Assembly: GCF_001748365.1 (NCBI RefSeq)
Contig: NZ_BDHH01000002.1
Span: 293,023-357,022 of the forward strand
Source of the DNA: Fusibacter sp. 3D3
Lineage (GTDB): Bacteria > Bacillota > Clostridia > Peptostreptococcales > Acidaminobacteraceae
Length of the DNA stretch: 64,000 nt
Direction: 5' to 3'
The notes beneath the pieces were generated by a model. It made no database searches, was not told the DNA's origin, and saw nothing but the letters and a program-made list of their open reading frames with translations. The translations under genes and the position numbers were made by a program. This document shows, piece after piece, positions 1 to 64,000 of the stretch (positions are counted from its first letter, which is position 1; each line of letters starts with the position of its first letter).

Positions 1-20
1 AAATTCTCTAAAATTTGCAT
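1..20 (-). CDS. Start of a further gene in the carboxyltransferase operon (truncated by window edge)
   Basis: An ATG at 18-20 on the minus strand is preceded by a good ribosome-binding site (GAGGTG, about 5 bases upstream). It lies 17 bases after the stop of the carboxyltransferase gene. Only six codons (MQILEN) are visible. In methylmalonyl-CoA decarboxylase operons the next gene is often the small OadG-like membrane subunit or the biotin carrier, but nothing in these six residues decides this. Confidence 0.5.
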
Positions 21-37
21 CTTTTCACCTCTTTTTT

Positions 38-1585
38 TTATAAAGGAATATTGCCATGTTTCTTAGCAGGTCTCGTTTCTCTTTTAGACGCTAACATATC
101 GAAGGCATCTGCAAGTCTTGGTCTAGTCGCTGATGGTTCTATGACATCATCTACAAAACCTCTTTCTGCTGCTTTATAAGGTGTTGCAAATTCATCTGTA
201 TAATCCTGAATCACTTTTGCTCTTGTTGCCACTGGATCTTTAGCATCTTTAATTTCGCCTCTAAAGATGATATTAGCAGCACCTTGAGGACCCATTACTG
301 CGATTTCAGCAGTTGGCCATGCAAGTACTAGATCTGCACCTAAGTCTTTAGAACACATTGCGAGGTAAGAACCCCCATATGCTTTTCTAACAATCAAAGA
401 TACTTTAGGCACAGTTGCTTCCGAGTAAGCGTAAAGCATTTTTGCGCCATGTCTGATGATACCACCGTACTCTTGCTGAGTCCCTGGTAAGAAACCTGGT
501 ACGTCAATGATGTTTAATAATGGAATATTAAAGGCATCACAAGTTCTAATAAATCGAGCTGATTTATCCGAAGCGCTTACATCAAGACATCCCGCTAAAA
601 ATTTAGGTTGATTTGCAATGATTCCCACAGATTGTCCGTTTATTCTCGCGAAACAAGTGATAATGTTTTTAGCGAAATAAGGTTGATACTCTAAATAATC
701 TCCATTGTCCACAATTGCTTTGATGATATCAAACATATCATAAGGCTTATTTGGATTATCTGGCATAAGATCATTTAAAGATTCAATGATTTCATTGACA
801 TCATGATCACAACCGTATGCAGGCGCTGTCTCCATATTGTTTGATGGTAAAAAGCTTAACAGTCTTCTGATTTCTAAAATACAGGCTTCATCGTTATTAG
901 AAATGAATTGTGCTACCCCACTTACTGAGTTGTGTGTCATTGCACCACCAAGTGCTTCTGCAGTAACTTCTTCTCCAGTCACTGTTTTAATGACTTGTGG
1001 ACCTGTGATGAACATTTGCGATGTTTTGTCTACCATGAAGATAAAATCGGTTAAAGCGGGTGAATAAACTGCACCACCTGCACAAGGTCCCATGATTGCT
1101 GTAATTTGTGGAATAACACCTGAAGCCAATGTGTTTTTGTAAAAGATTTTACCATATCCAGATAATGCATCTACAGCCTCTTGAATTCTTGCTCCGCCCG
1201 AATCATTAAGCCCTACGATTGGTGCGCCAACTTTCATGGCATTATCCATTGCTTTACAAATCTTTGCGGCATGCATTTCACCAAGTGAACCGCCTACCAC
1301 TGTAAAGTCTTGTGAGTAAGCATAGACAAGTCTACCATCCACTTTACCGTAACCGATTACAACGCCCTCAGCGGGTGCATCTACCTTTTCCATACCAAAA
1401 TTAGTACATCTGTGTTTAACATATGCATCTAATTCTACAAAAGTGCCTTCATCGAAAAGTAAATCTAGTCTTTCGCGAGCAGTCAATTTACCTGCTTCAT
1501 GTTGCTTATCAATACGTTTAGCACCACCGCCAGCTAGAATTTTAGATTTTCGTTGTCTTAAATCATCTAATTTACTGATAGACAT
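38..1585 (-). CDS. mmdA: Acyl-CoA carboxyltransferase subunit (methylmalonyl-CoA decarboxylase alpha / propionyl-CoA carboxylase beta)
   Basis: A 515-residue protein of the carboxyltransferase (crotonase-fold) family that moves carbon dioxide between methylmalonyl-CoA and a biotin carrier. The length is typical. The N half carries the usual oxyanion stretch around GGARIQEAVDALSGYG and the C half GGSYLAM and MGPQGAANI. An in-frame ATG 15 codons further upstream exists, but the ATG at 1585 is chosen because GGAGG lies 7 bases before it, while the longer frame would run into the epimerase gene. It follows the epimerase directly and sits in a cluster with mutase, MeaB and CoA-transferase. This fits methylmalonyl-CoA decarboxylation to propionyl-CoA (a sodium pump when membrane subunits are present). 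Running as a propionyl-CoA carboxylase is the alternative; the missing downstream genes would decide. Confidence 0.9.
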   Translation of the reverse strand: MSISKLDDLRQRKSKILAGGGAKRIDKQHEAGKLTARERLDLLFDEGTFVELDAYVKHRCTNFGMEKVDAPAEGVVIGYGKVDGRLVYAYSQDFTVVGGSLGEMHAAKICKAMDNAMKVGAPIVGLNDSGGARIQEAVDALSGYGKIFYKNTLASGVIPQITAIMGPCAGGAVYSPALTDFIFMVDKTSQMFITGPQVIKTVTGEEVTAEALGGAMTHNSVSGVAQFISNNDEACILEIRRLLSFLPSNNMETAPAYGCDHDVNEIIESLNDLMPDNPNKPYDMFDIIKAIVDNGDYLEYQPYFAKNIITCFARINGQSVGIIANQPKFLAGCLDVSASDKSARFIRTCDAFNIPLLNIIDVPGFLPGTQQEYGGIIRHGAKMLYAYSEATVPKVSLIVRKAYGGSYLAMCSKDLGADLVLAWPTAEIAVMGPQGAANIIFRGEIKDAKDPVATRAKVIQDYTDEFATPYKAAERGFVDDVIEPSATRPRLADAFDMLASKRETRPAKKHGNIPL

Positions 1586-1607
1586 TTCAAAACCTCCAAG
1601 TTGTGAT

Positions 1608-2012
1608 TTATTTTCTTTCGCATAATTCAACTAAAACTCTGTGTGAACTCTTAGGATGGACGAATGCGATCTTCGCTCCGCCTGCGCCATATCTTGGCGT
1701 CTCATCAATCATTTTCATCCCTTTTGAATGCATATACTCAATTGCTTCTTCAATATCGTCTACTTTAAATGCAATATGTTGTACGCCTTCACCATTTTTC
1801 TCAATGAATTTAGCAATCGGACCATCTTCCGAAGTTGATTCTAACAATTCTACTTCTGTGTCCCCTACTGGTAAAAAAGCAACTCTTACTTTTTGTTCTT
1901 CAACAACTTCCGAACCGTGTAGTTCAAGACCTAAAACATCTTGGTAGAACTTAATTGTCTCATCTAAGTCCTTAACTGCAATACCAATGTGATCTACTTT
2001 CAAAGCTTTCAT
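1608..2012 (-). CDS. mce: Methylmalonyl-CoA epimerase
   Basis: A 134-residue protein of the VOC (glyoxalase-like) superfamily with two beta-alpha-beta-beta-beta repeats. It starts with the family hallmark DHIGIAVKDL, whose His is a metal ligand; further ligands are expected in the GVQHIAFKVDD segment and at the Glu near the C-terminus (RVLVELCE). It interconverts (R)- and (S)-methylmalonyl-CoA, linking the mutase product to the decarboxylase. GGAGGG precedes the ATG. The stop lies 22 bases before the carboxyltransferase start, so the two are one transcript. A promoter with TTTACA and TAAAAT boxes spaced 17 bases lies just upstream. Context and length make the assignment firm. Confidence 0.95.
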   Translation of the reverse strand: MKALKVDHIGIAVKDLDETIKFYQDVLGLELHGSEVVEEQKVRVAFLPVGDTEVELLESTSEDGPIAKFIEKNGEGVQHIAFKVDDIEEAIEYMHSKGMKMIDETPRYGAGGAKIAFVHPKSSHRVLVELCERK

Positions 2013-2036
2013 AAAACCCTCCGTTTAACTAAGTTG

Positions 2037-2065
2037 ATTTTAACAACATCTCTGTTTTTTGTAAA
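2037..2065 (-). promoter_or_regulatory. SigA-type promoter for mce-mmdA
   Basis: On the minus strand a -35 box TTTACA (2060-2065) and -10 box TAAAAT (2037-2042) are separated by 17 bases, placing transcription start near 2030 just before the epimerase gene. Confidence 0.55.
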
Positions 2066-2268
2066 TAAATTAAATAAACACTTTTAGACATATTCCTTAT
2101 TTAAAACAAGTATTTATTCGAATAATCCACTTTAAGCAATGTAGATTTTATCATTTCTTTACTTTGTCATTTGCAATTGTCAAATGCAGACATGAATACT
2201 TCAATGCTATTTTAAACTATATAAGAATCAAATTTAGTGTATTTTATGAAAACACTATAAAATGTTCA

Positions 2269-3213
2269 TTATTTTAATAAAACATCCATTTTCCCTAAGA
2301 TTTCTTCCACGACTGAGTAAGGATCTACAAGACGTTTTGCGATTTTTTCAGAGTAGAAATCTAACAATTCTTCCTTATTAGATTTATCTAGAATTGCTTT
2401 TTCAACCCTTTCTTTTACAAGCCCTACCACTTCACTTTTTGCGTTTTCAGTTCTGCGTTTTTCAAATTTCCCGCTAGTAACCATATAGGCTTTGTGTTCA
2501 TGAATTGCTTCTAAAAGTTCCTCTATGCCCTGATTTTCAACAGCAATAACCATTTTTACTGGTGCTCTCCACTCAGCATTTTTGTTAAAATCAAGCATCA
2601 TATCAATTTCTCTAGCCGTTCTTTTAGCCCCATCACGGTCTGACTTGTTGACTGCAAAAACATCTCCAATTTCCATGACACCTGCTTTTATTGCCTGAAT
2701 ATCATCTCCTAAACCCGGTACCATAACCATTAAAGTGGTATCACAGTTTTTAACAATATCTATCTCTGATTGACCAACGCCAACAGTTTCAACCAATATA
2801 TAGTCAGATCCATAAATATCTAAAACTTTAACTGCTGCACTCGTCGCTTCCGAAATACCGCCTAAATGCCCTCTAGCACCCATACTTCTTATGAACACAC
2901 CGGGATCTAAATTAAGATCATTCATTCTTACACGGTCGCCTAAAATCGCACCACCTGTAAAGGGAGAAGTGGGATCTACAGCAATGATTGCAACGGTTTT
3001 GCCTTGTTTTCTCAAAGCTTTTACCAGTTTATCTGTTAGAGTACTTTTACCAGCACCTGGAGGACCAGTGATGCCCACAATATAAGCATTGCCGCTTTTG
3101 GAATACAATCTTTTTAGAATTTCTAAAGCCTCTGGGTCCTTATTTTCTATGAGTGTAATCAGCCTAGCTGCAGCTCTTTTGTCTTTCTCTAAAATACGTT
3201 TTTCGATATCCAT
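2269..3213 (-). CDS. meaB: Methylmalonyl-CoA mutase-associated GTPase MeaB
   Basis: A 314-residue G3E-family P-loop GTPase (ArgK/MeaB) that gates adenosylcobalamin loading and protects methylmalonyl-CoA mutase from inactivation. Walker A is GPPGAGKS at about residues 50-57, followed by the DPTSPFTGGAILGDRVRM segment typical of the family, the ETVGVGQSE switch region and the NKSD base-recognition motif. Length is standard. It lies about 100 bases downstream of the B12-binding mutase subunit, in the same direction, and the gap holds a strong hairpin with a competing partner (see findings). A GGAG site precedes the ATG. The neighbouring mutase makes the role secure. Confidence 0.95.
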   Translation of the reverse strand: MDIEKRILEKDKRAAARLITLIENKDPEALEILKRLYSKSGNAYIVGITGPPGAGKSTLTDKLVKALRKQGKTVAIIAVDPTSPFTGGAILGDRVRMNDLNLDPGVFIRSMGARGHLGGISEATSAAVKVLDIYGSDYILVETVGVGQSEIDIVKNCDTTLMVMVPGLGDDIQAIKAGVMEIGDVFAVNKSDRDGAKRTAREIDMMLDFNKNAEWRAPVKMVIAVENQGIEELLEAIHEHKAYMVTSGKFEKRRTENAKSEVVGLVKERVEKAILDKSNKEELLDFYSEKIAKRLVDPYSVVEEILGKMDVLLK

Positions 3214-3238
3214 AGTGACTCCTATATCCTTTATCGTT

Positions 3239-3305
3239 TGCTGAACGTCTGCTCATTTACTAAAGCGTTTTTAAAGTTCAGCGAGATGCTAGCACCCCGC
3301 TGAAC
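3239..3305 (-). other. Intergenic hairpin with two competing partners before meaB
   Basis: Read on the minus strand, GTTCAGCG at 3298-3305 pairs with CGCTGAAC at 3276-3283 in a nearly continuous 13-bp stem (two G-U pairs, tetraloop CTAG). A third segment GTTCAGC at 3240-3246 could pair with the same GCTGAAC instead. The U-run after the first hairpin is short (TTT), so it is a poor terminator but a plausible processing or attenuation element inside the mutase-meaB transcript. Confidence 0.5.
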
Positions 3306-3312
3306 AAAATAT

Positions 3313-3711
3313 TTAAGCTCTTTTGATGTTTGCTCTGATATAGTCAATAGTAACTTGAGTTGGCGTACCTGGTGTAAATACTTCCGCTATACCACTTTCT
3401 TTTAATCCTGGAATGTCTTCACCTGGAATAACGCCACCACCGATGATTAAAATATCTTCTGCATCTTCTGCTTTAATAAGTGCAGCAACTCTTGGCAATA
3501 AAGTGTTGTGAGCACCAGATAAAATGCTCAATGCGATGCAATCAACATCTTCTTGAATTGCAGCGTTTACGATTTGTTCTGGTGTTTGACGAAGTCCTGT
3601 ATAAATAACTTCCATGCCCGCATCTCTCAATGCTCTTGCAATAACTTTTGCGCCTCTATCATGTCCATCTAAACCGGGTTTAGCAACTAAAACTCTAATT
3701 GGTCTATCCAT
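3313..3711 (-). CDS. mcmB: Methylmalonyl-CoA mutase, small cobalamin-binding subunit
   Basis: A 132-residue B12-binding domain protein. It carries the base-off cobalamin signature DxHxxG (D15, H17, G20), with H17 as lower axial cobalt ligand, followed by the SILSGAH and IIGGGVIP segments of the Rossmann-like fold. It corresponds to the C-terminal domain of one-chain mutases, so the enzyme here is split in two polypeptides, as in archaea and several Firmicutes. The longer frame starts 7 codons earlier; the ATG at 3711 is preferred because GGAGG lies 6 bases upstream. It begins 27 bases after the large subunit stop, clearly in one operon. Confidence 0.93.
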
Positions 3712-3738
3712 TGTAATCCTCCTAAATATCAATTGAAA

Positions 3739-5415
3739 TTAAAGATTTACTGACTGTTGGTATTCACCAAATACTTCTCTCATAACGCCACAAATTTCAC
3801 CTAATGTACCATAGCTTCTTACCGCTTCTAATATATATGGCATTACATTTTCAGTGCCTTCACAAGCAGTTTTAAGTGCAACAAGCGCTGCATCAACTCT
3901 ATTGTTATCTCTTTCTGCTCTTAATTTAACAAGATTTGCTTTTTGCATTTCGCCAACTGAAGGGTCAACTCGTAGTAAGCCTTTAGGTGCTTCTTCTTCA
4001 ACTTGATATTTATTCATACCAACAACGATAATTTCATTACTTTCAACTTTCTTTTGGTAGCTATAAGAAGCTTCCATAATTTCTTGTTGAATATAACCCG
4101 CATCAATTGCTTTAGGAGCGCCACCTAAATCATCAATTTTCTTGATGTACTCCATTGCTTGATCTTCAATTTCTTTTGTTTTTGCTTCTATATAATATGA
4201 GCCTGCTAAAGGATCTATAACATCTGTAACGCCACTTTCATTAGCGATGATTTGTTGAGTTCTAAGTGCAACTTGTACGGATGCTTGCGATGGTAACGCA
4301 AGTGCCTCATCTCTTGAATTTGTATGAAGTGATTGAGTGCCACCTAGTACAGCCGCCAGTGTTTGAACTGCAACTCTGACGATGTTATTATCAGGTTGTT
4401 GAGCTGTTAATGTAGAACCTCCTGTTTGTGTATGGAACTTGAGTGCCATAGACTTAGGATCTTTAGCGCCAAATCTTTCTTTCATGATTTTTGCCCATAA
4501 TCTTCTTGCTGCTCTGTATTTAGAAACTTCTTCTAATAAATCATTATGCGCATTAAAAAAGAATGATAATCTTGGTGCAAACGTATCGACGTCAAGACCC
4601 GCTTTAATAGCAGCTTCAACATATGCAATACCGTCTGCTATAGTAAATCCGACTTCTTGAGCTGCCGTTGAACCCGCCTCTCTGATGTGGTATCCAGAAA
4701 TCGAAATCGTGTTCCATTGCGGTACTTCTTTTGAACAGTATTCAAAGATATCGGTGATTAATCTCATAGAGGGCTCCGTTGGAAATATATAAGTACCTCT
4801 AGCAATGTACTCTTTTAAGATGTCATTTTGGATAGTGCCTCTTAATTTTTCAGATGAAGTGCCTTGCTTTTCTGCCACTGCAATATACATTGCAAGTAAT
4901 ACAGATGCAGGTGCGTTGATGGTCATAGAAGTAGAAACTTTATCGAGCGGAATCCCATCAAATAGGATTTCCATATCCGCTAATGAGTCAATCGCAACGC
5001 CCACTTTGCCCACTTCGCCTTCTGATAAAGCATGATCCGAGTCATAGCCAATTTGAGTAGGCAGGTCAAAAGCAACGGATAAACCGCCTGAACCTTGTTC
5101 AACAAGATATTTATATCTTTGATTAGATTCTTTCGCAGTTGCAAAACCTGCGTACATTCTCATTGTCCAGAATCTACCTCTGTACATTGTGTTTTGCACA
5201 CCACGAGTGTATGGATATTGACCAGGTAAGCCCAAATCTTCCATATAGTCTAAATCTTCGATGTCCGCTGGTGTATAATAGCGTTTCACTGGTGAACCCG
5301 ATCCTGTTGTGAATTCAGCTTTACGTTCAGGTCGTTTTTGCAAGCTTTCTTGCGTTTTCGCATTCTCTTTCTCTACTGCTGCTTTTAAAATCGAAATTTG
5401 ATCCTCTTTAAACAT
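3739..5415 (-). CDS. mcmA: Methylmalonyl-CoA mutase, large catalytic subunit
   Basis: A 558-residue TIM-barrel subunit of the B12-dependent acyl-CoA mutase, converting succinyl-CoA and (R)-methylmalonyl-CoA. Family signatures include [20 protein letters not shown] near the N-terminus, the [14 protein letters not shown] loop, [14 protein letters not shown] and the [10 protein letters not shown] block near residue 410. It has no B12 domain of its own; that is supplied by the next gene. The substrate-type residues resemble methylmalonyl-CoA mutase rather than isobutyryl-CoA mutase, and the epimerase and CoA-transferase nearby agree. A TTGACA/TATAGA promoter stands 44 bases upstream. The ATG is preceded by AGGAGG. 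Confidence 0.94.
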
Positions 5416-5458
5416 CTTTTTAAATCCTCCTTATCATGACCGCAATATGGCATTAACC

Positions 5459-5486
5459 TCTATAACAATACCATAAATCATGTCAA
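5459..5486 (-). promoter_or_regulatory. Promoter of the mutase-meaB operon
   Basis: A perfect TTGACA (5481-5486) and a TATAGA (5459-5464), 16 bases apart on the minus strand, lie between the CoA-transferase and the mutase genes. Confidence 0.6.
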
Positions 5487-5546
5487 AATTCATTGTTTTT
5501 ATCAAAGTATAATTGTATACTTTTTTAACCATTCGCATCAAAATAC

Positions 5547-7043
5547 TTATTTTTTCATTGATCCTGTTGCAAGAAATCTTGCATGCCAAGAAAGAGCCTC
5601 ATCCATGAGCTGACTTTCGTGCTTAAACTTTGTCTGCTCCGCTCTATCCAAATAATCCACTAACATTTCTCTGTAGTCCGGATGCGCACAATTTTCGATA
5701 ATCACTCTAGCGCGCTCTTTAGGTGAAAGTCCCCTTAAATCCGCAAGACCTTGCTCAGTAACCACAATTTGAACATCATGTTCTGTGTGGTCCACGTGAG
5801 ATGCCATTGGTACTATGGATGATATATCGCCATCTTTGGCAGTTGAAACAGTTGTGAATATTGATATATAAGCATTTCTAGTATAGTCTCCAGATCCACC
5901 AAGCCCATTCATCATCCTTGAACCCATGATATTAGTAGAGTTAACATGTCCATACATATCTATTTCAATTGCAGTATTGATAGAGATTACCCCTAAACGC
6001 CTTGCAACTTCTGGATTGTTACTAATTTCCATCGGTCTTAACACACAGTATTTTGCATAATGTGCCATGTTGTCATTAAGTCTCTTTAAGCCCTCTTCGG
6101 AAGGTGTAAATGAAGTTCCAGAGGCCACTGTAACTTTGCCCGCATCAATTAAATCGAACATCGAATCTTGAATAACTTCTGTATAACACGTCAAATTTGT
6201 AAAGTTCGAATCCACTAAACCACCTAAAACAGCATTTGCAACAGAACCCACACCCGATTGAAGCGGGAGTAAATTTTCTGGAAGTCTTCCTGCTGTAACT
6301 TCATTTTCTAAAAATTTGATGATATGCTTAGAGATCATTTTTGAATCTTCATCAATTGCACCAAGGGGTCTTACTTTATCTGTAATATTGGTTTCTACGA
6401 TTGCTACAATTTTATCAGGATCGCAAGGAATATACGTTGTTCCTATGCGATCACCCGATTTGGTAATTGGTATTGGCTCTCTGAACGGCGGTTTTTGTGT
6501 CATATAGATATCGTGAATCCCTTCAAGATCCATAGATTGCGATGTGTTTATTTCTATTATAACTTTTTTAGCATTTTTTACAGCTTGTGGCGATACTCCC
6601 ACTGATGTCGATGGAACGATCCCACCATCTGCGTTGATGGCAATCGCTTCGATGATTGCCACATCAATATCCCCAAAGAAGCCATAATCCATATATTGTG
6701 GCACATGGCTTAAGTGCATATCTGCATATTTTATTTCGCCATCATTAATCGCATTCCTCATACGCGCATCTGTTTGATATGGAAATCTACGTTTAATGAC
6801 GCCCACTTCTGCTAATATCCCGTCAAGTTCTGGTCCTACTGATGCCCCTGTGATTAAGGTGATTTCGACTTTCTCACCTGCTTTAGCACGTTCTGCCAAG
6901 GCAAGTGGAACAGCTTTAGGATATCCCGAAGGCGTAAAACCACTTGTAGCAACTGTATCTCCATCTTTTATAAATCTCGCTGCTACTTCTGCGGTTGTTA
7001 ATTTAGAAAGTAACATTTCACTTCTTATGCGTTCATTAATCAT
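5547..7043 (-). CDS. Acetyl-CoA hydrolase/transferase family; succinate CoA-transferase
   Basis: A 498-residue class I CoA-transferase of the AarC/Cat1/ScpC group, which moves CoA between succinate and acetyl- or propionyl-CoA. The Glu in the YTEVIQDSM segment is the expected nucleophile that forms the glutamyl-CoA thioester. The GSGDYTRNAY loop and VVTEQGLADLRG region are typical. The open frame extends 25 codons further upstream, but GGAGG 7 bases before the ATG at 7043 marks the start. Placed directly upstream of the mutase operon, it would supply succinyl-CoA and regenerate CoA from propionyl-CoA. Acetate, propionate or butyrate as partner acid cannot be told from sequence. Confidence 0.88.
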   Translation of the reverse strand: MINERIRSEMLLSKLTTAEVAARFIKDGDTVATSGFTPSGYPKAVPLALAERAKAGEKVEITLITGASVGPELDGILAEVGVIKRRFPYQTDARMRNAINDGEIKYADMHLSHVPQYMDYGFFGDIDVAIIEAIAINADGGIVPSTSVGVSPQAVKNAKKVIIEINTSQSMDLEGIHDIYMTQKPPFREPIPITKSGDRIGTTYIPCDPDKIVAIVETNITDKVRPLGAIDEDSKMISKHIIKFLENEVTAGRLPENLLPLQSGVGSVANAVLGGLVDSNFTNLTCYTEVIQDSMFDLIDAGKVTVASGTSFTPSEEGLKRLNDNMAHYAKYCVLRPMEISNNPEVARRLGVISINTAIEIDMYGHVNSTNIMGSRMMNGLGGSGDYTRNAYISIFTTVSTAKDGDISSIVPMASHVDHTEHDVQIVVTEQGLADLRGLSPKERARVIIENCAHPDYREMLVDYLDRAEQTKFKHESQLMDEALSWHARFLATGSMKK

Positions 7044-7092
7044 AACTTTGCCTCCTAAACTTACTCTCATTTTATGCTTAATCCCTAAAAAC

Positions 7093-7138
7093 AAAAAAAC
7101 CAAATAACCATCTTTCAATTAAAAGATTGGCTATTTGG
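7093..7138 (-). terminator. Intrinsic terminator after the DUF3870 gene
   Basis: On the minus strand arms reading CCAAATAGCCAATCTTT and a near-perfect complement (about 7100-7138) form a long stem followed by seven T. A second hairpin, GAGATAAAA/TTTTATCTC, lies just before it at about 7161-7183. Confidence 0.75.
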
Positions 7139-7241
7139 CTCAATTATTACTAATTTCTTGAGATAAAAGGTTTTTTTATCTCGCTTAGTAAAATGGATCA
7201 ATACCCTCTAGGCTCTATTCATTTTCAAACTTGTGCTCGAA

Positions 7242-7577
7242 TTAATCTTCGTTGTAGTCTTCACCACTTTCACAAATTTGTTTGTATTTTTCAGCACAAG
7301 TTTTCACAGCCGATATAATCGCTTTTCTTGCACTCCCATAATAATACTTTTTAAATTTTTTTTCAATAGATTCTACATCATTTATATTAGTCCCCACTAA
7401 GATTTTGCCTACAAAATCTTTAGCCAGTACCGTTGCTAATGAGCAATCCGAATCGATAATCACGCCTGAATTTTTTTCTACAATTAAACCCACTGCTATT
7501 ACCGAATACAGTTCTTTCGCAGTTATTCCCTGTGGAAGTTTGGCGTAACCTGTAATCAGAATTTCATTTGTCTCCAT
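7242..7577 (-). CDS. DUF3870 family protein
   Basis: A 111-residue soluble protein that I recognise as DUF3870. It has an N-terminal ITGYAKLPQGITAKELY segment, a central D-C-SLAT stretch and a C-terminal YYGSARKAIISAVK helix. The biochemical role of the family is unknown. It follows the AspT-like exchanger by 56 bases and is followed by a terminator, so it probably shares that transcript. A strong AGGAGG precedes the ATG. An acidic tail (ESGEDYNED) ends the protein. A link to organic or amino-acid catabolism is only inferred from position. Confidence 0.75.
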   Translation of the reverse strand: METNEILITGYAKLPQGITAKELYSVIAVGLIVEKNSGVIIDSDCSLATVLAKDFVGKILVGTNINDVESIEKKFKKYYYGSARKAIISAVKTCAEKYKQICESGEDYNED

Positions 7578-7633
7578 GAAAATCCTCCTGTATTATGACA
7601 CTTTTAAGCATATTATATCACATACTTAGGGTC

Positions 7634-9007
7634 TTACATAGGGAGCGAATGAAGAATAATTGTGAATATTACCATTCCTAAGAGTGCAAATGGATACGTT
7701 GCACCATAACCTGCTGCAGGATCATCAGAACCAACGGCTTCTACTGCAGCACCAAGACCTGGTGTAGAAGTCATTCCACCGCAGATCGCACCTGAAAGCA
7801 TAATCCAGTTGATTTTGAAAACATATCTGCCAATAATGTAACCCACCATCATCGCTACGACGCCAACGACTAACGATACGATTGCAAGGTTAATACCAGG
7901 GCCTGCCAATGCATCAACAACTGCAAAACCGTATCTTAAGCCAACGATTGCTAGGAAGAATACAAGCGATACTTCTCTGATAACACCTAAGATTTTACCG
8001 TTCATTCTGAAACTTATAAACCCTAGTTTACCAATATAGCCTAAAATTAATGAACCAATTAAAGCGCCACCCGTAGCACCTAAGCTGAAGTTCCCTAATC
8101 CAATGAAGCTCAAATCAATGGTCAAAAGACCAATTGTGTATCCAAAGAAACACGCAAAAACAAATCCAATCATATCAAATGTTACTTCTGGAATTTCCTT
8201 GCCTGTCTTACCCGCTTTAGCCTCTGCCATTTCGCGAGCAAATTCTATTTTTTCTTTCTCTACATCTATTCTAAAGATTTTAGGGAAGAAGTTCATCGCA
8301 ATAATGACGATGAGCACACCAAAAGGATAACCAATTGCATGTCCAACGCCTATACCTGCCGCTGCGTTTTTAACAAACTGCGTTTTTTGCTCCTCTGTTA
8401 AAGTGGTTACAGTAGCGGGATCTAAATCTTTATCCAATATTTTAATAAATTTTGTTTTTGCCTCAGTTGACATTGTGTCAAATTTAACAACTTGAGCATT
8501 TGCATGTTTATTCGCTGTTTCAATTGCAGCTGCAAGCCCAGGTGAACTTGTCAACGCGCCCGTATAAACACCTGATATTTCATAAGGGTTCTGACCCTTA
8601 AACACAAAGGTCATACCATAAGTTGCAGCAGCGCCTAAAAGTGTAATCACAAATCCCATAATGATAAATTTAGCACCATATTTTTTAAGAACAACATCGA
8701 TGTCTTTTGCTGCAAGCAACCCCACTGCAACGACAAATAATACCAAAAACAAAGTAAAGAAGCCTTTATCAACCACACCTGCTTTAATGAGGGCCGAAGC
8801 CGACTTATAAGCGGTGACATCGTCTTCTCCAACTTTTTTAGCGAAGTTAAGCATAAACCACCCAATCGGGAGTCCAGTGAATAAAGCACCCGAGGTTCCA
8901 AAGTTAAATTTCCCAAACTTAATCTTTCCAAACAAGAGACCCGTAACTACGGTGATAAACATTAAAATAAACGGATCCATCAACCACTTCATGTAATCAA
9001 AACTCAT
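7634..9007 (-). CDS. AspT/YidE/YbjL-family membrane exchanger
   Basis: A 457-residue polytopic membrane protein with an internal duplication: each half carries a glycine-rich TSGALFTG or TGGALIG helix and a TSSPGLAAA or TSTPGLGAA re-entrant motif. This matches the aspartate:alanine exchanger family (AAEx). A soluble insert of about 65 residues rich in Lys and Thr (about residues 165-225) lies between the halves. Known members exchange aspartate for alanine or export succinate; the succinate, fumarate and propionate genes around it make a dicarboxylate or aspartate substrate likely, which is inference. The gene has its own promoter and an unusual 5' leader with two terminator-like hairpins. 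Confidence 0.85.
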   Translation of the reverse strand: MSFDYMKWLMDPFILMFITVVTGLLFGKIKFGKFNFGTSGALFTGLPIGWFMLNFAKKVGEDDVTAYKSASALIKAGVVDKGFFTLFLVLFVVAVGLLAAKDIDVVLKKYGAKFIIMGFVITLLGAAATYGMTFVFKGQNPYEISGVYTGALTSSPGLAAAIETANKHANAQVVKFDTMSTEAKTKFIKILDKDLDPATVTTLTEEQKTQFVKNAAAGIGVGHAIGYPFGVLIVIIAMNFFPKIFRIDVEKEKIEFAREMAEAKAGKTGKEIPEVTFDMIGFVFACFFGYTIGLLTIDLSFIGLGNFSLGATGGALIGSLILGYIGKLGFISFRMNGKILGVIREVSLVFFLAIVGLRYGFAVVDALAGPGINLAIVSLVVGVVAMMVGYIIGRYVFKINWIMLSGAICGGMTSTPGLGAAVEAVGSDDPAAGYGATYPFALLGMVIFTIILHSLPM

Positions 9008-9061
9008 AATTTTATACCCCTTTTATTTCATAAATTAGTTAACGACTCTTGAATGCCCCTA

Positions 9062-9226
9062 ATGCTCTACATAGGTAAAAAAGCGGAAACTTTTCGCTAT
9101 GGAGAGCATGCAGACATTAAAAAAGACATAGCAAATAGATGCTATGCCGAGATATCAATACGTGTCGATGATGGGAAACCACCGGATATTGGTTTGGGCA
9201 GTTTGTTAACTTAATAACATTATAAC
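9062..9226 (-). promoter_or_regulatory. Promoter and attenuator-like leader of the AspT-like gene
   Basis: An extended -10 (TGTTATAAT, 9219-9226) points leftward, giving a leader of roughly 205 bases. It contains AAACCA/TGGTTT pairing near 9173-9192, then hairpin CATAGCA/TGCTATG followed by six T (9119-9147), then a second hairpin AGCG-AAA/TTT-CGCT followed by six T (9077-9098). The second lies inside a wider helix ATGCTCT/AGAGCAT (9062-9068 with 9103-9109). I cannot match it to a named riboswitch class. The first terminator may also end fumarase readthrough. Confidence 0.55.
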
Positions 9227-9253
9227 ATAAGTTATCAGAAAGTTAAATTATTT

Positions 9254-9811
9254 TTAATATTTTTTTTGATACTTTGCGCGTTCCGTTTCATATAGATTAC
9301 TACCTTCTGCATCAATAACCACAATTGCAGGCAATTCTTCAACAACAAGTTTCCTAATTGCTTCTGTGCCTAAGTCCTCGTAAGCAATGACAGTGCTCTC
9401 TTTAACCGAATTGGCTATAAGCGCACCTGCGCCCCCTATAGCGGCAAAGTAGATTGCTTTATGTTTCTTCATCCCGTCGATTACAGTTTGATTTCTCGAT
9501 CCCTTTCCAATCATACCTTTTAAGCCTAATTTTAATAGGGGCACTGTCAAATCGTCCATTCTGTAACTTGTTGTAGGCCCACATGAACCTATGACTTGAT
9601 CAGGTTTTGCTGGTGCAGGTCCAACATAATAAATAATTTGTCCTGCCACATCAAAGGGCAGCGCTTCACCATGTTCTATTGATTTGACAAGTCTCAAATG
9701 TGCAGCATCTCTCCCTGTATAAATCACACCTGATATGAGCACTTGATCTCCAGATTTCAAGGATTCTATGATTTCATCTGTCAACGGTGTCGTCAATTTT
9801 ATCTTATTCAT
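9254..9811 (-). CDS. fumB: Class I fumarate hydratase, beta (C-terminal) subunit
   Basis: A 185-residue subunit corresponding to the C-terminal half of class I Fe-S hydratases. It carries GSCGPTTSYRMD, which provides substrate-binding residues, and the GKGSRNQ and YFAAIGGAGAL segments. With the alpha subunit it adds water to fumarate to give L-malate (or the reverse). It starts 9 bases after the alpha subunit stop, an obvious operon. The pair could in principle be an L-tartrate dehydratase, which shares this two-subunit plan; the succinate-propionate genes nearby favour fumarase. Confidence 0.88.
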   Translation of the reverse strand: MNKIKLTTPLTDEIIESLKSGDQVLISGVIYTGRDAAHLRLVKSIEHGEALPFDVAGQIIYYVGPAPAKPDQVIGSCGPTTSYRMDDLTVPLLKLGLKGMIGKGSRNQTVIDGMKKHKAIYFAAIGGAGALIANSVKESTVIAYEDLGTEAIRKLVVEELPAIVVIDAEGSNLYETERAKYQKKY

Positions 9812-9820
9812 TTCAGCCCC

Positions 9821-10663
9821 CTATATTACAGTTTCAAGATGTCTAGAAGCATGACAGTTAATATTGACAACAACTGGTAAACCTGCAATATGTGTTGGAT
9901 AAATTTCCACATTAACGCCCAGCGCCGTCGTTGAACCCCCAAGGCCTTGAGGTCCAATGCCCAGTGCGTTTATTTGCTCAAGCAATCTTTCTTCAAGCGC
10001 TCTAATATGTTCATATCTGCTTACCGAATCCAGATCACGCATGAGCGCCTTTTTAGCAATTTGTGCTGCCTTATCTATTGTCCCGCCTATACCAACGCCT
10101 ACAACGATCGGGGGGCACGGATTAGGCCCCGCTAAAGATACCGTTTCCACAACGAAGGCTTCGACGCCGTCAATGCCATCTGAGGGCTTGAGCATTTTAG
10201 ATCTCGACATGTTTTCACTCCCAAATCCTTTTGCTGCAAGCTTTATCTTCACCTGATCGCCATCCACAATATCATAATAAATTACACCTGGTGTATTGTC
10301 TTTAGAATTTTGTCTTAAAAGCGGATCTGTTACAACTGATTTTCTGAGATAACCCTCACCATAACCTTTTCGAATGCCTTCATTAATGGCATCTGATATG
10401 CCCCCACCAGTCAGCATCACCTCTTGCCCCACTTCAACAAAAGCAACGATCATGCCCGTATCTTGGCAAATAGGAACTTGTTTTTCACCTGCAATTTTTG
10501 CGTTTTCAATTAAATCTAATAAAATTGCTTTTCCTATTGGTGATTCTTCTTTTTCAAGATTATGTTCAAATGCATTTTGAATATCTGCACCAATATAATA
10601 GTTCATATCCATACACATCTTCATTACGGCTTCCCTTATTTCAGACACGTTTATTGCTCTCAT
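9821..10663 (-). CDS. fumA: Class I fumarate hydratase, alpha (Fe-S) subunit
   Basis: A 280-residue subunit of the oxygen-sensitive [4Fe-4S] fumarase. All three cluster cysteines are visible: C66 in ICQDTG, C183 in NPCPP and C270 in NCHASRH. Length equals that of two-subunit homologues in Clostridia and archaea. It starts 15 bases after the thioesterase gene, behind GGAGG, and is followed by the beta subunit. The enzyme links malate to fumarate in the reductive branch leading to succinate and propionate. Tartrate dehydratase is the less likely alternative. Confidence 0.9.
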   Translation of the reverse strand: MRAINVSEIREAVMKMCMDMNYYIGADIQNAFEHNLEKEESPIGKAILLDLIENAKIAGEKQVPICQDTGMIVAFVEVGQEVMLTGGGISDAINEGIRKGYGEGYLRKSVVTDPLLRQNSKDNTPGVIYYDIVDGDQVKIKLAAKGFGSENMSRSKMLKPSDGIDGVEAFVVETVSLAGPNPCPPIVVGVGIGGTIDKAAQIAKKALMRDLDSVSRYEHIRALEERLLEQINALGIGPQGLGGSTTALGVNVEIYPTHIAGLPVVVNINCHASRHLETVI

Positions 10664-10678
10664 AAAACCTCCTGTCCA

Positions 10679-11062
10679 TTATTTTTCATTAACGCGCTTT
10701 AAAAATTTCTCCGCATCAATGACATAACGGCCATGCGTCCCTTCGCCAATTTTTTCTTTTTCATCAAACGCTTCAACTGCAAACGTAAGTTTTTTACCGT
10801 CTATTTCAATAATAGTCGCTATTGCTTTCACTTTCATGTTCATCGGTGTTGCTGCCATATGCTTGACATTTACAAATGTGCCCACTGTAGATTGACCTTC
10901 GGAAAGTCCCACTTGTGCACATTTTAGCGCTGCATTTTCCATGAGCCCTATCATCATCGGGGTAGAAAACACAAAAATGGTACCACTTCCAAATGCTGCT
11001 GCGGTGTGCTTTTCTTCGACAATCAATTCGGAAATAAATTGATCTCCAATTTTCAACATCAT
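10679..11062 (-). CDS. FlK-like hot-dog acyl-CoA thioesterase
   Basis: A 127-residue hot-dog-fold protein resembling fluoroacetyl-CoA thioesterase FlK. The catalytic triad is preserved in type and exact spacing: T34, E42 and H68 here against T42, E50 and H76 in FlK, with the conserved HMAATP. Two adjacent ATG codons are possible starts; the first lies 7 bases from GGAGG. It is the first gene of the thioesterase-fumarase transcript. Most FlK-like proteins outside Streptomyces act on unknown acyl-CoAs; a CoA-salvage or metabolite-repair role is inference. Confidence 0.75.
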   Translation of the reverse strand: MMLKIGDQFISELIVEEKHTAAAFGSGTIFVFSTPMMIGLMENAALKCAQVGLSEGQSTVGTFVNVKHMAATPMNMKVKAIATIIEIDGKKLTFAVEAFDEKEKIGEGTHGRYVIDAEKFLKRVNEK

Positions 11063-11085
11063 TTCTTCACCTCCTCAGCCTTTAT

Positions 11086-11113
11086 TCTATAATAAAGAAT
11101 TGCAATCTGACAA
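11086..11113 (-). promoter_or_regulatory. Promoter of the thioesterase-fumarase operon
   Basis: TTGTCA (11108-11113) and TATAGA (11086-11091) with a 16-base spacer on the minus strand, directly after the ftsH terminator. Confidence 0.6.
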
Positions 11114-11127
11114 GAATAAATTTTCAT

Positions 11128-11159
11128 AAAAAAACCAGTCCCTTGTTGGAACTGGTTTT
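11128..11159 (-). terminator. Intrinsic terminator of ftsH
   Basis: Arms AAAACCAGT and ACTGGTTTT around a short loop just downstream of the ftsH stop, followed on the minus strand by seven T. Confidence 0.85.
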
Positions 11160-11168
11160 AATAATAAC

Positions 11169-13166
11169 TTAACTTTTCTTATTGTCATCCGTCAAAGAAA
11201 TTTCTTCTTCTTTAACCGCTTCAAAAACAGACGTCTTATCATCATTCATCTCTTTGAATTTTTCATTGAGTTTTTCATATGCCGCTTTTTCTCTTTCTTC
11301 AAGTTCTTTAGCAACACGTTTTTCTTCTTCAATTTTCACACGGTGAGTTGTAACACTTTCAGTAAGCACATCCATGCCCTCTTCAAATGCCAGTCTAAAT
11401 TCTTCACCACTTATCGTCTCGTATTTAAGAAGCGCTTCCGCGATGACATGTAGCTTGTCTAAATTTTCTTCAAGCAAAGTTCTCGCTTTATCGTAAGAAT
11501 TATCAACAATATTTCTAACTTCTCTATCGATTTCAGACGCAACATGTTCTGAGTAGTTTTTCATCGACGTAAAATCACGCCCCAAGAAAACTTCATCTTC
11601 AGTATCGTAACTCATAGAGCCCAAATTTTCACTCATGGCATATTTAGTGACCATCGCACGAGCAACCTTTGTCACTCTAGAGAGGTCATTTTGGGCACCA
11701 GTACTGATGTCATCTAGGATAAGACTTTCAGCAACCCTACCCCCTAAGAGAATAATGAGTTCTTTTTCCATACTCTTTTTAGTTGCGTAGCTTCTATCCT
11801 CTTCTGGCAATTGCATTGTAAAACCGCCAGTTCTGCCCCTTGGTATAATCGTAACTTGGTGCACAGGATCTGTATCTGGCAAAAGTTGAGCAAGTACCGC
11901 GTGACCCGCTTCATGATAAGCAGTAAGTCTGCGCTCTTTAGGGCTAACCAATTTACTTTTCTTCTCAACACCTGCTATTACTTTGATAATCGCTTGCTTA
12001 ATCGTTTCCATACGAATGACCTTATCATCATTTCTTGCGGAAAGCAATGCAGCTTCATTCATTACATTTTCAAGATCTGCTGGTGTGAATCCAGGTGTAC
12101 TTTGCGATAATACTTGATAATTAACATCTTCAGCAGTCGGTTTATTCTTGGAATGTACTTTTAATATTTGTTCTCTTTCACGAATATCTGGTACCCCAAT
12201 CATAACCTGACGATCAAAACGACCTGGTCTAAGCAATGCAGGATCCAAAATATCCGGACGGTTAGTTGCCGCGATAATAATAATACCTTGATTATCACCG
12301 AAACCATCCATTTCCACTAACAATTGATTTAAAGTTTGTTCTCTTTCATCGTGACCACCGCCTAAGCCCGCGCCACGTTTTCTACCCACTGCATCAATTT
12401 CATCAATAAAGACAATACAAGGTGAATTCTTTTTAGCCTCTTCAAATAGATCTCTTACTCTGGAAGCACCAACACCAACAAACATTTCAACAAAATCAGA
12501 ACCCGAAATCGTGTAGAATGGTACCCCAGCTTCTCCAGCACATGCTTTTGAAAGATAGGTTTTACCGGTTCCAGGAGGTCCAACCATCAGAATTCCCTTT
12601 GGAATCCTAGCGCCTAAAGCCAAATACTTTCTTGGATTTTTAAGAAAATCGACGATTTCTTGCATCTCTTCTTTTTCTTCTTTAAGGCCTGCAACATCTG
12701 CAAAAGTAATTTTTTTGCTACTGTCCTTTACCATCTTAGCTCTACTCTTACCAAAAGACATTACTCTAGAGCCGCCACCTTGAGAGTTCTGCATAAACAC
12801 AAACCAGAATACCACAATTAGCAAAATCATGATAATCGTTGGTAAAATTTCAATAAAGAAAGGTGTATTCGCAGGTGGCACGCCTGTAATTGTTTTGCCT
12901 TCAAGCTCACTGATTTTTTCACCTGTGATTGGTGATAACATACTCGGTATATAGGTTTCAAATAATGTTTGATCACTTAATTGCCCTGTGATCTTGTTGC
13001 CATCGATACTAAGTGTTTGCACTTGATCGCTGTTCAACTTATCATTGAACTCATTGTATGTGAGCTCTACTGATTTGACCACACTATTTTTAGTCATCAT
13101 AACGAGTATTAAAATCCCTATGAATATCGCAATATATATCGATGCATTTTTCAAATTTTTATTCAT
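11169..13166 (-). CDS. ftsH: ATP-dependent zinc metalloprotease FtsH
   Basis: A 665-residue membrane-anchored AAA+ protease that degrades misfolded membrane proteins and short-lived regulators. It has two N-terminal membrane helices (about 8-25 and 105-125) flanking an extracytoplasmic domain. Walker A is GPPGTGKT at 196-203, Walker B IVFIDE at 251-256, followed by the second region of homology ([20 protein letters not shown]) and zinc site HEAGH at 418-422. The C-terminal 70 residues are a charged, Glu/Lys-rich, probably coiled-coil tail. It follows tilS by 27 bases; in Bacillus hprT lies between the two genes and is absent here. Confidence 0.97.
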
Positions 13167-13193
13167 AGCACCCTCCTTACGCGTCTTATAATT

Positions 13194-14552
13194 TTAGCAC
13201 AATTCTAAAGCTTCAACAATATCATTGAAACTAATTAACAGAATGTTTTCAGTTTTATTTGTAATTTTACACATATCGTTCATTCTCATACCATGAACCC
13301 ATACTATTTTTTCGTCATCGCATATAAGCCATATTTGATTTCTCTTTTCTTTGGGTATCTTTTCATCTATAAAAAAGTCTTTAATTTTTTTATGCCCTGA
13401 CATCCCTAGCGGCACAAAAACATCTCCATCTTCTCTATGTCTTAAAATCAAATCACCTCTTATAGTAGATTCATCTACAGCAACAACTTCGAAAATATTG
13501 AGATTTTCTTTTATTTTCTCGTAGTCTTGCCTGCTGACTCTTTTCCGTTCTAAAACGGGTAACACTTTAACACACGACGCCACTTTGTGTTCAATAATGA
13601 GTTCATCGTATGACAACGAAACTCTGAAATTAGGATCAAGATTAACAAAAGTCCCTGTCTTTGTCAGCCATTGTATCTGCTCAAGCATATCCGATGATAT
13701 ATTGGTCAGATTGCCCCTAACCTTGGATATCACATATCTCAAAAGTTGTAGTTGCTCTGCTTCGTGTAGAAGATCATAGGCCTTTTTAGAGACACTTACC
13801 TTGTTTTCTTCCCACTTGCAACAGTTTTCAAACAAATATTCAGTATGTTTTTTCCAAAATGCTTTCTCTCTCTTCATAATTTTTATAGTTTTATAAAGCG
13901 TTTGATCCAGTGAGGGATTATAAACAGCTTTCAAAGAAGGTATTAGCTCATTTCTAATTTTATTTCGCAAATAATCATTTTCATCATTTGTATGATCTCG
14001 ACGCGGATTTAGTGCATTTTCTAAACAATAGGCTTCAATAGAAGTCCTATCTACATCCAAAAGGGGCCTTATATAGATTTGATCTCGCCTATAATCTATA
14101 GATGCAAGTCCATCTACACCTGATCCTCTAAATAAATTGATAAAAAAAGTTTCAATCAGATCATTTTTATTCTGCGCAACTGCAATTTTTTGAGCACTTT
14201 CTTTAACAAGCACTTTTTGAAAATATTGATAGCGTACTCTACGACCTGCATCTTCAAAAGAGGTGCCAATTTCTTTTGCATACTCGCCAACATCTATTCG
14301 ATAACTATAAACGGGAATATGATGCAACTCACAAAATGTTTTCACAAACTTTTCATCTTCATCAGCCAGTGTGCCTCTAAACATATGGTTGATATGGACT
14401 GCCACTAGATTAATTTTTAAACTCTCTCTAAAATGATACAACGCATGTATCAAAGCAAGTGAGTCTGGACCACCAGAGAGACCAACTACTATTTTATCAT
14501 GCTCTTCAATTAAATGGTGGTCATAAATCGTTTCTAGCATCTGCTTCAACAA
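13194..14552 (-). CDS. tilS: tRNA(Ile)-lysidine synthase TilS
   Basis: An N-type ATP pyrophosphatase that adds lysine to C34 of the CAU-anticodon isoleucine tRNA. The PP-loop SGGPDS follows the first beta strand, then HINHMFRG and FRGSGVDGL; the C-terminal TilS domain is present. The frame is open to a TTG at 14594, but an extended -10 (TGATACAAT, 14605-14613) would leave almost no leader there. A TTG at 14552, 6 bases after GAGGCG, gives the usual N-terminus; the ATG at 14540 is another option. At about 450 residues the length is normal. It is expressed with ftsH. Confidence 0.93.
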   Translation of the reverse strand: MLKQMLETIYDHHLIEEHDKIVVGLSGGPDSLALIHALYHFRESLKINLVAVHINHMFRGTLADEDEKFVKTFCELHHIPVYSYRIDVGEYAKEIGTSFEDAGRRVRYQYFQKVLVKESAQKIAVAQNKNDLIETFFINLFRGSGVDGLASIDYRRDQIYIRPLLDVDRTSIEAYCLENALNPRRDHTNDENDYLRNKIRNELIPSLKAVYNPSLDQTLYKTIKIMKREKAFWKKHTEYLFENCCKWEENKVSVSKKAYDLLHEAEQLQLLRYVISKVRGNLTNISSDMLEQIQWLTKTGTFVNLDPNFRVSLSYDELIIEHKVASCVKVLPVLERKRVSRQDYEKIKENLNIFEVVAVDESTIRGDLILRHREDGDVFVPLGMSGHKKIKDFFIDEKIPKEKRNQIWLICDDEKIVWVHGMRMNDMCKITNKTENILLISFNDIVEALELC

Positions 14553-14604
14553 TGATATCGCCTCAATTCTATTATAAAAATCCCCAGTAAGCAAGGTCCT
14601 TTAT

Positions 14605-14613
14605 ATTGTATCA
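14605..14613 (-). promoter_or_regulatory. Extended -10 promoter of tilS-ftsH
   Basis: TGATACAAT on the minus strand (TGn plus TACAAT) just upstream of tilS and after the tldD-pmbA terminator. No clear -35 box is seen. It helps set the tilS start inside the longer open frame. Confidence 0.4.
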
Positions 14614-14644
14614 TTTTTTCTATTTTCAAACTATTAAAAAATAG

Positions 14645-14694
14645 AAAAAAGAAAAGAACCCTTAACTACAAGTTTATCTCTTAATAGTTAAGGG
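14645..14694 (-). terminator. Intrinsic terminator of the tldD-pmbA operon
   Basis: A 10-bp perfect stem CCCTTAACTA (14659-14668) with TAGTTAAGGG (14685-14694). On the minus strand it is followed by a pyrimidine-rich TTCTTTTCTTTTTT run. Confidence 0.75.
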
Positions 14695-14749
14695 GATTTC
14701 AAAATGCTGATTATTATAGTTCATGACCCTTTATCACAGTTTTCAACGG

Positions 14750-16096
14750 TTACTCTCCCGAAATCGAAAGCTTCTTGATTTTAATCGTAGGGGATCCTGT
14801 GTAGGCATCTCCCATAATTGTAAATTTCAAATCATTTCCAATCAGTTCGATATCTTTAAGCAATTCAAAATAATTACCCGCAACCGTTATTTGACTAACA
14901 GGTTTATCTAATTTGCCATTTTTAATATGATATCCATAACACTGCAATGAAAAATCACCTGATACTTGACTGAGTCCTGCATGTAGCCCTTGAAGATCAA
15001 TAATGTAAATACCGTCCTCTACAGACGCAATGATTTCTTCGAAACTGTATTTATCAGGCTCGACGTATATATTAGTTGCAGATACACCAATGGTGCCTTT
15101 ATAAGAGCCTTTGCTTGCATTTCCTGTCGAACTCACGCCTTCTTTTTTGGCGGTTTTTAAATTGTGAAAATAGGTTTTGAGCACACCCTTTTCAATCATA
15201 GTATTAACGCGTGTCGCCACACCTTCTGCATCAAAACTACCCGATGAAATCCCTGTTTCAAGATGAGGGTTATCAATCAGTGTAAACTGTTCAGCTGCAA
15301 CGCGTTCGTTTAGTTTCCCTTTAAATTTCGAAAGGTTTTTTTGAACATTCTCTGCAGATAAAACGCCATTAAAAGCACTTTGGAATTGTGCAAAAGCATC
15401 ATTTTTAAAGACAACTTCGCACGCTTTTGACTTTGTTGACTTTGCACCCAATAAATTTAAGGCTTCACGTGTGGATTCTTCTGCTAGATAAGCCACTGAA
15501 AGTTTATCAAATGCATTTCCGACTTGATAAGCAAATCCCGTTCGAGTGTCACCCGCCGCCTTTGCCGATATCATGGTGTATACAACACAATAATTTGCAT
15601 GGTCTGATACGTCTAAACCTTCCGTGTTGATAATCCTAACAAAAACTTCTGACTCTTCATAAGCGCTTGCCGTTACTTGGTGGATCCTAGAATCTTTTGC
15701 TTCAATTTCTTTTTCAAGTGCCATTAAAAAGTCAATTTTTTGACTTATGGGAACCTGTTCGAGTTTAGGGTTATATAGATCGAGACTTTTGTAGTTTTGA
15801 TCCCCACTGTAAATCATAACTTCATCATCATTTTCAATGATTTTTGCATTTTGATAAGCTTCATTTACAAGCATTTCCACTGCCTGTTCATCCATTTTTT
15901 CCGTATAGGAATATCCCATCTTACCCTCAATAATACCGCGATAAGAAATCCCACCGTTTTCTGATAAACTGTATTTATCGAGTTCTTGCTTATAGACGGA
16001 CATAGAGAGTTTTTTTGCATCTTGTATATAGATTTCTTGTGCCGTAAAGCCCATTTGACGTCCTTTTTCAAATAGTTGTTTTATCATTGCATCCAT
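14750..16096 (-). CDS. pmbA: TldE/PmbA-type metalloprotease partner subunit
   Basis: A 448-residue member of the TldD/PmbA family, the partner that lacks the HExxxH zinc motif. In E. coli the TldD/TldE heterodimer completes maturation of microcin B17 and degrades CcdA; the general role in Firmicutes is peptide proteolysis. The ATG at 16096 is only one base after the tldD stop and is preceded by GGAGG located inside tldD, so the two are translationally coupled; an earlier in-frame start would overlap tldD and is rejected. The conserved SGSFDAEGVATR and GNASKGSYKG segments are present. A terminator follows. Confidence 0.9.
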   Translation of the reverse strand: MDAMIKQLFEKGRQMGFTAQEIYIQDAKKLSMSVYKQELDKYSLSENGGISYRGIIEGKMGYSYTEKMDEQAVEMLVNEAYQNAKIIENDDEVMIYSGDQNYKSLDLYNPKLEQVPISQKIDFLMALEKEIEAKDSRIHQVTASAYEESEVFVRIINTEGLDVSDHANYCVVYTMISAKAAGDTRTGFAYQVGNAFDKLSVAYLAEESTREALNLLGAKSTKSKACEVVFKNDAFAQFQSAFNGVLSAENVQKNLSKFKGKLNERVAAEQFTLIDNPHLETGISSGSFDAEGVATRVNTMIEKGVLKTYFHNLKTAKKEGVSSTGNASKGSYKGTIGVSATNIYVEPDKYSFEEIIASVEDGIYIIDLQGLHAGLSQVSGDFSLQCYGYHIKNGKLDKPVSQITVAGNYFELLKDIELIGNDLKFTIMGDAYTGSPTIKIKKLSISGE

Positions 16097-16097
16097 G

Positions 16098-17486
16098 TTA
16101 TGCCTCCTCTCTACCGCCAACCGTTATTTCTGAAACTTTTAGTGCTGGCTGTCCCAATCCTGCTGGAATAGAACCACTCACAGAACCACACATGCCTTCA
16201 TCTGACCCAAAGTTATTAGAGATCATTTCAATTTTTTCTAATATTTCTAGACCTGTTCCAATGAGGGTAGCGCCTTTTACAGGCCTTGTGATCTTGCCAT
16301 TTTCAATGAGATAACCTTCTTGTACTGCAAAGTTGAACTCTCCCGTTGAAGTGTTCACTGAACCACCACCTAAATTTTTAGCGTATAACCCAAAAGGTAC
16401 CGATGTTACCATCTCATCAAAGGTATGCGTTCCATTTAAAATATAGGTGTTTGTCATTCTGGATGTAGGGGCAAATTTATAGGATTGTCTCCTAGAGGAA
16501 CCTGTAATATCCATATTCATTCTTCTTGCATTGAGTTTGTCTATCATGAAGCCTTTTAAGACCCCATTCTCAATGAGTACATTTCGCTTAGTCGGCGTCC
16601 CTTCATCATCAAAACTTGCAGATCCCCATTCATTTAGAACAGTTCCATCGTCCACCGCATTTACAATTTCAGATGCAATTCTCTGTCCCATTTTGTCGGA
16701 GAAAACGCTTTCACCCTTTGCAACTGAAGTTGCCTCAAGACCGTGGCCGCAAGCCTCATGGAAAATAACGCCACCAAATCGGTTGTCAATAATCACGGGG
16801 AATTTACCACTCGGAGCCGCTTTGGCATCCATCATTGTAAGTGCCACTCGACTGGCTTCACGTCCAAGCGCTTCAACATCGATTTGATCATAGAGCTCAA
16901 AACCCTTGCCAGAGCCTTTGCCAGCACGACCTGTTTGCAGACCTTTTTCATTTTCAGCTACGGCGTTAATCATGTAACGTGTTCTTGTGCGCATGTCCTT
17001 TACAAAGCTACCTTCAGTATTTGCTATAAGCACTTTTTGCTCATAATCCATATAGTTCACAACAACTTGTTTAATGGATTGACTCGCTTTAGCAGCTTGT
17101 TCATAACCTCTTCGCATGAGTTCAACTTTAATACTTTTTTCCACATTTCTCGGCCTGATTGCTATAGGATGTATAATCTCTGGAGATGCTAATTGTAAAT
17201 CGAAATTTAAATCAAGTGGCATGCCTTTTATCGCCTCAGCGGCTTTCTTTGCCACTTTTATGAGATGCTCTTTATCAGAATGACTCGTATAGGTATAGAC
17301 GCTATTGGTCCCTTTGAAAATCCGAATACCCACTCCAAAATCTCTACCCGACAATGATTTTTCAACTTTGCCCATTGTCATTTCAATTGCCGTGTTAAAT
17401 CGATCTTCTACAAAAATTTCTGCAAAATCACCACCTGTTGAAACAGCTGCTATAAGCACATCATGAATGATATTTTTTTCAATCAT
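16098..17486 (-). CDS. tldD: TldD zinc metalloprotease
   Basis: A 462-residue catalytic subunit of the TldD/TldE protease. The HEACGH zinc-binding motif (HExxxH, residues 243-248) is intact in the sequence IFHEACGHGLEA. The C-terminal half has the GSSRRQSYKFAPTSRM and GGGSVNTSTGEFNF segments of the family. Length is usual. It sits directly before pmbA. A candidate promoter (GCACAA complement and TACAAT) lies about 60 bases upstream. Natural substrates cannot be inferred; no peptide precursor gene of the microcin type is visible next to it. Confidence 0.93.
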   Translation of the reverse strand: MIEKNIIHDVLIAAVSTGGDFAEIFVEDRFNTAIEMTMGKVEKSLSGRDFGVGIRIFKGTNSVYTYTSHSDKEHLIKVAKKAAEAIKGMPLDLNFDLQLASPEIIHPIAIRPRNVEKSIKVELMRRGYEQAAKASQSIKQVVVNYMDYEQKVLIANTEGSFVKDMRTRTRYMINAVAENEKGLQTGRAGKGSGKGFELYDQIDVEALGREASRVALTMMDAKAAPSGKFPVIIDNRFGGVIFHEACGHGLEATSVAKGESVFSDKMGQRIASEIVNAVDDGTVLNEWGSASFDDEGTPTKRNVLIENGVLKGFMIDKLNARRMNMDITGSSRRQSYKFAPTSRMTNTYILNGTHTFDEMVTSVPFGLYAKNLGGGSVNTSTGEFNFAVQEGYLIENGKITRPVKGATLIGTGLEILEKIEMISNNFGSDEGMCGSVSGSIPAGLGQPALKVSEITVGGREEA

Positions 17487-17547
17487 ACAACACCTCCGTC
17501 GATCGCTATTTTAATTTTATATATAAATAATTTTATATGGTCTCTAT

Positions 17548-17577
17548 ATTGTATAACATTTTATGCATCAAGCACAA
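17548..17577 (-). promoter_or_regulatory. Candidate promoter of tldD-pmbA
   Basis: On the minus strand TTGTGC (17572-17577) and TACAAT (17548-17553) are 18 bases apart. It overlaps the end of the small open frame at 17561-17701. Confidence 0.4.
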
Positions 17578-17701
17578 TGGTTATGCCGTAAAATACACAA
17601 TCTATTAACATCTTTGCGCCAATGGGGGTAAGTTGAAAACTGTTAAAAGTGCTCGCGAACCCCCCATCATCAAAAAAAGATGCAAAAGCATATGAAATCA
17701 C
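17561..17701 (-). CDS. Possible 46-residue small protein or gene remnant
   Basis: A GTG-initiated frame of 46 codons lies between ppx and tldD, with AGGA seven bases before the GTG and a TAA stop. The translation has a natural-looking mix of residues, with an acidic-glycine turn (FFDDGGFAS), then QLTPIGAKMLIDCVFYG and a hydrophobic end. I do not recognise it. It starts 49 bases after the ppx stop, with no terminator seen between. The high content of protein-like sequence suggests either a real small gene or the surviving C-terminus of a larger one. Confidence 0.3.
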   Translation of the reverse strand: MISYAFASFFDDGGFASTFNSFQLTPIGAKMLIDCVFYGITIVLDA

Positions 17702-17750
17702 TTGCGCATCCTACTTTTTTGAACATAATTTATCGGTTCAGTAATCCAAC

Positions 17751-18662
17751 TTAAATTTTAAGCGCGTCAAGACGGTAGAACAAGTACCCTTCGAGATTAT
17801 CATAGTCACTGATTGTCATTTGCTCTGCATGAATCAGATTCATTATACGGCTTAAAATCACACCGCCTGCGTCAATTATATCCGCTCGTTTAGGATCTAG
17901 TCCAACTTGCTTCTTTTTATCTTCTAGAGGCATGCGATGCAACGCTTCACTGAGCGCTTCTATCTCACTCCGAGTGATCGTCTGATTATGCACCCATTCA
18001 CGTCTATAGCACTCTATTTTTTTTAACATCGTTAAAAATGTTGTTGCAGTACCGCCAATGCCAACCAAATCAAATGTTTTTTCAACTGCAACACGTTCAA
18101 TAACAAGTTTCAATTTTTCATCGACATAACTTGACAGGGCTCTATAGTCACTTCCAAACATGTTGGTCATTCTAACCGCACCAATATCAATACTTTTGGA
18201 AAAAAGAATCCCCTTTGCATTTCCAATAATAAACTCTGTAGAACCGCCACCAATATCGACGACAAGCTTTGTTTGTTCAGGAGATATCGCGCCTGCCATA
18301 ACACCTTTGAACCCAATATCGGCTTCTTGCGTCCCTGAGATCACATCAATATCATATCCCGTTGCCGCTTTAACTGCATTTAAAAAAACAGCTCTATTTT
18401 CTGCGTCTCTTACCGCACTGGTGGCCATAATAAAAATATCTTCTGCACGGAAAGATTTCGCCTCATCCACAAATTTTTTAATCGCATTTGTGCTTGAAAG
18501 TATTCTTTCGGATTGCAACATTTTGGTTGCATTTACGCCTTCACCAATTCGAGTCATTTCAAGCGTCTTCTCTGCCTTTGTAAGCTTTCCATCTTCTAGC
18601 TCCGCCAATAAACACCTTATTGAATTCGTCCCAACATCTATAGATGCATATTTTTTATTCAT
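17751..18662 (-). CDS. ppx: Ppx/GppA phosphatase family protein
   Basis: A 303-residue protein of the ASKHA-fold Ppx/GppA family, corresponding to the short one-domain form common in Firmicutes and Actinobacteria. The phosphate-binding motifs are the N-terminal DVGTNSIRCLLAE, the central VVDIGGGSTEF and VGIGGTATT. It hydrolyses polyphosphate and/or pppGpp; short members mostly act as exopolyphosphatases, and the choice is not visible here. It begins 21 bases after the divIC-like gene, so it ends a cell-cycle and housekeeping transcript. The position beside divIC recurs in Clostridia. Confidence 0.9.
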   Translation of the reverse strand: MNKKYASIDVGTNSIRCLLAELEDGKLTKAEKTLEMTRIGEGVNATKMLQSERILSSTNAIKKFVDEAKSFRAEDIFIMATSAVRDAENRAVFLNAVKAATGYDIDVISGTQEADIGFKGVMAGAISPEQTKLVVDIGGGSTEFIIGNAKGILFSKSIDIGAVRMTNMFGSDYRALSSYVDEKLKLVIERVAVEKTFDLVGIGGTATTFLTMLKKIECYRREWVHNQTITRSEIEALSEALHRMPLEDKKKQVGLDPKRADIIDAGGVILSRIMNLIHAEQMTISDYDNLEGYLFYRLDALKI

Positions 18663-18683
18663 AATCTTTCCTTATCTATTTTC

Positions 18684-19001
18684 TCATTCATCATTGTCGA
18701 CATCGTCCGGATTATCATCAAGCCCCTTAATCATATAGATAATTTCATTGGGTTTGACCATCTTCAATTTTTCTCTTGCAATCTTTTCGACTGCCTCAGT
18801 CGTTTGTGCGTACTCTAAATCATCTTGAAGGCGCTCAATATCATCTTCAAGTGCATTAATTTCTTGATTTAGCTCACTTTGATTGGCTTGATATTCTTTT
18901 AACTTAATGTCGGTTATATACATGCTATACACAAAATATACGACAAAAATGATCAAAACAATGATCAAAAGACTATTTCTTCTAAAAAATTTTTTAGCCA
19001 T
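18684..19001 (-). CDS. divIC: Septum formation initiator, DivIC/FtsB-like
   Basis: A 105-residue bitopic membrane protein: a basic cytoplasmic start (MAKKFFRRN), one membrane helix (about 10-28), a coiled coil with heptads of Leu, Ile and acidic residues (about 32-75) and a short C-terminal domain with EKIAREKLKMVKPNE. This is the DivIC/FtsB plan; the protein would join FtsL and DivIB in the divisome. The ATG at 19001 is 6 bases after AGGTG; the GTG three codons earlier overlaps that site. In Bacillus yabP and yabQ lie between rqcP and divIC; here their place holds only a 148-bp repeat. Confidence 0.9.
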   Translation of the reverse strand: MAKKFFRRNSLLIIVLIIFVVYFVYSMYITDIKLKEYQANQSELNQEINALEDDIERLQDDLEYAQTTEAVEKIAREKLKMVKPNEIIYMIKGLDDNPDDVDNDE

Positions 19002-19063
19002 CACAAACACCTATATCACTTGAATTGAATATCAAGTGATTTCCTTAAAGTTTTTACAACTTA

Positions 19064-19211
19064 ATCAAAGCGTATACTCAGTCCGCTTCGCTACCTTCGT
19101 AACACTTGCACAATCCTATCGGATTGCATTCAGTGGGCGTTTAGACTCCCACTGAATTAGGCATATGAACCCCCACTTTGAGAAGTGAGGGACATCTCCT
19201 CAAGGGTTATA
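19064..19211. repeat. 148-bp intergenic repeat, copy 1
   Basis: It is identical in length to the copy at 49915-50062 and differs at four positions with no gaps. It contains several inverted repeats: an 8 to 9-bp stem in the CCCCACTT region at its right end, a TTCAGTGGG/CCCACTGAA stem and a CAATCC/GGATTG stem. It starts 10 bases after the rqcP stop and carries no open frame of note. It resembles a non-autonomous IS200/IS605-type or other palindrome-rich mobile element, but no transposase is in view. Confidence 0.85.
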
Positions 19212-19221
19212 TTCCTAAAAA

Positions 19222-19485
19222 TCAAAGATTTTCAATTTTTTCTTCTGATAAGATCTCGTAAAGTTCTTTAGCGAGTTCTTTTTTAACATGCTCTTCTAAT
19301 GCTGTTATTCTAAAATTTATTTTTCTATTTCCAAAAGTTATGATTACCTCGTCGCCAACAGCGACTTCAGCACTCGCTTTAATTATTTTCCCATTTACGC
19401 TTACACGACCTTGGTCGCAAGCTTCTTTTGCGATTGTTCGCCGCTTGATAAGTCTTGCATTTTTTAAGTATTTATCGATTCTCAT
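19222..19485 (-). CDS. rqcP: S4-domain RNA-binding protein RqcP (YabO)
   Basis: An 87-residue S4-domain protein: MRIDKYLKNARLIKRRTIAKEAC followed by GRVSVNGKIIKAS is the standard S4 fold entry. Homologues (Bacillus YabO/RqcP, E. coli Hsp15) bind the peptidyl-tRNA-obstructed 50S subunit; RqcP works with RqcH in alanine tailing of stalled nascent chains. The ATG at 19485 has GGAGG 6 bases upstream; a TTG two codons earlier touches that site and is rejected. Its position between hup and divIC is the conserved one. Confidence 0.92.
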   Translation of the reverse strand: MRIDKYLKNARLIKRRTIAKEACDQGRVSVNGKIIKASAEVAVGDEVIITFGNRKINFRITALEEHVKKELAKELYEILSEEKIENL

Positions 19486-19491
19486 GGACAA

Positions 19492-19641
19492 CCTCCTCTG
19501 ATCAATTGATGATGATCTGGTGCTTTTACTTTGCGAGGATACAGTTCGTTATGAAGATGGGGCGGATGATTTAAGGCCACTGCGTGGGGCGGTGAGAACA
19601 CTGCCTTCACTACGAGGACATTAAGGATGCTTTAAATAAAG
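19492..19641. other. Gene-free spacer with GC-rich hairpins between rqcP and hup
   Basis: This stretch is visibly richer in G and C than the surroundings. It contains two adjacent hairpins, CCAC-TGC-GTGG (19577-19587) and GGCGGTG-AGAA-CACTGCC (19588-19605). I see no start-stop frame with a ribosome site. It could be a relic or a small structured RNA; nothing proves either. Confidence 0.3.
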
Positions 19642-19664
19642 AAAAAGCAGCGAAGCTGCCTTTT
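19642..19664 (-). terminator. Intrinsic terminator of hup
   Basis: GCAGC-TTC-GCTGC stem with flanking A/T pairing, followed on the minus strand by five T, 11 bases after the hup stop. Confidence 0.85.
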
Positions 19665-19674
19665 CTATGCTATA

Positions 19675-19953
19675 TTACGCATTTACTGTTTCTTTTAATG
19701 CTTTACCAGCTTTGAAAACAGGTGCTTTAGATGCTGGAATTTCAATTGTTTGTTTTGGATCTCTAGGATTTCTACCAGTTCTTTCTTTTCTTTCTCTTAC
19801 ATCAAAAGTACCAAATCCGACTAATTGAACTTTTCCGTTTCTTGCAAGTTCGTCTTCAACACTTTTCATAAATGCATTTAGTGCTAATTCTGCATCCTTT
19901 TTAGTTAATCCTGATTTTTCAGCCATGCTAGCTACTAATTCAGCTTTATTCAC
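19675..19953 (-). CDS. hup: HU-family DNA-binding protein
   Basis: A 92-residue HU/IHF-fold protein that bends and compacts DNA. The signature GFGTFDVRERKERTGRNPRD, spanning the beta arm, is complete, followed by the terminal helix KAPVFKAGKALKE. It begins with GTG behind AGGAGG. It has its own promoter and terminator and is therefore probably transcribed alone at a high level. The position between mazG and rqcP is typical of Clostridia. Confidence 0.97.
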   Translation of the reverse strand: MNKAELVASMAEKSGLTKKDAELALNAFMKSVEDELARNGKVQLVGFGTFDVRERKERTGRNPRDPKQTIEIPASKAPVFKAGKALKETVNA

Positions 19954-19997
19954 AATAAAACCTCCTCTTAAATTATAAAGTTGTTTTAACTATAAAT

Positions 19998-20026
19998 AGT
20001 ATACGTTGAAATTTCAAGTTTTACAA
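19998..20026 (-). promoter_or_regulatory. Promoter of hup
   Basis: TTGTAA (20021-20026) and TATACT (19998-20003), spacer 17 bases, minus strand. An overlapping alternative pair TTGAAA/TATAGT, also spaced 17, exists a few bases downstream. Confidence 0.6.
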
Positions 20027-20044
20027 GAGTTTTTGAATATTTTT

Positions 20045-21499
20045 TTAATATTTATCCCATATTTTCGCTTCAAGCCATAATTTATCCATTTTATCAAGTG
20101 CCTCACTATTGGGAATCTCATTACTTTCTGCTAATTTTTCTTCAACATATTTAAATCTACGAATAAATTTTTCTATGGCTTTAGCAAGTGCAATCTCTGC
20201 ATCAATTTTCAAGTGCCTTGCGACATTACTGATGATCATTAATAAATCTCCGAGTTCTTCCTCGAGCTTCATAAAATCTTGCGCTTCTACCTCAACTTTA
20301 AACTCGCCCAGTTCTTCGTCGATTTTTTTTATAGCCTCTTTTACATTTTGCCAGTCAAAACCAACATTGGCTGCAATTTTCTGAACTTTTTGGCTTCTAA
20401 TAAGAGCTGGTATACTCGTGGCAACAGCATTCATTGCTTCATGTATTTTTTCCGTTTGTTTTTCTTTCGCTTTAATGGCCTGCCAGTTCACAAGAACTTC
20501 ATCTGATCCAGAAACATCAACGTCTCCAAACACATGTGGATGTCTCCTAATCATTTTCTGGCAAATACCATCAGTGATATCGTCCATTGAGAAATAGCCA
20601 TCTTCATTTGCAATTGTCGCATGAAACACAACCTGCAAAAGCACATCTCCAAGTTCATCTATTAGCGCATTATCATCTTCCGATTCCACGGCATCTAATA
20701 CTTCATAGGCTTCTTCAACTAAATATTTCGTTAAAGAACGATGTGTTTGTTCTCTGTCCCATGGGCATCCATTATCCGATCTTAATTTAACCATAATGTT
20801 CTGAAGATCTTCAAAAGTGTAACCAGACGCGTTTGCCGCTGGCACAAATAAGCTCGTCAGATGATTAAACCTTTCTGGATTACGATCCAGTTCAAAAAGC
20901 GGTACACGCTCGATTTTTTCAAGTGACTCTATTCCTGCGGCATTTACAACGACGACTTCATGATCATCTTGATATCGCAACATAAGCTGAAGCTTCACTG
21001 TTGATGCAACCATTTGATTGTAGACTTGTATAATCAATCGATCCTTTTTAGGATTCAATGTTTCTGACTCTATTTTAAGCCCATCGACAATTTCGAGTCC
21101 TTTTACAGGATCATATTTAAGTGCTGTAATAATGGCATCTATAAAACTAACACCGTGAACAATCTTAATGAGCGCATTCGGATGAGAGGCTATGATCAAT
21201 GCCACTGTTTTTTCTGCAACGAACGGATTTCCGGGAACAGCATATACTACAGGCCCAGCCTTAGCCAGTAAAAGCACTTTATTTGCAATTGTCTCATAGG
21301 TCTCCTCAAAAGTATCTGCGGCCTCGTAGAGTTCATCAAAACTTTGATAACGCATGCCCTTTTGAACAAGATATTCTACCACAGGATGTTTTTCTGTCCT
21401 TAGGTAAACATTTGGCAATGTTGTCAAAGCCTCTATTGCCTGTACCGTTAAGTATTCTTTGCTCCCTGGCCCCATACCTACTATTGTTATTTGATTCAT
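20045..21499 (-). CDS. mazG: MazG nucleotide pyrophosphohydrolase fused to a tetrapyrrole-methylase-like domain (YabN)
   Basis: A 484-residue two-part protein like Bacillus YabN. Residues 1 to about 220 form a SAM-dependent tetrapyrrole (corrin/porphyrin) methylase-like fold, beginning ITIVGMGPGSKEYLT with the glycine-rich GNPF loop. From about residue 235 follow two MazG domains with the acidic EEAYE..DEL.D metal-binding motif. MazG cleaves NTPs to NMP and pyrophosphate and is thought to clean damaged nucleotides. The role of the methylase-like half is unsettled. It follows prsA, with spoVT of the Bacillus order missing. Confidence 0.94.
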   Translation of the reverse strand: MNQITIVGMGPGSKEYLTVQAIEALTTLPNVYLRTEKHPVVEYLVQKGMRYQSFDELYEAADTFEETYETIANKVLLLAKAGPVVYAVPGNPFVAEKTVALIIASHPNALIKIVHGVSFIDAIITALKYDPVKGLEIVDGLKIESETLNPKKDRLIIQVYNQMVASTVKLQLMLRYQDDHEVVVVNAAGIESLEKIERVPLFELDRNPERFNHLTSLFVPAANASGYTFEDLQNIMVKLRSDNGCPWDREQTHRSLTKYLVEEAYEVLDAVESEDDNALIDELGDVLLQVVFHATIANEDGYFSMDDITDGICQKMIRRHPHVFGDVDVSGSDEVLVNWQAIKAKEKQTEKIHEAMNAVATSIPALIRSQKVQKIAANVGFDWQNVKEAIKKIDEELGEFKVEVEAQDFMKLEEELGDLLMIISNVARHLKIDAEIALAKAIEKFIRRFKYVEEKLAESNEIPNSEALDKMDKLWLEAKIWDKY

Positions 21500-21573
21500 C
21501 GTAATCCACCTTCTATGTGTTCCTAAATTCCTGCTCTACGCTGGACGAAGACTAATGATGCATATAATGATTT

Positions 21574-21603
21574 AAAAAGGTCAGACGATTTATCATCTGA
21601 CCT
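21574..21603 (-). terminator. Intrinsic terminator of the mfd-prsA operon
   Basis: Perfect 8-bp arms AGGTCAGA (21578-21585) and TCTGACCT (21596-21603), followed on the minus strand by five T. Confidence 0.85.
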
Positions 21604-21610
21604 CATTGTC

Positions 21611-22690
21611 TTAGTTCGTTGCGGGTTCTTTTGTTTCTGCTTCTGGTTCTGTTGTTTCTGGTGCTTTTGTTTCTGGTGCCGCTGGAGTTGCTGCAATATC
21701 TGTCACTTTATCCATAAAAGTTTCAACTGTAGCTGCTGATTTTAGCGCTTCCATTTTTTTTGTAAAGTACTCATCTGAAATTGTTTTTTTCAACTCTTCT
21801 TTGTGTTGATTTATAACCGTTTCATCTTCTCCGGCTGCAATCATATCATTAATGGTTTGGATTTCATCTACTCGAATGATATGATATCCAAAACTAGATT
21901 GAACTGGATCGCTAATTTCTCCTACTGGCAAACCAAATGCAACTTCTTCAAATTCAGGCACCATAACACCCGTTGCAAAGAAGCCAAGACTACCACCGTT
22001 TGAAGCCGATCCTGGATCTTGAGAGTATTCTTTAGCAAGCTCAGCAAAATCTTCACCTGCATCTAATTTGCCTTTAACAAGTGTAGCAGTTGCCTCATCT
22101 TCAACAAGAATATGACTTGCACTGACTTGAATCGGTGTCGATGCATAAAGTTCATTGAGCTTTGCTTCATCTTTGTCAATGCTCTCTGTAATCAAGCGAT
22201 CGAATTCACTTGCTAACATACTGCTTTCAACTTGTTTCTTTAAAAATACATCATCAATGCCTAAAGTTTCATAAAGCGCTTTTACTTCTTCATTCGTAGC
22301 CAATTGATCTTGCAATTCTTTAAATTTCTCATCGAGTACGGTTACTTCTACAACATAATCTGTACCGATGACATACTCACGCATTAATTGTTCTGATACC
22401 AACATATCAACGATATCTTGTTTTAAAATCTCACCAAATTTCACGCCATTAACATCTCTTTCTAAAACATCGTCGCCATAATTCTTCTTATAAGCAGACT
22501 CATACATGCCGTAGAATTTATTAAATGTATCTAGCTCAATTATTTGATTGTTAACTACTGCAACTGCATTTGTTGTATCAATCTTAGGCACTCCACCATC
22601 TGTTGATTTAGTTGCCGCACCACAACCTGTCATTGCAAGCATCATTATCACTAACATCACTGCTAGCCTTTTTTTAAAATTTGTCATCAT
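21611..22690 (-). CDS. prsA: PrsA-like peptidyl-prolyl isomerase lipoprotein
   Basis: A 359-residue exported foldase. The N-terminus is a lipoprotein signal (basic MTNFKKR, hydrophobic core, lipobox LAMTGC), so Cys23 would be lipidated. A SurA/PrsA-type helical domain runs to about residue 185. A parvulin domain follows (ASHILVEDEATA, SQDPGSASNGGSLGFF, QSSFGYHIIRV), catalysing prolyl cis-trans isomerisation. The C-terminus is a 30-residue Pro/Glu/Thr-rich tail, probably a wall-spanning linker. Two adjacent ATG codons can serve as start. It lies 37 bases after mfd and ends with a terminator. Confidence 0.92.
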   Translation of the reverse strand: MMTNFKKRLAVMLVIMMLAMTGCGAATKSTDGGVPKIDTTNAVAVVNNQIIELDTFNKFYGMYESAYKKNYGDDVLERDVNGVKFGEILKQDIVDMLVSEQLMREYVIGTDYVVEVTVLDEKFKELQDQLATNEEVKALYETLGIDDVFLKKQVESSMLASEFDRLITESIDKDEAKLNELYASTPIQVSASHILVEDEATATLVKGKLDAGEDFAELAKEYSQDPGSASNGGSLGFFATGVMVPEFEEVAFGLPVGEISDPVQSSFGYHIIRVDEIQTINDMIAAGEDETVINQHKEELKKTISDEYFTKKMEALKSAATVETFMDKVTDIAATPAAPETKAPETTEPEAETKEPATN

Positions 22691-22727
22691 ACCCTCTCCT
22701 TGGTTTTATTGCGAAATTTAAATAACA

Positions 22728-25700
22728 CTATTCCATATTACTATACTCACAATAAAAACTATATATTTTTTCTATGAAATTTTCAAGCATTGTTAATTGT
22801 TCTTCTTTTTTTCTTAATCTGTTTGTAATTTTAAGTTTCATAATCATTGGATTTCCAGCATAAAATTGTATATTTTTGGGCTCGAATTCCACGATTTGAC
22901 CGATAAACAGGGGATTGATCTGAGCATCTACTTGGAATTTCATAATAAAGTTCGTGCCATCTTCTGCAATTTCCTCAATCCACATTTTTTCAACCATGGA
23001 TTTTATGAATGCTATCTTCATCAAGTTATTGACAGAAGCTGAAACCGTACCAAATCGATCTTCTATTTCTTCATAAACACTATCGAATTGCGCTCTCGTC
23101 TCAATAGCAGCAATCTTTTTATAAATTTCAATTTTCATCTGATGATTATGGATATACGTTTCTGGAATATAAGCATTTATTGCAATATCCATCTTGGCCT
23201 GCGGCATTTCACTGACAATCTCGCCTTTTTTGCGCATAATACTCTCTTCTAACAGTTTGCAAAACAAATCATATCCAACTGCTTCCATATGTCCATGTTG
23301 TTGAGTGCCAAGCACATTGCCAGCCCCTCTAATTTCAAGGTCTCTCATTGCGATCTTAAAGCCTGCACCGAGTTCTGTAAACTCTTTAATAGCTCTCAAC
23401 CGTTTTTCAGCCACTTCATTAAGCACTTTATTGACTTGATAGAAGATGTAGCAATAAGCAAGGCGATTACTTCTACCCACACGCCCTCTAAGCTGATAAA
23501 GCTGTGAAAGTCCAAATCGATCCCCATCGTTGATGATGATTGTATTGACATTGGCAATATCAAGACCGGTTTCAATAATCGTGGTACAAACCAACACATT
23601 GAATTCATTATTCATAAAACTGATCATTATTTTTTCAAGCTTGTGTTCATTCATTTGGCCATGAGCAAAATCAACTTTTGCATCTGGTACAAGCTGATTG
23701 ATTTTATAGGCGACTTGATCAATATCAGCCACTCGATTGTGAACGAAGAACACTTGTCCGCCCCTTTCAATCTCTCTTATAATGGCTTCTCTTACCAAAA
23801 ATTCATCAAATTCAACCACATAAGTTTGGATCGGATAACGATCTTCTGGCGGATCTTCTATGACACTCATATCTCTGATGCCAATCATGGACATGTGAAG
23901 TGTCCTTGGAATGGGCGTTGCAGATAAGGTGAGTACATCTATATTTTCTTTAATCATCTTGATTTTCTCTTTGTGTTTTACGCCAAATCTTTGCTCTTCA
24001 TCTATGATCAAAAGACCTAAGTCCTTGTACTGAATATCGTTAGATAGAATTCGATGCGTGCCAATAATCACATCTACCACGCCCGTCCGAATGTTTTCGA
24101 TAATTTTAGCCTGTTCCGCCTTCGTTCTAAATCGAGAGAGCATCTCAATTTTTGCAGGATATTTTGAGAAACGCTCTACAGTGTTGTTAAAATGCTGTTG
24201 TGCCAGAATTGTAGTCGGCACTAAAATAGCCACTTGTTTTGAATCCAGTACAGCTTTAAAAGCTGCTCTAAGCGCAACTTCGGTTTTACCATATCCAACA
24301 TCACCACAAAGCAATCTTTCCATGGGAAGCTGCACTTCCATATCTCTTTTGATCTCCTCAATACACTTGAGTTGATCACGAGTCTCTTGATACGGAAACA
24401 TGTTTTCAAATTCTCTTTGCCAATCATTGTCCCGTGAGAAGGCGTAGCCGCGTTTAGCCTTTCGATCTGCATAGAGTTCGATAAGTTCATCGGTCATCTC
24501 CTCAATGGATTTTTGAGCCCTCTGCTTGGTCTTTTTCCACTCGGTGCCACCAAGCCGATTGAGCCTTAACTTATCATGATCTGTACCAATGTACTTCTGA
24601 ATCATGCTTGAACTCTCCACAGGAATGTAGAGAAAATCATCTTGAGCATACTTGATCTTTAAAAAATCCTTTCGCGTCAAATCCATTTTCATTTGCTCAA
24701 TGCCGACATATTGACCTATCCCGTGATTTTCATGAACGACATAATCCCCTAATGATAGCTCTGAAAAAGCCTTGATGACCTTTCCCGTATTCGCACGTTT
24801 ACGCGTGATCTTCTTGCCTTCACCATAGAGCTCATTTTCTGTTAAAACAACCGCTTTAAACGTATCAAAGTAAAACCCTGCCGACAGATTTTGCGCCACT
24901 AGAATCGCTTGGCCACTGAGTGCGCGCTCATAATTTGCTTCTTGATCGATTGCAATATCATAAGATTGCATCAATTCAAAAAACTTTTGTTTTCTTTGAG
25001 AATCGCCTATTGCGATAACGATGTGATAGCCACTGAGCTTCCACTTTTTTATCTCAAGTGCCACTTGCTCAAATTTACCAAAGTACTTTGAAAGCTCTCT
25101 CGAAGTGATCTTCATGATCTGTTCTGGCTCAAATTGATCCACTTTTTTAATCAACAATTCATCTAGGACCAAAGTTTTTTGTTTGAGCAAAAGCATAATT
25201 TGTTCCAGTTCAAAGATTCTACCGTATTGTTCTTTAATGACCTCATTGCGCTTAAGAAAATCTGTGAATTGTCTTGCATATTCCGCAATGTATTGCTTAA
25301 TTCTCATCATACATTGATTGTTGCTTATAATGAATACAATAGGATCTCTTTGATAGGCCAATAGTGAATCCGCCTGATCAAACAACACAGAAAAATAGGG
25401 ATCCAAATCATCTGATATAACCCCTTCTTTAAGATGTTCAATCATCGTTTCTACACGCTGTCTCTTTTGCGCTTTATAATTGGCTTTTGCTTGGCTCAGT
25501 TTAATCACCGCATTTTTTACGGTTTGCGCTTCTAAGAGCATTTCTCGGCACGGGAAAATATCAATGCCTTCATATTTTTTAATTGATTTCTGTGTTTCTA
25601 TATCAAATGAACGTATGGAGTCTATTTCGTCTCCAAAAAATTCCATCCTAATCGGATTATCATAGCATGTCGAAAAAATATCCACGATGCCACCACGAAT

Positions 25701-26207
25701 GCTGTACTGCCCTTTTGCTTCAACAATTTCGACTCTCTCGTATCCAAATTCGAAAAAGATTTTCTGTATTTGCGAAAGTTCTAAAAGCGAATCCATATTC
25801 ACAGTGAGTACCTTTTCCTTAAATTGCTCATATAAGGGGTATTTAACAGCGAGGTTGTTAATAGCCGTAAATAAAATCGTTGGATTTTCAGATTTAAGTT
25901 TTAATAATGTTTCAACACGTTCATGGGTCAACTGATTGGAATGCGCAAAAGTATCAAACCAAATCATCTCTCGACTTGGTAAATAGCTGAAAGTATCCGA
26001 ATCCTCTGAAGCCGTCTTCGCTTTAAAATCATCATCAAACAATACCAATATATCGCGTTTCACTTCTTCTGATAGTTTTAAAATCATCCATTTAAGAGCA
26101 TTTATTTCAGTCCCATGCACTAAAATAGGGCTAATCCTCTGTGAAACGCTCTTCTTGAGTTCTTGATACTCTTTGGAATGATCAAATAAATTGGTGATGA
26201 GTTTCAT
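22728..26207 (-). CDS. mfd: Transcription-repair coupling factor Mfd
   Basis: An 1159-residue superfamily 2 translocase that removes RNA polymerase stalled at DNA lesions and recruits UvrA. Order of domains: UvrB-like region, RNA-polymerase-interacting CarD-like domain (GDYVVHENHGIGQYVGIE, about 490), RecG-like helicase core with Walker A GDVGYGKTE and Walker B IIDEEQRFGVKHKE, TRG motif region, and C-terminal UvrA-inhibiting domain. Full length, no break seen. It follows pth by 16 bases and is followed by prsA. Confidence 0.97.
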   Translation of the reverse strand: MKLITNLFDHSKEYQELKKSVSQRISPILVHGTEINALKWMILKLSEEVKRDILVLFDDDFKAKTASEDSDTFSYLPSREMIWFDTFAHSNQLTHERVETLLKLKSENPTILFTAINNLAVKYPLYEQFKEKVLTVNMDSLLELSQIQKIFFEFGYERVEIVEAKGQYSIRGGIVDIFSTCYDNPIRMEFFGDEIDSIRSFDIETQKSIKKYEGIDIFPCREMLLEAQTVKNAVIKLSQAKANYKAQKRQRVETMIEHLKEGVISDDLDPYFSVLFDQADSLLAYQRDPIVFIISNNQCMMRIKQYIAEYARQFTDFLKRNEVIKEQYGRIFELEQIMLLLKQKTLVLDELLIKKVDQFEPEQIMKITSRELSKYFGKFEQVALEIKKWKLSGYHIVIAIGDSQRKQKFFELMQSYDIAIDQEANYERALSGQAILVAQNLSAGFYFDTFKAVVLTENELYGEGKKITRKRANTGKVIKAFSELSLGDYVVHENHGIGQYVGIEQMKMDLTRKDFLKIKYAQDDFLYIPVESSSMIQKYIGTDHDKLRLNRLGGTEWKKTKQRAQKSIEEMTDELIELYADRKAKRGYAFSRDNDWQREFENMFPYQETRDQLKCIEEIKRDMEVQLPMERLLCGDVGYGKTEVALRAAFKAVLDSKQVAILVPTTILAQQHFNNTVERFSKYPAKIEMLSRFRTKAEQAKIIENIRTGVVDVIIGTHRILSNDIQYKDLGLLIIDEEQRFGVKHKEKIKMIKENIDVLTLSATPIPRTLHMSMIGIRDMSVIEDPPEDRYPIQTYVVEFDEFLVREAIIREIERGGQVFFVHNRVADIDQVAYKINQLVPDAKVDFAHGQMNEHKLEKIMISFMNNEFNVLVCTTIIETGLDIANVNTIIINDGDRFGLSQLYQLRGRVGRSNRLAYCYIFYQVNKVLNEVAEKRLRAIKEFTELGAGFKIAMRDLEIRGAGNVLGTQQHGHMEAVGYDLFCKLLEESIMRKKGEIVSEMPQAKMDIAINAYIPETYIHNHQMKIEIYKKIAAIETRAQFDSVYEEIEDRFGTVSASVNNLMKIAFIKSMVEKMWIEEIAEDGTNFIMKFQVDAQINPLFIGQIVEFEPKNIQFYAGNPMIMKLKITNRLRKKEEQLTMLENFIEKIYSFYCEYSNME

Positions 26208-26223
26208 GACAACTTCCTTTCTC

Positions 26224-26781
26224 CTAACCGTTGTATTGATTCATTGCCTTGTCAACGTCTTCTCTGATTATCATAAGCGCTGCCTCTGCCGCCCTTGATA
26301 GCGTATCGCACATTAATATTTTTTCGTCTGGGTTAAATTTCTTGAGGACAAAATCTTTTAGATCTCCTCTTTCAGGCTTTCCAATACCAATTCTGACTCT
26401 GGGAAATTCATCTTTTTGCAACAGATAGATGATATTTCTCATCCCATTATGCGTTCCAGCACTTCCTTTTTTTCGAATTCTCAGTTTCGCAAAATCCGTA
26501 TCTATATCATCATAGATCACAATGAGATTTTCAATTGGCAAATCAAAATAGGCCATTATTCCGATGACAGATTCGCCGCTGAGATTCATAAACGTTTGAG
26601 GCTTCACCAGCATGACTTTTTCACCCTGATACTGCCCTTCTCCGACGACGGCTTTATATTTTATTTTGTCAACACGAATTCCTAATTTTTCACTGAGTAT
26701 ATCTATCGCATTAAATCCCACATTGTGACGTGTCTGTTGATATTGCTTTCCAGGATTGCCTAATCCTACAATGACATACAT
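26224..26781 (-). CDS. pth: Peptidyl-tRNA hydrolase
   Basis: A 185-residue enzyme that frees tRNA from prematurely released peptidyl-tRNA. Family hallmarks are IVGLGNPGKQYQQTRHNVGF with the catalytic His, KPQTFMNLSGESV, and the IYDDIDTDFAKLRIRKKGSAGTHNG region containing the catalytic Asp. Length is standard. It precedes mfd as in Bacillus. An extended -10 lies 39 bases upstream. The C-terminal ten residues (KAMNQYNG end) are those of usual Firmicute Pth. Confidence 0.97.
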   Translation of the reverse strand: MYVIVGLGNPGKQYQQTRHNVGFNAIDILSEKLGIRVDKIKYKAVVGEGQYQGEKVMLVKPQTFMNLSGESVIGIMAYFDLPIENLIVIYDDIDTDFAKLRIRKKGSAGTHNGMRNIIYLLQKDEFPRVRIGIGKPERGDLKDFVLKKFNPDEKILMCDTLSRAAEAALMIIREDVDKAMNQYNG

Positions 26782-26819
26782 AATATCTCCTCATCTTGCC
26801 TCGGTTTTTTAGCACATCA

Positions 26820-26828
26820 ATTATACCA
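26820..26828 (-). promoter_or_regulatory. Extended -10 promoter of pth-mfd
   Basis: TGGTATAAT on the minus strand, directly after the chemoreceptor terminator. A TTGTCA lies 14 bases upstream, too close for an ideal -35. Confidence 0.5.
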
Positions 26829-26829
26829 T

Positions 26830-26864
26830 AAAAAAAGCCTGACAATTATTAAATTGCCAAGCTT
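26830..26864 (-). terminator. Intrinsic terminator of the chemoreceptor gene
   Basis: An imperfect stem AAGCTTGGCAATT with AATTGTCAGGCTT, followed by seven T on the minus strand. Confidence 0.75.
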
Positions 26865-26900
26865 TTAATAGATTCATTTTCGAGTTACATTTAAAACCTG

Positions 26901-28925
26901 CTAAATTTTAAATTTAGAAATTTCTTGATTTAATACCGTTGCAAGCTCGTTGAGCTTTTCAGCCGATTTAGCGACTTCTTCAATCGCAAAGACTTGTTGA
27001 TCCATAGTCGCATTCATCAGCTCAGATGCAGCAGCAGTTTCTTCGCTCACTGCCGAAATGCTTTCAATGGACTCAACAATGTTGTTTTTATCCTGATTGA
27101 GTTCGCTAACAGATACTGAAATACGTTTAATGCCTTGATTAATGGCATTAATGGCACCTGAAATCTCATCAAATTGGTCGTTCACATCATAGACGGCTTG
27201 AGTTTGTTCTTTAGAAATCGTCTGAACTTCAGTCATACTGGTTACCGTTTTATTACTATCACTTTGGATATTGACAATAATTTCTCTGATTTCCTCAGTC
27301 GACTTAGCAGATTCTTCTGCTAATTTTCTGATTTCTTCTGCAACTACTGCAAATCCTCTTCCAAATTCTCCAGCTCTAGCGGCTTCGATTGAAGCATTCA
27401 AAGCCAGTAAATTCGTTTGCTCAGAAATGGATGAAATCGTATTTAAAATATTGCCAATGGACTGGGTTTTACCATTAAGGGCATGAATTGCTTCACTTAT
27501 TTTCAAATTGGCATCATCATTTAACTTCGTTTTTTCTCTCAATTGATGAATAGACGATAATCCCTTTTCATTCGCTTCTAATACTTTAGATGAAGCCTCT
27601 AACATATCGCTTGTATTGCTGTTGAGTGCTTCAAATTTATTAGCCAATTGATTGACATGCATCGCACCTTTTTCCGCATCAGCAGCTTGTTCCTGTGCTC
27701 CTTTTGAAATATCCGCCACACTTCTTGAGATTTCATCCACAGAAGCACTGGTTTCTTCAGATGTCGCTGCTAGATTTTCTGCAGCATAGCTGACTTCTTG
27801 AGTCACCCCTTGAACGCTCTTGATCATAGCCCCGATACTTTCAAATGCATTTGCCATGTAATTCGCCAAATGATTAATTTCATCGTTCGAGTGAATTGTG
27901 GCTACCGCTGTCAAATCCCCATTTTTAGCTTTTTCCATAACGCCCACAATTTTCTTGATATTGTTTCCGATTTTTGTTGTGGAAATAAAGATTATAATCA
28001 ACGAGATTAGCAAAATAGCGATGCCATATAAAATAATCGTCCAAGTGATTGCTGCGATATCTTCTATGATTTCACTTTCAGAGAAAGTCGCTACAATATA
28101 CCAATTGACTTTCTGGATGGGTTCAACAAGCACCAAATTTTCGCTTTTTTTACCCTCAATATCAACCTTGTATTTAACCACTTGATCACTGCCTGATTTA
28201 AGGGCTTCATTAATCTCAGGAACAGGCACTTCTTTGCCAATAAGCGTTGGATCTGGTGATGTCATCATCAGCAAATTGCCATCTACAAGCGTTGGATAGC
28301 CTGTTTGTCCTATGGTAATTGAATTCACAAGTTCAGAAAGTTTTTCTAAACTCAAATCAATCCCAATAACGCCAATTTGTTTTTTATTCTTGTCCAATAC
28401 CTTCGCCGTACACGTTACGACCAGTTGATCTGTATTCGCATCAACATAAGGCTGAGTCCAAACCACAGCATCCGTTGCAAGTGCATCTTGATACCAAGGT
28501 CTCACCCTTGGATCATACCCAACTGGCAATTCTGTAAGCGGTCTCATAATCATTTCGCCTTTTTCGGTACCCAAATACATAAATAGAATATTGGGATAGG
28601 ATCCAATCACCTCATCAATATAGGATTCAAGTCTTTTGAGATCTGTCGCTGATCCATCATAGCCAGCGAACTCATCCGATTTTAATGCAGCCGTAACAAC
28701 CCCTTCATATTCAGCTAAAAACCCTTCAATGATGAGCTCAGTTGATTTAGAAAGTTCCCTTGCCGTCGCTTCAAAATTAGTGGTCAATACATTTTTAGAA
28801 ATGAGATACACTGAAAAATTCAAAGTTGCGACCCCAATAATTAAAATCAAACTCATAATCATAAGAAACTTTACCTTGATCGAACTTCTACCTTTTTCCC
28901 GTTTAACTTTTTCTCTTTTTCCCAT
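26901..28925 (-). CDS. Methyl-accepting chemotaxis protein with dCache sensor
   Basis: A 674-residue transmembrane chemoreceptor: a basic start ([13 protein letters not shown]), membrane helix 1 (about 20-40), a large extracytoplasmic double-Cache domain (about 45-285; motifs RPWYQDA and [11 protein letters not shown]), membrane helix 2 (about 295-318), HAMP, and the long coiled-coil signalling domain with its conserved tip ([20 protein letters not shown]). dCache domains mostly bind amino acids or small organic ions; the ligand is unknown. No C-terminal CheR-tether pentapeptide is evident. It has its own promoter and terminator, and splits the usual prs-pth neighbourhood. Confidence 0.95.
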
Positions 28926-28964
28926 AATTAATGCCTCCTATACTTTAAACATTACCCATGTCAT

Positions 28965-28994
28965 ATTATACCATCGTTAACACCCTGTTCACAA
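28965..28994 (-). promoter_or_regulatory. Promoter of the chemoreceptor gene
   Basis: TTGTGA (28989-28994) and TATAAT (28965-28970) with spacer 18 on the minus strand; the -10 is extended (TGGTATAAT). Confidence 0.6.
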
Positions 28995-29016
28995 TTAAAG
29001 TTTACAAAAATTTAAT

Positions 29017-29050
29017 AAAAGGGCAAAACTTCTAATAAGTTCGCCCTTTT
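29017..29050 (-). terminator. Intrinsic terminator of glmU-prs
   Basis: AAAAGGGC (29017-29024) pairs with GCCCTTTT (29043-29050), with an inner AACTT/AAGTT stem. On the minus strand it ends in TTTT and an AT-rich tract. Confidence 0.8.
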
Positions 29051-29072
29051 ATTTATTATTGTGCACTCATTT

Positions 29073-30026
29073 CTAATCAAACAATTTACTGACGGAATCA
29101 TTATTGAAAATTCTTCGGATGGCTTCTGCAAAAATAGGGGCCACTGATAAAAGCGTAATATTATCGAGCTCTTTGAATTCAGGTGATAAATTAATGGTAT
29201 CTAATACCACCAATTCCTTTATCGCCGAATTTCTGATCCGCTCAAGTGCCGGCCCTGAGAAAACACCATGCGTACAACATGCATAGACATCTTTAGCACC
29301 CATATCTTTAAGCGCTTTAGCTGCGTTTACGATGGTGCCTGCAGTATCAATCATATCATCAATCAAAATTACATTCTTACCTTCAATATCACCGATGATA
29401 TTCATAATTTCTGAAACATTGGCTTCAGGTCTTCTCTTGTCAACAATTGCAATCGGTGCGTCCAGTTTATATGAAAAATCACGTGTTCTTGTGACACTTC
29501 CTAAATCGGGGGAAACCGCCACAAGATTTTCAATGTTTTTACTTTTAAAATATTCTGCTAATATCGGGACACCTCTTAAATGATCCAGTGGAATATCAAA
29601 ATACCCCTGAATCTGTGACGCATGTAAATCCATAGTCAAAACGCGATCTGCACCAGCTGCTACAATGAGATTTGCAACAAGTTTTGCCGAGATTGGATCT
29701 CTTGCTTTTGCTTTCCGATCTTGTCTTGCATAACCATAATAGGGAATCACAGCTGTAATGCGCCCCGCCGATGCTCTTTTAAGTGCATCAATCATGATTA
29801 AAAGCTCCATTAAATAGTCGTTTACATGTGGAAGTGAAAAAGATTGAACGACATAGACATCCACACCTCTAACAGTTTCGTTAATATTTACTGATATTTC
29901 ACCATCACTAAACGTCTTTACGATACTGTCGCCCAAAGGGAGTCCCAGTTCACCACAAATTGCTTTAGCAAGCTCTTGGTTGGCATTACCAGAAAACACC
30001 TTTATTTTTCTGCCCCTTGTATGCAT
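29073..30026 (-). CDS. prs: Ribose-phosphate pyrophosphokinase
   Basis: A 317-residue class I PRPP synthetase that makes phosphoribosyl pyrophosphate from ribose 5-phosphate and ATP, feeding purine, pyrimidine, NAD and amino-acid synthesis. Visible: the ATP-binding [13 protein letters not shown] start, the [20 protein letters not shown] loop and the PRPP motif [13 protein letters not shown]. Length is typical. It starts 9 bases after glmU behind AGGAGG, the same gcaD-prs pair as in Bacillus, and ends with a terminator. Confidence 0.97.
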
Positions 30027-30035
30027 TGCTTCCTC

Positions 30036-31403
30036 CTAAACCTTCTTTTGATATTTACTAGACCAATTGGTCTTAATCACTTGTCTTTCGCGTGCAATTG
30101 CTAGCGCACCTTCAGGTACATCGTCCGTTATGGTTGAGCCTGCTGCCACATAAGCACCTTTTCCGATTTTAACAGGCGCTACCAAGTTTGAATTACAGCC
30201 AATAAACGCATGATCCTCGATCTGAGTCAAATGCTTCTTTGTGCCATCGTAGTTGACGAATACAACACCACACCCCACATTGACATGCGTTCCGATTTCG
30301 CCATCACCCACATAAGTGAGATGTGATACTTTTGAAAAATCACCTATTCTGCTATTTTTCACTTCAACAAAATCACCAATTTTAACATGCTTTCCGATAT
30401 CCGATTTTGGTCTTAAATAAGCATAAGGCCCAATAGAAGCATTGTCATCTACTTTTGAATCGACTAGGGTAGAATGTTTAACGCTTACGCCCTCACTGAT
30501 CTTTGAATTCTTAATATCTGCACTAGGTCCGATCATACATGAGTCTCCAATGATCGTGTTGCCTTGTAAGATACTATTCGGATAAATAACAGTGTCTTTT
30601 CCAATTTGAACGTCTATCTCAATATAGATGCTTGATGGGGAAATCATCGTTACACCTTCTAGCATCCACTTCTTCTTAATGCTCTGTTGCATGTATTCAT
30701 CTGCAAGCGAAAGATTGTAGCGATCATTAATGCCCATCACTTCATAATCATCTTCTGCTACCATAACACCAATTTTCCCTTGTTGTTTTAAAATCAGCTC
30801 AAAAATATCCGTTAGGTAATATTCATTTTGCTCATTGTCATTTTCAAGTTGTTTAAGCAGCGTCTTTAAGATTGGTGCTTTCACAATCATAATGCCTGAA
30901 TTGATTTCTTTGATTTCAAGTTCTTCTGGTGTGGCGTCTTTATGTTCAACAATTCTTTCAAAGCCTCTAGAGCCTCTTACAATTCTACCATAACCCTTTG
31001 GATCATCTACCTTGGTCGAAAGTACAGTCGCATCATTATCACCGTTTTGATGCATGGATACAAAATCATTTAGAGTCGCTTTTGAAAGCAATGGTACATC
31101 TCCAAACAAGATGAGAATATCCCCTTCCATAATATAGTCATCTGCCATCATGACCGCATGCCCTGTGCCAAGTTGTACATTTTGCTCCACAAATTTTACA
31201 GGTGCGCCCTTGAGCTGCTCTATAACCTGTTCTTTCCCATGGCCCACAACACATATAATATTCTCACTGTTTACAGATTGTGCAACTCTTATAACATGTT
31301 CTACCATTGACATGCCAGAAACGTTATGTAGAACCTTGGGTAAACTTGATCTCATACGCCTGCCATGCCCTGCTGCAAGTATCACTGTGGTCAATTTTTT
31401 CAT
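30036..31403 (-). CDS. glmU: Bifunctional GlmU (N-acetylglucosamine-1-phosphate uridyltransferase / glucosamine-1-phosphate acetyltransferase)
   Basis: A 455-residue enzyme making UDP-GlcNAc for peptidoglycan. The N-terminal uridyltransferase begins VILAAGHGRRMRSSLPKV, the pyrophosphorylase signature; the C-terminal half (from about 250) is a left-handed beta helix of hexapeptide repeats with the VNYDGTKKH acetyltransferase site. Length is standard. In Bacillus spoVG is its upstream neighbour; here the 10-kb glutamate-polymer island lies between. The gene has its own extended -10 promoter upstream. Confidence 0.97.
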   Translation of the reverse strand: MKKLTTVILAAGHGRRMRSSLPKVLHNVSGMSMVEHVIRVAQSVNSENIICVVGHGKEQVIEQLKGAPVKFVEQNVQLGTGHAVMMADDYIMEGDILILFGDVPLLSKATLNDFVSMHQNGDNDATVLSTKVDDPKGYGRIVRGSRGFERIVEHKDATPEELEIKEINSGIMIVKAPILKTLLKQLENDNEQNEYYLTDIFELILKQQGKIGVMVAEDDYEVMGINDRYNLSLADEYMQQSIKKKWMLEGVTMISPSSIYIEIDVQIGKDTVIYPNSILQGNTIIGDSCMIGPSADIKNSKISEGVSVKHSTLVDSKVDDNASIGPYAYLRPKSDIGKHVKIGDFVEVKNSRIGDFSKVSHLTYVGDGEIGTHVNVGCGVVFVNYDGTKKHLTQIEDHAFIGCNSNLVAPVKIGKGAYVAAGSTITDDVPEGALAIARERQVIKTNWSSKYQKKV

Positions 31404-31444
31404 CTCTTATCAACTCCAAATCTGATTTGATTTTACCACGCAAG

Positions 31445-31453
31445 ATTATATCA
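31445..31453 (-). promoter_or_regulatory. Extended -10 promoter of glmU-prs
   Basis: TGATATAAT on the minus strand, about 40 bases before glmU; the -35 region is weak. Confidence 0.5.
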
Positions 31454-31525
31454 TTTTTATACAGAAAACTAAACCTTTATTCTAAAAAAATGAAAAAAAG
31501 TTCGTAAAAAGTAACAATTAAAGGC

Positions 31526-31558
31526 AAAAGAGCGGCACAACATCTGCACCACTCTTTT
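31526..31558 (-). terminator. Intrinsic terminator of the ggt unit
   Basis: AAAAGAGCGG (31526-31535) and CCACTCTTTT (31549-31558) form a G-U-containing stem; the minus-strand transcript ends CTCTTTT. It marks the downstream border of the accessory island. Confidence 0.65.
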
Positions 31559-31592
31559 ATTATACAATATGACTTAACTCATTTGTTTGATC

Positions 31593-33425
31593 CTAGTATC
31601 CTAAAGCTTTGCCATCACGACGTGGATCAGCGCCACCTTCTAAAGTACCATCTTCCAAATATTTGACTGCGTTTACAGAACCAAATGATCGACTCCAATC
31701 ATCACTAAGTTTAACAATATGTCCTATTGCTTCGAGTTCAGCAATGACTTCTGCAGGTACTCTTGTCTCAATTGTAATCGTATTCTTATTGAATCCGCTA
31801 ATTCTAGGGGCATCTATCGCTTCTTGCATGCCCATATCATGGTCAACAAGATTAGAGATGATCTGTGCAACCGTTGAGATAATCGTCGTTCCACCAGGTG
31901 TTCCTAAAACAGCAAAGGGTTTACCCTCTTTTAGAACAATTGTAGGTGTCATAGATGACAGTGGTGTTTTGCCACCTGCTATTGAATTGGGATGATCTGC
32001 TTGAGTTACGAAATCTGCCATTTCATCATTCATGACGAAGCCATATCCTGGAACTGCTACTTTTGATCCAAATACATAGTTGACCGTTTGGGTTACCGCT
32101 ACGATGTTGCCTTTATGATCTGCTACTGAATAATGTGTTGTATCCTCATGTTCAAACATCCAAGGATCATCTGGTATTACATTTTCAGCAGAAACGCTTA
32201 AATCAATTTTATCTGCTAATTTTTTTGCATAAGTTTTATTCATTAAACCTTTTAAAGGAACTTCTACAAACTTTGGATCTCCCATATATGCGCCACGATC
32301 CGCATACGCGAGTTTAAAGGCTTCTGAAAAAAGATGCAATTCTTCTGCTGAATTATCTGCCATTGATGGTAAATCAAAGTTCTCAAGAATATTTAAAATT
32401 TCTAAAACAATTGTACCTCCTGAAGAAGGCGTTGGAGAAGAAATGATTTCATAGCCTCTGTACGTGCCCTTTACAGGTTCAGTCACTTCCACTTGATAGT
32501 TTGCCATGTCGTCCATTGTGAAAACCCCACCGTACTTGTTGACAGAGGCTACAACCGCTTCAGCAATTTCACCTTTGTAGAACACATCTGCGCCCTGTGC
32601 CATAATGAGCTCAAGTGCTTTTGCATACTCCGGATTTTTGAAATTTTCTCCGATTTCATAAGGATACTTGATCCCATCGATCTCTTTTAAGAAGAGCTCT
32701 CCACTCTCAGAGTAAAGTAATAATTTATCATAATTGTTTTTCATATCACTTGATAAAGTCGGTGTAACAGTAACGCCTTTTTTAGCAAGTTCTATAATAG
32801 GTGTCAATATTTCTTCTTTTGACATTGTGCCATAGTGCTCAAGTGCGTATAATAATCCCGCCACATTGCCAGGTACGCCAACTGATTTTCCACCTAATTT
32901 ATTTTGTTCGCCAATAACTACTGATTTGCCCTCTGCATCTGTATAACTCTGCCACATATCTGGCGTTGCAGCCATAGGTGCTCTCTCTCTAAAGTCGATA
33001 AAAAGCGTTTCGCCATCTTCAGTTCTAAGTGTCATAAAACCGCCGCCACCAAGACCAGATGAGTTTGGTTCTGCAAGTCCAAGAGCAAAGCCAACTGCCA
33101 CTGCTGCATCTACTGCATTACCGCCTTTTTCCATTATTTCTTTACCAATTTTTGAAGCTTCATACTTGCCTGATGAAACCACACCCGTGGTGCCTTTTGC
33201 ATCTCGACCCGTCTTCGTAAGCACGCCATCTGCATCGAAGAGCACGAAATCGTCAAGTGAAGTATAAGCCGATTCAGAATCACTTTCTCCGGTTGATTCA
33301 TTCGCCAATGCCACTGTTTCCCCAGATGGTTCCTGAGCTGCCGGCGCCTGTGCAGCTGGTGCTGCACAGCCAGCAAGTAACAATACGACGAGCATAAATG
33401 CAATGATACTTTTAGTCATTTTCAT
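31593..33425 (-). CDS. ggt: Gamma-glutamyltransferase, exported lipoprotein
   Basis: A 610-residue N-terminal-nucleophile hydrolase. The N-terminus is a lipoprotein signal with lipobox LAGC (Cys20), followed by an Ala/Pro/Glu/Ser linker to about residue 55. R147 in DFRERAP corresponds to the arginine that holds the gamma-glutamyl carboxylate. Self-cleavage is expected before T429 in the DTTHYSV motif, giving large and small subunits; the SSPTPSSGG and PLSSMTPT segments are present. Ggt cleaves or transfers gamma-glutamyl groups; CapD, which anchors poly-gamma-glutamate, is a relative. Downstream of a polymer synthesis operon and a zinc hydrolase, trimming or anchoring of poly-gamma-glutamate is likely, with glutathione use the alternative. 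Confidence 0.9.
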   Translation of the reverse strand: MKMTKSIIAFMLVVLLLAGCAAPAAQAPAAQEPSGETVALANESTGESDSESAYTSLDDFVLFDADGVLTKTGRDAKGTTGVVSSGKYEASKIGKEIMEKGGNAVDAAVAVGFALGLAEPNSSGLGGGGFMTLRTEDGETLFIDFRERAPMAATPDMWQSYTDAEGKSVVIGEQNKLGGKSVGVPGNVAGLLYALEHYGTMSKEEILTPIIELAKKGVTVTPTLSSDMKNNYDKLLLYSESGELFLKEIDGIKYPYEIGENFKNPEYAKALELIMAQGADVFYKGEIAEAVVASVNKYGGVFTMDDMANYQVEVTEPVKGTYRGYEIISSPTPSSGGTIVLEILNILENFDLPSMADNSAEELHLFSEAFKLAYADRGAYMGDPKFVEVPLKGLMNKTYAKKLADKIDLSVSAENVIPDDPWMFEHEDTTHYSVADHKGNIVAVTQTVNYVFGSKVAVPGYGFVMNDEMADFVTQADHPNSIAGGKTPLSSMTPTIVLKEGKPFAVLGTPGGTTIISTVAQIISNLVDHDMGMQEAIDAPRISGFNKNTITIETRVPAEVIAELEAIGHIVKLSDDWSRSFGSVNAVKYLEDGTLEGGADPRRDGKALGY

Positions 33426-33461
33426 AGTTTTATCCCCCTTGATTTTAAAGCCTATTTTACT

Positions 33462-33505
33462 AATGAGTATTGAATCTGGTCATTCAGATTCTATTTATAA
33501 GCATA
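33462..33505. other. Hairpin between the zinc hydrolase and ggt
   Basis: GAATCTG and CAGATTC form a 7-bp stem with a 6-base loop, and GAGTAT/ATACTC further out can extend it. No T-run follows, so it may be a processing or translation-control structure rather than a terminator. Confidence 0.35.
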
Positions 33506-33516
33506 CTCGCAGTTGA

Positions 33517-34662
33517 TTAGTGCAAATATTTACCTAATTGCGGGCCCCCTAAATCTTCCTTTGAAGCCTCTAAAAAAAGTGCTTCATAAGTTGGCACGTT
33601 TGAAAAAGTAACGGGTTTTTCTCCATATTGATTTGAATACGCTTTTGTATACTCAATAATACCTTGAAGATGTCTGCCCACACGTTCCTCTATTGGATGT
33701 CCAGATTCATCATAGGGCACATATAAAAATCCAAGTTCTTGACTTTTTACATAAGATTTATCGATGCCTGTCAGTGCAAGCGCCTCATTTGTCGCCCCTC
33801 TAAGGCGCCCCTGAGAAGCATTAGCGGTTTCCATCAAAAGTGGGATTGTGTCTGTATAGTCTCCAAGTTCACGATGTGTAAGTCCATGAAGATTTGACGG
33901 AGAAGGTTCAAGTGCCATCTGGATTCCTGAAAACTGCAATTCCATAACACCCTCAGCCGCAACGCTCATCCCCTTTTCGTGAGATACGGTGGCATTGATT
34001 ACTGGATATTCTGGCGATGCCTCATGAAGGTCAAAAGTTAAATTCACCTCTTCATTTCTGATGAGTTCAGCGATTGCGAAAGCTGCCTGCTCAGTGGGCG
34101 TTCCATCTGGACGTCCTGGGTAAGCTCTATTGATATTTCTGGTTTCGGAACCTGATAATTGTTGGCCTGAAGCCGCGTGAACATAAACATCTGGATCTGG
34201 CCACTGATCTATTGGATTAGAAGCCCTAGAACCATATCTGAAAGTTCTCGTTCCAGTTTGAGTTGGAATATGAATAAATTGTGGTGACGCTTCCTGAGCA
34301 TCATTATGTGTCATCCCACTGTGGTTTGTATACGGAATCACATAGACAGTACCTTCTTCTATAACCGCATTTTCAATGAAGGTTATGGCGCTTAAATAGC
34401 CCGAAGGTTCGTTGCCATGAGTCCCGCCGAGAATTAAAACTTTTCCGCCTGGTTTAGTCCCCTCAAGGACATAGACCTCTGTATCCATATTTGTATCTTG
34501 AATACCCTCAAAATAATCCGATAGCATTTTCACTTCTTTCACACTAGGCCCTGGCACAATCTCGCCTAAATCTTTTAGTGATAAAAAATTCATACTAGAA
34601 AGCACCATGATAACGATTGCAATAGCTAGGCACAAAGTACCCGTTAGATAATGTTTCTTCAT
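33517..34662 (-). CDS. Membrane-anchored M14/AstE-AspA-type zinc hydrolase
   Basis: A 381-residue protein with one N-terminal membrane helix (about 8-28) and an extracytoplasmic catalytic domain. Zinc ligands of the carboxypeptidase/aspartoacylase fold are visible: H82 and E85 in GGTHGNEPSG and H213 in DLHEASPEYP. RNINRAYPG provides the substrate-binding Asn-Arg pair. Relatives cut amino-acyl amides (succinylglutamate, acetylaspartate) or peptides. Sitting between a permease and gamma-glutamyltransferase in the poly-gamma-glutamate island, it may cut the polymer or remove acyl groups from glutamate; this is inference. It follows the 48-residue membrane gene by ten bases. Confidence 0.75.
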   Translation of the reverse strand: MKKHYLTGTLCLAIAIVIMVLSSMNFLSLKDLGEIVPGPSVKEVKMLSDYFEGIQDTNMDTEVYVLEGTKPGGKVLILGGTHGNEPSGYLSAITFIENAVIEEGTVYVIPYTNHSGMTHNDAQEASPQFIHIPTQTGTRTFRYGSRASNPIDQWPDPDVYVHAASGQQLSGSETRNINRAYPGRPDGTPTEQAAFAIAELIRNEEVNLTFDLHEASPEYPVINATVSHEKGMSVAAEGVMELQFSGIQMALEPSPSNLHGLTHRELGDYTDTIPLLMETANASQGRLRGATNEALALTGIDKSYVKSQELGFLYVPYDESGHPIEERVGRHLQGIIEYTKAYSNQYGEKPVTFSNVPTYEALFLEASKEDLGGPQLGKYLH

Positions 34663-34672
34663 CCTTTGCCCC

Positions 34673-34819
34673 CTATTTAATCATTAAAAATCTTAAAACA
34701 AGTGGAATAATAACAAGTGCTGCATTTGCTTGATGTGTTATTTTTTCTTCTTCAAAAATATGCCATACTACAAAAATAAGCACCAGTGCAATTATACCTC
34801 TATAGATCAAAGTAATCAT
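34673..34819 (-). CDS. 48-residue small membrane protein
   Basis: A short gene with a clear ribosome-binding site (GGAG, 7 bases before ATG at 34819). It fits precisely between the permease (15-base gap) and the zinc hydrolase (10-base gap). The product has two hydrophobic segments (about residues 3-20 and 32-47) joined by a charged turn EEEKITHQ, so it should be a membrane hairpin. I do not recognise the family. It may be an accessory subunit of the DctM-like permease, in the place where a DctQ protein would be expected; that is a guess from position. Confidence 0.7.
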   Translation of the reverse strand: MITLIYRGIIALVLIFVVWHIFEEEKITHQANAALVIIPLVLRFLMIK

Positions 34820-34834
34820 ATGTCATCTCCGTTC

Positions 34835-36112
34835 TTACTTAAATACGATAAATGGCGCAATTTTATCTGAAAACACAATAAATAGAATTGCCCAAATAAT
34901 AATGATTAGGCTTGGCAAAATAAACTTTTTTAGAACTGGTTTATAGTCATCAAGTCCCACAACCTGTGCTGCAAATATACCCGCCAGCGCCGTAGGTGGC
35001 ATCATATCGCCTAAAGATGCAATCAATGAAATTGCAGATGCTGTGACGATCTGACTGCCGCTCAAAAACGCCATCAAGAACGGAACCCCGAGTACAGAGG
35101 CTGAACCATAAGAGGATACGGCGCCAAACAATGGAATTGTAACCGCCATCGCAATGTATCTCAAAGCATCCGGCAGACTAATACAAGCCGTTACGATTAA
35201 GCCACGAACACCTGTTAGCGTCATAATCTGTATAAACATCCCTACGCCCATTAAAATACCTAAAACCGGCAATACACTTTTAATCGATTCCTTGCATACT
35301 TTAGTCACACTAATGCGCTCTCCAGTAAAAGCGCCTACTATGGAGGCAATGATAAAGATCAAAGGCATGCCCAAGTTCGGCAACGTTGGAAAGGCTTTGT
35401 TGATCACCATTAGTCCTAGAGCGATAAATATTGGAATAAATATTTTAACTCCATATTTATCCATTGGCGCGTTGTTTAATTTTGACTTGATGAGATCATA
35501 TTCAAATTTCTTGACATATTTATAGCCAAACATTAGGACAAATAAAAACGCAAGTGGAAAAGTAAGCATTGCAAGTGGCCCTTCAAATCCAACGTATGGA
35601 ATATCTATGCCGCCGCCAATAATCATAACTGGAATATTGACTGGAGGTGCGATCATGCCTAGCAGACCACCCATGGCTATGATGCATGCCGTCTCAAGTG
35701 CCGGGATACCCATGATCATCAAAATTGGTGCCATGATAGATCCTGCTGACAATACCGCTGCAGTCGATGATCCTGTGATCATACCCGGAAACATGATTAC
35801 AAGCATGATCAAACAGAGGAGTAAAGCGGGTGTTTTATTGAATTTTTTTATTATAAGTGCGGAGAGCGCATCAAGCGCCCCAGAATCCTGTATTACTTTC
35901 ATAAAAATCATTGCAGTTGTAATAACCAGTACGGTGTCTACATATGAAAACATCCCTTCCACTAAGTGCCGGAGCGGAAAGCCATAGCCACCTACAAAAG
36001 CGCCCACAATAGCAGCTGCTACCATGGAAATACTCACAGGAAGCTTTAAAATAAAACAACCTGAAACAAACGTTATAATCATAGCTAAAAAAATGATCAA
36101 TTCAATGCTCAT
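34835..36112 (-). CDS. DctM-like TRAP-type large permease
   Basis: A 425-residue protein with about 11-12 membrane helices in an inverted two-halves arrangement. PGMITGSSTAAVLSAGS and LLGMIAPPVNIPV in the first half and FGAVSSYGSAS and DMMPPTALAGI in the second are the paired re-entrant loops of the TRAP DctM / ion-transporter superfamily. A normal TRAP system also has a DctP binding protein and DctQ; neither is seen. Instead a lipoprotein precedes it and a 48-residue membrane protein follows. The substrate is unknown; glutamate or gamma-glutamyl peptides fit the context. Confidence 0.8.
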   Translation of the reverse strand: MSIELIIFLAMIITFVSGCFILKLPVSISMVAAAIVGAFVGGYGFPLRHLVEGMFSYVDTVLVITTAMIFMKVIQDSGALDALSALIIKKFNKTPALLLCLIMLVIMFPGMITGSSTAAVLSAGSIMAPILMIMGIPALETACIIAMGGLLGMIAPPVNIPVMIIGGGIDIPYVGFEGPLAMLTFPLAFLFVLMFGYKYVKKFEYDLIKSKLNNAPMDKYGVKIFIPIFIALGLMVINKAFPTLPNLGMPLIFIIASIVGAFTGERISVTKVCKESIKSVLPVLGILMGVGMFIQIMTLTGVRGLIVTACISLPDALRYIAMAVTIPLFGAVSSYGSASVLGVPFLMAFLSGSQIVTASAISLIASLGDMMPPTALAGIFAAQVVGLDDYKPVLKKFILPSLIIIIWAILFIVFSDKIAPFIVFK

Positions 36113-36157
36113 GAAATGCCTCCCTCAAATTCGCAACAACAACTAGCGTTATACTTT

Positions 36158-36763
36158 TTATTTAAACGCAGCTTTGAGAGTTGCCGTAATATCTGACATG
36201 GTATTGACAACATCCATTGGTATCTTCGCATCTGATGCAAGACCAGCCATCAAGCCATCTTTATCCCCCGCCATTACAACGATTGCATAATCTGCTTTGG
36301 CAAAACTCGGCGCAATAAATTTATCGGAAAGTTCTCCTCTTCTTGCTTCTCCACCTATATGAACCGCAATAATCGTAATTCCAGCTTCATCTGCCGCATT
36401 TACCAGTGCAGATACTCTTTCAATTTCTTGATCCGCATCAATACCTGCAGCACCTAATCCTTTTGAAGAGCCGCCAACTGCCAAAATAAGCGTTTTAATA
36501 TCTGTTAAATCCGCTTCTGTAGCAGTCATCTTCATTGTCACTTCTATCTCATTTTTAGTAAGCATTGTCTTTACCATTTCAACATCTGCGGATTGTCCAA
36601 CCGAAGTTAACAATACCGGTCGTTCTGCAATGGGTTCTTTTAACCCCTCAATCGTTGCGACTTCAGCAACTGCCTCTGGTTTATTTGATGTATCATTCCC
36701 ACATGCCATTATGAGCATTCCCAATAACATGATTACTAAAAACACTGAAATTTTCTTTTTCAT
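36158..36763 (-). CDS. Lipoprotein, DUF6305-like
   Basis: A 201-residue exported lipoprotein: signal MKKKISVFLVIMLLGMLIMAC with the lipidation Cys at 21. The mature part begins with a linker, then RPVLLTSVGQSADVEMVKTML, followed by alternating strands and helices (LILAVGGSSKGLGAAGID, GITIIAVHIGG, DYAIVVMAGDKDG) that look like a small Rossmann-type fold. I recall this as DUF6305, of unknown function. Transcribed just before the DctM-like permease, it could act as the binding component of that transporter. It starts a new unit after the response-regulator terminator. Confidence 0.7.
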   Translation of the reverse strand: MKKKISVFLVIMLLGMLIMACGNDTSNKPEAVAEVATIEGLKEPIAERPVLLTSVGQSADVEMVKTMLTKNEIEVTMKMTATEADLTDIKTLILAVGGSSKGLGAAGIDADQEIERVSALVNAADEAGITIIAVHIGGEARRGELSDKFIAPSFAKADYAIVVMAGDKDGLMAGLASDAKIPMDVVNTMSDITATLKAAFK

Positions 36764-36797
36764 ATCTTCTCTCCCCTATCTTAAAATTACTAGATTT

Positions 36798-36840
36798 ACC
36801 TCTTATGGATCGTTAAGAGGTTCACACATTGTTTAAACAA
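36798..36840 (-). promoter_or_regulatory. Inverted repeats upstream of the lipoprotein gene
   Basis: Two palindromes lie 34-77 bases before the ATG: ACCTCTTA-n8-TAAGAGGT (36798-36821) and the perfect 12-mer TTGTTTAAACAA (36829-36840). They are candidate operators, for example for the response regulator encoded next door. No confident -35/-10 pair was found. Confidence 0.4.
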
Positions 36841-36945
36841 ATGTAACATATTGGCCTTAATCTTTCTATTTTTTCTCTTATTTATCTTATTTATCTCAGA
36901 GCTGTCCGAACAGGCCACTTTACACCGGGCGAAGACTCATGATCC

Positions 36946-36978
36946 AAAAAAAAATCGCCACATCAAGTCGATGCAGCG
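36946..36978 (-). terminator. Intrinsic terminator of the pgs operon
   Basis: A 9-bp stem CGCCACATC/GATGCAGCG with two G-U pairs, followed by nine T on the minus strand. It separates the synthesis and regulator genes from the lipoprotein-permease unit. Confidence 0.85.
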
Positions 36979-36997
36979 TTATTGAAGTGCTTTGGTC

Positions 36998-37633
36998 CTA
37001 TTGAATAAGTTTATACGTTTGTTTTGGCCTTCCCACTTTGCCGTAAGTACTTTTAACTTCAACAATATTCTCCGCCGAGAGATATTGCAAATATCGGTAC
37101 GTGGTTTGATAGGCGAGTCCAGAGATCTCCGAAATTTCTTCAACAGCAATGAAATCATCGATTTGAACCAGTGCATCTAAAATCAATTCAAGCGTTGCCA
37201 TGCCAATGCCTTTTGCAGGCACGAGCTCTACTTTGGGTTTTGTATTTGTCGTCTCACGCGTCTGTATCAATTTAATATGCAGTTTAATGCGAGATATGAT
37301 ATCGGGTGTTCTGATGGGCTTCATCGCAAAATCCGTTGCACCAACCTCTAAAAATCGATCTGCGAGTTCTTGACTTTCGTCAATAGTGAATACGATTATT
37401 GGAATATGAGCATCCAATGTCCTGATCATGCGCACGCCTTCAAAACCATTAATTCTTGGCATATGATAGTCCATTAATATCAAATCAGGCTTAAACTCTT
37501 TATAACATTCCAAACCCACCGCAACATTTTCAGCTGTAATTGCAACCCATCCTTGGCTTTCTATAACGGCCTTCAAAGCAAATCTTATGGCTTCATCATC
37601 ATCAATCGACAATATTGTCAAAATCTTGTCCAT
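36998..37633 (-). CDS. Response regulator with winged-helix-type output
   Basis: A 211-residue regulator. The receiver domain (1-120) has the acidic pocket DDD at 11-13, phospho-acceptor D55 in LILMDYHMPR, the threonine position in VFTID and K at MKPI. The C-terminal part (about 145-211) is a small helix-turn-helix domain (ISGLAYQTTYRYLQYLSAENIV) followed by GKVGRPKQTYKL, as in CitB/DcuR-like regulators of dicarboxylate systems. The gene overlaps the kinase gene by 32 bases. It probably controls this island, perhaps through the palindromes upstream of the lipoprotein gene. Confidence 0.88.
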   Translation of the reverse strand: MDKILTILSIDDDEAIRFALKAVIESQGWVAITAENVAVGLECYKEFKPDLILMDYHMPRINGFEGVRMIRTLDAHIPIIVFTIDESQELADRFLEVGATDFAMKPIRTPDIISRIKLHIKLIQTRETTNTKPKVELVPAKGIGMATLELILDALVQIDDFIAVEEISEISGLAYQTTYRYLQYLSAENIVEVKSTYGKVGRPKQTYKLIQ

Positions 37634-39023
37634 TTGCTACCCCCCATTCCTTTAGCACCACTTTAATCGTCGTGCCCACATCTAAAGTGCTTTCAATCTC
37701 AATCCACCCCTCATAGGCATCTACAACACTTTTCACAAAACTCAGACCTAGCCCATGAGAATGCTTCGTGGAATAGCCTACCTCCCATATTTTATCACAA
37801 TTTTTCATATCGATGCCACACCCATTGTCTGAGACTTCAAATCCCAAATAGGCACTTTCTTCAACAAAGAAGCGAGAAACAGTGATTTGTATATTGGGCA
37901 TCCTTTGTTTTGAAGCTTCATAGGCATTTTCAAGCAAATTGATGAGCACCCTGATCATCCGCGTTTTGCTCAAAATAAGCATATGCTTTGGATAATCATT
38001 ATGAACCATGACAAAGGGCGCATATTCCGCAATGGAAATTTGCGCTAAAACAGCATGAAGCAGTTCGTCAGTCGTTATAAAAGACTTATAATCTTCATAC
38101 AAAATTTCAGAAATCATCCCACTCATTCTATTTATTGCAAGTTCAACATTCTCTAAGTAGTTGACATCCTTGCTACGACCATCCATCTCGCAATTCAATC
38201 TGACCACGCCCACGAGTGCCTGTGCCGATGTCAACGGCGATTTCAAATCATGGACCAAACTGTTCATCTCTAAAAAAGTTCTATTTTTAAGTGCCGTAAA
38301 CTTTGCTTCAATTTCCATTTTCCGGTTGGCTTCTTTTAGAGCATTCATTGATCTCAAGTTATTCTCGTCCCGAATGAGCAAAAATAGAAGCGCCCCTAGA
38401 AAGAGCAGCAACAGCATAAAAACGAGGGCCATTATATCCACTGTTTTATCAGCGTTTAAAAAGTGAGCAACAAGTTTTACTTCGTTGGAAGTTTCACCTC
38501 TACCTATGGGCAATCCCTCCATGCTAGGCATAATATCCACAAATTGAAATGCAGTTAAAAAAACCATAATCAAGGCGGACTTCTTCCACCCGCTCACACG
38601 ATTGTAATCGTTCTTTCCCAAAAGCATCAAAAGTATGATCAAGACAAAAGCAGGCATGCCAAAGTAGTACTTGATGTGATGGATATAGCCAATAATAAAA
38701 TAGACGGGTGGAATGATGAGACATACCAATGCCGACTTAAATAATTTTTCAAATGGAAAATTGTCGCTAATTTCGATGGACTCGGCAATAAAAAATGCGC
38801 CTAGGTAATGTGGAAAAGCACGCAGAGAATTGAGTGCAATCAGTTCCAGCCCTGCAACCAATAAAATGATCACATCTTCATTTCGAATAGCAAGACTTAG
38901 TTTTTCAGGTATTTTAAAGGTATCCACTGTAATCACACTGGGAATAACAATGCCCAATATCACCATAATTAGCCCATACCAAAATTTAGCGCGGTTAAAA
39001 TTCTTGATATGAATACTGCTCAT
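37602..39023 (-). CDS. Membrane sensor histidine kinase
   Basis: A 473-residue kinase with six or seven N-terminal membrane helices (to about residue 217) and no large extracytoplasmic domain. A coiled coil leads to the phospho-acceptor H258 in LVHDLKSPLT. The ATPase domain shows the N box (LINLLENAYEAS), G1 DNGCGID and G2 HGLGLSFVK. The ATG at 39023 shares its A with the TGA of the preceding gene; a GTG one codon earlier is the alternative. Sensing through membrane helices suggests an envelope or transport-linked signal. It is cotranscribed with polymer synthesis genes, an unusual arrangement. Confidence 0.9.
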   Translation of the reverse strand: MSSIHIKNFNRAKFWYGLIMVILGIVIPSVITVDTFKIPEKLSLAIRNEDVIILLVAGLELIALNSLRAFPHYLGAFFIAESIEISDNFPFEKLFKSALVCLIIPPVYFIIGYIHHIKYYFGMPAFVLIILLMLLGKNDYNRVSGWKKSALIMVFLTAFQFVDIMPSMEGLPIGRGETSNEVKLVAHFLNADKTVDIMALVFMLLLLFLGALLFLLIRDENNLRSMNALKEANRKMEIEAKFTALKNRTFLEMNSLVHDLKSPLTSAQALVGVVRLNCEMDGRSKDVNYLENVELAINRMSGMISEILYEDYKSFITTDELLHAVLAQISIAEYAPFVMVHNDYPKHMLILSKTRMIRVLINLLENAYEASKQRMPNIQITVSRFFVEESAYLGFEVSDNGCGIDMKNCDKIWEVGYSTKHSHGLGLSFVKSVVDAYEGWIEIESTLDVGTTIKVVLKEWGVANGQDFDNIVD

Positions 39024-40078
39024 CACATGCCCCGCTTCCTATAAAAAAGCCCTAATAAGCCAACACTTAGAATAAACACGATACCAATCAACCCCTTAGG
39101 ATAGGCGATCTTGTGATATATGCCCCCGACACCTATTGCTGTTTGTGTCATAGGGTCAAACGGCATGCCGTAATCTAAAGTGATCTTTTCAATATTCAGT
39201 AAATTGATCACATCGACTTGTTTCGCAAGATAATGCTGTATGACCCCACTTTTTTCATCAACAATGCCTAAATAGCGCTTCCCATCCAAAAGGCCTTGTC
39301 CTAGCGTGATGGATTCCTCAGAAACACCCCCACTGGTTATATTGCCCCCAGCTGCGATAAAGCATGCTATATCCCCATAAGTCTTCAATCTCAATTGAAC
39401 ATTACGTTCCAAATCAGATTCCCTTAAAAGACTGAGACCTGCCTCTGCCAGCCTTTTTTCAATTTCAAGGCGTTTATCAGGGTCAATATTGACGCCCACA
39501 TCGAAGTCTCCACCGATTGAGACCATGGCACTATCTGTGCGGATCAGCCCCTCTTGATATAAACGATGCATCATCTCTGGAAATGTTAATGCGTAGTGAT
39601 TAGCGCCATAGGTAGATGCCCCAATGCTGGTTATAGGAATCATTTCAAGTCCCATCTCATCCGCTGCACAAATAACAGCTATATTGAGCGCAGGAAAGGA
39701 ACCTGAGAAGCCTAGGCCCACACGATCTCCTCTTTTAAGGTCTGCTTCATGAAACATTTTTATCATGAGGGCAGCCATATTGGGGTTTGCTGTGGTCCGT
39801 TTTGCTTTCACTTCCCCTAAGGTGGTCGTGATAAGATTAAAGGGTTCCCCGATCATCCCAGTCTCAAAGTAATCTTCGTCTGATAGGGGAATTCCTAGGT
39901 CATATTTATAGCGTTTAACTGCTGCCATGCATTTTTCCATTTGCTCAGCAGCATTAACTTGTTGAGTATAATAGGCATTTTTTTCAACTTTGCTGCATTG
40001 AGCAATTAAAACCAAAGATAAAATAAGAAAAATCAAGATTGCGCCTAATCGTATCTCCTCTTTTTTACTTATATTCAT
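39023..40078 (-). CDS. Poly-gamma-glutamate system protein
   Basis: A 351-residue protein that I recognise as the poly-gamma-glutamate system family found beside PgsB and PgsC. It has a membrane helix at each end (about 12-27 and 328-345) with a long external segment between, containing GDRVGLGFSGSFPALNIAV, SIGASTYGAN and AAGGNITSGG. The molecular role is unknown. It seems to take the place of PgsA/CapA, which is absent. It starts 46 bases after pgsC and overlaps the kinase gene by one base, so synthesis and sensing are coupled in one transcript. Confidence 0.8.
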   Translation of the reverse strand: MNISKKEEIRLGAILIFLILSLVLIAQCSKVEKNAYYTQQVNAAEQMEKCMAAVKRYKYDLGIPLSDEDYFETGMIGEPFNLITTTLGEVKAKRTTANPNMAALMIKMFHEADLKRGDRVGLGFSGSFPALNIAVICAADEMGLEMIPITSIGASTYGANHYALTFPEMMHRLYQEGLIRTDSAMVSIGGDFDVGVNIDPDKRLEIEKRLAEAGLSLLRESDLERNVQLRLKTYGDIACFIAAGGNITSGGVSEESITLGQGLLDGKRYLGIVDEKSGVIQHYLAKQVDVINLLNIEKITLDYGMPFDPMTQTAIGVGGIYHKIAYPKGLIGIVFILSVGLLGLFYRKRGM

Positions 40079-40124
40079 ATAAATTTCATCTCCTTATAAA
40101 TTGAAAGCACGGTATAACACATTT

Positions 40125-40559
40125 CTAAAACGAAATGACCGGCACACCAAGCCACATAATCACAAGTAGATTCAGAATAACGACAACACCCAGTGCTAAT
40201 GTTGACTTTAAAATACCTTGCCTCTCCCACTCTAAAGCGATAATACCTGGAACTATCTTGCCAATGATCCCTGGCGTATGCACTAAAATACCGCTTTGAA
40301 GGATGATGCTGTTTATGACAAAAGCAAGTAAAATCATAACAGCAAACCGTCTTCTTCCATAGAGAATCATAAAACTAGATAATAGCTTCGCGATGCCCCA
40401 AGTTAGGAAAACCACACCAAACGTATATAATATCCTATAAGGCGAATGAAAATTAAGTGCAAAATACCCCGCTACGATAAGACCTGATGGGGATATACCC
40501 GTTAATTCATAAAACAAGAGACTGATGACGATCCCTAGGATCATGATGTCGTTATCCAA
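40125..40559 (-). CDS. pgsC: Poly-gamma-glutamate biosynthesis protein PgsC (CapC)
   Basis: A 144-residue membrane protein with four or five helices. It resembles Bacillus PgsC across its length, including the ELTGISPSGLIVAGYFAL start and KLLSSFMILYGRRRFAVMIL centre. With PgsB it forms the gamma-glutamate polymerase and export complex. The frame is open further upstream, but a TTG at 40559, 8 bases after GGAGGG, gives the N-terminus expected by homology; it overlaps the pgsB stop by a few bases, so the two are translationally coupled. Confidence 0.9.
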   Translation of the reverse strand: MDNDIMILGIVISLLFYELTGISPSGLIVAGYFALNFHSPYRILYTFGVVFLTWGIAKLLSSFMILYGRRRFAVMILLAFVINSIILQSGILVHTPGIIGKIVPGIIALEWERQGILKSTLALGVVVILNLLVIMWLGVPVISF

Positions 40560-41676
40560 TTTCACGGCCCTCCATTTCAATTTTCCGCATCAGTTGAACC
40601 CCCTCATGCGCTATATTGCCCACTGCAAATACAAAAAAGTGCGCATCAATCGTTTTAAAGTCAATTGTACTTGAGGCGTTAAAAACTTTTACATCCATTC
40701 CCTTTTTTTCAAGAGTTCTCCTAGCCATGGCCTTCATAGACCCGATGAGCCACACTTCACTGGGTTTTAATTGTATGGCAAGTTCTATCATTTGCTGCGT
40801 CCTTGACAATCGATCCGCTCGACTATTGATCAAAAGAATACACTTTCTATGCTTCAGCAACGCGCTTTTCGTGAGCTTATCGTAAACGGCCATTGTGGAA
40901 TCAGGATCATTAATTGAAAAACCATTTACGAAAACACCACCACTTTCAAGAAGAAATAGACTGAGTGCATATGGATCTTTCTTGTAATGCTGCATCCCTT
41001 CCATAGCAACTTCTTTAGCAACACCTACATGTTCACAAACAGAAAGCGCCAAAACCATGTTTTCCCTAAAGTGTTCATGCTCAAATTCATTTTGTAGATT
41101 TGCTAAAATGACCTCTGTATGACGTTTTTTGGCATTCTGCTTGAGTTGGTCGTAAAAATTAACATCTGAAGTAAATAAGACGCCGTGCTCTGGAATTGTG
41201 CTGGATAGCGCATCACAGATTTCAGGCAATGTTTTTCCCATTTCTTCCATATGATCATGTCTCACATTTGTGATGACGCCGATGTCACTCCTGACCATTC
41301 GATCTTGTGAAATACACTGCAACTCTGGTGAGATCGCCATACACTCACACACTAAAATATCGGCTTTTTCTCTTTGAGCCTTTTTTAAAACCCAGAGCTG
41401 CTCCTTAATGTTAGGTTTTCCATTTCTTTTGATACGCCTTTCAACATTGTCTGTCCCAATCGTCAAAGGGACAGTCCCTGTGGTTTTACAGAATACGCGA
41501 TAGCCCCCTTGCCGTAGACCTGCATCTATAAGTCTAGTGACTGTGGATTTGCCACGTGTTCCGTTAATATAAATAACGTGCTTGAACTGCTTCCGCCTGT
41601 TAATTGCCAATTTGTTTTCTATTATAAATCCAATTATTGTAAGGGCGAAGAGAAAGATGATCCATTTTTCCAACAT
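40552..41676 (-). CDS. pgsB: Poly-gamma-glutamate synthase PgsB (CapB)
   Basis: A 374-residue Mur-ligase-like amide ligase that activates the gamma-carboxyl of the growing glutamate chain with ATP. It has one N-terminal membrane helix (about 4-19), the P-loop GTRGKST at 39-45, then the VITNVRHDHMEEMG block typical of PgsB and CapB. Bacillus PgsB is 393 residues, so this is nearly full size. It is the first gene of the synthesis operon, after the spoVG terminator. I could not see a convincing promoter. Folate or Mur ligase identity is excluded by the membrane anchor and PgsC neighbour. Confidence 0.93.
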   Translation of the reverse strand: MLEKWIIFLFALTIIGFIIENKLAINRRKQFKHVIYINGTRGKSTVTRLIDAGLRQGGYRVFCKTTGTVPLTIGTDNVERRIKRNGKPNIKEQLWVLKKAQREKADILVCECMAISPELQCISQDRMVRSDIGVITNVRHDHMEEMGKTLPEICDALSSTIPEHGVLFTSDVNFYDQLKQNAKKRHTEVILANLQNEFEHEHFRENMVLALSVCEHVGVAKEVAMEGMQHYKKDPYALSLFLLESGGVFVNGFSINDPDSTMAVYDKLTKSALLKHRKCILLINSRADRLSRTQQMIELAIQLKPSEVWLIGSMKAMARRTLEKKGMDVKVFNASSTIDFKTIDAHFFVFAVGNIAHEGVQLMRKIEMEGREIG

Positions 41677-41754
41677 AGGCTACCTCTGTTTGCTCTGCTT
41701 TTTAATACTACTATAATACACTTAAAAAGAATAGCATACATTTCGTTCCCCAAA

Positions 41755-41787
41755 AAGAAAAAAAGTCGTGTTTGAGACACGACTTTT
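41755..41787 (-). terminator. Intrinsic terminator of spoVG
   Basis: A perfect 10-bp stem AAAGTCGTGT (41762-41771) with ACACGACTTT (41778-41787), followed on the minus strand by seven or more T. It isolates spoVG from the pgs operon. Confidence 0.9.
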
Positions 41788-41797
41788 TAAGTACTGA

Positions 41798-42091
41798 TTA
41801 TTCACCTAGATAGTTAGGCTCTTCTTCATCTGTTAAAAGCTTTGCTTTTTCATACTCTGCAAATATAATATCTTGAATCATCGAGCGTGTTTCTTGATTT
41901 ATTGGATGTGCAATATCTCTATAATCGGATTCCCCAACCTTTCGACTTGGCATTGCCACAAACAACCCATTTTGTCCTTCAATTACCTTGATATCGTGTA
42001 CAACAAATGCATTATCAAAAGTCAAAGAAACGACAGCTTTCATTTTACCTTCTTCTCGTAATTTGCGAATTCTCACATCTGTAATATTCAT
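41798..42091 (-). CDS. spoVG: SpoVG family nucleic-acid-binding regulator
   Basis: A 97-residue protein starting [22 protein letters not shown], the SpoVG signature, with the central [19 protein letters not shown] block. SpoVG binds DNA and RNA site-specifically and affects capsule, cell wall and virulence genes in staphylococci and Listeria as well as sporulation in Bacillus, so it is also kept in non-sporulating species. It is transcribed alone here: a SigH-like promoter before and a terminator after. It lies next to a poly-glutamate capsule operon, so regulation of that operon by SpoVG is a testable idea. Confidence 0.96.
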
Positions 42092-42127
42092 CGATCTATT
42101 TCCCCCTAATTTTGCTGTGTAAAGGAA

Positions 42128-42156
42128 GTATTCTATACAGATTTAAAAATTCCTTC
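42128..42156 (-). promoter_or_regulatory. SigH-type promoter of spoVG
   Basis: On the minus strand GAAGGAATT (42148-42156), an 11-base spacer and ATAGAATAC (42128-42136) match the SigH consensus (AGGAWWW ... GAAT) at all but one position. The Bacillus spoVG P1 promoter is the classical SigH promoter. No comparably good SigA pair is seen. Confidence 0.65.
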
Positions 42157-42201
42157 TTTTTTTTGCGAAAATATTAATTTTTTTTAATGATTTGACTGGA
42201 T

Positions 42202-43023
42202 TCATAATTTTTCATAATTAGGGTGCACAATAATTTCGTTTTGTGCGTCAATTCCTTCAAATTTTATCAGCGATAAATAATCTTCAACTAATTTTTTTGA
42301 AGGTGAAATTGTATCCATGAGCACGCACACACCTGCCACTTTACATTCCAATTCTTCGACCAATTGAATCATGCCCTTTGCAGTGCCCCCTGCTTTCATA
42401 AAATCATCCACAATGAGTACTTTGGATTCTTTCTTAATCGCGTTTTTGGCGATATACATGGTTTGAAGACTTCCTGTAGATCCGGAAATAAAATTGATAC
42501 TGATTTTAGACCCTTCAGTTACTTTATTTTCATGCCTTGCAATCACTAAAGGGACATTGAGTCCTCGCGCAGTCATCATGGCAATGGGAATGCCTTTGGT
42601 CTCCACGGTGAGCACATAATCCACTTGATGCCCTTCGTCTGAATATCTTTCTGCAAAAATATCCCCAATGCCCTTGGTATAAGTCGGATTGTATAAAATA
42701 TCCGCCATGTATAAGTATCTTCCCGGCATAATGCGCTCTGGTTTCTTGATCTCGTCACAAATTTTTTCAATAAGTGCTGTCTTTTCTTCTTTTCCCATCA
42801 TAGGCACATACTTAGCTCCCCCAGCTGCACCTGCAAGTGTTACCACTTTACCAAGAGAAAGTTCCTCCATAATCTTTTTAACAATTACGAGATCCTCACT
42901 AATGGTCGATTTCGCCGAATTAAACATATTGGTAAAATAATTTAGCGTATATACTTTGTTCGGTGAATCACATAAAATCTTAACAATTGCACCAATTCTT
43001 TCATTTCGTTTTAATTTACTCAC
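42202..43023 (-). CDS. purR: Purine operon repressor PurR
   Basis: A 273-residue regulator: an N-terminal winged helix (KLKRNERIGAIVKIL, with SAKSTISEDL as recognition region) and a C-terminal phosphoribosyltransferase-like domain with PRPP motif VLIVDDFMKAGGT. In Bacillus PRPP releases PurR from purine operon DNA. The frame is open 30 codons further up, but the GTG at 43023 fits: it gives the usual N-terminus, has GGAG upstream, and a TTGAAG/TAAAAT promoter lies between it and the farther start. It stands upstream of spoVG as in Bacillus, lacking yabJ between them. Confidence 0.95.
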   Translation of the reverse strand: MSKLKRNERIGAIVKILCDSPNKVYTLNYFTNMFNSAKSTISEDLVIVKKIMEELSLGKVVTLAGAAGGAKYVPMMGKEEKTALIEKICDEIKKPERIMPGRYLYMADILYNPTYTKGIGDIFAERYSDEGHQVDYVLTVETKGIPIAMMTARGLNVPLVIARHENKVTEGSKISINFISGSTGSLQTMYIAKNAIKKESKVLIVDDFMKAGGTAKGMIQLVEELECKVAGVCVLMDTISPSKKLVEDYLSLIKFEGIDAQNEIIVHPNYEKL

Positions 43024-43060
43024 TTCATCACACTCCGAATATTCATAATCTATATTTCTA

Positions 43061-43089
43061 ATTTTATTCGTTTTTTTGATGGACTTCAA
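43061..43089 (-). promoter_or_regulatory. Promoter of purR
   Basis: TTGAAG (43084-43089) and TAAAAT (43061-43066) with a 17-base spacer on the minus strand. It lies inside the longer open frame and so supports the GTG start of purR. Confidence 0.65.
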
Positions 43090-43107
43090 TCCCTTTTTAT
43101 TTTTTTC

Positions 43108-43135
43108 TTTCAAGTTTTTAAAAATATGGTATAAT
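43108..43135 (+). promoter_or_regulatory. Promoter of murC
   Basis: TTTCAA (43108-43113) and TATAAT (43130-43135), spacer 16, with an extended -10 (TGGTATAAT), on the plus strand and divergent from purR. Confidence 0.6.
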
Positions 43136-43183
43136 CATAATGTCTTTTGTGTCAAAAGACGTACTAAATAATAGAGGTGAAAT

Positions 43184-44566
43184 ATGATAGATATGAGTAC
43201 CATCCAAAGGATTCACTTAATTGGAATTGGCGGGGTCAGTGTAAGCGCAATCGCTGAAATTTTACACACCAACGGTTATGAAATAAGCGGTTCTGATATG
43301 TCGTCATCTTCTACAACTGAAGCACTCAAAAATAAAGGTTTTAAAATATATATAGGGCATTCTGCCGATCATATAAAAAGCATTGATTTAGTCGTTTATA
43401 CATCTGCTGTAAGCGCTGAAAATCCAGAGTTATCAGAAGCTATCGCAAAAGGTATTCCCTGCATTTCCAGAGCAGAGATGTTAGGCGAAATCATGTCCTC
43501 TTATCAGGATAGCATTGCAATCTCTGGTACACATGGTAAAACAACAACCACATCGATGGTCACAAGATTATTAAACGATACAACCCTTGATCCGACTGCA
43601 CTTGTAGGCGGTTTTTTCTCAGATATCAAGAGTAATGTTCGAATCGGAAAAAGCGCATTATTCATTACTGAAGCCTGTGAATACAAGGAAAGTTTTTTAT
43701 CTTTTTATCCCAAAATAGGAGTCATCCTCAATATCGATGAAGATCATTTGGATTATTACAGAGATTTAGAGCATATTGTCAGCTCTTTTGCAAAGTTCAC
43801 TGAGAACATTCAAGAAGAGGGTGTTCTTATCTTAAATGGCGACGATTACAACAGCAAAAAAATCAAAGCTTATTATCATGGTCGTCTTATCACTTTTGGA
43901 ATGAATTCTGAATGCGATTTTAACGCCAAAAATGTCGTCTACAATCATTTAGGTTTTCCAACATTTGATGTTTATCATAAGGACCAGCTCAAGACTCAAA
44001 TTGCACTGTCTATTCCTGGGCAACACAATGTTTACAACGCACTTGCAGCCATTGCCACAGCCTCTGAATTCATACAAGACTTTGAGCTGATTCAATCCAG
44101 ATTGAATTCATTCACCAATGCCAAACGCCGTTTTGAACAAATTGGCAAAGTGAATGACATTATCATTATCGATGAATACGCACATCACCCAAGCGAAATA
44201 AAAGCAACGCTGCAAGCAACTCGTCGAATTGAATCCATGCATAGATTATACTGCATTTTTCAACCGCACACTTATTCGAGAACCAAAGAGCTTTTACATG
44301 AATTTGCAGGTTCTTTTAAATATGCAGACGAAGTTCTACTCACCAATATATATGCCGCTCGTGAAATGGACAAAGGCGAAATACATTCGAAAGATCTTTT
44401 AAGAGAGCTCCTTGCTGAAGGTGTCAATGCACTGTTTTTTGAGACATTTGATGAAATTGTCACCTATTTAGCTTCTAAATGCCAACCCTATGACTATGTG
44501 ATGACCATAGGCGCTGGCGATGTAAACAAAATTGGCTATCGGCTCACTGAAACATTAGGAAAATGA
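43184..44566 (+). CDS. murC: UDP-N-acetylmuramate-L-alanine ligase
   Basis: A 460-residue Mur ligase adding L-Ala to UDP-MurNAc, the first amino acid of the peptidoglycan stem. It has the N-terminal nucleotide-binding IHLIGIGGVSVSAIAE, P-loop GTHGKTTT at 115-122, central NIDEDHLDYY and the HHPSEI motif. GAGGTG precedes the ATG. It is one of only two plus-strand genes in the window and stands alone with its own promoter and terminator, divergent from purR; murC next to purR is common in Clostridia. Confidence 0.97.
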   Translation: MIDMSTIQRIHLIGIGGVSVSAIAEILHTNGYEISGSDMSSSSTTEALKNKGFKIYIGHSADHIKSIDLVVYTSAVSAENPELSEAIAKGIPCISRAEMLGEIMSSYQDSIAISGTHGKTTTTSMVTRLLNDTTLDPTALVGGFFSDIKSNVRIGKSALFITEACEYKESFLSFYPKIGVILNIDEDHLDYYRDLEHIVSSFAKFTENIQEEGVLILNGDDYNSKKIKAYYHGRLITFGMNSECDFNAKNVVYNHLGFPTFDVYHKDQLKTQIALSIPGQHNVYNALAAIATASEFIQDFELIQSRLNSFTNAKRRFEQIGKVNDIIIIDEYAHHPSEIKATLQATRRIESMHRLYCIFQPHTYSRTKELLHEFAGSFKYADEVLLTNIYAAREMDKGEIHSKDLLRELLAEGVNALFFETFDEIVTYLASKCQPYDYVMTIGAGDVNKIGYRLTETLGK

Positions 44567-44595
44567 AATTAAGTTTATCCCATTTATAAAATTAG

Positions 44596-44646
44596 AAAAA
44601 GCGTTTATTCATCCAGCGATTGCTGAGATGAATAAACGCTTTTTTA
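44596..44646. terminator. Bidirectional terminator between murC and the LCP gene
   Basis: An 18-bp perfect stem AAAAGCGTTTATTCATC / GATGAATAAACGCTTTT with T-runs on both strands serves the converging murC and LytR-type genes. Confidence 0.9.
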
Positions 44647-44661
44647 ATTTAACCGCTTTTT

Positions 44662-45705
44662 TCAATTTGTTGAATTCGTTTCAGGCGTTTTTTCTTTTTC
44701 TGCTTCAGGTTCTGTTTCAGGTTCTTCTATCTTTTTTTCGAGACCATAGATTTTGAACATTGTGTTTTCAAGTGCTGCTGGATCATGAATCCAATAGTCA
44801 AGACCACTAATGCGCTTACCTTCACCTTCGACTACATAAAAGGAAATTTGATCTGATTTCATACCGGCTGCTTTAACCGCATAGCCTAATGCCTTTTCAA
44901 TCGTCATATCTGTCTTGATATAATTGCTGTTGATAATCGTATTCATAACCGATGGCAACTGAGCACTCAACGCTTTTTTGATCATTGAATTTACAAAAGC
45001 CTGTTGTCTTGGAATCCGCTGAATATCGCCTTCACTGATGGTTTTCGAATTGTTTTGTCTAAATCTTAAAAATTTGACCGTTTCGCTTCCGCTGAGTGTT
45101 TGAAGACCTGCTTTAATGTGAATATGAAGCTCTGGAGTCGCCCATGAATCATCGTAATCCATATCAAATGGCACTTTAACTTCATAACCCCCAAGGACGT
45201 CCACAACTGCCTGAACCGCTTTAAAATCTATTCGAACATAGTAATCGATCGGAACGCCCAAAAACTCAGATAGGTATTTTTTCATGCCATTGACACCGCC
45301 AACCTCTTTCATCCCGTAAACTGCATTCATCTTCTTTTGCCCAGGATTATTGTGGCCTTCCACAGGGTGATAAGTATCACGGGGTATAGATAAAATATCT
45401 AATTTCTGTGTATCTGGATCAAAACTAATAAACATCATTGTATCTGCTAGCGAGTCATTGAGCCCAAATGCGAGCACATTAACTCTATTCGAACTCTCTG
45501 CTATCTTCTGCAGCTCCGTTCGATTATCTTCTTCAACTGGCAGCTTTTCAGGCTCAACATTGATAGGCGTTGTTGAAGCGGGACCTTCCGTTGGTGTTTT
45601 AGCGACGCTCTTTTCATGATTCTTTTCTATGGCAAAAAATGTACCCGCGATTACAACTGTAAAGCATATAAAAGATATAACAAATAATTTAATGTAAAAC
45701 TTCAT
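44662..45705 (-). CDS. LytR-CpsA-Psr family phosphotransferase
   Basis: A 347-residue bitopic protein with an N-terminal membrane helix (about 7-26), a Pro/Thr/Glu linker, and an LCP domain (about 70-300) with DTMMFISFDPDTQKLDILSIPRDTY and FLRFRQN..EGDIQRIPRQQAF, whose Arg and Asp residues bind polyprenyl pyrophosphate. LCP enzymes attach teichoic acids or capsule polymers to peptidoglycan. The C-terminal 30 residues are Glu/Pro/Thr-rich. Nearby inverted repeats (GTAACATAA/TTATGTTAC) overlap its promoter region. Which polymer it attaches is not visible. Confidence 0.93.
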   Translation of the reverse strand: MKFYIKLFVISFICFTVVIAGTFFAIEKNHEKSVAKTPTEGPASTTPINVEPEKLPVEEDNRTELQKIAESSNRVNVLAFGLNDSLADTMMFISFDPDTQKLDILSIPRDTYHPVEGHNNPGQKKMNAVYGMKEVGGVNGMKKYLSEFLGVPIDYYVRIDFKAVQAVVDVLGGYEVKVPFDMDYDDSWATPELHIHIKAGLQTLSGSETVKFLRFRQNNSKTISEGDIQRIPRQQAFVNSMIKKALSAQLPSVMNTIINSNYIKTDMTIEKALGYAVKAAGMKSDQISFYVVEGEGKRISGLDYWIHDPAALENTMFKIYGLEKKIEEPETEPEAEKEKTPETNSTN

Positions 45706-45740
45706 ATTGAGATTCCTTTCATAATAAGATCTATTTTATT

Positions 45741-45781
45741 GTAACATAATAGGAAAGGCACCCGTTTTACATTTATGTTAC
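45741..45781. promoter_or_regulatory. Inverted repeat upstream of the LCP gene
   Basis: Perfect 9-base arms GTAACATAA (45741-45749) and TTATGTTAC (45773-45781) separated by 23 bases, between hbd and the LCP gene. The arm nearest the LCP gene overlaps a TACAAT -10-like box on the minus strand, so it could be an operator. A weak hbd transcript end is the alternative. Confidence 0.4.
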
Positions 45782-45803
45782 ATCCTTTTAACGCTGTTTC
45801 TAC

Positions 45804-46643
45804 TTAATACTGATAAAAGCCCGCCCCTGATTTTCTGCCAAGGTGTCCAGCCCTCACCATTTTTCTTAGAAGTGGATGTGGTCTGTACTTAGGATCTTTA
45901 AATTCATCAAATAAAACTTCCATTATCGCTAGATTCACATCATTTCCAATAAGATCTGCAAGCGCCAAAGGTCCAATCGGATGATTTGCACCAAGCATCA
46001 TCGCTTTATCAATATCTTCCGCAGTTGCAACACCCTCTGCTAAAATGCCCACCGCTTCATTGATCATTGGAATTAAAATTCTATTGACCACAAATCCAGG
46101 TGCTTCTTCAACCTTTACAGGATCTTTGCCCACTTTTGTCGAAAGATCATAAACGATATCATAGGTTGCATCAGAAGTTGAAATGCCCTTGATGATTTCA
46201 ACTAATTTCATAACGGGTACCGGATTAAAAAAATGCATCCCAATTATTTTATCTGGTCTCTTAGTGACTGCCGCTATTTCAGTAATCGAAAGAGAAGATG
46301 TATTGGTTGCTAAAATAGCTTCTGCTTTAACCACTTGATCAAGCTCTTCAAATATTTTCTTTTTAACATTCATATTTTCAGTTGCAGCTTCTATAATAAA
46401 ATCACAATCCTTCAAAGCCTGAACATCAGAAGTCGTTTGAATTCTACTAAGGCTCGCAATCTTATCTGCTTCACTTAACTTACCCTTTGTCACAAGCTTC
46501 CCGTACGCTTTCTCAATACCTTTGAGACCTTTATCAAGCGCCTCTTCATTTAAATCACGCATAACGACATCAAAGCCATTTTGAGCAAATATTTGAACGA
46601 TCCCAGCGCCCATAGTGCCTGCTCCTAAAATACCGATTTTCAT
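45804..46643 (-). CDS. hbd: 3-hydroxybutyryl-CoA dehydrogenase
   Basis: A 279-residue NAD(P)H-dependent enzyme reducing acetoacetyl-CoA to (S)-3-hydroxybutyryl-CoA. The Rossmann start [18 protein letters not shown], the [11 protein letters not shown] loop and the catalytic His in [17 protein letters not shown] are all present. An ATG two codons earlier is too close to GGAGG; the one at 46643 has a 7-base spacing. Downstream of crotonase (35 to 40-base gap), it forms part of a butyryl-CoA or beta-oxidation module; thiolase and butyryl-CoA dehydrogenase are not in this window. Confidence 0.94.
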
Positions 46644-46684
46644 AATCATTCCTCCTACTTTTGTTGAGTTATTAACCCATAAAA

Positions 46685-47455
46685 TTACTTGTTTTGAAAC
46701 GCTGCTTTTCCCTTATTTAGAAAAGCTTTCATGCCATCTTTCTGGTCAAGTGTTGCAAAACAAAGTCCGAATAATGTCGCTTCAACCTCATTGCCCTCTT
46801 CAATCGAGACATTTGCACCTACATCGATCGCTTTTTTTGCATACTTAACCGCAATTGGTGCTTGTGATGCAATCAATTCAGCAGTTTCAAGAGCAACTTC
46901 AAGAACATTATCCGCTGTAATGCCATTGATCAAACCAATTTTTTCAGCATGCTCAGCATCAATCATTCTTCCAGTATAAATAATTTCTTTCGCTTTTGCA
47001 ATCCCTACGACCCTTGGTAATCTTTGTGTACCTGCAAATCCTGGGGTAATCCCAAGTGAAACCTCAGGCTGACCAAATTTCGCCTTTTCATGAGCATATC
47101 TCAGATCACAACTCAGAGCAAATTCAAGCCCACCACCCAGTGCAAAACCGTTTACTGCAGCAATAGTAACCTTCTCCATCTTCTCAACTGCTCTGAAAAC
47201 ACTTTGTCCAAGTCTTCCAAATTGCCGACCCTCTTCGGCGTTAAGTGATGCCATCGCTTTGATATCTGCACCCGCAATAAAAGCTTTGCCTGCGCCTGTA
47301 AAAACAACAACCGTTATTTCAGAATCTTGTTCCAATTCCGCGATCAATGTTTTAAGCTCGTACAGTGTTTCTTCATTGAGGGCATTCAGAGCGTTAGGTC
47401 TGTTAAAGGTAACAATCCCTATTTGGTCCCTCTTTTCGAATAATATGTTTTCCAT
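46685..47455 (-). CDS. crt: Enoyl-CoA hydratase / 3-hydroxybutyryl-CoA dehydratase (crotonase)
   Basis: A 256-residue crotonase-fold protein. The oxyanion segments [13 protein letters not shown] and [16 protein letters not shown] are intact, as are the two catalytic glutamates expected in [16 protein letters not shown]. It dehydrates 3-hydroxybutyryl-CoA to crotonyl-CoA. AAGGTGAG precedes the ATG. It is followed by hbd. The gene pair sits behind lspA and a small membrane protein, which is a different setting from the usual bcs operon, so it may be one of several copies in the genome. Confidence 0.92.
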
Positions 47456-47489
47456 ATCTTCTCACCTTCCCTATGTTTTGTGACTTATA

Positions 47490-47867
47490 TCAATGAAGCA
47501 ATGCTTCGATGATAAACCCTATTACTAACAGTTCCACAGCAATGATTGTTGGATACAGGCCTCTGTACTCGATACTTTCATTTTCGGGTGTTTCCGAATT
47601 TGTCGATTTTTTTTCATCTATTGACCGTGTTACATCATCATATTGATTATGCGTAAAAAATGAAAATCTCGTCTTGGGAGAGCCTATAAATCCATATGCA
47701 GCTACGAGCATTGCCGCTGATGAACCCGCTAGAACGGCCATGTAAGCCCCTTGTATAAACCCCTTCTTGAGCAATAGACCCGCTAATCCACCTACTAGAG
47801 CAAATCCCCCAGCATAAATCACACCTCTGACAAGTGCTTTAACTATTAATTCCGTTAGACGCTTCAT
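47490..47867 (-). CDS. Small membrane protein of unknown function
   Basis: A 125-residue protein that I do not recognise. It shows a basic N-terminus (MKRLTELIVKALVRG), two membrane helices (about 14-35 and 40-60) with Gly/Ala-rich packing, a hydrophilic stretch of about 40 residues rich in Ser, Asp, Glu and Asn, and a C-terminal helix (about 105-124). It begins 11 bases after lspA and is followed by crt, so it belongs to the cls-lspA transcript. A good AGGAG-type site is present upstream. Confidence 0.75.
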   Translation of the reverse strand: MKRLTELIVKALVRGVIYAGGFALVGGLAGLLLKKGFIQGAYMAVLAGSSAAMLVAAYGFIGSPKTRFSFFTHNQYDDVTRSIDEKKSTNSETPENESIEYRGLYPTIIAVELLVIGFIIEALLH

Positions 47868-47878
47868 TTAACCTCTCC

Positions 47879-48331
47879 TTAAAATTCATACTTGAGAAAA
47901 ACAGTTGCATAACCAAGTAAAATCACACCACAGACCACCAAGACATCTGCAACATTAAAGATTGGAAAATTGATAAATTTAAATTCAAAAAAGTCTACAA
48001 CATAATTGAGTCTCGCTCTGTCGATAAAATTGCCTAACGCGCCTGAAATAATGAGCATATACGACAATTTAACCACTATTGGATCACTTATCTTAATCGC
48101 CTTTGTCATCATACCTAAAAGCACAGCAATAATCAATAAGGTGATGATGATTAAAAGCAATTGTTTATCGCGTAATATACTAAATGCGGCACCCGTATTC
48201 TCTGTATAATGAAATCCCAGAAATCCTGGAATAAAATCCATGCTCTTTTGTGGCATCAGATGGGTTACGGCCCAATATTTTGTCAATTGGTCCACTGCAA
48301 CAGCCACGAGTATCATAAAAAAATAAATCAT
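47879..48331 (-). CDS. lspA: Lipoprotein signal peptidase (signal peptidase II)
   Basis: A 150-residue membrane aspartyl protease with four helices that removes signal peptides from lipidated prolipoproteins, such as PrsA, Ggt and the DUF6305 protein in this window. Conserved blocks: DQLTKYW, TENTGAAFS, GALGNFIDR, and the catalytic pair D113 in VVDF and D129 in FNVADV. Length is standard. It starts 8 bases after cls. Confidence 0.96.
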   Translation of the reverse strand: MIYFFMILVAVAVDQLTKYWAVTHLMPQKSMDFIPGFLGFHYTENTGAAFSILRDKQLLLIIITLLIIAVLLGMMTKAIKISDPIVVKLSYMLIISGALGNFIDRARLNYVVDFFEFKFINFPIFNVADVLVVCGVILLGYATVFLKYEF

Positions 48332-48339
48332 AACACCTC

Positions 48340-49890
48340 CTATTGTAATGGGGAGACTAATCTGCCCAAAGCTTCTAACACTTTATTTGTAAATGGCCTC
48401 TTTTTAAAATGATCCCATATAAATTCGTTGCATTCAGTCAGATCCTTTACAAAATCTTCTTCCAACCGTATAATCGTCGGCACATCGTAAATAAAGGCAT
48501 TCACTTCAAAGTTGATTTCAAGGGATCGAATATCTAGATTTGTGGTACCAACCGTTGCCGACAAACGATCTACAATCATAATTTTCGAATGTATAAATCC
48601 ATTTTTATATTGATATATTTTGACGCCAGCCTCAAGCAAGGTTTCAATATTGGATTGAGATGCCCAGTACACAAAAAAGTGATCTGGTTGTGAAGGAATA
48701 ATAATGCGCACATCTACACCACTTAAAGCTGCGGTCTTTAGGCCCATCATCAAACTCTCTTCTGGAACAAGATAGGGCGTTGTAATCCATATTTTATCAG
48801 TGGCAGATGCCATCATCTTATAAAAAGCTTGCAAGATAGCCTGCCATTCAGAATCTGGTCCCGAAGCAACCACTTGCATCAAGGCTTGTTTGTGAATGGC
48901 ATGTTCAGGGAAGTAATCCGCGCCATCGATTAATTGCTTGGCTACATAATTCCAGTCATTTAAAAATATAGTTTGAAGTGCATAAACAGCCTCACCTTTT
49001 ATTTCTAGATGTGTATCTCTCCAGAAATCAAATCGATCTGATTTTCCAAGGTATTCATCACCAATGTTTAATCCACCCACAAAACCAACCGTGCCATCGA
49101 CCACGACAATCTTTCTATGATTTCTGTAATTTAGATCTCTTGAAAAAAGTGGAAAGGCAACCGGAAAAAATGGATAAACCTCTACCCCCGCTTTTTTAAG
49201 GCTTTCAATATAATACTTAGAAAGTCTAAACGAACCGACTGCGTCATATATAATTCTGACCTTAACGCCTTTTTTGGCCTTTTCAATGAGCAATCTTCGG
49301 ATATCATTTCCAATCTGATCATCTTTAATGATAAAGTACTCAATGTGTATATGCGCCTTCGCGCGCTCTATACACCCGACTAAGCGACTGAATTTGCTCA
49401 TGCCATTTGTAAGTACATTAATTTCATTATTAAGGGAAAACGGCGCCTTCGCGTTGGTTAAAAGGAGTTGCATGAGGCGTTTATTATGTGCATTTTTACT
49501 GTTAGGTAAATCGATATAATCAATTAGGCCTTGTTGAACTTTTGCAGCATGTGACAATCGATCTGAATCGCTTAGATGTTTACTTTTAGAAAGCGATTTT
49601 TTACGATAACTTCTTCCAAAGAGAATATAACACAAAAAACCGAGCAAGGGAATCAGTGTTAACACGAGTAGCCAAGCCACTGTACGAGAAGGATTCTTAT
49701 TCTCTAAAAATATCACGATGGCAATCCACAGGATATTAATTCTAAATAACCAGTATATCGTATTAAAGGCGATTTCAATATATCTATTTTGATTTGCATG
49801 TTGAGCCAGCCAATAATAGCCAAGCCATAAAGAGCCCGTGACTAAAAGAGTCAATAGAATGATCAAAACCCGCCTAATTAAACGTTCCAT
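48340..49890 (-). CDS. cls: Cardiolipin synthase
   Basis: A 516-residue phospholipase D-superfamily enzyme that condenses two phosphatidylglycerol molecules. Two N-terminal membrane helices plus a third hydrophobic segment precede the catalytic domain. Both HKD motifs are intact: HRKIVVVD from H258 and HSKIMIVD from H434, each with downstream Gly-Gly/Thr-Asn positions. Full length for the Firmicute family. A 148-bp repeat lies immediately upstream (49915-50062), so its promoter may lie in or near the repeat. Confidence 0.94.
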   Translation of the reverse strand: MERLIRRVLIILLTLLVTGSLWLGYYWLAQHANQNRYIEIAFNTIYWLFRINILWIAIVIFLENKNPSRTVAWLLVLTLIPLLGFLCYILFGRSYRKKSLSKSKHLSDSDRLSHAAKVQQGLIDYIDLPNSKNAHNKRLMQLLLTNAKAPFSLNNEINVLTNGMSKFSRLVGCIERAKAHIHIEYFIIKDDQIGNDIRRLLIEKAKKGVKVRIIYDAVGSFRLSKYYIESLKKAGVEVYPFFPVAFPLFSRDLNYRNHRKIVVVDGTVGFVGGLNIGDEYLGKSDRFDFWRDTHLEIKGEAVYALQTIFLNDWNYVAKQLIDGADYFPEHAIHKQALMQVVASGPDSEWQAILQAFYKMMASATDKIWITTPYLVPEESLMMGLKTAALSGVDVRIIIPSQPDHFFVYWASQSNIETLLEAGVKIYQYKNGFIHSKIMIVDRLSATVGTTNLDIRSLEINFEVNAFIYDVPTIIRLEEDFVKDLTECNEFIWDHFKKRPFTNKVLEALGRLVSPLQ

Positions 49891-49914
49891 AAAACCCCCT
49901 CCTTTTGAGTGGTC

Positions 49915-50062
49915 ATCAAAGCATATACTCAGTCCGCTTCGCTACCTTCGTAACACTTGCACAATCCTATCGGATTGCATTCAGTGGGCGTTTGGACTCC
50001 CACTGAATTAGGAATATGAACCCCCACTTTGAGAAGTGGGGGACATCTCCTCAAGGGTTATA
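49915..50062. repeat. 148-bp intergenic repeat, copy 2
   Basis: This is the second copy of the element at 19064-19211. Differences are limited to four substitutions. One restores a perfect CCCCCACTT-n4-AAGTGGGGG stem here (GAGG in copy 1). It starts 5 bases after the trmB stop on the minus strand and ends 24 bases before cls. Both copies follow a minus-strand stop codon and have the same orientation. Confidence 0.85.
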
Positions 50063-50067
50063 ATATC

Positions 50068-50718
50068 TCAATTCCTAAATTTGGCTTCAACACGATAGAT
50101 GAGAAAACCTTTTTTAGAAAATTTTTCTTCATACTCTGTCATGATATTTTCAAGATCATTTTGTGAATGTAGATCAAGTGCTATATTTTTCATAATCATA
50201 TCTAGTGCACAAAACTCGTTGAGAGAAAACTCAAACAAGGCTTGGTTGTCCGTTTTAAAATGAATCCAACCGTCTTCTTTAAGAACAGATTGGTATTTTT
50301 TCATAAAATCTCTATAAGTTAAACGTCTTTTATAATGCCTTTTTTTAGGCCAAGGATCGCTAAAGTTCAAATAAATCCTCGAGAGCTCATCTGCGTCAAA
50401 AAAATTATTGACCTCATTCAAATCAATCATAATCATTTTTAGATTAGGCAATTTCACTTTAGCTGCATGTTGAGCGGCTTTTAAAATGACTTCAGTGATC
50501 ACATCTATCATGATAAAATTGACATCTGGATGACGCTTTGCCATTTCAATAATAAATCGACCTTTTCCACCACCAAATTCCGCATGAATCTCATGATCAT
50601 TTCCAAAGACTTCATGCCACTTACTCTTCTTGCTTGCTGGGTCTACCACAAAAACTTGATCATAAGTAACCAACTCTTCGAACGCCCCTTTTATTTTTCT
50701 GACTCTCACTTTATACAC
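50068..50718 (-). CDS. trmB: tRNA (guanine-N7)-methyltransferase
   Basis: A 216-residue SAM-dependent Rossmann methyltransferase that modifies G46 of tRNA. Motifs: the glycine-rich GGGKGRFI SAM loop, FIMIDVITEV, and the family signature NFSDPWPKKRHYKRRLT, followed by FKTDNQALFE. Length is standard. An extended -10 (TGCTATAAT) lies 17 bases upstream after the pyrE terminator. It is the first gene before the repeat and cls. Confidence 0.95.
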   Translation of the reverse strand: MYKVRVRKIKGAFEELVTYDQVFVVDPASKKSKWHEVFGNDHEIHAEFGGGKGRFIIEMAKRHPDVNFIMIDVITEVILKAAQHAAKVKLPNLKMIMIDLNEVNNFFDADELSRIYLNFSDPWPKKRHYKRRLTYRDFMKKYQSVLKEDGWIHFKTDNQALFEFSLNEFCALDMIMKNIALDLHSQNDLENIMTEYEEKFSKKGFLIYRVEAKFRN

Positions 50719-50734
50719 CTCTTATTCAATCTCT

Positions 50735-50743
50735 ATTATAGCA
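50735..50743 (-). promoter_or_regulatory. Extended -10 promoter of trmB
   Basis: TGCTATAAT on the minus strand, overlapping the region just after the pyrE terminator. Confidence 0.5.
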
Positions 50744-50753
50744 AATTCAAATC

Positions 50754-50783
50754 AAAAGAACATCCTTAAATAAAGATGTTCTT
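50754..50783 (-). terminator. Intrinsic terminator of pyrE
   Basis: A 9-bp perfect stem AAGAACATC/GATGTTCTT with a short T-rich tail on both strands. Confidence 0.75.
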
Positions 50784-50802
50784 CTTGTTATTGCAAATAG
50801 GC

Positions 50803-51435
50803 TTAAGCCTCTGTAAACATTTTAGGATTATCGCTCCATTTTAAAAGCGTTTCTTTGCTGCTTTCATCTACGTAATTTTTCTCTACTGCAATTGGCAATA
50901 ATGTCTTATAATCTGTAAGCGTATCAAATAGAACGCCTTTTTCATTAAAAATTTCATCCACTTGTGCAAAGTTATAACTGAAGATTGCTAAAACACTTAA
51001 AACATCTGCGCCTTCTTCTATTAATGCTTCACACGCCTTCATTGAACTGCCGCCTGTAGAAAGTAAATCTTCTATTAAAACCACTTTACTACCTGGTTTT
51101 AAATAGCCTTCTATCTGCTTTCCTTTTCCGTGTCCCTTAGGATTGCTTCTGACATAAACCATAGGCAAATCTAAAATTTGAGCCACCCATGCTGCATGTG
51201 GAATACCTGCTGTAGCTGTCCCCGCGATGACATCAACTTCTTTATACTTTTCTCTGATCCTATCTGCAAATCCATTTGCAATTAAATCCCTTACTTTAGG
51301 AAAACTAATCGTCATTCGGTTATCACAGTAAACGGGTGATTTAATACCAGAAACCCATGTAAACAACTGATCTTCACCTACTATTGAAACCGCTTTAATC
51401 TCTAAAAGGGCTTCTGCAACTTGCCTTGATATCAT
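50803..51435 (-). CDS. pyrE: Orotate phosphoribosyltransferase
   Basis: A 210-residue type I phosphoribosyltransferase joining orotate to PRPP to give OMP. The PRPP motif VVLIEDLLSTGGSS and the flexible loop YVRSNPKGHGKGKQIEG are clear. It stands apart from other pyr genes, which are not in this window. It lies 70-odd bases after the exported DUF4015 gene and ends with a terminator. The start ATG follows an AGGAGGCAG site. Confidence 0.95.
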   Translation of the reverse strand: MISRQVAEALLEIKAVSIVGEDQLFTWVSGIKSPVYCDNRMTISFPKVRDLIANGFADRIREKYKEVDVIAGTATAGIPHAAWVAQILDLPMVYVRSNPKGHGKGKQIEGYLKPGSKVVLIEDLLSTGGSSMKACEALIEEGADVLSVLAIFSYNFAQVDEIFNEKGVLFDTLTDYKTLLPIAVEKNYVDESSKETLLKWSDNPKMFTEA

Positions 51436-51508
51436 CTTCTGCCTCCTACAACTTTATAATTTGACTATTGTTAGAGCGTCAAAAGCCAGTTTCACACAAA
51501 CCCTCTAA

Positions 51509-53065
51509 CTATTGTATTTTCTTAAATGCACCCTCAGAATAATTGTTTTTCGCATTCCACAACAAGAATTCGTGTATGCCATTATCCTCAAGCGCTTTAA
51601 TTTGAGCTCCAACTTCTTTTGCACCATATGAGATATGTCCTTTTACCCATCCCGCTGTGAAATCTTGAATCCAAGGTCTGATACGTGCTGGTGTCATCAC
51701 ATTTGTATTTCTATCAAACGCATCTTTTAATGAGCGATCAATCGTTTCATATGGAAAAGCATCCGGAACCGATAATCCAAAATTGTTTGTGCCATAGTGA
51801 CTTGGATACATCATCGGACATATATAATCCACGACATTCGTTACAGCTTCCCAGTGTTGTCCGATACCGACATCGTTGATAGACGTCGCTGCCCAACCAA
51901 ATACGTCTGCAGCGATGTAAACGTTATACGGTTTAAGTTCTTCATAGGCGTGCATGAGATACTTCTGTATCGTAGCCGTCTGTGACTCATTTTCAGGATT
52001 TCTATAATCTATATTGACCTTTTTAGAAATCGCAGGGAACCTAACATAATCGAATTGGATTTCGTTGAACCCCCATTTTGCCGCTTCCTGAGCGACACCT
52101 ATATTGTAGTCCCAAAGTTCCCTATTATGTGCCGAAGCCCATAACAAACCGTCTGAATCACTATACAGATTTGATGTCCCTGCATAGACAATTGCCTTAT
52201 CTGGATTAGCTCTTGCATAAAGGGGTGACTTAAAGGTAACAATTCTTGCGATTAAATAAATATCATGTGCTTTTAACTTATCCATGAAAGCCTGCATATC
52301 TTTAATGTAGATATGTTCATTGGCTTTAGGGTTGTATTTTTCGGCTGCTTCTGAATAAAATAATAAAAAGCCATTGTCGTCTTTTACATCAATCACAAGC
52401 GCATTGAGTTCCGTTTTATCCAGTAGATCGATCAATGTATCCAGCTTGCTCGTTGCAGCCGAATTGCCAGTCATGTATGCGCCTTTGACAACCACTGCAG
52501 GGTTGTCTACAAAATCTTCATTTTTACCGAATGCCGTATAATCCGCATCCTCATAAGGGTTTGCAATGAGATCCATTGGCGTCTTTACAAGCTGATCAAA
52601 AGGAACATACCCTAGGACAGTTCCATCAAACTGATCTGAAACCTCTGCAAATGTCGTGTTACCCGACTCATCTTGAATATAAGTCAAGACGTATATAGCC
52701 GTTTTGGGGGCAATGGTAGTCACCTCTGATTGTTCCCCGCTGTATTGATCGTAAACGACTGCCCCTTTTTTACCTGTATAAAATGTATTTTCTTGGATGA
52801 TTTCTTTATTGGCTTCCGCTTTGAGTCTAGCTTCTTCCTCTGCTTTAAGTCGTGCTGCCTCTTCTGCTTTGAGCTTAGCCTCTTCTTCTGCTTTAATGCG
52901 TGCTTCTTCTGCTATTCTCGCCTCTTCTTCGAGTCGTGCTTTTGTTTCAACAGCTTCAATTTTCTTGTTTTCCACATAAATAGTGTATTGGTTAATGCTA
53001 AATGCACCAACCAATACAGCTATCACTAAAATAATGCTAAATGTGATTATTTTTTTTTGCTTCAT
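51509..53065 (-). CDS. Exported putative glycoside hydrolase (DUF4015)
   Basis: A 518-residue protein: N-terminal membrane anchor (about 6-27), a charged helical stalk of Ala/Glu/Lys repeats (EEARLKAEE-like units, about 40-92), a small SH3-like or linker segment (about 95-175), and a C-terminal TIM-barrel-type domain (about 195-515) with ALVIDVKDDNG and NEIQFDYVRFP, hallmarks of DUF4015 putative glycoside hydrolases. The substrate is unknown, likely a cell-surface glycan. The stalk would hold the enzyme away from the membrane. It follows the L,D-transpeptidase-like gene, another envelope protein. Confidence 0.85.
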   Translation of the reverse strand: MKQKKIITFSIILVIAVLVGAFSINQYTIYVENKKIEAVETKARLEEEARIAEEARIKAEEEAKLKAEEAARLKAEEEARLKAEANKEIIQENTFYTGKKGAVVYDQYSGEQSEVTTIAPKTAIYVLTYIQDESGNTTFAEVSDQFDGTVLGYVPFDQLVKTPMDLIANPYEDADYTAFGKNEDFVDNPAVVVKGAYMTGNSAATSKLDTLIDLLDKTELNALVIDVKDDNGFLLFYSEAAEKYNPKANEHIYIKDMQAFMDKLKAHDIYLIARIVTFKSPLYARANPDKAIVYAGTSNLYSDSDGLLWASAHNRELWDYNIGVAQEAAKWGFNEIQFDYVRFPAISKKVNIDYRNPENESQTATIQKYLMHAYEELKPYNVYIAADVFGWAATSINDVGIGQHWEAVTNVVDYICPMMYPSHYGTNNFGLSVPDAFPYETIDRSLKDAFDRNTNVMTPARIRPWIQDFTAGWVKGHISYGAKEVGAQIKALEDNGIHEFLLWNAKNNYSEGAFKKIQ

Positions 53066-53138
53066 TTAATTCTCCTAATGGCATATACCTGTTGTCAGAT
53101 TTCAGTGCTTCTACTCCGCTGTTGCCGCTTTATTGATT

Positions 53139-54590
53139 TTAATCCACGACCACTATCATCGCTTCGTTTAATACAATCCAATCATATAAAAATTCAGCAT
53201 GGGACGTTGGATTTCGAACGCATTTATGTGATAAAGGAACCGTTCCAAGTGTATACGAATATTCGATTAAGCCTGGATCTATAGGTGAACCCACTCTTTT
53301 TTCTGAATAAACAGCTTCATGCAATAGAACCCCTTGTGCATCGTATTCAGCTGACTTGACAAGTTCTTGAACCTTGTTCCACCTGTAATTCACAGGAAAT
53401 CCATGCAAATATGCGCCACCATTGAATCGAATTGCATAAGGCGCATAGCCATCAAGTTCTTTCGTTTTATCATCTAAATATAGAAATTTTTCTTTTTTCT
53501 GAATGGCCGCATAAGTCCCTGGTACTGTGGGTTCTTTAAATTGCGCTTCCACCCCAGTTGTTGCATAAGACAATGATTTTAATACCCACTGGCCTTCAGT
53601 TAACTGATAACTACTGATATTTTGATTTTTAATATCTACGAAAATCACTTGATTCATCTCTTCAACTTGATTCTGGAAAGACAAATATTTTTTAGGAACA
53701 TACCCTTCTGAACCATGATCAAATACATGCACTTTATAATAACCATTTTCAGCACCCAATACGTCTACCACAAGTCCATCTGGTAAATATCTGAGCTCAC
53801 TACTACTATCTGCCGATTGGTATAAAGGTGCAGACTGATCTCTAGTGTTTCCAAACGCATCCTCTTTTTTACCCTTGTAAAGGGGTGCATAGCCATTGAC
53901 ATTTTTATAGTTGCTTATTTGAGCCATATTATCGTATTTGCTAAAATAATCTACAAGTTCATCAATTTGCGTTTTAACAAGATCAAGTCTGAACGTCCTA
54001 AAATTTACAATTTTCGAATAGACATAGCCCGTTTTGATTTCACTTTTTTCATACCAGTAAACACGATACCACTCATCACTGTCTGACTTTGTAAAATGTT
54101 GTCCTCTTACTTTCTCAAAGACATTCATCTTCCCGTAAAAGCCCAATTGTTTAACTACAGGACTGCTGGTATCTGGTTTTTGTCTAACATTCACCGCATT
54201 GCTTACTGCGACAACATAAAAATAACCAATATTATACTGATTGTATTCTATGTTTTCCACATCCATACCCTCAGGCTGTGTGAAAGAATAGGATTCCAAT
54301 AATTCTACCCCTTCATTGTTCAATATAACGACGTCAGCCGTGGCACCTATGGCACTTTCAGATGTGCCCTCTACAACATTTTCTGTCGTATCAACTTCTG
54401 TCTCTACAATGGGTACATCGCTCTCTCCTACACTATTATCGATCACCTTACGCCCTAATGAATCAACATCTAGAACAGTTCCAACAATTTCATCTCTCAA
54501 CATTTCAGGTCCTGCATATCCTATATTGAAAGTAAACATCAATAAAAATGCAACCAAAACTGACATCATTCTGATTTTCTTATCTGTCAT
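53139..54590 (-). CDS. Exported L,D-transpeptidase (YkuD) with SH3-type domains
   Basis: A 483-residue exported protein with a signal sequence (about 1-27). Two bacterial SH3-like regions follow (about 117-195, VNVRQKPDTSSPVVKQLG; and 240-300). The YkuD domain begins near 315 (QVIFVDIKNQNISSYQL) and ends with the catalytic SHKCVR motif, with C457 as nucleophile and H455 nearby. Such enzymes make 3-3 peptidoglycan crosslinks or attach proteins, with SH3 domains binding the wall. SHKCVR is a mild variant of the common SHGC. It precedes the DUF4015 gene by about 70 bases. Confidence 0.85.
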   Translation of the reverse strand: MTDKKIRMMSVLVAFLLMFTFNIGYAGPEMLRDEIVGTVLDVDSLGRKVIDNSVGESDVPIVETEVDTTENVVEGTSESAIGATADVVILNNEGVELLESYSFTQPEGMDVENIEYNQYNIGYFYVVAVSNAVNVRQKPDTSSPVVKQLGFYGKMNVFEKVRGQHFTKSDSDEWYRVYWYEKSEIKTGYVYSKIVNFRTFRLDLVKTQIDELVDYFSKYDNMAQISNYKNVNGYAPLYKGKKEDAFGNTRDQSAPLYQSADSSSELRYLPDGLVVDVLGAENGYYKVHVFDHGSEGYVPKKYLSFQNQVEEMNQVIFVDIKNQNISSYQLTEGQWVLKSLSYATTGVEAQFKEPTVPGTYAAIQKKEKFLYLDDKTKELDGYAPYAIRFNGGAYLHGFPVNYRWNKVQELVKSAEYDAQGVLLHEAVYSEKRVGSPIDPGLIEYSYTLGTVPLSHKCVRNPTSHAEFLYDWIVLNEAMIVVVD

Positions 54591-54693
54591 ATAATCCCCT
54601 TCTTAAGTTCTAACCCTTCGTTTCTTGATTAGAAACGTTTCTTATCTATCTCTATTGTATCAAATTTAGTGTTTAAACACCATCACGGAACCT

Positions 54694-55575
54694 TTAATTT
54701 TTCATTACAACTCCATTGCAAATTCGTCCCATGCCTTCTATCTCACATTCAACAAGATCTGTATCTTCAAGATATTTAGGTGGATCAAACCCCATGCCCA
54801 CACCCGCAGGTGTTCCGGTGATCATTATATCGCCTGGGATAAGCGTCGTACCCCTTGAGAAGTCTTCGATCAATTTTTCAATTGAGAAAATCAATTGATC
54901 TGTAAGCCCTGTTTGCCTCAACTCGCCATTTATTTTACAAGTGATCTCAAGGCTTGGCGGAAATGGGATCTCATCTGCTGTCACAATATAAGGCCCCATT
55001 GCCGTAAAATTATCTAAGGATTTCCCTTTGTGCCACTGTATATGTTTCGTTTGAAGATCTCTTGCTGAATAATCATTAAAGACGGCATATCCAAAAATAA
55101 CATCTTTTGCCTCTTCTGCAAGTACATCTTTGCATTCCTTTTTAATAATCAACCCCAGTTCCACTTCATAATCGACTGCAGTGGTTATCGAAGCATCAAT
55201 AAAAAGAGCCTCTGTAGGTCCAAGTATTCGATGCGCCATCTTTGAAAAGTAGATGGGGTCTTGAGGTATACCCGCCAGATTAGCGGTTTTGCCTTCAAGC
55301 TCTTTTGCATGTTCTAAATAATTTTTGCCCACACAAATTAGGTTTCTAACGGGCTTTGGAATAGGGGCTAAAAAGGAGACCTCCCCTGCGGCAATACTTT
55401 TCGTAGAATCTCTTTTTTTTAGTATTTCGCTACGAATATCATCCCAGTTCTCAACGAGTTCATGAAAGCTGTCAACTTCTATGCCTAACATTGTATTTAT
55501 AGGGTAAACACACTCTGATTCAATAATACAATAACCGATTTTTTCATCTTTATGCAAACAATTTCCAATTTTCAT
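54694..55575 (-). CDS. Fumarylacetoacetate hydrolase family protein
   Basis: A 293-residue FAH-fold protein. The metal-binding Glu/Asp residues are expected in DYEVELGLII and FNDYSARDLQ, followed by KSLDNFTAMGPYI and GTPAGVGMGF. Members hydrolyse or decarboxylate 2-oxo-diacids such as oxaloacetate or acylpyruvates, and the exact substrate cannot be read from sequence. The ATG at 55575 has AGGAGG 7 bases upstream; a start nine codons earlier lacks such a site. It is divergent from the beta-CASP gene and appears monocistronic. Oxaloacetate decarboxylase or tautomerase activity would fit this fermenter. Confidence 0.88.
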   Translation of the reverse strand: MKIGNCLHKDEKIGYCIIESECVYPINTMLGIEVDSFHELVENWDDIRSEILKKRDSTKSIAAGEVSFLAPIPKPVRNLICVGKNYLEHAKELEGKTANLAGIPQDPIYFSKMAHRILGPTEALFIDASITTAVDYEVELGLIIKKECKDVLAEEAKDVIFGYAVFNDYSARDLQTKHIQWHKGKSLDNFTAMGPYIVTADEIPFPPSLEITCKINGELRQTGLTDQLIFSIEKLIEDFSRGTTLIPGDIMITGTPAGVGMGFDPPKYLEDTDLVECEIEGMGRICNGVVMKN

Positions 55576-55733
55576 TTGACCTCCTGTATAAGCTGAATTC
55601 ATTTTTTTAAAGGGTTATTATCCAGTCCATAACATTATCTTATTTGTAAACTAAAAACACAAGAATTTTTCAAATATTTTTTTGTGTTTTAGGGTACAAT
55701 ATAAATAGTCGAAGCTAAAGTTGGAGGTAGATT

Positions 55734-57131
55734 ATGAAAATTCATTTTTTAGGTGCTGCCGGTCACGTTACTGGCTCCATGTATCTTGTAGAAACAGAGC
55801 AACATCGTTTTTTAATCGACTGCGGACAATTTCAAGGCACTCTTACCGAAGAACAGCTTAATTATTCACTTCTTGATTTTGATCCAAAGACTTTGGATTT
55901 TATGATATTATCGCATGCCCATGTGGATCACTCTGGCAGAATTCCACTTCTTGTCAAAAAAGGATTCACAGGTAAGATCTACTGTACCTATCCCACCATG
56001 TACTTGGCCGATATCTTACTCAGAGATTCTGGGAAAATTCATGAGTCTGAAACCGATTGGGAAAACAAAAAAAGAGAACGTGCAGGTCTTGAAAAAGTGC
56101 TCCCGCTCTTCACAGAAGATGATGCAGTGGAAGCCATCCAATACCTATATCCTCTGGATTATAACCACGAAGTTGAACGAGATGCCTCTATGACCTTTAA
56201 GCTTGTCAATGCAGGACATCTCTTAGGTTCTTCTTCTGTCATTATTGATTATACTGAAAACAGTGTTTCTAAACGCATCGTTTTTTCTGGCGATCTTGGG
56301 AACAGCACCAATTTCCTTCAAGAAAATCCTGAAACCATTGAACGCTCTAATTATCTTGTTGTGGAATCGACTTATGGCGATAGACTTCATCAAGATATTG
56401 AAACCCGAACAGATAAGCTTGTGGACATTATTTTACAGGCCTATGAAGAATGTGGCACGGTGATCATCCCTTCGTTTGCGGTTGGGAGAACACAAGAAAT
56501 TATATTTGAACTCAATCATTATATCCGAACACGCCGTACAGAAAAAGCGATTTTATTAGATCAAATTCCGATTTATGTAGATTCACCCTTGGCACTTGAT
56601 GCCACTTCCATCTATTCAAAGAGCAGTCATTACATGAGCGAACTTATAAAAAGCTACGGCGAAAGCCCCTTTATTTTAAAAAACTTACATCTTGTCAATT
56701 CAAACGAAGAATCCATCGCCTTAAATAAAAATCATGCTCCAAAAGTGATTATTTCCGCAAGCGGCATGTGTGATGCGGGTAGAATCAAGCACCACTTAAA
56801 ACACAATCTTTGGCGAACCTCTACACATATCATCTTCATTGGCTATCAAGCAGAAGAGACCCTTGGTCGAGCTATAAAAGATGGTGCTACAAAGGTGCGT
56901 ATCTTGGATGAGGACATTGCCATTAAAGCACATATTCATTCCATTTCAGGATTTTCTGGCCACGCTGATCTCAATCATCTTCTTGGGTGGGTCAGCCCTA
57001 TTGAGGGCCTCGAAAAGATCTTTGTCACGCATGGTGAATTTGAAGCTTCTCATTTTTTTAGAGATCGCCTCAAAGAACTCAAATCTTGTGAAATTGTGAT
57101 TCCAAAACTCAACGATTCATTCGAGCTCTAA
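55734..57131 (+). CDS. Beta-CASP metallo-beta-lactamase-fold hydrolase (predicted RNase)
   Basis: A 465-residue protein of the CPSF73/Ysh1-like beta-CASP group. The zinc motif HAHVDH (H61, H63, D65, H66) follows the first strands; later come NAGHLLGSSSV, FSGDLGN, the beta-CASP segments PSFAVGRTQE and ISASGMCDAGRIKHH, and the terminal SGHAD and THGE motifs. Such bacterial proteins are predicted exo- or endoribonucleases; some act on RNA 5' ends. Length is typical for the stand-alone form. GGAGG precedes the ATG. It is transcribed alone on the plus strand and ends at a strong bidirectional terminator. Confidence 0.9.
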   Translation: MKIHFLGAAGHVTGSMYLVETEQHRFLIDCGQFQGTLTEEQLNYSLLDFDPKTLDFMILSHAHVDHSGRIPLLVKKGFTGKIYCTYPTMYLADILLRDSGKIHESETDWENKKRERAGLEKVLPLFTEDDAVEAIQYLYPLDYNHEVERDASMTFKLVNAGHLLGSSSVIIDYTENSVSKRIVFSGDLGNSTNFLQENPETIERSNYLVVESTYGDRLHQDIETRTDKLVDIILQAYEECGTVIIPSFAVGRTQEIIFELNHYIRTRRTEKAILLDQIPIYVDSPLALDATSIYSKSSHYMSELIKSYGESPFILKNLHLVNSNEESIALNKNHAPKVIISASGMCDAGRIKHHLKHNLWRTSTHIIFIGYQAEETLGRAIKDGATKVRILDEDIAIKAHIHSISGFSGHADLNHLLGWVSPIEGLEKIFVTHGEFEASHFFRDRLKELKSCEIVIPKLNDSFEL

Positions 57132-57153
57132 ACCACTACTGCGTAGTGAAGCT

Positions 57154-57198
57154 AAAAGGCACTCATAAGAGATCATTTCAGCTCTTATGAGTGCCTTT
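57154..57198. terminator. Bidirectional terminator
   Basis: A 17-bp perfect stem AAAGGCACTCATAAGAG / CTCTTATGAGTGCCTTT between the converging beta-CASP gene and the next minus-strand gene. Confidence 0.85.
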
Positions 57199-57216
57199 AA
57201 CCTCTCATTTCAAAAT

Positions 57217-57861
57217 CTATTTTTTCCGTTTGCCAATCGTTAAGAGTAACCCCAATGCCATCGAAAGAAACGCTGCAGCTAGCACACGATACTCCCCTGG
57301 TAATAAGAAGGTTAAAGTATGCGCTGGAATCCAGAAAAAGGGCACTGTTTTAAAAATCACAAATGAAATAAAGCCATACCAGTCTATCTTATTAACGACT
57401 TGACTCACTGTTGGTTTGGATATACCTTCGCCAAACTTAAGGTCTATATAAGTATCCGTATATCTATGAAAAGCCATCATCGTTGGCGCGAAGGTTAAAT
57501 TCATTAAACAACTCGTAAAAAATGCAAATGCAAGTGTGCTGCCTTTTCCAATGAGATATCCCTTTTCAAGTGCCGCCATGGTTCCCGCTGAAAAAATTTG
57601 AAAAATCAAGGTAATCACAATCCCTAGAATCCCCCAAATGATGGCTCTATAAACAAACCCTTCCGATTTTTTATAATACCCCTGATTCAAACGCGTTACA
57701 AGCATTTCGCCCATAGTTGCAAGTAAAGCAAATTTTAAAAAACCACCTACATAAGGATGTGCTGTTGTTACACTGATAAAAACACTATGTGTTGGTTCTA
57801 AGGATACAAAAGCCACAAACAGAATCAGTATGGCCCCCCAAATGAAATCACCTTTTCTCAA
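57217..57861 (-). CDS. Integral membrane protein, possibly Mpv17/PMP22-like
   Basis: A 214-residue protein with about five hydrophobic segments. The arrangement (short N-terminal helix, a paired centre with FFTSCLMNLTFAPTMMAFHRY, and an end VPFFWIPAHTLTFLLPGEYRVLAAAFLSMALG) reminds me of bacterial Mpv17/PMP22-type proteins, where a W-P..H/Q..F..P..R pattern recurs. The likeness is modest and the function unknown. It has a well-formed promoter (TTGAAT, 17 bases, TATAAT) and stands alone. Confidence 0.6.
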   Translation of the reverse strand: MRKGDFIWGAILILFVAFVSLEPTHSVFISVTTAHPYVGGFLKFALLATMGEMLVTRLNQGYYKKSEGFVYRAIIWGILGIVITLIFQIFSAGTMAALEKGYLIGKGSTLAFAFFTSCLMNLTFAPTMMAFHRYTDTYIDLKFGEGISKPTVSQVVNKIDWYGFISFVIFKTVPFFWIPAHTLTFLLPGEYRVLAAAFLSMALGLLLTIGKRKK

Positions 57862-57903
57862 AATAACCCTCCTAAAAATATAATCTGAATAACTTCATCT
57901 ATT

Positions 57904-57932
57904 ATTATAGACGCAAAAAGACAGCGATTCAA
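57904..57932 (-). promoter_or_regulatory. Promoter of the Mpv17-like gene
   Basis: TTGAAT (57927-57932) and TATAAT (57904-57909), spacer 17, minus strand. Its -35 lies within the terminator stem of the gene upstream. Confidence 0.65.
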
Positions 57933-57970
57933 CAAATTTAATAAAGTTTAAAATTTTTGTTGAACCACTG
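57915..57970 (-). terminator. Intrinsic terminator of the glycosyltransferase operon
   Basis: A 15-base stem CAGTGGTTCAACAAA / TTTGTTGAATCGCTG with one mismatch and an AT-rich loop, followed on the minus strand by TCTTTTT. Confidence 0.75.
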
Positions 57971-58018
57971 CTTCTTATCAAGCACTAATAATATTAATCA
58001 GAGTGTCAAATTGTCTTT

Positions 58019-59755
58019 TTAATCTTTTATGTGTTCATCTTTCATAAAATACTTGGACGCCAACTCATTTGTAGCAGATAGTTTAAAGTTTAGCTTATCG
58101 ATGAGCATTAACAAGAATTTATTCCCCAGCACCGGATTTTCATCAATCATGTGCTCAAGTTCACTCTGTTTCATTTCAAGCACTTCCGTATACTCTTCTG
58201 CAATCGCATCCACAAAATGAAATTCATTAACCAGCGTTGTTTCACCTAAAAGCCCTTGAGTCGCAACGTGTCCTAATACGATCTCCTCGTTGTTGTCATC
58301 TCTTTTAGCGATTCTTATACAACCCTTTAAGATAATGTAAAAGGCTTCATTAACATCCCCACTTCTAAAGAGAATCTGATTTTCCTTGTATCGTCTTGTA
58401 GAGACGATATCGATAATCCGTTCAAGCTCTTTGTCTGTAAAAATATTGAAGAATGAAATTTCCTTTAGAGACTCCTTGATTTCCACGCGATCCACTGTAA
58501 CGAACTTTTCGATTTCTTGAGCAGCCTTTTGTCTTGAAAGGTTGTTGAGCTCCATTTCGTTACGAATGACTGTTCTGTGAATGCCTGTGAGATCGATGAG
58601 TTTTATCCACATTTTTTGGGCATCCCTATAGGTTTCAAAAGTATCAAACTTTGGAATGGCTTCATATTTGCTCAAATAAATATTCTCAATTGCGCCTCTA
58701 CAATCATCCACTTTGCCTTCAGCTAAATAATCAAGCGCCAACAGTATATTGGTTTTATAAATTTTATCCTCTAACGCATCGGTTAAAAAATCACCTGGAT
58801 AAGGCATAAAATCTTCCGCGGTTACCTTTTTCATATTGCTGTGTTCCATTTGATTGTCAATCTTGGATTTTTCATACAAAAATCTATAAATATCTTCTCG
58901 TGTTCTCTTCCAAACTGGATGATGCTTTGGTGGTGGCAAGTGCTTGATATTGAGTTTATTATCTAAGAAGAAATCGAAACCAAACATTTTGGCATTGATC
59001 AAATAATCAATATCTTCTCCCCTTGAGACTTTAGGATCAAAAGGGACAATCCTAAACATGTTTTTATGAATCACCATAAGACCCCCAAAAGCAAACGGCG
59101 TGATCTTTATTCTTGGGCCCGCAGAAATAATTTTATCGAAAGCCTTTGCCTTAGAACCAAATCGATCCCAATAAGTCATCCAAGCTTGCATTTCCACGTC
59201 ATCATAGTATTCGTCTTTTTTATTGAGATAATAGCCTGCAACACCGTAAATGATAGAACCATATTTGCGTTTGCCCATGAATTCCACAGCCATATCAATA
59301 AAATCTGGTTTTTCAAAGACCTCATCGTCATCAATGAGAATAACTGCATCCCCCCCTAATACCTGCCCCGCATAGAGGCAAATATTTCTGACATTTGAAT
59401 ACCCTTTGATGTTGAGCAGTTCCAGTTCTTCCCTTAAGCCCTCTTGGTGTAATATTTTTTTTATATTTTCTAAATTATTAGGTGTGAAAATGTATGTTTC
59501 CACTATAATCTTAGATTTCTCAACAATTTCCTTCGTTTTGCGTTCAGCAACCTCTGCAATCTTGTCGGTTGTTGGGCAAACTGGAATTACCAATTTAAAG
59601 TTTTTGTTGTTCAACAGCTTAATGCTCTCAAGCGTACGACCAAGGGTTCCCTCTTCATCTATGGGTGTCGGATGGTCGTAAACGGCATCGCCTTCTTGCC
59701 ATCCCTCGATTCTTGACCTTTGCCAATAGGTCGGAATTACCATTACGATTCTCAT
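58019..59755 (-). CDS. GT2-like glycosyltransferase fused to a cyclic-nucleotide-binding-type domain
   Basis: A 578-residue two-domain protein. Residues 1 to about 300 look like a GT-A fold: RIVMVIPTYWQRSR start, nucleotide/metal motif IDDDE (142-144 DDD), ITPFAFGGLMVIHK and the RGEDIDYLINA acceptor motif. A helical linker (300-425) leads to a CRP/cNMP-type beta barrel (about 429-565: NQILFRSGDVNEAFYIILKG and GLLGETTLVNE). The phosphate cassette keeps G504-E505, but VDAIA stands where an Arg-Ser/Ala-Ala would bind the cyclic phosphate, so cyclic nucleotide binding is doubtful. There is no helix-turn-helix. It ends a three-gene transferase operon. The sugar and acceptor are unknown. Confidence 0.85.
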   Translation of the reverse strand: MRIVMVIPTYWQRSRIEGWQEGDAVYDHPTPIDEEGTLGRTLESIKLLNNKNFKLVIPVCPTTDKIAEVAERKTKEIVEKSKIIVETYIFTPNNLENIKKILHQEGLREELELLNIKGYSNVRNICLYAGQVLGGDAVILIDDDEVFEKPDFIDMAVEFMGKRKYGSIIYGVAGYYLNKKDEYYDDVEMQAWMTYWDRFGSKAKAFDKIISAGPRIKITPFAFGGLMVIHKNMFRIVPFDPKVSRGEDIDYLINAKMFGFDFFLDNKLNIKHLPPPKHHPVWKRTREDIYRFLYEKSKIDNQMEHSNMKKVTAEDFMPYPGDFLTDALEDKIYKTNILLALDYLAEGKVDDCRGAIENIYLSKYEAIPKFDTFETYRDAQKMWIKLIDLTGIHRTVIRNEMELNNLSRQKAAQEIEKFVTVDRVEIKESLKEISFFNIFTDKELERIIDIVSTRRYKENQILFRSGDVNEAFYIILKGCIRIAKRDDNNEEIVLGHVATQGLLGETTLVNEFHFVDAIAEEYTEVLEMKQSELEHMIDENPVLGNKFLLMLIDKLNFKLSATNELASKYFMKDEHIKD

Positions 59756-59765
59756 GTGATCCTCC

Positions 59766-60995
59766 TTATTTTTTTGGATTATTCTGCGCTGATTTCATGA
59801 TGATTTCTTGATACATTTCTTCTACTTTTTTGATTGAAATATGTCTTGAAAAATTAAGCTCTGCATAGTTATGACAAACGTCAGCCATTTCTCTATGGCT
59901 ATTGTTTTTGAGCATTTCCAGTATCGCACCCGACAATGCTACAGAATCTTCCACAGGCACCAATTGCCCTACTTCACGTGTTATAAAATCAGGTAGTCCA
60001 CCTTGATTCGTGCCCACAACAGGTGCGCCACACGCCAGTGCTTCAATCGCAACCAGTCCAAAAGGTTCCGTTCTCGAAGGCACACAGCTCACATGTGCTA
60101 TATTATAAAGATCAACGAGTTCATCTTGATAAATATGACCTAGAAAATGTGTATTTTTGAGCTCTAAATTGTTTTTTTGATGGATTAAGGTCTCGTAGAG
60201 CTCACCGTTTCCTGCGATAACCGTAACCACATTGCCCTGTAAAGCGATCTCATTCAATTTAGTTGCATCCAGCAAAACATCCACGCCTTTGAAATGTGCA
60301 AGCTTTCCAGCAAAGAATACCACTTGCTCATCGTTATAAACAATTCCATATTTGCCCAGCACCTCTTTAGGCGCTACTGTCTTCATTTTAAAGAGTTCTG
60401 GATTATAACCGTTCAGTATCAAACTGCGTTTTTCTTTAGGCACTTTTAAAAGTGTTTCCACTTCCCGATCCACTTGTTTTGAAATCGTAATAACCCGCTC
60501 TGCTTGTTCTGCACCTTCGAGTGCATATCGATGATACCGTTCATCTTTCACAAATCCCTTGAGATCGGTGCCATGTGCTGTGATCACATAGGGGATGTCA
60601 AAGAGACTTGCAACATAGGGGGTAATCCATAAGTGTTGTGCATGTATTATATCGGGTTTAAAGGTCTCAATGGCAATTTGTGTTGCTTTTTTAAAGGCAT
60701 CAATATAGAGTGTCATTTCAAAATCCGTCAGATTATAAAAGGTGTTGACACTTCTGGGGTGTGACGTAAAACATGGAAAATCAAAAGGCACGTCCACTAG
60801 ATCATCCGTATTGTGTTGATCACTTTGAAATACAATTGGCATGGATTCAAATTTCTCATATTTTATTTTATGGTGTTCAGGAAAAATAACCATGACTTCA
60901 TTGCCAAAATTGACGAGTTCTTCTGCAAGATTTCTGGTATAAACACCACTTCCAGAACCTTCAAGTGGGAAATGATTCATTAATAAAACTTTCAT
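59766..60995 (-). CDS. GT4-family glycosyltransferase
   Basis: A 409-residue GT-B retaining transferase. The N-terminal domain begins KVLLMNHFPLEGSGSGVYTRNLAEEL, with the glycine-rich acceptor loop and YVITAHGTDLKGF. The C-terminal domain shows FFAGKLAHFKGVDVLLDA and the EPFGLVAIEALACGAPVVGTNQGGLPD motif (E-x7-E) binding the nucleotide sugar. The ATG overlaps the stop of the gene upstream by four bases (ATGA), and the next gene starts 10 bases downstream, so all three are coupled. The product could be a sugar-lipid, glycan or glycosylated solute. Confidence 0.92.
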   Translation of the reverse strand: MKVLLMNHFPLEGSGSGVYTRNLAEELVNFGNEVMVIFPEHHKIKYEKFESMPIVFQSDQHNTDDLVDVPFDFPCFTSHPRSVNTFYNLTDFEMTLYIDAFKKATQIAIETFKPDIIHAQHLWITPYVASLFDIPYVITAHGTDLKGFVKDERYHRYALEGAEQAERVITISKQVDREVETLLKVPKEKRSLILNGYNPELFKMKTVAPKEVLGKYGIVYNDEQVVFFAGKLAHFKGVDVLLDATKLNEIALQGNVVTVIAGNGELYETLIHQKNNLELKNTHFLGHIYQDELVDLYNIAHVSCVPSRTEPFGLVAIEALACGAPVVGTNQGGLPDFITREVGQLVPVEDSVALSGAILEMLKNNSHREMADVCHNYAELNFSRHISIKKVEEMYQEIIMKSAQNNPKK

Positions 60996-62155
60996 CCTTT
61001 TCTCCTTTCAATCACCGTTGTAATTTCAAGCCAAGCGGTTTTAACTTCTTCATAGCGCTCTATCATCGCTGGCAGATTCGCCACAGCACAGTCAATCGCA
61101 TGTGGCAGCTTTAAAAATCTCGAATCGTTTGTATACTCAGCCAATGCGCGTGCACCAACTTCCATCGCACTTTTTTGGACATCCGCCATGGCTTTCACAT
61201 CTTCGCCAAGGATATAATTCAAAAATGGATTTCTGCCAATCCACCCCATGGAAGCATAGAAAAGCCTATTTTGGATCAAGGGATCATTTAACAAATCTGG
61301 CTGTTTCGGATATGTGCCGAAAGTGTCATGTGTGATTTTTACATCTATATCGATCACTTTGAGATGATTTTGATCAAAGAAAATCCCCATAGTGGTATCT
61401 TCTCCTCTTGTTAAATAATAACGATCCTCCATTTTGTAAAAAAACGAAAAAAAAGGAGGGATTCGATCCAAAAAGCAAGTTCTCATGGCCAAATTACCCC
61501 CGAGTAATTTGTTCGTAAAAGTTGGCGTTCGATAGGGTTCATGTATGCCAAGCTTTAAACAATTGTGAAGATCAGAAGTACTCATATAAGGAATTGCACC
61601 TTCTTTCTGAATCCCTGTTAGAAAAGCATCCATATGCTTAAATTTCATAGGTGGCAAGATAAAATAACCTGAGTAATCACTTGTCGTTGCTGCCACATCT
61701 TTAAAGAGCAAGTGATTGAGATGAACGCCAACAAAATCAATTTCTTCGCATTTGCCTTCTTTATACAGCACACAAGGATGCACATCGCTGTCAATAAAGT
61801 ACACGATATCCATGCCGTCTAATAGCGCTTGAAGGAGTACCAAATTTCTTTTTTTAGAATAAGTGACCAGCCCAGTTTTTTCAAAATCATCCATGCCAAG
61901 AATTTTTATAATCGACTTTTCAGATACGCCCATCCCAAGGAGTTCATCATAAATGGGTGTCAGTCTATTCACATGAATGAGCTTTATCTTGACAAATGTT
62001 CTTACATTTTCAAGATACCCGCGGTCTATATCCTGTGAGTAAATAACAATGACCTCATCTATCATATGACCAAATCGTTTAGCGTTTAGCAAAAAATCAA
62101 TCAAGGTGACTTTATCATCTAATCGATTCACAATTAAACCAAAACATTTCTTCAT
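60992..62155 (-). CDS. Putative GT-A-type glycosyltransferase, unassigned family
   Basis: A 387-residue cytoplasmic protein that I cannot place in a named family. Features resemble GT-A enzymes: an N-terminal Rossmann-like start with an NRLDD segment, YFIDSDVHP (D122-x-D124, a DxD metal motif) after a strand, SDYSGYFILPPMKF, and a later GGNLAMRTCFLDRIPPF with TRGEDTTMGIFF, similar to the ED acceptor motif. The C-terminal 80 residues are mostly helical. It is the first gene of the three-gene operon behind an AGGGGGG site, overlapping GT4 by four bases. Confidence 0.7.
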   Translation of the reverse strand: MKKCFGLIVNRLDDKVTLIDFLLNAKRFGHMIDEVIVIYSQDIDRGYLENVRTFVKIKLIHVNRLTPIYDELLGMGVSEKSIIKILGMDDFEKTGLVTYSKKRNLVLLQALLDGMDIVYFIDSDVHPCVLYKEGKCEEIDFVGVHLNHLLFKDVAATTSDYSGYFILPPMKFKHMDAFLTGIQKEGAIPYMSTSDLHNCLKLGIHEPYRTPTFTNKLLGGNLAMRTCFLDRIPPFFSFFYKMEDRYYLTRGEDTTMGIFFDQNHLKVIDIDVKITHDTFGTYPKQPDLLNDPLIQNRLFYASMGWIGRNPFLNYILGEDVKAMADVQKSAMEVGARALAEYTNDSRFLKLPHAIDCAVANLPAMIERYEEVKTAWLEITTVIERRKG

Positions 62156-62262
62156 ATTGCCCCCCCTACTTTCAAAATCCCAGATTACAAAGCTTTTACC
62201 CTTTTTTGATTGGAATATTCATATGCGCGTTTCAGAGTCTCTATAATTAACCGTTTACAATA

Positions 62263-62306
62263 AAAAAGACTCAGATCTACATCCTTTTAAAAAAGTAGCA
62301 GATCTA
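62263..62306 (-). terminator. Intrinsic terminator of the ABC transporter operon
   Basis: An 8-bp stem GCAGATCT/AGATCTAC read on the plus strand as AGATCTAC (62274-62281) and GCAGATCT (62299-62306), with one G-U pair, followed on the minus strand by GAGTC and six T. Confidence 0.7.
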
Positions 62307-62328
62307 AATCTCTATACTATAAATACGA

Positions 62329-63444
62329 TTATATTTCATCCACTGAATAACAAATAGGCATATTCAATCGTCTAGCAACGTCGAGTAACGCTTTGTTTTT
62401 ATCGTTCATTTCTGCGAATTCAACTCCAGTGTACAAAATTTTCTTACAGCCATGCAACACTTCTTTTGCTTCTAAATAGATTTCATTAGAAATTTTATTA
62501 AATGAAGGTGATTTGATCACTTTTACAGCCAATGCTTTAGCAATTTGATAATCAATATCATTTTGATGAAGGACCCCGGTACAAAATGGAATCTCTCTTC
62601 TTTGAAGTTCTCTAAAATGAGCGATACCAGTTCCATCTCCTGCAATCACAAAAACTTCTGGTTCGCCAATTGATTTATTGAGTTCCACGCTTCCAAAATT
62701 GACATTATAGGAACCCTTGTCAATTTCATAAAGCTCTTGAATGATATCTGAAGAAAAAATCTCTTCTGGGCTCCCATAGTTATAAATAGTCTCGCCTTTA
62801 ACACACATAATTTTATCCGCTATTTTTTGTGCTAAATCGATTTCATGTAGAGACATAATAACTGTAATCTGGTCAATTTTAGCCATATCCTTCAAGATTT
62901 TGAGAAGCTCTAATTTATGGCGTACATCTAAAAAAGAAGTGGGCTCATCTAAAATAATAATCTCGGGTTCCTGACAAATTGCCCTTGCAAGTAAAATGCG
63001 CTGTCTTTGTCCATCGCTGATTTCATTGAAGTTTTTATCTTTTAAATCCCATGCATGCACTTTTTTAAGCGCATTTGCCACCTTTTCTTTATCCGTTTCT
63101 GTTAACCTTCCTAGATAACCCGTATACGGATACCGACCGGTTTCGACTAAGTCCCAACAAGTCATGAGATCTACTTTAATGCGGTCTGTCAAAACCACTG
63201 CAAGTTGTCTTGAAATTTCTTTAAAAGTGAGCGCCGCCATATCATTTTTTCCAATAAAGACTGTGCCTTGTAGCTTTTCAAGATGTTTTGTTAAGCTTTT
63301 CAAAATAGTGGACTTTCCAGAGCCATTAGGTCCTATCAGCGTTAAGATCTCTCCTTTTTTAAGTTTAATATTGATGTTTTTAATCAAAGGAATGCCCTGA
63401 TAACCCACTGTCAATTCTTTTGAACTAAAATAATAATCATTCAT
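62329..63444 (-). CDS. Iron-siderophore/cobalamin-type ABC ATPase with extra C-terminal domain
   Basis: A 371-residue ATPase. Residues 1 to about 250 are a FecE/BtuD-type nucleotide-binding domain: Walker A GPNGSGKST (38-46), signature SDGQRQ (143-148; a common variant of SGGQ), Walker B IIILDE (162-167), switch His in MSLHEID. The extra 110 residues (about 260-371) contain EVFVIAGDGTGIAHFRELQRRE, GVLHQNDIDYQIAKAL and ILYTGVEFAEMNDKN; they look like a small alpha/beta domain that I cannot name. The upstream permease partner is adjacent. A cobalamin substrate would suit the B12-dependent mutase, but iron chelates are equally possible. Confidence 0.88.
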   Translation of the reverse strand: MNDYYFSSKELTVGYQGIPLIKNINIKLKKGEILTLIGPNGSGKSTILKSLTKHLEKLQGTVFIGKNDMAALTFKEISRQLAVVLTDRIKVDLMTCWDLVETGRYPYTGYLGRLTETDKEKVANALKKVHAWDLKDKNFNEISDGQRQRILLARAICQEPEIIILDEPTSFLDVRHKLELLKILKDMAKIDQITVIMSLHEIDLAQKIADKIMCVKGETIYNYGSPEEIFSSDIIQELYEIDKGSYNVNFGSVELNKSIGEPEVFVIAGDGTGIAHFRELQRREIPFCTGVLHQNDIDYQIAKALAVKVIKSPSFNKISNEIYLEAKEVLHGCKKILYTGVEFAEMNDKNKALLDVARRLNMPICYSVDEI

Positions 63445-63456
63445 ATGTGTTCCTTT

Positions 63457-64000
63457 CTAGGTGTTATTGGGATTGCTCTGTCGCTTTAACATCAGAGAGA
63501 TTACAATAGGTGCTCCAAAGACTGCCGTAACCGTACTGATTGATAATTCTGTTGGCGAAAAAGCCGTTCTTGCAATCAAATCACAAAACATACAGAAGGT
63601 TGAACCACAAATAAAAGCCGCTGGAATAACCAAAATTGGCTTTGTCGTCTTGAGGAGCATCTTTGTCATATGCGGTACCGCAATTCCAATAAATGAAATA
63701 GGGCCAGCAAATGCCGTTACAGTGGCCGATAACAAGCTTGAAAACAATATAAGCGCAATACGAAACCATTTTATGTTTACCCCTAAACTCTGTGCGTAGG
63801 ATTCTCCCAATAAATATGCTCCAATAGGCTTTGAAAGTAAAAAAACAATGCCCGACACCGTGAAAATAATTGTCGCTGCAAACTTAAACGAGGTCCACGA
63901 TGCACCTGAAAAGCTGCCTAGAGCCCACGTATATATATTAGTAACTTGATATTCATTCGCAAATGCAATAAAAAAATCGGTAAATGCCGAACAAATATAG
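63457..64000 (-). CDS. FecCD/BtuC-family ABC permease (5' part beyond window)
   Basis: The open frame runs without stop from 63457 to the window edge, about 180 residues of the C-terminal part; the GTG at 63858 is not the start. The visible part includes NIYTWALGSFSGASW, ESYAQSLGVN and the cytoplasmic coupling segment GPISFIGIAVPHMTKMLL, all typical of FecCD/BtuC permeases, plus the final helices and a PTELSISTVTAVFGAPIVISL end. It lies 12 bases before the ATPase gene. The substrate-binding protein must be outside this window. Confidence 0.92.
   Translation of the reverse strand, partial: YICSAFTDFFIAFANEYQVTNIYTWALGSFSGASWTSFKFAATIIFTVSGIVFLLSKPIGAYLLGESYAQSLGVNIKWFRIALILFSSLLSATVTAFAGPISFIGIAVPHMTKMLLKTTKPILVIPAAFICGSTFCMFCDLIARTAFSPTELSISTVTAVFGAPIVISLMLKRQSNPNNT

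Follow-up and report, generated by a model that had tools for sequence, protein, structure and literature searches.

A transposase-less 143-bp repeat family in Fusibacter, very probably mobile by an IS200/IS605-type single-strand route

Introduction

Palindrome-associated transposable elements (PATEs) have been described in Haloquadratum (PMC3119063), with one in Halanaerobium (PMC7290912). Going by the available sections of these accounts, PATEs are without terminal inverted repeats, carry palindromes near their ends, insert with no target duplication, are too short for a transposase and occur in many copies (PMC3119063, PMC7290912), and the Fusibacter repeat described here resembles them in each respect. 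Some of the described PATEs are recognisable deleted IS605 elements, whereas the Fusibacter element is without a found parent, and its multi-branched covarying fold, core arrays and orthologous retention do not feature in those sections. The IS200/IS605 elements IS608 and ISDra2, as covered in the sections available, also insert 3' of a short target without duplication and have subterminal hairpins (PMC7290912, PMC6006769), and both target the lagging strand (PMC6006769); the Fusibacter element differs in having neither tnpA nor tnpB.

Two further systems overlap with it in part, to the extent that the available excerpts describe them. REP sequences and BIMEs with their RAYT/TnpA_REP proteins are likewise intergenic palindromes with tandem clusters and Y1 enzymes (PMC3733652, PMC6006769); the Fusibacter element is longer, has two fixed ends and TATAA as its target, and flanks no RAYT gene. 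Pneumococcal BOX elements are similarly modular, their inner modules being tandem and variable in number; they fold when transcribed and lie near genes (PMC3049150). The discussion of BOX there involves terminal inverted repeats and an ISSpn2-like transposase, whereas the Fusibacter element has no such repeats. The literature on Fusibacter with MITE, repeat or insertion sequence, searched mostly outside subscription journals, gave no account of this repeat.

Results

Two copies in the window

The window is the whole 64,000-nucleotide stretch of Fusibacter sp. 3D3 DNA analysed here. A sequence-only reading of it had picked out a palindrome-rich 148-bp repeat in two near-identical copies of like orientation, each starting shortly after a minus-strand stop codon, and these observations were confirmed. 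Direct comparison of 19064-19211 with 49915-50062 gave 144 of 148 equal positions without gaps, the mismatches falling at 19072, 19143, 19162 and 19188 in first-copy numbering, and the orientation is alike in both. On the minus strand the 5' start lies 10 bases past the stop codon of an rqcP-like gene in copy 1 and 5 bases past that of trmB in copy 2. The flanks of the two copies are unrelated, so they do not belong to a larger duplicated block. The first 5 of the 148 bases (TATAA, minus strand) are the insertion target and the mobile unit is the remaining 143 bp, which is too short for a transposase and contains no ORF. Support for the copy 1 unit comes from no fewer than 40 similar genomic copies, with its ends set by empty sites and junctions elsewhere.

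19064..19206, minus strand: mobile unit copy 1, 143 bp, CCCTTGAGG...CTTTGAT, between the rqcP-like gene and divIC
19207..19211, minus strand: target pentanucleotide TATAA, 5' of copy 1; TATAA precedes 65 of 77 scored genome copies
19064..19074, minus strand: right-end tail of copy 1, TACGCTTTGAT; its final 8 bases, GCTTTGAT, are found in 62 of 81 scored copies
19222..19491, minus strand: upstream gene of copy 1, S4 domain, rqcP-like (PF01479, E 1.3e-13)
18684..19010, minus strand: downstream gene of copy 1, DivIC (PF04977, E 2.4e-14)
49915..50057, minus strand: mobile unit copy 2, 143 bp, between trmB and a cardiolipin-synthase-like gene; empty site in the F. ferrireducens trmB-cls gap
50058..50062, minus strand: target TATAA of copy 2; in F. 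ferrireducens TTATTCTAA is joined straight to GACCACTCAA
49926..49952, minus strand: 27-nt core of copy 2 (pattern match at 49926)
50068..50718, minus strand: upstream gene of copy 2, tRNA methyltransferase of the trmB type (PF02390, E 3.1e-42)
48340..49890, minus strand: downstream gene of copy 2, PLD family, cardiolipin-synthase-like (PF13091, E 6.7e-47)

Family size and distribution

The element is present in over a hundred places of this Fusibacter genome (G000; 5.11 Mb, 57 contigs). The 148-bp repeat was found in at least 40 places at 95-100% identity, and its 3' core, searched as GGTAGYGAAGCGGACTGAGTA with at most two mismatches, at 178 sites, a count that takes in tandem units; the reversed control pattern gave 0. 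With these numbers the window repeat is not a chance resemblance, and the genome-wide count that the sequence-only reading had called for returned a dispersed family of many copies, not only the two in the window. A search with the 5' module gave 81 sites, and all six that were read had the 3' core with a few more mismatches. Some copies keep the 3' end only; retro-type 5' truncation is not claimed from this, as the list had been compiled from the 3' core and is therefore biased.

The search covered 61 genomes, this one and 60 relatives. Fusibacter ferrireducens (G002) has 39 core sites and the core was absent from the other 59 relatives. A covariance model agreed in placing the family in 2 of the 61 genomes, with 54 matches in G000, a figure that covers the 54 candidates scored, and 39 in G002. 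A scan of named genomes yielded ten stretches, all from Fusibacter ferrireducens Q10-2, and no copy was found in the plasmid and phage collections searched. A prophage-like (viral) contig holds a copy at L199:2050-2200 (minus strand), upstream of an amidase-like gene.

Ends, target and empty sites

Read on the minus strand, the unit begins with CCCTTGAGG and ends with CTTTGAT, directly 3' of TATAA. These ends are not inverted copies of each other, that is, terminal inverted repeats are absent. The 143-bp unit follows TATAA directly on its 3' side, and insertion neither duplicates the target nor removes a base. One copy, C11, interrupts the tnpB of a resident IS605, and the intact IS605 copy provides the empty site TATAACTTTTGTT, or TATAA/CTTTTGTT with the slash at the joint; the filled site reads TATAA/CCCTTGAGG...CTTTGAT/CTTTTGTT, again with no target duplication. 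The cut point at C11 is ambiguous by one shared C and may lie one base further right. C11 is the only intragenomic empty site complete on both sides; at a second copy, C5, the right end agrees with a clean insertion, the left side being foreign sequence.

The trmB-cls gap of F. ferrireducens is an interspecies empty site of window copy 2, reading ...TTATTCTAA/GACCACTCAA... against ...TATTATAA/element/GACCACTCAA... in the window, a clean insertion with no target duplication. Comparison of the orthologous rqcP-divIC and trmB-cls gaps, which the sequence-only reading had suggested as a check, found both without the element in G002 and in a second relative, G001. The rqcP-divIC joint is not exact because the window gap there has about 50 further bases. 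These bases, about 50 bp downstream of copy 1 within window positions 19000-19063, contain the inverted repeat ATCACTTGAATTGAATATCAAGTGAT, and the same gap in G001 and G002 is without them.

Among the 77 scored G000 copies three follow TTTAA and two follow TTGAT, the latter being another element's end; TATAA precedes two of the four scored G002 copies. Head-to-tail joints, in which a right end meets a left end, occur six times at five loci (two at L102, the others at L067, L170, L243 and L270), for example TTTGAT/CCCTTGAGG at L102, and four of the six are inexact at the joint, by about one base. The six junctions and the empty sites thus give the element the same ends.

Clean insertion 3' of TATAA, fixed ends, the lack of terminal inverted repeats and the lack of an ORF argue for single-strand insertion of the IS200/IS605 type. 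We consider it very probable that the repeat is a transposase-less mobile element of this 'peel and paste' kind, close to the PATEs. An ordinary MITE moved by a DDE transposase and bearing terminal inverted repeats would share the shortness, the AT-rich sites and the many copies. However, its inverted repeats are missing from the ends CCCTTGAGG and CTTTGAT, and the empty sites contradict it in showing no target duplication, which leaves this explanation with hardly any credibility.

Search for a source of transposase

The 3D3 genome has 26 Y1 matches and 13 TnpB matches. The sequence-only reading had proposed looking for a parent TnpA/TnpB element that shares the ends of the repeat, and none was found: no autonomous element with these ends occurs among the resident IS605, the two IS200-like groups and the flanks of two RAYT-like genes, in a comparison that covered the main groups of the 26 Y1 matches rather than every fragment. 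Resident IS605 has the ends TTTAA/CCTAAAAGCC...GTATGTCAC, and the IS200-like elements end in ...GGGTAGTTTTGATT or ...GTTGATGACT, both unlike the element. The likeness is confined to the CCCCCACTT hairpin and a TTTGAT-like end. The CCCCCACTT/AAGTGGGGG hairpin, which had been said to recall IS200/IS605-type elements, is indeed similar to the hairpin at the right end of resident IS605, although the two elements differ at their termini. A locus with a core about 0.8 kb from an IS605 (L105) was considered as parent and rejected, as the IS605 there has the usual ends.

As in PATEs, palindromes lie near both ends (on the left, hairpin 1 starts after about 7 nt; on the right, 11 nt follow the core). 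Since the ends are related to no resident IS200/IS605 element able to supply TnpA, we term the element PATE-like and not a derivative of a named element; the same mismatch poses the question of the enzyme. The anatomy matches the PATE description, in the section available, in all but a demonstrable parent (PMC3119063), descent from a named element being possible.

Resident IS605 is the best candidate for the enzyme source of the recent burst, because 8 of its 13 copies lie within 1.6 kb of an element against 1.9 expected (0 of 20000 random placements as high). After removal of the two interrupted copies the count is 6 of 11 (p 0.0014), and none of eight IS200 copies lies as near; the element position list used is incomplete, and the C12 site entered it only through its fetched IS605. 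F. ferrireducens has no TnpB match, hence no IS605 of this type, though the element is present, and it has one full IS200-like TnpA. An IS200-like tnpA with an in-frame internal deletion is found in the same species at L232:1401-1795 (plus strand).

The TnpB matches bear on the guide-RNA part of the sequence-only reading, taken here to mean an omega (guide) RNA scaffold for TnpB that stands alone and is dispersed so as to function in trans. The 13 TnpB matches and a conserved 3' end followed by non-repeated sequence are what such a scaffold would show. Yet F. ferrireducens combines 39 core sites with no TnpB match, the right end of the resident TnpB element is unrelated at its terminus where an omega-RNA scaffold would overlap it, and the arrays set cores in tandem with alike spacers. 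We judge a guide RNA most improbable. The guide-RNA part of that reading was thus not borne out, and its mobile-element part stands on the many copies, the clean empty sites 3' of TATAA, the exact junctions and the missing ORF.

Multiplication by a TnpA_REP (RAYT) protein, as for REP/BIME sequences, is also improbable, if less so. Two proteins of the Y1 kind are encoded in the genome, one RAYT-like (L107, 296 aa) and the other Y1-like (L108, 252 aa); a small stem in the core is directly preceded by GTAG, and REPs are described as clustering in tandem in the available part of the literature (PMC3733652). However, neither gene, nor L234 of F. ferrireducens, is flanked by the element, and the 143-bp unit with its two defined ends and TATAA target stands against REPs of 20-40 bp. 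The L108 family extends to G001 (60% identity) and has matches in 29 of the 41 genomes searched, of which almost all are without the element. The RAYT-like gene at L107:1402-2292 (plus strand) is flanked by another palindrome built on GTACCACGTAC, with a few further copies in the genome. The L108 Y1-domain protein (L108:1101-1859, minus strand; orthologs L234 and L297) is syntenic in G000 and G002 and looks to have been kept vertically; it has QYH where an HxH pair is usual. Coupling of this protein to the element, suggested by its presence in G000 and G002 and apparent absence from G001, was rejected when a direct search found it in G001.

Under the IS200/IS605-type reading, a Y1 (HUH) TnpA given in trans would recognise the end-proximal hairpins of a single DNA strand, which could be exposed on the template for lagging-strand synthesis, for instance. 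Its left cut would fall after TATAA and its right cut after CTTTGAT, and the strand would be pasted behind another TATAA. IS200/IS605 elements form right-left junction circles, and the right-left junctions here may be the trace expected of a circular intermediate or of tandem insertion.

Fold and 27-nt core

The fold comprises the following parts in copy 1, with counts of paired cells and two-sided changes from alignment A1.

19202..19208, minus strand: closing stem, 5' strand AACCCTT, pairs with 19101-19107; 94.3% of cells paired
19101..19107, minus strand: closing stem, 3' strand, pairs with 19202-19208
19161..19199, minus strand: hairpin 1, arms CCCTCACTT / AAAGTGGGGG; two-sided changes in 8 of 16 pairs
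19128..19157, minus strand: hairpin 2, ATTCAGTGGG...CCCACTGAAT; two-sided changes in 9 of 11 pairs
19110..19127, minus strand: hairpin 3, GCAATCC-GATA-GGATTGT; two-sided changes in 3 of 7 pairs
19075..19101, minus strand: 27-nt core TACGAAGGTAGCGAAGCGGACTGAGTA, which elsewhere forms tandem arrays as their repeated unit; 178 genome sites

Covariance analysis of the copies, another check proposed by the sequence-only reading, backed the fold strongly. In an alignment of 20 chosen representatives, the model of closing stem, three hairpins and core hairpin (47 pairs) was formed in 92.7% of cells. Two-sided changes occurred in 23 of the 47 pairs against a shuffle mean of 10.3 (sd 2.1), with 0 of 500 shuffles as high, and sliding the partner columns by one to three destroyed the signal. 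The minus-strand reading also folded far better than shuffles both as DNA (z -6.3, -7.3) and as RNA (z -5.1, -5.9). Rfam gave 0 matches in the window, and in seven loci matches below the gathering score only.

Across 173 instances of the core (50 distinct sequences), the loop position varies most, and several of the sequences show joint changes of positions 6 and 22. The core may be an unusual ladder of sheared G.A pairs, TAC-GA-AG-GNA-GC-GNA-GC-GGA-CT-GA-GTA, a shape familiar from work on stable DNA mini-hairpins. This proposal draws on the variation pattern and this known shape, not on energy, because the isolated core folds at 0 kcal/mol in a nearest-neighbour DNA calculation. In full-length folds the core pairs in part with the right-end tail.

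Core arrays and old orthologous copies

Tandem core arrays of three to six cores, in units mostly of 45-75 bp, occur at a number of loci, and the spacers inside one array resemble each other. Of the 17 distinct loci in F. ferrireducens, at least 7 proved, with the elements masked, to have a copy at the orthologous place and in the same orientation in G000, a lower bound since the comparison covered a subset of G000 loci. Several of the orthologous loci hold tandem core arrays. Pair 1 has six cores in each species with unrelated spacers, and in pair 7 a core pair is G-C in one species and A-T in the other. One F. ferrireducens array of six cores (L198, near 1968-2499) lies between what we take, by eye, to be the end of ftsZ and the start of an nrdR-like gene.

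Changes between orthologs were counted in six pairs (243 pair cells) on an alignment fitted to the fold model: 15 were compensatory, 13 one-sided and 18 broken. Shuffles run on the same alignment gave 2.9 compensatory, 18.4 one-sided and 36.5 broken, and 0 of 5000 reached 15. Pair 6 is omitted from the count because its L187 unit diverges too far, as are pair 4's first units, where the L275 unit looks like a newer insertion; these first units on their own gave 2 compensatory, 1 half and 6 broken changes. Gene conversion between copies is a possible source of the compensatory changes, but hairpin 1 of pair 7 is unlike that of most other copies.

Some old copies have apparently stayed where they were, with an intact fold, since the two species diverged, and a role in place is possible; their retention and compensatory change suggest some service to the cell. 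Copies common to both species have kept their fold by compensatory change, the core becoming a tandem array in several. This may reflect selection on copies in residence, possibly through a leader RNA that belongs to the following gene. The sequence-only reading had offered a conserved structured RNA as its alternative, and the compensatory changes fit this; the selected form may be RNA or single-stranded DNA. It is possible, though less likely than not, that a single-strand transposon derivative has been domesticated. Arrayed 27-nt-core copies at several genes would then have been retained since the Fusibacter species split, serving as a folded leader RNA or as a single-stranded DNA site, with sister copies still mobile; their core may be a sheared G.A ladder. 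The family offers dated copies, that is, fresh insertions in one species and orthologous copies with the fold kept since speciation, and these let one ask when and how a selfish single-strand element becomes a useful regulatory structure.

Orientation and strand bias

Orientation was scored at 82 loci from 60 stretches and the window, with ORFs called by length only. In gaps between co-directional genes 45 of 64 copies are sense and 19 antisense, and of nine arrays seven are sense, one antisense and one mixed. This bias, the compensatory change in orthologous copies and the RNA fold scores would suit a cis-acting structured leader RNA kept by selection, with dispersal secondary. Against this, empty sites at the same genes in related species imply that the genes can do without these copies, some IS605 genes are likewise interrupted by the element, no gene function was seen to recur among the contexts read, and the 36 young copies (at least 95% like the consensus) divide into 18 sense, 10 antisense and 8 mixed. 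A leader RNA of this kind is a possible but doubtful explanation of the family. The sense bias was not significantly stronger in older than in younger copies (Fisher p 0.41).

Strand bias is expected for the single-strand mechanism that we prefer, and the bias found is moderate: 55 of the 82 loci follow GC skew, and 9 of 17 in convergent or divergent gaps. Four loci were informative for replication strand versus gene orientation; three follow the skew and one the genes.

What the first reader, a model, noticed from the sequence alone, without database searches (positions are those of the whole stretch)
31526..41787. Ten-kilobase poly-gamma-glutamate island inserted exactly between spoVG and glmU
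In Bacillus spoVG and glmU (gcaD) are neighbours. Here the gap between them holds eleven genes: pgsB, pgsC, a gamma-glutamate system protein, histidine kinase, response regulator, lipoprotein, DctM-like permease, 48-residue membrane protein, M14-like hydrolase and gamma-glutamyltransferase form a coherent set, bounded by terminators on both sides. Combined synthesis, two-component control, extracellular cutting and uptake suggests a self-contained glutamate-polymer cycle (capsule plus carbon or nitrogen store). The cycle is inference; the genes and order are seen. SpoVG is known to affect capsule genes in staphylococci.
Basis: partly seen in the sequence, partly recalled or inferred. Interest (0 to 1): 0.8.

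Follow-up and report, generated by a model that had tools for sequence, protein, structure and literature searches.

The report
Clostridial polyglutamate make-and-recycle gene set
A Fusibacter genome carries, in one ten-gene block, the genes expected to make a gamma-linked glutamate polymer, cut it outside the cell, take the pieces back up and sense them; the same block recurs across many anaerobic Clostridia, so it is probably a real self-contained cycle, while its place beside spoVG is incidental.

Summary
The genes are there (ten, not eleven), in two terminator-separated units. Unit A is pgsB-pgsC-pgsW(TIGR04332)-HK-RR. Unit B is a DUF6305 lipoprotein, a DctM-like permease, a 48-residue two-TM protein, an AstE/AspA-type zinc hydrolase and GGT. 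The block sits between the spoVG terminator and the glmU promoter; a congener without the block has 195 bp there. That site is shared only with F. ferrireducens. F. paucivorans and other relatives hold the whole block elsewhere.

Linkage of the two halves is strong. Of 31 Clostridia-type PgsW loci with long flanks, 26 carry DUF6305, dctM, s48 and the hydrolase, and 11 carry everything. Outside Bacillota only pgsBCW is linked. PgsC loci without PgsW carry CapA or PghP-type genes instead and never the transporter set. DUF6305 is fused to the hydrolase in three genera. It also travels with the same HK-RR family beside peptide ABC transporters, which suggests a ligand sensor. An invariant 25-bp element, unique in the genome, precedes unit B in four Fusibacter loci.

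Best reading: a dedicated polyglutamate synthesis, turnover and uptake module, a new variant of known PGA systems with PgsW where CapA normally stands. The polymer, the transported molecule and the sensed ligand are inferred. No link to SpoVG was found.

The parts
40552..41676 (-). pgsB: gamma-glutamate ligase (Mur-ligase type), 374 aa, N-terminal TM, P-loop K43
   Evidence: TIGR04012 348 bits vs cut-off 222.7; G39, R41, G42, K43 conserved
40125..40580 (-). pgsC: polytopic membrane partner of PgsB (start TTG at 40580 or 40559; overlaps pgsB end)
   Evidence: TIGR04011 100.9 vs 96.45; PF14102 100.5
39023..40078 (-). pgsW: TIGR04332 poly-gamma-glutamate system protein, 351 aa; TM helix 5-27, Rossmann-like ectodomain, TM helix 328-350
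   Evidence: 315.7 bits vs 100; model pLDDT 95.7, pTM 0.92; next to pgsBC in nearly all fetched loci
37602..39026 (-). membrane histidine kinase (hydrophobic N-terminal half, HisKA H259, HATPase)
   Evidence: PF02518/PF00512; H259, N363, D400, G402 conserved; 7 hydrophobic segments
36998..37633 (-). response regulator, receiver (D55) plus C-terminal winged-helix-like domain
   Evidence: PF00072; D11, D12, D55, K105 conserved
36956..36978 (-). terminator-like hairpin between the two units
   Evidence: 10 pairs plus T run
36863..36887 (-). invariant 25-bp element AGATAAATAAGAGAAAAAATAGAAA upstream of unit B; an offset partial copy lies at 36872-36896 in the window and F. ferrireducens only
   Evidence: identical in four Fusibacter loci; single exact site in own genome; also exact in L014-L016
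36839..36851 (-). invariant ATATGTTACATTT, read as extended -10 (TGT-TACATT), 17 bp from TAGAAA
   Evidence: promoter role is inference
36158..36763 (-). DUF6305 lipoprotein (lipobox C21), single Rossmann-like domain
   Evidence: PF19823 2.5e-53; model pLDDT 88.9
34835..36112 (-). DctM-like permease, 425 aa
   Evidence: PF06808 29.9 vs cut-off 23.8
34673..34819 (-). s48: 48-aa two-TM protein, conserved C-terminal (L)R-x-L-x-x-K
   Evidence: alignment A4 of 32 homologues, R43 and K48 invariant; sits between dctM and hydrolase in about 50 occurrences
33517..34662 (-). AstE/AspA-type (M14-like) zinc hydrolase with N-terminal membrane anchor
   Evidence: PF24827; H82, E85, N178-R179, D211-H213-E214, E278 conserved
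31593..33425 (-). gamma-glutamyltransferase lipoprotein, nucleophile T429
   Evidence: TIGR00066 528 bits; nearest solved relatives are ordinary GGTs (2e0w 5.5e-113), CapD far weaker (2.9e-42)
31525..31559 (-). terminator-like hairpin closing unit B
   Evidence: 16 pairs
41760..41788 (-). spoVG terminator-like hairpin (upstream boundary)
   Evidence: 12 pairs plus T run
41798..42091 (-). spoVG (flank, not part of the system)
   Evidence: 98% identical in F. ferrireducens
30036..31403 (-). glmU (flank, not part of the system)

Best explanation
The block is a self-contained, horizontally mobile gamma-polyglutamate cycle. PgsB ligates glutamate through the gamma-carboxyl, and PgsC with the double-anchored PgsW (in place of CapA/PgsA) exports or releases the chain. 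Outside the cell, the lipoprotein GGT (exo-acting) and the anchored AstE/AspA-type zinc hydrolase cut the polymer to glutamate or short gamma-glutamyl pieces. The DctM-like permease with its 48-residue partner takes these pieces back in. The DUF6305 lipoprotein binds the pieces at the membrane and reports to the histidine kinase. The response regulator then switches on unit B through the conserved element at 36839-36887. Shown: genes, catalytic residues, conserved linkage, fusions, cis element. Inferred: polymer identity, substrate of the permease, ligand of DUF6305, the regulator-element link and the physiological role (capsule that doubles as a recoverable glutamate store).
For: Ten intact genes with family matches above cut-off for nine. 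All five PgsW-bearing family relatives hold all ten. Of 31 Clostridia-type loci with at least 9 kb on both sides, 26 carry DUF6305, dctM, s48 and hydrolase, 19 GGT and 13-14 HK/RR; 11 carry all seven partners. Of 15 non-Bacillota loci none has DUF6305, dctM or s48. The order duf6305>dctM>s48>hydrolase occurs 37 times. In a sample drawn without regard to neighbourhood, 17 of 26 PgsW genomes have DUF6305 within 8 kb on the same contig. Ten PgsC loci lacking PgsW have CapA or gamma-PGA hydrolase in most cases and no dctM/s48 set. DUF6305 is fused to the hydrolase beside pgsW in three genera. DUF6305-HK-RR recurs beside peptide ABC transporters. Active-site residues are conserved in hydrolase and GGT. 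An invariant 25-bp element, unique in the genome, lies upstream of unit B. GGT and a zinc peptidase are known kinds of gamma-PGA-degrading enzyme (PMC4497714).
Against: No polymer has been shown in Fusibacter. Family-level matches do not fix the substrate: DctM members move many carboxylates, and AstE/AspA enzymes act on N-acyl amino acids. CapA, part of the Bacillus-type synthases, is missing from the locus; one CapA-family gene lies elsewhere in the genome. Some Lachnospiraceae carry pgsBC with two pgsW genes and none of the partners, so synthesis can stand alone. HK/RR are absent from about half of the long loci.
Confidence: 0.62

Rival explanations
1. Surface capsule with anchoring and trimming: GGT acts CapD-like, tethering chains to peptidoglycan; the hydrolase sets chain length; the permease only recovers waste. 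No store and no cycle as a purpose.
For: CapD, a GGT-family enzyme, anchors gamma-PGA in B. anthracis (PMC4497714); GGT and hydrolase carry membrane anchors.
Against: The window GGT is much nearer to ordinary GGTs than to CapD (5.5e-113 vs 2.9e-42). The dedicated permease, s48 and DUF6305 are more constant (26/31) than GGT (19/31), so uptake looks central.
Confidence: 0.22
2. Unit B is a general gamma-glutamyl peptide or acidic-metabolite scavenging system that happens to sit beside pgsBCW; the two units share a sensor but not a substrate.
For: DUF6305-HK-RR works beside peptide ABC transporters in genomes without PgsW; the two halves swap order and strand between loci.
Against: dctM-s48-hydrolase accompanies pgsBCW in most fetched PgsW loci of Clostridia, the linkage survives order changes, and DUF6305-hydrolase fusions lie directly behind pgsW.
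Confidence: 0.12
3. The polymer is not polyglutamate: the PgsB-like ligase builds another gamma-linked or mixed amino-acid polymer.
For: PgsW instead of CapA; PgsB belongs to the Mur-ligase/FolC superfamily.
Against: PgsB matches the PGA-synthase equivalog model well above cut-off, and the GGT in the set belongs to a family that acts on gamma-glutamyl bonds.
Confidence: 0.04

Closest known systems
Bacillus PgsBCA(E)/CapBCA(E)-CapD gamma-PGA synthase operons
   Same: pgsB-pgsC core; a GGT-family enzyme in the same gene set (as CapD)
   Different: PgsW (TIGR04332) stands where CapA/PgsA is; added permease, s48, DUF6305, zinc hydrolase and two-component system
PghP / YndL zinc gamma-PGA hydrolases (PF05908)
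   Same: zinc carboxypeptidase-like hydrolase acting on gamma-glutamyl bonds is a proven kind of PGA-degrading enzyme (PMC4497714)
   Different: the window's hydrolase is of the AstE/AspA family (PF24827), membrane anchored, and not matched by PF05908
TRAP transporters (DctPQM)
   Same: DctM-family permease with a small membrane partner and an extracytoplasmic protein
   Different: no DctP, no DctQ; the partner has 48 residues, and the extracytoplasmic protein is a 150-residue single-domain lipoprotein (DUF6305)
Binding-protein/histidine-kinase/response-regulator three-component systems
   Same: extracytoplasmic protein gene adjoining HK-RR genes and a transporter
   Different: no sequence match of DUF6305 to a known binding protein was found here; no interaction shown

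Membership tests
Bacterial gamma-PGA synthase (PgsBC core) | PgsB and PgsC above curated equivalog cut-offs, adjacent | tested here: met
   TIGR04012 348/222.7, TIGR04011 100.9/96.45
Bacterial gamma-PGA synthase (PgsBCA type) | CapA/PgsA (PF09587) directly after pgsC | tested here: not met
   TIGR04332 gene there instead; the only PF09587 gene found in the genome is on another contig, C9:173675
Bacterial gamma-PGA synthase | makes gamma-linked polyglutamate | not testable with these tools
   needs polymer chemistry
Gamma-glutamyltransferase | TIGR00066 above cut-off and catalytic Thr | tested here: met
   528/358 bits; T429 conserved
CapD-type anchoring GGT | closer to CapD than to ordinary GGTs | tested here: not met
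   CapD 2.9e-42 vs E. coli GGT 5.5e-113
TRAP transporter | DctM subunit | tested here: met
   PF06808 29.9 vs 23.8
TRAP transporter | DctP binding protein and DctQ subunit in the operon | tested here: not met
   none of the ten proteins matches them; s48 has two hydrophobic segments and 48 residues
AstE/AspA zinc hydrolase | family match plus H-x-x-E ... H zinc ligands and catalytic E | tested here: met
   PF24827 32.1/25; H82, E85, H213, E278 conserved in an alignment of 81 sequences
Three-component sensor (extracytoplasmic protein + HK + RR) | gene adjacency with HK-RR and a transporter | tested here: met
   HK-RR beside DUF6305 in 14 of 14 loci fetched away from PGA genes; 13 of 14 with a family-5 peptide-binding protein
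Three-component sensor (extracytoplasmic protein + HK + RR) | ligand-dependent contact with the kinase | not testable with these tools
   needs binding and phosphorylation assays

The most novel reading that the evidence does not exclude
DUF6305-HK-RR is an undescribed three-component sensor for gamma-glutamyl or peptide ligands. In Clostridia it has been joined to a minimal TRAP-like transporter (DctM plus a 48-residue subunit, no DctP/DctQ) and to a CapA-less, PgsW-type synthase, giving a closed polyglutamate make-cut-reabsorb cycle used as an external carbon and nitrogen store by gut and sediment anaerobes.
Probability: 0.35. Interest if true: 0.75.

Novelty: new variant of a known kind. 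Interest (0 to 1): 0.6.

Why it matters
Gamma-PGA is known mainly from Bacillus slime and the anthrax capsule; how producers recover it is largely unstudied. A conserved gene set that couples synthesis to cutting, uptake and sensing, spread over Oscillospiraceae, Lachnospiraceae, Fusibacter and other anaerobes including gut species, gives functions to test for four unknowns (PgsW, DUF6305, the 48-residue protein, the AstE-like hydrolase). It would make an extracellular glutamate store directly testable. The library searched held no paper on the set.

Tried and rejected
(1) A 12-bp palindrome TTGTTTAAACAA upstream of the lipoprotein was first taken as an operator; it is not a palindrome in the other three Fusibacter loci, so it was dropped for the invariant 25-bp element. 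(2) Fold comparison gave no identity: PgsW best VIA Z 8.0 (114 residues, 2.7 A) and DUF6305 best Z 10.0 (143 residues, 3.0 A, sugar kinases), both only Rossmann-like resemblance; no solved relative by sequence. (3) A SpoVG link: no sign; position shared by one congener only. (4) A D-glutamate cyclase (PF14336) in the genome: none found, but the controls did not ring either, so uninformative. (5) A further constant partner gene beyond the ten plus a second short hydrolase: clustering of remaining ORFs found none. (6) Rfam: no RNA family in the window. (7) Weak 20-37-bit DUF6305 hits to other lipoproteins were discounted as signal-peptide and linker similarity.
Full report
What is there. Ten intact minus-strand genes lie between spoVG (41798-42091) and glmU (30036-31403). 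By curated models they are PgsB, PgsC, the TIGR04332 poly-gamma-glutamate system protein (called PgsW here), a histidine kinase, a response regulator, a DUF6305 lipoprotein, a DctM-family permease, a 48-residue protein without a family, an AstE/AspA zinc hydrolase and a gamma-glutamyltransferase. Three terminator-like hairpins divide the block into two units, A (pgsB to RR) and B (lipoprotein to ggt).

Host and site. The best-matching named genome is Fusibacter ferrireducens, which coincides with G002, listed as the same genus; the window's genome has 5.1 Mb. Most relatives in the genus, family and order have spoVG and glmU adjacent. Congener G001, which has no TIGR04332 gene, has a 195-bp gap. 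The glmU promoter stretch of that empty site is conserved downstream of ggt in the window and in F. ferrireducens. The block therefore sits between the spoVG terminator and the glmU promoter. F. paucivorans (L010/L015) and MAG DJKA81 (L009/L016) hold the same ten genes elsewhere. In the PgsW tree the four Fusibacter-type sequences form one clade (100/99), while two other members of the same family (L012, L085) fall far away, though on long branches. The module thus moved within Fusibacter and probably has more than one origin within the family. Island GC is 40.3% against 37.7% for the rest of the window, a mild difference.

Do the two halves belong together? All five family relatives with PgsW carry all ten genes; two of them have the units in the other order. 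A scan of species genomes gave 80 loci. In the Clostridia-type loci with at least 9 kb on each side (31), DUF6305, dctM, s48 and the hydrolase are each present in 26, GGT in 19, HK and RR in 13 and 14, and all seven in 11; 15 have a second, shorter hydrolase. None of 15 non-Bacillota loci has DUF6305, dctM or s48. The order duf6305>dctM>s48>hydrolase occurs 37 times. These loci were chosen by PgsW. As a sample free of that choice of neighbourhood, 26 of 398 phylum genomes have PgsW; 23 of them have DUF6305, and in 17 it lies within 8 kb of pgsW on the same contig (counted by hand). By contrast, the ten sampled genomes with PgsC above cut-off but no PgsW have pgsBC followed by CapA in at least five loci or by a PF05908 gamma-PGA hydrolase in two, several with GGT, and never with dctM/s48. 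The window's only CapA-family gene is on another contig. PgsW thus takes CapA's place in the gene order; that it takes its function is inference.

DUF6305. In three genera DUF6305 is fused to a hydrolase of the AstE/AspA family in one protein directly behind pgsW. In one MAG (L039) the lipoprotein carries three tandem DUF6305 domains joined by Gly/Ala/Ser linkers, which would suit multivalent binding to a polymer (inference). In 14 of 14 loci fetched from genomes without PgsW, or elsewhere in this genome (L110), DUF6305 neighbours HK and RR genes that the models of the PGA-linked kinase and regulator recognise at about 220-390 bits. Thirteen of these have a family-5 peptide-binding protein nearby and ten a full peptide ABC transporter. 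The common element is a transporter, so DUF6305-HK-RR is read as a transport-linked sensor. Its predicted fold is a single Rossmann-like domain without a specific solved relative.

PgsW. The model is confident (pLDDT 95.7, pTM 0.92): a TM helix at each end and a Rossmann-like ectodomain between them. There is no solved relative and no specific fold match. Conserved S127-F128-P129, S155/G158-A159-N160, G189-G190-D193 and G244-G245 mark a probable active or binding site.

Enzymes and permease. The hydrolase keeps zinc ligands and catalytic Glu (H82, E85, H213, E278) in an alignment of 81 sequences; GGT keeps T429; PgsB keeps its P-loop; HK and RR keep H259 and D55. GGT is nearer to ordinary GGTs than to CapD. 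B. subtilis GGT removes single residues from gamma-PGA, and PghP shows that a zinc carboxypeptidase-like enzyme can cut it (PMC4497714). DctM is without DctP or DctQ. s48 has two hydrophobic segments and an invariant R43...K48 end and sits between dctM and the hydrolase nearly wherever found, so a small permease subunit is the simplest reading.

Control element. Upstream of unit B the four Fusibacter loci share AGATAAATAAGAGAAAAAATAGAAA and, 11 bp on in the window, ATATGTTACATTT without a change, while the surrounding intergenic DNA is diverged. The element occurs once exactly in the 5.1-Mb genome. TAGAAA and TGT-TACATT at 17-bp spacing look like a weak -35 and an extended -10 behind repeats, the layout of an activator-dependent promoter. 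That the RR binds there is inference.

Verdict. The cycle reading is well supported as gene logic but untested chemically. The spoVG-glmU position is incidental. The pieces PgsB, PgsC and GGT are known; the recurring set with PgsW, the DUF6305 sensor, DctM+s48 and the AstE-like hydrolase is a new variant, with no paper found in the library searched (most subscription journals are not held there).

Noticed in passing
L110:7739-12014 (own genome C13): Second DUF6305-HK-RR set in this genome, beside a family-5 peptide-binding protein.
   Followed up: partly
L039:15937-17631: DUF6305 lipoprotein with three tandem DUF6305 domains joined by Gly/Ala/Ser linkers.
   Followed up: no
L062, L064, L067, L069: Lachnospiraceae loci with pgsB-pgsC and two tandem pgsW genes of separate clades, no transporter set; murC-like gene close by in three of them.
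   Followed up: no
L161:7301-8260, L163:7361-8206: pgsBC without PgsW or CapA, followed by a PF05908 (PghP-type) gamma-PGA hydrolase.
   Followed up: no
L011:11926-12636 and about half of the long Clostridia-type loci: A second, shorter AstE/AspA-type hydrolase (also a weak Peptidase_M99 match), often beside pgsB.
   Followed up: partly
L011:19549-19986: ORF that looks to the eye like the C-terminal part of a D-glutamate cyclase, next to an extra GGT; not tested with a model.
   Followed up: no
L156 (G369): The kinase position holds a 717-aa ORF and pgsC a 246-aa ORF, possible fusions or start-site artefacts.
   Followed up: no
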